Positions 1 to 7,656 of a stretch of 7,656 nt of DNA are shown here, piece after piece. The DNA is from JACRDV01 sp024860865 [NCBI: Methanobacteriota archaeon] (GTDB lineage Archaea; JACRDV01). Below the pieces are notes generated by a model that made no database searches, was not told where the DNA came from, and saw nothing but the letters and a program-made list of their open reading frames with translations. Positions within the stretch are counted from its first letter, which is position 1. Each line of letters begins with the position of its first letter. The stretch lies in contig JACRDV010000057.1 of the NCBI GenBank assembly GCA_024860865.1, positions 1-7,656 on the forward strand, read 5' to 3'. The translations under genes and the position numbers were made by a program.

Positions 1-54
1 AATTCCAATTTGAATTGTTCTCCTTCTAATCTGAAATTTACCTATAATTACAAG

Positions 55-333
55 CTAAAAATACTTGACTCTAAAATCTTTAAATTCCCCAGCATAATCT
101 TCCCATAAAACTTCGACTTTAGTTACTATAGCTCCTGGAGGCCCAGTGTGACAAAATTGAATCAATTTATCAACTTTTTCTTTTTCTCCTTCAAAAACTG
201 CCTCAACTCTTCCATCTCGTAAGTTCCTAACCCAACCAGTCACGCCATACCTATTTGCTTCATACTCAGTTTCAGAGCGAAAGAAAATGCCCTGAACTCT
301 CCCACTTATAAATACGTGAGCTCGAGCTTTCAT
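55..333 (-). CDS. acyP: Acylphosphatase
   Basis: Small cytosolic enzyme that hydrolyses carboxyl-phosphate bonds of acyl phosphates. From the ATG at 331-333 it is 92 residues, the usual family length. The signature GRVQGIFFR is near the N-terminus (residues 11-19) and holds the phosphate-binding arginine (R19). [17 protein letters not shown] follows (residues 33-49) and holds the catalytic asparagine (N37). I chose this ATG because GGTG lies 7 nt upstream as a ribosome binding site. An in-frame GTG three codons earlier (340-342) would give 95 residues but has no such site. The stop codon is at 55-57. The gene reads away from the RNA-like region at 457-655; a TATA-like stretch on the minus strand at 393-400 could drive it. 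Family assignment is secure; the physiological substrate is unknown. Confidence 0.93.
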
Positions 334-392
334 TGTTAACACCGAAAGGATACTAATTGTTTTAGCAATTGGAGGAATTTCGGAAGCTTTGA

Positions 393-400
393 ATATTTAA
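393..400 (-). promoter_or_regulatory. TATA-like box for the acylphosphatase gene
   Basis: The minus strand reads TTAAATAT here. About 27 bp downstream would place transcription start near 370, leaving a leader of roughly 37 nt before the ATG at 333. Inferred from archaeal promoter spacing only. Confidence 0.35.
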
Positions 401-426
401 GAATACTTTCGGTGACCTCTGTCAAC

Positions 427-436
427 TTATATATTT
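427..436 (+). promoter_or_regulatory. TATA box for the structured RNA at 457-655
   Basis: A TTATATATTT stretch is one of the best TATA matches in the window. Its centre is about 25-27 bp before position 457, where a perfect hairpin begins. No protein gene follows on this strand until 1506, so the box most likely serves an RNA, or a decayed mobile-element gene. Inferred from spacing. Confidence 0.5.
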
Positions 437-456
437 GGAAGTAGCACTATATCAAT

Positions 457-655
457 AGGCTCAGCGAGCCTTAAACCATAACATTTGACCTTGGTGCGAG
501 ACCATAAGAGTGGTGCTCTATAAAAACCTGAGTCTCTGTTTACCAAGGGTGGGATGGAGGTAAACCCATCCGTCTGTTCCAATGAAGCTGAAGGTTTGCA
601 ACTCAATCAGCCTGAAGGAATGCTCAGGGCTCTAGCCCGCGAGTAGTTTACCTCC
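457..655 (+). ncRNA. Structured non-coding RNA candidate
   Basis: About 200 nt dense in perfect short helices and preceded by a TATA box at the expected distance. In order: AGGCTC 457-462 pairs with GAGCCT 466-471 (3-nt loop). CCTTGGT 489-495 pairs with ACCAAGG 542-548 and encloses GAGAC 498-502 with GTCTC 532-536, which encloses AGAG 507-510 with CTCT 516-519. GGATGG 552-557 pairs with CCATCC 566-571. TTCC 577-580 pairs with GGAA 617-620 around GCTGA 587-591 with TCAGC 607-611. GGGCT 627-631 pairs with AGCCC 634-638, extended by CTC/GAG. A ten-base complement (556-565 with 646-655) could replace the GGATGG hairpin. I looked for the conserved cores of SRP RNA, RNase P RNA and 5S rRNA and did not find them. 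The 3' hairpin and the GTAGTTTAC that follows resemble the right end of IS200/IS605 TnpB elements, so an orphan guide-RNA scaffold is one reading. Structure is seen; identity is unknown. Confidence 0.5.
524..655 (+). mobile_element. Possible right-end remnant of an IS200/IS605 (TnpB-type) element
   Basis: Three things point this way. A frame stays open from 524 to a TAG at 644-646 (40 codons), with a hydrophilic tail (NEAEGLQ, then NQPEG, ending LARE) of the loose style seen at TnpB C-termini. The stop codon falls just 3' of a GC-rich hairpin with a CTCTAG-type apex (GGGCT 627-631, AGCCC 634-638). The segment then runs into GTAGTTTAC, similar to the terminal bases of such elements. No zinc-finger or RuvC motif of TnpB remains and no TnpA is present, so this would be a relic or a small non-autonomous derivative. 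The alternative is an unrelated structured RNA. Inference from pattern memory, not from alignment. Confidence 0.3.
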
Positions 656-659
656 TTCA

Positions 660-697
660 CTTTGTAACAAAAAACTTACTAGAGATACTTTACAAAG
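660..697. repeat. Inverted repeat CTTTGTA / TACAAAG
   Basis: CTTTGTA at 660-666 and TACAAAG at 691-697 are perfect complements separated by 24 nt. A second small hairpin follows at once: AGAAA 699-703 with TTTCT 707-711. Both lie directly after the structured RNA and could form its 3' end or a processing site. There is no strong T-run after them, so a terminator role is weak. The rest of 698-758 is AT-rich and I see nothing else there. Confidence 0.4.
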
Positions 698-758
698 CAG
701 AAACGATTTCTCACGTGCCTAGGATTTTAAAATAAGATAGAACAAAAAAATTAAAAGT

Positions 759-917
759 TCACCATTTTTCTTCTTCATACTTCGGACATTTATCTTCGCT
801 ATATAAATATTCACAGAAGCCCATCTCACCACTACTTCGAAAAGCTGTCTCTTCACAAATAATTGAACCATTGGGTCCTTCGATAGCATGCTTACATTTT
901 AATGCATATTTGGCCAT
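759..917 (-). CDS. Small four-cysteine protein, downstream partner of YjbQ-family gene
   Basis: An unrecognised protein of 52 residues. The ATG at 915-917 is preceded by a strong GGAGG site (minus strand, about 925-929), and the TGA is at 759-761. It starts 15 bp after the stop of the YjbQ-family gene, so the two are almost certainly one operon. Four cysteines are spread along the chain (C8, C21, C35, C44) with H10 near the first, which could bind a zinc ion or an iron-sulfur cluster. The spacings (12, 13 and 8 residues between) are not a CXXC knuckle. The C-terminus is charged (EEEKW). No signal peptide or membrane segment. Start, ribosome site and spacing make it very likely a real gene; function is unknown. 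Confidence 0.72.
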   Translation of the reverse strand: MAKYALKCKHAIEGPNGSIICEETAFRSSGEMGFCEYLYSEDKCPKYEEEKW

Positions 918-932
918 AGGTGCTCCTCCAAT

Positions 933-1352
933 TTATTCTCCAATTATCTGAAGGATCAACTCTCTAGATTTACTGTGTGTATCAAGTTCTATAAAAACTA
1001 GTTGTTGCCATGTTCCTAAAGTTAATTTCTGGCTTTTAAATGGAACAGTAATACTTGGGCCTATAAGAGATGCCCTAACATGTGAATGCCCATTTCCATC
1101 GTTCCATCTTTTATGGTGTTCATAATCAATTCCCTTAGGTGCTATCCGCTCTAACATAGCCGGGAAATCTTTGAGCAGCCCCGGCTCATATTCTATTGTA
1201 GTAAGGGCTCCTGTAGCACCAGGCACAAAAATAGTAACTATTCCGTCCTTAAGTTTTGTAGCTTCAATTGCCTTTGCTATATCATTGGTTATGTTTATAA
1301 TATCTGTCTCGCCTTTGCTGTGAAGGTTAAGATGTTTCGTTACAATTGCCAT
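933..1352 (-). CDS. YjbQ/UPF0047 family protein
   Basis: A 139-residue cytosolic protein of the UPF0047 (YjbQ) family, a trimeric single-domain fold. Visible family blocks: a central VPGATGALTTIEYEPG segment (43-58), the histidine-rich GHSHVRASLIGPS block (88-100), and LGTWQQLVFIELD near the C-terminus (112-124). Some members have weak thiamine-phosphate synthase activity, and family members are often labelled secondary thiamine-phosphate synthase; the true role is unsettled. The ATG at 1350-1352 has GGGGTG a few bases upstream on the minus strand. It is the first gene of an operon with the small four-cysteine protein. Length is normal for the family. Family assignment secure, function uncertain. 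Confidence 0.92.
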   Translation of the reverse strand: MAIVTKHLNLHSKGETDIINITNDIAKAIEATKLKDGIVTIFVPGATGALTTIEYEPGLLKDFPAMLERIAPKGIDYEHHKRWNDGNGHSHVRASLIGPSITVPFKSQKLTLGTWQQLVFIELDTHSKSRELILQIIGE

Positions 1353-1397
1353 TAATTACACCCCTTGTAATTATATATAACTATAACATAAATCTAA

Positions 1398-1407
1398 GTT
1401 TAAATAC
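1398..1407 (-). promoter_or_regulatory. TATA box for the YjbQ operon
   Basis: GTATTTAAAC on the minus strand. Transcription would begin near 1375, leaving a leader of about 23 nt that contains the GGGGTG ribosome site. A second TATA-like run (TATATA) at about 1370-1376 is too close to the ATG to be the functional box. Confidence 0.45.
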
Positions 1408-1505
1408 TTCAAACCAAAATAAAAACTTTAACATAAATAAATTTAGTTAATGAAAATTTATTTTACACTTTTAATTGAGAAATGTTTTTTAAGTAGAACA
1501 TTAAA

Positions 1506-1934
1506 ATGAAACGAAGCAATATTTTGTTAAAACCTAAAGTGGTGTTATATCTGGTAATATGGCAGAAAGGCTCGAAGCGTAAATCAACAGGCGGTAGGAT
1601 CTGGCAAGCACGCAGAAAGCGCCGGCGTGAGCTTGGAGCTCAACCTGTTGAAACAAAATTAGGAGAAACTCAACTACAACCAGAAAGGGTATTTGGAGGA
1701 AAAGCTAAAGTTAAGGCTCTTGCTGTCAATGTAGCAAATGTAGTTACAAAAAGCGGTGAAAGCAAAAAAGTGAATATTCTAAGAGTAATTGAAACACCAG
1801 CAAATCTTCACTATGCTCGAAGCAATGTCATTACAAAAGGAACAATTATTGAAACAGAGCTTGGAAAAGCAAAAGTCACAAGTAGACCTGGTCAACACGG
1901 AATAGTCAATGCTATCTTAGTGAGTGAAACTTAA
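1506..1934 (+). CDS. rps8e: Ribosomal protein S8e (30S subunit)
   Basis: Archaeal/eukaryotic ribosomal protein of the small subunit; binds 16S rRNA. The body matches S8e: IWQKGSKRKSTGGR at about residues 18-31, a basic run ending RRKRRRELG, then KVNILRVIETPANLHYARSNVITKGTIIETELGKAKVTSRPGQ toward the C-terminus. The start is doubtful. The ATG at 1506 gives 142 residues, including about 15 that do not resemble the usual short N-terminus (family proteins commonly begin near xIWQ). In-frame GTG codons stand at 1539 and 1542. A CTG at 1551 would give an N-terminus of the family type and has GGTG 6 bases upstream (1541-1544). I kept the ATG as the outer boundary. The gene is followed by SRP19, a common archaeal neighbour. 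Confidence 0.95.
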   Translation: MKRSNILLKPKVVLYLVIWQKGSKRKSTGGRIWQARRKRRRELGAQPVETKLGETQLQPERVFGGKAKVKALAVNVANVVTKSGESKKVNILRVIETPANLHYARSNVITKGTIIETELGKAKVTSRPGQHGIVNAILVSET

Positions 1935-2021
1935 TAGCTATAAAACCAATTTTCGTATTGAATTCACAAAAGCTTAGCAATAATTGAACTCGCCCTTTTC
2001 CCAGAAAATGTTTTGAAAAAA

Positions 2022-2029
2022 TTTATAAT
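2022..2029 (+). promoter_or_regulatory. TATA box for SRP19
   Basis: TTTATAAT preceded by an A-rich tract (GAAAAAA) resembling a purine-rich TFB recognition element. Predicted transcription start is near 2052, about 9 nt before the TTG start codon, so SRP19 has its own short-leader promoter in addition to any read-through from S8e. Confidence 0.5.
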
Positions 2030-2060
2030 TTTTTTGTTAGTTGTTATGTAGGTAAAAACC

Positions 2061-2351
2061 TTGCCAAAGCAGGAAAATGAACTGATTATTTGGCCAGTGT
2101 ATATTGATGCGACAAAGTCTAGAGCAGATGGTAGACAAATTTCAAAAACTAAAGCAGTTCCTAGCCCGAAGTTAGCAGAAATTGCGAAGGCCGCAGAGGC
2201 ATTAGGACTGCATCCAAAAATTGAGCGAGAAAAAGCTTATCCAAAGGAATGGTGGGAAGTTTCAGGTAGAGTAATAATAGTTGAGAGAACTGCTCCTAAA
2301 TCGGTATTGCTGAAGGATATTGCTCAAAAAATTAGAGAAATGCGAGGTTAG
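2061..2351 (+). CDS. srp19: Signal recognition particle protein SRP19
   Basis: Binds helices 6 and 8 of SRP RNA and prepares it for SRP54, for targeting of membrane and secreted proteins. It has 96 residues, normal for the archaeal protein. The N-terminal signature [21 protein letters not shown] (about 9-29) and the central [21 protein letters not shown] segment are typical. The start is TTG at 2061. An in-frame ATG at 2046 is followed at once by a stop, so it cannot be the start, and homology begins right after the TTG. The last codons overlap the end of the convergent DUF211 gene by 4 bp, leaving no room for a terminator between them. Confidence 0.95.
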
Positions 2352-2614
2352 TGTTTTTCCACCAATTTTTTGCCCGCAGCCACCTCATCAATGCTGTGAA
2401 TTACACAGCCGCTTTTAGTGATAACTTCTTGGAGCTCTTTAAAATCAATGTTTGTGCCTTCGATCGTAAGCCTGACGCTTTCTGTATCGCGGTCAATTTC
2501 TTCAAGAGATACGTTAATTCCTTCAACTCCTTTCACTTGGCTAAACTTGCTGGCAAGCTCAACTAAATCCGGTTTATGTGGCTTCAAAACATCCAAAACG
2601 ATTCTTTTCATCAT
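2348..2614 (-). CDS. DUF211 family protein
   Basis: An 88-residue cytosolic protein of the archaeal DUF211 family (ferredoxin-like fold; structural members form ring-like oligomers). Family hallmarks: [22 protein letters not shown] at the start, [19 protein letters not shown] in the middle (28-46), and [12 protein letters not shown] near the end (70-81). No enzymatic motif is seen and the molecular role is unknown. Two ATG codons are adjacent (2612-2614 and 2609-2611). GGTGG sits 4 bases before the first and 7 before the second, so the second may be the true start. It converges on SRP19 with overlapping stop codons and diverges from the PHP phosphoesterase with interleaved promoters. Length and composition are ordinary. 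Confidence 0.9.
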
Positions 2615-2627
2615 TCTACCACCGAAA

Positions 2628-2637
2628 ATTTATAAAT
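2628..2637 (+). promoter_or_regulatory. Palindromic TATA box for the PHP phosphoesterase gene
   Basis: ATTTATAAAT is a perfect 10-bp palindrome. Reading rightward, transcription would begin near 2659, a 16-nt leader before the ATG at 2675. Being symmetric it could also position TBP leftward, but that would start transcription inside the DUF211 start codons. Confidence 0.45.
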
Positions 2638-2655
2638 CATTCAAGTTGTCTTGTA

Positions 2656-2666
2656 CTATATTTAAG
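2656..2666 (-). promoter_or_regulatory. TATA box for the DUF211 gene
   Basis: The minus strand reads CTTAAATATAG. The predicted start near 2634 gives a 20-nt leader holding the GGTGG ribosome site. The predicted start falls inside the rightward TATA box, and vice versa. Confidence 0.45.
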
Positions 2667-2674
2667 GGTTTACC

Positions 2675-3343
2675 ATGAAAAACCTTGGGTTAAGGGTTGA
2701 TTTTCATGTGCACTCGCTATTTAGTGATGGAGAGCTTTTACCCAGTGAAATAGCCAGAAGGGCATTAGCGCTTGATTATGGAGCAGTTGGGATTGCCGAT
2801 CATGTAGATGTCTCAAACTTGGACTTAATCGTTCCGAGAATTGTTAAAGTTGCTGAGGAATTAAATAAACATGGAGAAATCGAAGTTATACCTGGTGTAG
2901 AAATAACCCATGTGCCGCCGAAATCAATTCCTAAACTTGCAAAATATGCTAAAGAATTGGGGTCTAAAATAGTGATTGTTCATGGAGAAACAATAATTGA
3001 GCCCGTGTCAAAGGGAACTAATTTAGCTGCCGTAAAATGCACGGATGTGGATATACTTTCGCACCCTGGGATAATTGCTATTTCTGAAGCTGAATTAGCT
3101 AGGAGCAATGGGATTTTCTTTGAGATTACATCGCGGAATGGGCATTGTCTAACTAATGGACATGTAGCTCTAACTGCTCGAGCTGCAAAGGTAGATGTTG
3201 TAGTCAATGCAGATGCTCATGCTCCTGAAGATTTAATAACCCAAGAAAGAGCATACCAGGTAGCCATTGGCTCAGGATTTACACGAGAAGAGGCTCTGAA
3301 AATTATAAAAAATAATCCAGCAAAAATTTTAAAGAGAATTTAG
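2675..3343 (+). CDS. PHP-domain phosphoesterase, histidinol-phosphatase-like
   Basis: A 222-residue cytosolic metal-dependent hydrolase of the PHP superfamily. All metal-ligand positions are in place: H11-x-H13 with D18 (VDFHVHSLFSDGEL), H43 (ADH), E76 (GVE), H103 (IVHGE), H130 (SHPG) and D180-x-H182 (NADAH). The blocks IPGVEITHVPP, VHGETIIEPVSKGTN and RNGHCLTNGHV mark the archaeal group usually annotated as a histidinol-phosphate phosphatase domain protein. It may supply the histidinol-phosphatase step of histidine synthesis, which I infer from the family label alone; no his genes are nearby. RNase P subunit p30 shares this fold and is a frequent misannotation. It normally lacks this metal site, so I rejected it. 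The ATG at 2675 is the first Met before the conserved DFHVH. Divergent from DUF211. Confidence 0.85.
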   Translation: MKNLGLRVDFHVHSLFSDGELLPSEIARRALALDYGAVGIADHVDVSNLDLIVPRIVKVAEELNKHGEIEVIPGVEITHVPPKSIPKLAKYAKELGSKIVIVHGETIIEPVSKGTNLAAVKCTDVDILSHPGIIAISEAELARSNGIFFEITSRNGHCLTNGHVALTARAAKVDVVVNADAHAPEDLITQERAYQVAIGSGFTREEALKIIKNNPAKILKRI

Positions 3344-3465
3344 AAATTCATTGAAAACAATTTTGCACAGAGCTTTCTTAATTCTCTACTCTAGCATCTA
3401 AAAACTAACATCTTCGAAATTTTATTTCATAAAAAATAATTTTTATAACATTATTTTTAATGGGC

Positions 3466-3489
3466 AGATCAGAATACCCAATATGATCT
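3466..3489. promoter_or_regulatory. Inverted repeat AGATCA / TGATCT upstream of the cytochrome gene
   Basis: AGATCA (3466-3471) and TGATCT (3484-3489) are perfect complements 18 bp centre to centre, about 70-95 bp upstream of the cytochrome start. It may be an operator for a dimeric regulator, or a weak hairpin within TGGG 3461-3464 / CCCA 3477-3480. The rest of the 217-bp gap 3344-3560 is very AT-rich and shows no gene. Confidence 0.3.
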
Positions 3490-3529
3490 CCAGAATATTT
3501 TTAAAATTTTTATGAAATTCAGCAATCAG

Positions 3530-3538
3530 TTAAAATAA
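3530..3538 (+). promoter_or_regulatory. TATA-like box for the cytochrome gene
   Basis: TTAAAATAA is centred about 27 bp before the ATG at 3561, and there is no Shine-Dalgarno-like sequence before that ATG. Together these suggest a leaderless transcript. Inferred from spacing. Confidence 0.35.
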
Positions 3539-3560
3539 GCTAAAAATATCTTATCAATTC

Positions 3561-4361
3561 ATGAGAATAACTAGGAGACATAAACCTCTAAAAAGATTGA
3601 GAATCGTTTCCTTCGGATTAATAACCATAATGCTGATCCTACCTCCTCTCGGATTGGCTTATTATCAAGGTAGCCACTTAGTGACGGAAGAGGTCTCATG
3701 TGAAAAGTGTCATGGAGAGAAAATGGGAGAGATGGTAGCAACCGAACATGGGATACATCTTTCTAAGATTGTTAATTATACTCTTTCTAAAGGAAGATCA
3801 ACATCATTTGGCTGTATGGTATGCCACGTTGGAACAGCAAGATTGAAGGAATTCGGAATAAAAGGATTTTCAGCCAGACCTAATGTTAACACTCAATCCT
3901 ACGAAGCAACAGGTGGGGAGATAATTAGTTGGCCAGCAACACAATCTACAACGTACACAGATGTTAACAACAATTACACAAGATTGGATACAGTCTGGGG
4001 GGAATCCATGAAAAAAGATGTTAAAATGTTTAACATTGGCGGTAAGAGTTATAGCGATGCAGAGTTCTGGTACTATGTAGTCAGCAGAATGATTGAACTA
4101 AGCGGTGGCAACTACTTCAAGCATGAAATGCGTTATACAACTGATTCTGGAGGATATTGTTGGTGCCATACAGAACAATTAGGCCAATCCTACATTGGTT
4201 ATGATGGTGACGGCCCAGTTGGATTTAATGTGCCTTCAGAGTCAAATAACCCAATAGAGAGCGAAGGTAAGAAATACTATGGAAAAGAAACGGGCAAACA
4301 GCCTGCGCACATGTACGTGCAATGTTGGAAATGTCACTCCTTGGCGCCAGGTAGACACTAA
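3561..4361 (+). CDS. Exported multiheme c-type cytochrome (3 CXXCH + 1 CXCH)
   Basis: A 266-residue electron-transfer protein acting outside the membrane. The N-terminus is a classic export signal: basic n-region (RITRRHKPLKRLR), hydrophobic core at about 15-32, and a likely cleavage after LGLA (residue 33), leaving about 233 residues. Heme-attachment motifs: CEKCH (47-51), CMVCH (85-89) and CWKCH (255-259). A fourth site reads C-W-C-H (200-203), one residue short of canonical. Free histidines that could be distal ligands: H39, H63, H66, H188, H250, H266. Two NYT sequons (72-74, 138-140) allow N-glycosylation. The gene is single, with its own control region and no maturation genes nearby. I do not recognise a named family; size and heme count resemble tetraheme cytochromes that polymerise into extracellular wires, which is speculative. 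Strong as a cytochrome, open as to partner. Confidence 0.85.
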   Translation: MRITRRHKPLKRLRIVSFGLITIMLILPPLGLAYYQGSHLVTEEVSCEKCHGEKMGEMVATEHGIHLSKIVNYTLSKGRSTSFGCMVCHVGTARLKEFGIKGFSARPNVNTQSYEATGGEIISWPATQSTTYTDVNNNYTRLDTVWGESMKKDVKMFNIGGKSYSDAEFWYYVVSRMIELSGGNYFKHEMRYTTDSGGYCWCHTEQLGQSYIGYDGDGPVGFNVPSESNNPIESEGKKYYGKETGKQPAHMYVQCWKCHSLAPGRH

Positions 4362-4422
4362 GTAGTTTCATAGTAACATCGATTGACTTGACATCTGTTT
4401 CTTTAACAACAACAAAAAACTA

Positions 4423-4440
4423 TAAACGTAAACGTAAACG
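4423..4440 (+). repeat. Three tandem TAAACG hexamers upstream of gar1
   Basis: Exactly three perfect copies of TAAACG run end to end into the TATA box at 4441. The position directly upstream of TATA is where archaeal activators and the TFB recognition element sit. It may be an activator site or only a short slippage repeat. Confidence 0.55.
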
Positions 4441-4451
4441 ATAAATATATA
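4441..4451 (+). promoter_or_regulatory. TATA box for the gar1-tfb operon
   Basis: ATAAATATATA directly after the hexamer repeat. Transcription would start near 4473, a leader of about 28 nt. A second TATA run at 4468-4477 (TATATATATA) would start transcription at about 4499 and give a leaderless message, so two nested promoters are possible. Confidence 0.5.
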
Positions 4452-4500
4452 AGCCATAATGATATGCTATATATATAGATTTTGGTAAGGTTTTTTAAAA

Positions 4501-4755
4501 TTGCAAAGAGTAGGTAAGATACTCCACCTTTCTAACCGCGGAAATTTAATCGCTCGATCTGAAATAACACCTAAGATTGGAGCGATTGTGGTTACAAAAG
4601 ATAAAGAAAAAATTGGATTAATTTTTGAAGCCTTTGGACCGAAAGAAAAGCCGTACCTGGCTATCAAGCCAACAGAAAAACTCCTTCGCGTTCAACTCGA
4701 AAAATTTGTTGATAAAGACATTTATCTCCTGCCAAAAAGCAAATTTAAAAAATAG
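4501..4755 (+). CDS. gar1: H/ACA RNP protein Gar1
   Basis: Subunit of the H/ACA guide-RNA pseudouridylation complex (with Cbf5, Nop10 and L7Ae) that helps substrate turnover. It has 84 residues, within the archaeal range. It opens with [19 protein letters not shown], then the beta-barrel core [32 protein letters not shown] (about 27-58), typical of Gar1, and a lysine-rich tail. The start is TTG at 4501, with GGTAAGG at 4484-4490 as a likely ribosome site. It is immediately followed by tfb: the next ribosome site overlaps its stop codon. The gar1-tfb pairing is a known archaeal arrangement. Confidence 0.92.
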
Positions 4756-4766
4756 GAGGGAAAATT

Positions 4767-5741
4767 TTGGAATCTGAAATTCCAATTAAAAAAGAAGAAA
4801 TTCCTGCTAAGAGAGAAAAAGCTGTACAAGAAGAGTATGTTAGAAAATGTCCTGAATGTGGCTCTACTAATTTAATTCGCGATTATGAACGAGCTGAAGT
4901 AGTTTGCCAAAGTTGCGGATTGGTTATTGACCAACAGATAATCGACATGGGTCCTGAATGGAGAGCTTTTGACCAAGAACAAAGGGTAAAGCGATCCAGA
5001 GTAGGAGCTCCCATGACTTACACTATCCATGATAAAGGTTTGTCTACAATGATTGATTGGCGTAACAAAGACTTTTATGGAAAAGAAATTGCTCCGCGCA
5101 GACGAGCTCAAATTTATAGACTTAGAAAATGGCAACGCAGAATTAGAGTGTCAAATGCAACTGAACGAAACCTTGCTTTTGCATTATCAGAACTAGATAG
5201 AGTCGCCTCAAGGTTAGGTTTACCAAGAAATGTTAGAGAAACAGCTGCTGTTATTTATCGAAGGGCTGTTGAAAAGGGCCTCATTAGAGGAAGATCAATT
5301 GAGGGCGTAGCTGCAGCTGCATTATATGCGGCTTGTAGGCAATGCAAAGTCCCAAGAACCTTAGACGAAATAGCTGATGTTTCTAGGGTTGGAAGGAAAG
5401 AAATTGGCAGAACATATCGGTTCATTGCCAGAGAACTTGAAATGAAACTAATGCCTACAAATCCAACTGATTACGTTGCCAGATTTGCAAGTGAACTAAG
5501 ACTAACTGGAGAAGTTCAATCAAAAGCAATTGAAATACTCAAAAAAGCTGCTGAGAAAGAGCTGACTTCAGGCAGAGGCCCAACTGGAGTTGCAGCGGCT
5601 GCAATTTACATAGCCAGCGTATTGTTGGGAGAGAAACGAACTCAAAGAGAAGTCGCTGAAGTCGCTGGCGTAACAGAGGTCACCATCAGGAATAGGTATA
5701 AGGAGTTAGCAGAGAAACTAGATATTGATATCACCCTCTAA
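4767..5741 (+). CDS. tfb: Transcription initiation factor B (TFB)
   Basis: The archaeal TFIIB homologue; binds TBP-TATA and the B recognition element and recruits RNA polymerase. It has 324 residues. The N-terminal zinc ribbon uses C28, C31, C47, C50 (KCPECG and CQSCG). Next comes the B-reader/linker region (about 64-125, [12 protein letters not shown] through [10 protein letters not shown]). Two cyclin-like repeats follow at about 130-215 and 225-320, the second ending in the helix-turn-helix [23 protein letters not shown] that reads the BRE. The start is TTG at 4767 with GGAGG overlapping the gar1 stop. About 20 charged residues precede the zinc ribbon, a modest extension. All core motifs look intact; this should be a working general factor. 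Confidence 0.97.
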
Positions 5742-5763
5742 AGTATCTGAGGTGCAGTAAAAG

Positions 5764-5844
5764 TTGGCGAAAAAAAAGAAAATAACGAAAGCTGAAAAGG
5801 CAAAGAAAAAAGCGTATTATAAAAAGAAAGAAGTGATTGAATAA
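5764..5844 (+). CDS. 26-residue lysine-rich peptide downstream of tfb
   Basis: A short frame with TTG at 5764 and TAA at 5842, preceded by a good GAGGTG site (5749-5754, 9-nt spacing) that begins just after the tfb stop. The peptide reads MAKKKKITKAEKAKKKAYY, then KKKEVIE: 12 lysines against 3 glutamates. Its end abuts, base to base, the stop of the convergent primase gene. The strong ribosome site and tight packing argue for a translated product, perhaps a ribosome- or nucleic-acid-associated micropeptide comparable in size and charge to L41e, though not similar in sequence. The opening also recalls lysine-rich ribosomal protein N-termini, but no downstream body exists. Function unknown. Confidence 0.5.
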   Translation: MAKKKKITKAEKAKKKAYYKKKEVIE

Positions 5845-6639
5845 TCACAAAAAGCTAGGCATACATCTTTGGTCTGTGGTTGGATCAAAATTTAAAATTT
5901 CTTCCGGTGAAATTGGCAAAACGATTCTGCTAACATAACCATGCAATGACCAAGGTAATCTAATGAGCCTCGAGCTCCCAGTGGTGACCCAGTAATCAAT
6001 GTGATAACCCTCATTTTTTATTTCCCAAGCGAGCTTTTCTCGCTCTATTTTTTTCATTTTTAATGTCTCTTTATCTAAGATATACAAATGCAAACCTCTT
6101 CCAGAATAAACTACTTTTATGTTTTTAAAAAGATATTTTTCTCTTAGCTCATGGTAGAGTTTATCACCTTCTTCAAAGGATAGTTTCATGCAATAATTGC
6201 AAAACAACAATCGCTGGCCCTTTCTCATTCGATCTTCCAACGTGCCGCAATTTGGGCAAGGGATGTTTTCGGGGTCTATATCAAAGACAATTTCTTGCCC
6301 AAGCCAATATCTGCACCTAAAACAATTTTTAAAAGCTCTTCTACATGCCTCGCACTTTGGGAAATCAGCGTAGAGATTTCTGTCATAATAAACATCTTCT
6401 GGCAAATATTTCTGCAACCTTTGTTTGAGATCATTCATCGATTTTGGCTTAAATATGATAATCTCAGAAATTCTATCAGCATACTCTGGTTTAACTATTT
6501 TAGTGTCTTCTCCGAGCTGAACTGCGAATGCTGTTTTCTTAAATCTATGAATTAACCATTCTTGAGGTCCAGTCAAATTAAAATCGTGTTCATAGAAAAA
6601 TTGCCGCTCTACTAAAGAAGCAAATCGAAAGGGCTTCAT
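5845..6639 (-). CDS. priS: PriS-like DNA primase catalytic subunit (archaeo-eukaryotic primase family)
   Basis: Makes RNA/DNA primers for replication. From the ATG at 6637-6639 it has 264 residues. Family features in order: LKQRLQKYLPEDVYYDRNLY (71-90), the catalytic FDID (D120, D122), SGRGLHLYI (179-187), HID with the third carboxylate (D215), and LIRLPWSLHG (225-234). Four CXXC pairs are present: C96/C99, C106/C109, C128/C131, C147/C150. The last two flank the place of the usual zinc knuckle after the DxD motif; the first two are extra. It is short compared with the 330 or more residues of common archaeal PriS. I chose M25 of the longer frame because the 24 residues upstream are hydrophobic AT-rich readout holding the likely TATA region, and AGGA lies close to this ATG. 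Large subunit not in window. It could be a second, specialised primase. Confidence 0.82.
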   Translation of the reverse strand: MKPFRFASLVERQFFYEHDFNLTGPQEWLIHRFKKTAFAVQLGEDTKIVKPEYADRISEIIIFKPKSMNDLKQRLQKYLPEDVYYDRNLYADFPKCEACRRAFKNCFRCRYWLGQEIVFDIDPENIPCPNCGTLEDRMRKGQRLLFCNYCMKLSFEEGDKLYHELREKYLFKNIKVVYSGRGLHLYILDKETLKMKKIEREKLAWEIKNEGYHIDYWVTTGSSRLIRLPWSLHGYVSRIVLPISPEEILNFDPTTDQRCMPSFL

Positions 6640-6750
6640 AAAAATCCTAAAAAAATTAAATACTATAGTAGTTCTAAAAATTTTTAAAATTAAAATAGAT
6701 TTTAATTTCAATTATAGAATTAATTTATGAAATTCTAGAAATCCAATAAA

Positions 6751-7182
6751 TTAAAATGTTTTCAATTTCTCAAGTATTATTGCTGGACAAACCTTTTTTA
6801 CACCACTAATTCTACCAATTTTGCCAGATAAAATCTTAGAAAGCTCTTTTCCATCTTTGCACCAAATTTCTGCCATAATCATATGATCCCCGGTAGATGT
6901 AGCTACATACTTCGCATCTGGAAGTTCTGATAATTTTTGAGCTACTTCTAAAAGATTTGCAGGTTCGGTATCTACGCCGACGATAGCTACCGAATTAATA
7001 CCGATCCTTGAAGGTTCTATAACAACTGAAAATTTCTTTATAACGCCGTGATTTTGAAGACCGTGAACCCTTTTTCTAATTGTAGATTCATTTAATTTTA
7101 AAGCCGTTGCAATTTCAGAGTACGAAGCTCTACCATCCTTTTCTAAAATTTCTAATATCTTCATATCAAGCTCGTCTACCAT
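6751..7182 (-). CDS. Lrp/AsnC family transcriptional regulator
   Basis: A 143-residue DNA-binding regulator, full length for the family. N-terminal winged helix-turn-helix at about 1-55 (DELDMKILEILEKDGRASYSEIATALKLNESTIRKRVHGL). The C-terminal RAM domain, about 65-140, holds the effector-binding GDHMIMAEIWCKDGKEL segment and mediates oligomerisation. The start is ATG at 7182 with GTGATG at 7188-7193 as ribosome site. It lies upstream of the primase gene in the same direction (about 110 bp gap) and divergent from the rubrerythrin gene. A 13-bp palindrome overlaps its own TATA box, which suggests autoregulation. The effector, probably an amino acid by family habit, cannot be told from sequence. 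Confidence 0.95.
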   Translation of the reverse strand: MVDELDMKILEILEKDGRASYSEIATALKLNESTIRKRVHGLQNHGVIKKFSVVIEPSRIGINSVAIVGVDTEPANLLEVAQKLSELPDAKYVATSTGDHMIMAEIWCKDGKELSKILSGKIGRISGVKKVCPAIILEKLKTF

Positions 7183-7214
7183 AGTTGCATCACTTTTTAG
7201 GAATGAAACTTTTC

Positions 7215-7222
7215 TATTTATA
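7215..7222 (-). promoter_or_regulatory. TATA box for the Lrp gene
   Basis: TATAAATA on the minus strand. The predicted start is near 7191, leaving a very short leader before the ATG at 7182. Confidence 0.5.
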
Positions 7223-7233
7223 CGATTTTCGTA
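7221..7233. promoter_or_regulatory. 13-bp palindrome, putative Lrp operator
   Basis: TACGA-TTT-TCGTA: two perfect 5-bp arms around a 3-bp A/T centre, overlapping the Lrp TATA box by 2 bp and covering its TFB-recognition side. Length and layout match the 13-bp sites known for archaeal Lrp-type (FFRP) regulators (5-bp arms, W3 centre). Occupancy would block TBP/TFB, a normal autorepression geometry. The regulator binding it is inferred from proximity. Confidence 0.5.
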
Positions 7234-7275
7234 CGTTAATTTTATATTTTAATATTTTTATTACTTATTCAGTAC

Positions 7276-7286
7276 AATATATTTAA
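7276..7286 (+). promoter_or_regulatory. TATA box for the rubrerythrin-like gene
   Basis: AATATATTTAA. The predicted start near 7308 gives a 24-nt leader containing the GGAGG site at 7320-7324. Confidence 0.5.
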
Positions 7287-7287
7287 C

Positions 7288-7315
7288 ATTTCGGACAAAA
7301 TTTTAAAGATTTCGG
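7288..7315 (+). repeat. Direct repeat ATTTCGG, 21 bp apart, in the rubrerythrin promoter
   Basis: ATTTCGG occurs at 7288-7294 and 7309-7315, a period of 21 bp (two helical turns, same DNA face). One copy lies between TATA and the predicted start, the other just after it: a repressor-site position. Possibly a redox- or metal-responsive operator. Confidence 0.35.
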
Positions 7316-7331
7316 TACAGGAGGTTTGAAA

Positions 7332-7656
7332 ATGGTGGAGTTAGTGTATGAGAGCAAAATAGGCGTTTCTAAAGGTACACCTGTGGAAGAGCATGTAAAG
7401 CATAATTTTACAGGAGAGACTAGTGAAGTTGGGCTCTACTTGGCTATATCAAGGCAAGCCCTAAGGGAAGGCTATCCAGAAGTAGCTATTGCCTTACAAG
7501 CTATTGCCATGGATGAAGCTTGGCATGCTGCGAGATTCGCTGAACTCAACGGCTTGATATCCACAAACACCAAGGAGAACTTAGAAAGAATGCTCAGAGG
7601 AGAACAGGGTGCAAACAAAGGAAAAAGGGAAGCAGCGGTTAAGGCAAAGGAAAGCG
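7332..7656 (+). CDS. Rubrerythrin-like ferritin-family protein (partial, 3' end cut by window)
   Basis: The first 108 residues are present; the frame is open at the window edge. It is a four-helix diiron (erythrin) domain, probably reducing peroxide in an anaerobe. Visible ligands of the first helix pair: E29 and E32 in FTGETSEVGLYL, and the E-x-x-H of DEAWHAARF (E62, H65). A third helix begins at RGEQGANKGKREAAVKAKE, where the next ligand glutamate (E91) stands. The expected fourth helix with the second ExxH, and any rubredoxin-like domain, would be beyond the window, so rubrerythrin proper cannot be distinguished from a domain-only ferritin-like protein. ATG at 7332 with GGAGG 7 nt upstream. 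Divergent from the Lrp gene. Confidence 0.88.
   Translation, partial: MVELVYESKIGVSKGTPVEEHVKHNFTGETSEVGLYLAISRQALREGYPEVAIALQAIAMDEAWHAARFAELNGLISTNTKENLERMLRGEQGANKGKREAAVKAKES

Follow-up and report, generated by a model that had tools for sequence, protein, structure and literature searches.

The guide RNAs of the IS200/IS605 nuclease TnpB, called omegaRNA or reRNA (sotRNA), comprise, according to the accessible text of the source, the 3' end of tnpB, the right end of the element and ~16 nt of flanking DNA (PMC8612924), and a pseudoknot is reported near the guide in ISDra2 in the accessible part of a second paper (PMC10097598). TnpB has been proposed, in the accessible text of the first of these, to prevent the loss of IS200/IS605 elements by cutting the site left behind (PMC8612924). 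PATEs are described in the available portion of a 2011 paper as degenerate IS605 elements (PMC3119063). One of them, HqIRS71 of Haloquadratum walsbyi, is a transposase-free IS605-type element like the one reported here, a likeness drawn by description only; that text holds HqIRS71 to be non-coding and predates guide RNAs. A PATE-like sequence of ~271 nt in Halanaerobium hydrogeniformans joins 28 nt of left end to the final 58 nt of tnpB, followed by the complete right end (PMC7290912); it differs from our case in being bacterial and single copy, and the accessible text of its description does not discuss guide RNAs. In the accessible portions of the open-access literature, we found no paper in which elements lacking TnpB are considered to carry independent omegaRNAs. 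For IscB, standalone omegaRNAs were reportedly noted in 2021. PATEs and omegaRNAs are both known, and the combination of the two seems little described.

We analyzed a 7,656-nt stretch of DNA (the window) from a Methanobacteriota archaeon, whose genome (G000) comprises 1.54 Mb on 160 contigs in an assembly that is 92% complete. A first-pass annotation had placed a heavily structured RNA with its own promoter at positions 457–655. Our results indicate that this RNA is very probably the omegaRNA scaffold of a ~318-bp tnpB-less IS200/IS605-type element, or PATE. The structured RNA is real, but its boundaries shift: the element spans ~334–651 from left to right end, on the forward strand like its parts, its TTCAT flank and its predicted guide (described below), and the scaffold ends near 651. 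These limits derive from the similarity to a second copy on contig C136 of the same genome, which begins near 327 and fades after 654, from the flanking TTCAT, and, for the end, from analogy with copies in another genome (G168). The element has left and right IS605-type ends and no transposase gene. It differs from the omegaRNA loci of IS200/IS605 TnpB in lacking tnpB and in a predicted transcript that starts at a left-end promoter.

Read from its left side, the element is preceded by TTCAT (329–333), a probable target motif (TAM) that also precedes the left-end core at other loci; the CAT at 331–333 is also the reverse of an ATG start codon of the upstream gene, which encodes an acylphosphatase. 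Positions 340–395 match the left end of a TnpB element in genome G264 (L130; 77% over 56 nt, E = 7e-6), where the matching segment lies 1.08–1.14 kb upstream of the scaffold. A left-end block at 401–441 contains the TATA box that the annotation had pointed out (TTATATAT, 427–434), ~25 nt 5' of 457, and probably represents a former tnpB promoter now serving the RNA. Two predicted 5' structures follow, hairpin P1 (457–471), at whose first position transcription is predicted to start, and nested stem P2 (489–548). Overlapping the scaffold is an open frame of 33 codons plus TAG (545–646), a putative remnant of the TnpB C terminus: its position equals that of the TnpB C terminus in loci L126, L108 and L121, and it is frame-shifted in C136. 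The scaffold itself contains a hairpin (552–571) with the loop GTAAAC (560–565), a right-end hairpin (622–644) and the terminal motif GTTTAC (646–651), the partner of the loop. The predicted guide comprises 16 nt of flanking DNA (652–667), positioned from the right end and given its length by analogy with ISDra2 as described in the accessible text (PMC8612924). As annotated, the RNA lies in a gene-free stretch; there is no open reading frame of ≥60 aa between 343 and 932. Elsewhere in the window, positions 3561–4361 encode a cytochrome c7-like protein (PF14522, E = 1.6e-4, under the curated cut-off).

All three tiers of the annotated nested stem (489–495/542–548, 498–502/532–536 and 507–510/516–519) are perfect complements. 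Folding energy by itself gave poor support and no strand specificity: the minimum free energy of 457–655 was −64.3 kcal/mol (z = −2.33, 4 of 200 shuffles equally good), and the opposite strand gave z = −2.16 (6/200). An Rfam scan of the window at E up to 10 returned four matches, none within 457–655 and none to SRP, RNase P or 5S RNA, and ARAGORN found no tRNA in the window.

Comparison of copies supports the structure better than folding energy does. The C136 copy, the only other one of this type that our searches of G000 found, is 71% identical to the window element where the two match, and 89% over window positions 547–654. Identity is distributed unevenly: 66% in the left end, 90% in the promoter block, 38% in the 5' domain, 89% in the core and 45% in the 3' flank. 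In a pairing of the two copies laid out by hand, hairpin 457–471 shows one double change, with three more in the outer tier of P2 (489–495/542–548), and 0 of 13 window pairs are broken. The annotation had proposed that its stems be tested in homologues; P1 and the outer tier are compensated in C136, and the two inner tiers are absent from that copy, whose sequence is shorter in this region. Dinucleotide shuffling produced a hairpin plus stem in the same layout in 37 of 5,000 trials for C136 and 115 of 5,000 for the window.

We searched other archaea with a covariance model (R1) built from window positions 545–655 and the C136 counterpart alone. It matched 16 of 394 archaeal genomes at E ≤ 0.1, including its own. 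Three of the better matches (L106, L122 and L108) coincide with the 3' ends of stop-to-stop frames, 464, 522 and 385 codons long, and all three frames submitted to Pfam contain the TnpB domain PF07282 (E = 2.3e-15, 1.2e-14 and 3.3e-16, respectively). Locus L121, in genome G154, is an internal deletion in which a left end, approximately the final 80 tnpB codons and the scaffold remain. A second model (R2) matched 6 of 28 genomes of the phylum of G154, leaving 22 without a match; at one R2 match, L126 in genome G398, the scaffold sits at the end of a 409-codon frame with near-whole coverage by our TnpB profile, of which L126 is itself a seed. Two R1 matches were set aside, L107 as lying inside a threonyl-tRNA synthetase gene and L109 as lacking credible context.

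A third model (R3), made from 18 sequences and run on the 394 genomes, matched at least 34 of them at E ≤ 0.001, with at least 89 individual matches (360 genomes had none at this threshold); these counts are lower bounds because only nine candidates per genome were scored. We classified 85 loci, namely 79 of the 89 R3 matches (the ten weakest were left out) and six R2 loci, by scanning as much as 1.5 kb of sequence 5' of the scaffold with a TnpB profile, which was built from seven sequences and may therefore overlook a divergent TnpB. TnpB was linked to the scaffold at 34 loci, five of them profile seeds, with near full-length coverage at 30 (≥335 of 420 profile positions) and about half at four (205–225). 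Thirty-six loci were without TnpB, five had a short piece, and ten lay too near a contig edge. The window was counted among the 36 by hand, because only 544 nt lie upstream of its scaffold; this interval contains no TnpB. The occurrence of the same scaffold at the 3' ends of TnpB frames in other archaea strongly supports the second of the annotation's two options, an orphan guide RNA of a mobile element, and does not support the first, a new archaeal RNA class, since the core belongs to a known one.

Other searches returned little. When the RNA was compared by BLAST with 60 other archaeal genomes, no match outside G000 was better than E = 0.0017, and seven loci (L002–L007 and L068) that lack TnpB and seem unrelated were discarded. 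The 33-aa remnant peptide matched 2 of 394 genomes, its own and G111, the latter rejected (E = 0.06), and NCBIfam had no match for two 33-aa C-terminal peptides. An exact DNA pattern occurred in no viral contig; its 13 occurrences in bacterial genome stretches were taken as chance from their titles. Across seven loci of other genomes, Rfam detected nothing beyond a partial 16S rRNA gene and a single sub-threshold match; across seven G000 loci it gave one sub-threshold match, which was disregarded.

The pairing of loop and terminal motif was examined in eight sequences aligned with MAFFT (A5). These comprise three related pairs and two singletons, and they had been selected with R1, a model that includes the hairpin stem and the sequence but not the pseudoknot. 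Between the loop GTAAAC and the terminal GTTTAC, 48 of 48 cells are paired, and three of the six pairs show double changes; in the hairpin that bears the loop, 47 of 48 cells are paired, and each of the six pairs shows double changes. The whole structure is 99.0% paired with a covariation of 0.690, and 0 of 500 shuffles were as high on either measure; the number of further pair types was reached by 9 of 500, and slid versions paired 34–48% of cells. A hairpin stands ahead of the terminal motif in all eight sequences, and the window forms 6/6 pseudoknot pairs. Among the TnpB-less loci, 27 of 36, in 13 genomes, have at least five of the six pairs, and 25 have all six. The remaining nine, with fewer than five pairs, were not counted as secure members.

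The TnpB-less loci also resemble TnpB elements at their left ends, which match the left ends that TnpB elements carry ~1.1–1.25 kb upstream of the scaffold. Identity between the two kinds is 89 and 95% in G135, 82–96% for six copies in G168, and 75% for L105 against L126. At least one of the 27 loci, L183, lacks a visible left end and is possibly the relic of a right end. TnpB pieces occur further upstream at four TnpB-less loci (L031, L171, L189 and L192), with a TnpB start remaining 290–500 nt upstream in L189; we took these as another element or as internal deletion. TTCAT precedes the left-end core at 16 of 36 TnpB-less loci, including the window, C136 and one locus (L192) that fails the pseudoknot test, and at 12 of 34 TnpB-linked loci, the core having been chosen after the sequences had been seen. 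The best of 150 other pentamers reached 8 in each set: for the TnpB-less loci this was TTTCA, which overlaps the motif, and the next reached 3; for the TnpB-linked loci the contrast is weaker, with TTGAT and GGAAA at 8 against 12. Pseudoknot, right-end hairpin, left-end match and TTCAT flank thus add to the case for a guide RNA. In G168, six TnpB-less elements of ~370 bp (L148, L190, L198, L199, L200 and L202) lie beside two TnpB-linked copies. The six have ~270 nt of upstream sequence in common, of which ~195 nt extend past the left end. The G168 scaffold ends in GTTGAC, after which the flanks diverge; by this rule, the guide of the window element would start near 652.

Within G000, the promoter block alone occurs at seven other places (C114, C136 again, C118 twice, C50, C37 and C106). 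On C37 the beginning of a TnpB that is complete on C48 (guided_TnpB, E = 8.8e-52) comes after the block, and on C50 and C118 a frame that is only weakly TnpB-like (TIGR01765, E = 0.0099, under the cut-off); in G398, ACTTTCGGCGACCTCT, one mismatch from the window block, stands directly before the full TnpB frame of L126. Because the block precedes TnpB frames at C37 and L126, and weakly TnpB-like ones at C50 and C118, we regard it as a TnpB-element left end. For the same reason, that the window's TATA block is a left-end block also found before TnpB frames, a promoter of the RNA's own at this position, as annotated, is plausible. Another left-end block, at L031:3519–3567, shares a contig with the second copy; downstream of it, on the minus strand, is a piece matching the N-terminal part of the TnpB profile.

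G000 contains one stop-free Y1 TnpA frame (PF01797, E = 4.1e-32). No TnpB with the window scaffold was found there: DNA and model searches of this 92% complete genome gave only the window and C136 copies, so the partner TnpB is missing, unassembled or lost. At E ≤ 1, R2 matched neither the TnpB elements C48/C29 and C114/C147 nor the C106 repeat, all of which therefore carry different scaffolds; their loop-to-end pairing was judged by eye. The C106 repeat (C106:40–345, in L046) is a different repeat RNA of ~300 nt behind a left-end block, present at 14 G000 places, many of them partial, and ending in a hairpin and GGTCAC, which could, by eye, pair with an upstream GTGACC. The left ends of C50/C118 and the right ends of C114/C147 resemble inverted copies of ~24 bp (GGTTCTGTTGC...), an unusual arrangement for IS200/IS605 elements. 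In the C48 TnpB (L060:219–1394), IVLGKLKKI occupies what we take to be the site of the RuvC-II glutamate in most TnpBs, and this catalytic residue is possibly displaced or lost.

The window adds a 5' domain (457–548) to the scaffold, unlike the four TnpB-carrying loci compared. Among ten loci, with shuffle counts uncorrected for the ten comparisons, window positions 440–548 resemble two TnpB-less loci, L127 over 32 nt (2 of 2,000 shuffles as good) and L105 over 13 nt (1 of 2,000), the likeness falling in the 3' part of P2. No likeness was found to L126, L106 or L108 (TnpB), to L121 (partial TnpB), or to the TnpB-less L110, L139 and L140. L127 and L105 are themselves alike over ~110 nt (score 78, shuffle maximum 27). 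By eye, the GAGAC/GTCTC pairing of the window becomes GGGAC/GTCCC in L127, and L105 retains four of the five pairs. A 5' domain shared beyond the window is thus suggested but not proved, because the likeness to the window is short. Pieces of it recurring in TnpB-less copies of two other genomes hint at more than decay, and the domain could by itself be a new RNA.

These observations can be assembled into a model. A PATE of ~318 bp lies in front of the acylphosphatase gene, having kept its left end with the former tnpB promoter and its right end with the scaffold and lost all of tnpB except the last ~33 codons. The left-end promoter would drive an RNA of ~200 nt ending in ~16 nt of flanking DNA as its guide, and TnpB of another element, supplied in trans, would bind it. 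When the element is removed by a Y1 TnpA transposase, this TnpB would recognize TTCAT plus the guide sequence, cut the emptied site, and thereby allow repair to restore the element. That TnpB uses the RNA in trans in this manner we consider close to, though slightly under, an even chance.

A rival history is that internal deletion removed tnpB and that the scaffold is a decaying right end, no longer transcribed or used, a reading we give somewhat less than even weight. The own genome lacks a cognate TnpB, the frame is shifted in C136, PATEs have been described as degenerate IS605 elements (accessible text of PMC3119063), and many matches lie at contig edges or carry a broken TnpB, as expected of ongoing decay. 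Decay sits less easily with the retention of promoter block (90%) and core (89%) against 66% in the left end, 38% in the 5' domain and 45% in the flank, with 5'-domain pairs that survive four double changes, with six similar TnpB-less copies in one genome, G168, and with a 5' domain partly like that of TnpB-less loci in other genomes; this domain and the G168 copies favor elements that persist and multiply without tnpB.

TnpB-derived regulators exist, and the position of the element directly before the acylphosphatase start codon, together with a predicted guide that is fixed flanking DNA, would suit an exapted RNA that directs a nuclease-dead TnpB, or one of the host, to a target gene instead of serving the element. 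Many copies have the same arrangement beside unrelated genes, and we think such exaptation unlikely. A new archaeal RNA class with no relation to TnpB, or else a divergent form of SRP, RNase P or 5S RNA, could account for the absence of Rfam matches in this stretch, and the archaeal RNase P RNA (RF00373) was not found in G000 at E ≤ 10, in an assembly that is 92% complete; the position of the core on the 3' ends of TnpB frames in other archaea refutes this explanation for the core and makes it highly improbable overall.

A broader and more tentative proposal can be made, one we hold to be somewhat doubtful: that such loci are RNA-only selfish elements that persist and multiply by producing their own guide RNA, borrowing TnpB for retention and TnpA for movement from relatives, and that have evolved conserved 5' RNA domains of their own. 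One such 5' domain would be partly common to the window and to G154 and G394, two genomes listed as no more closely related to that of the window than by belonging to the Archaea. G168, where six TnpB-less and two TnpB-linked copies share one scaffold, is a natural place to examine use in trans. Were foreign TnpB to retain tnpB-less guide-RNA elements, this would offer a direct test of the retention model and could explain small archaeal repeats of IS605-like type, and guide RNAs themselves would be units of selfish DNA.
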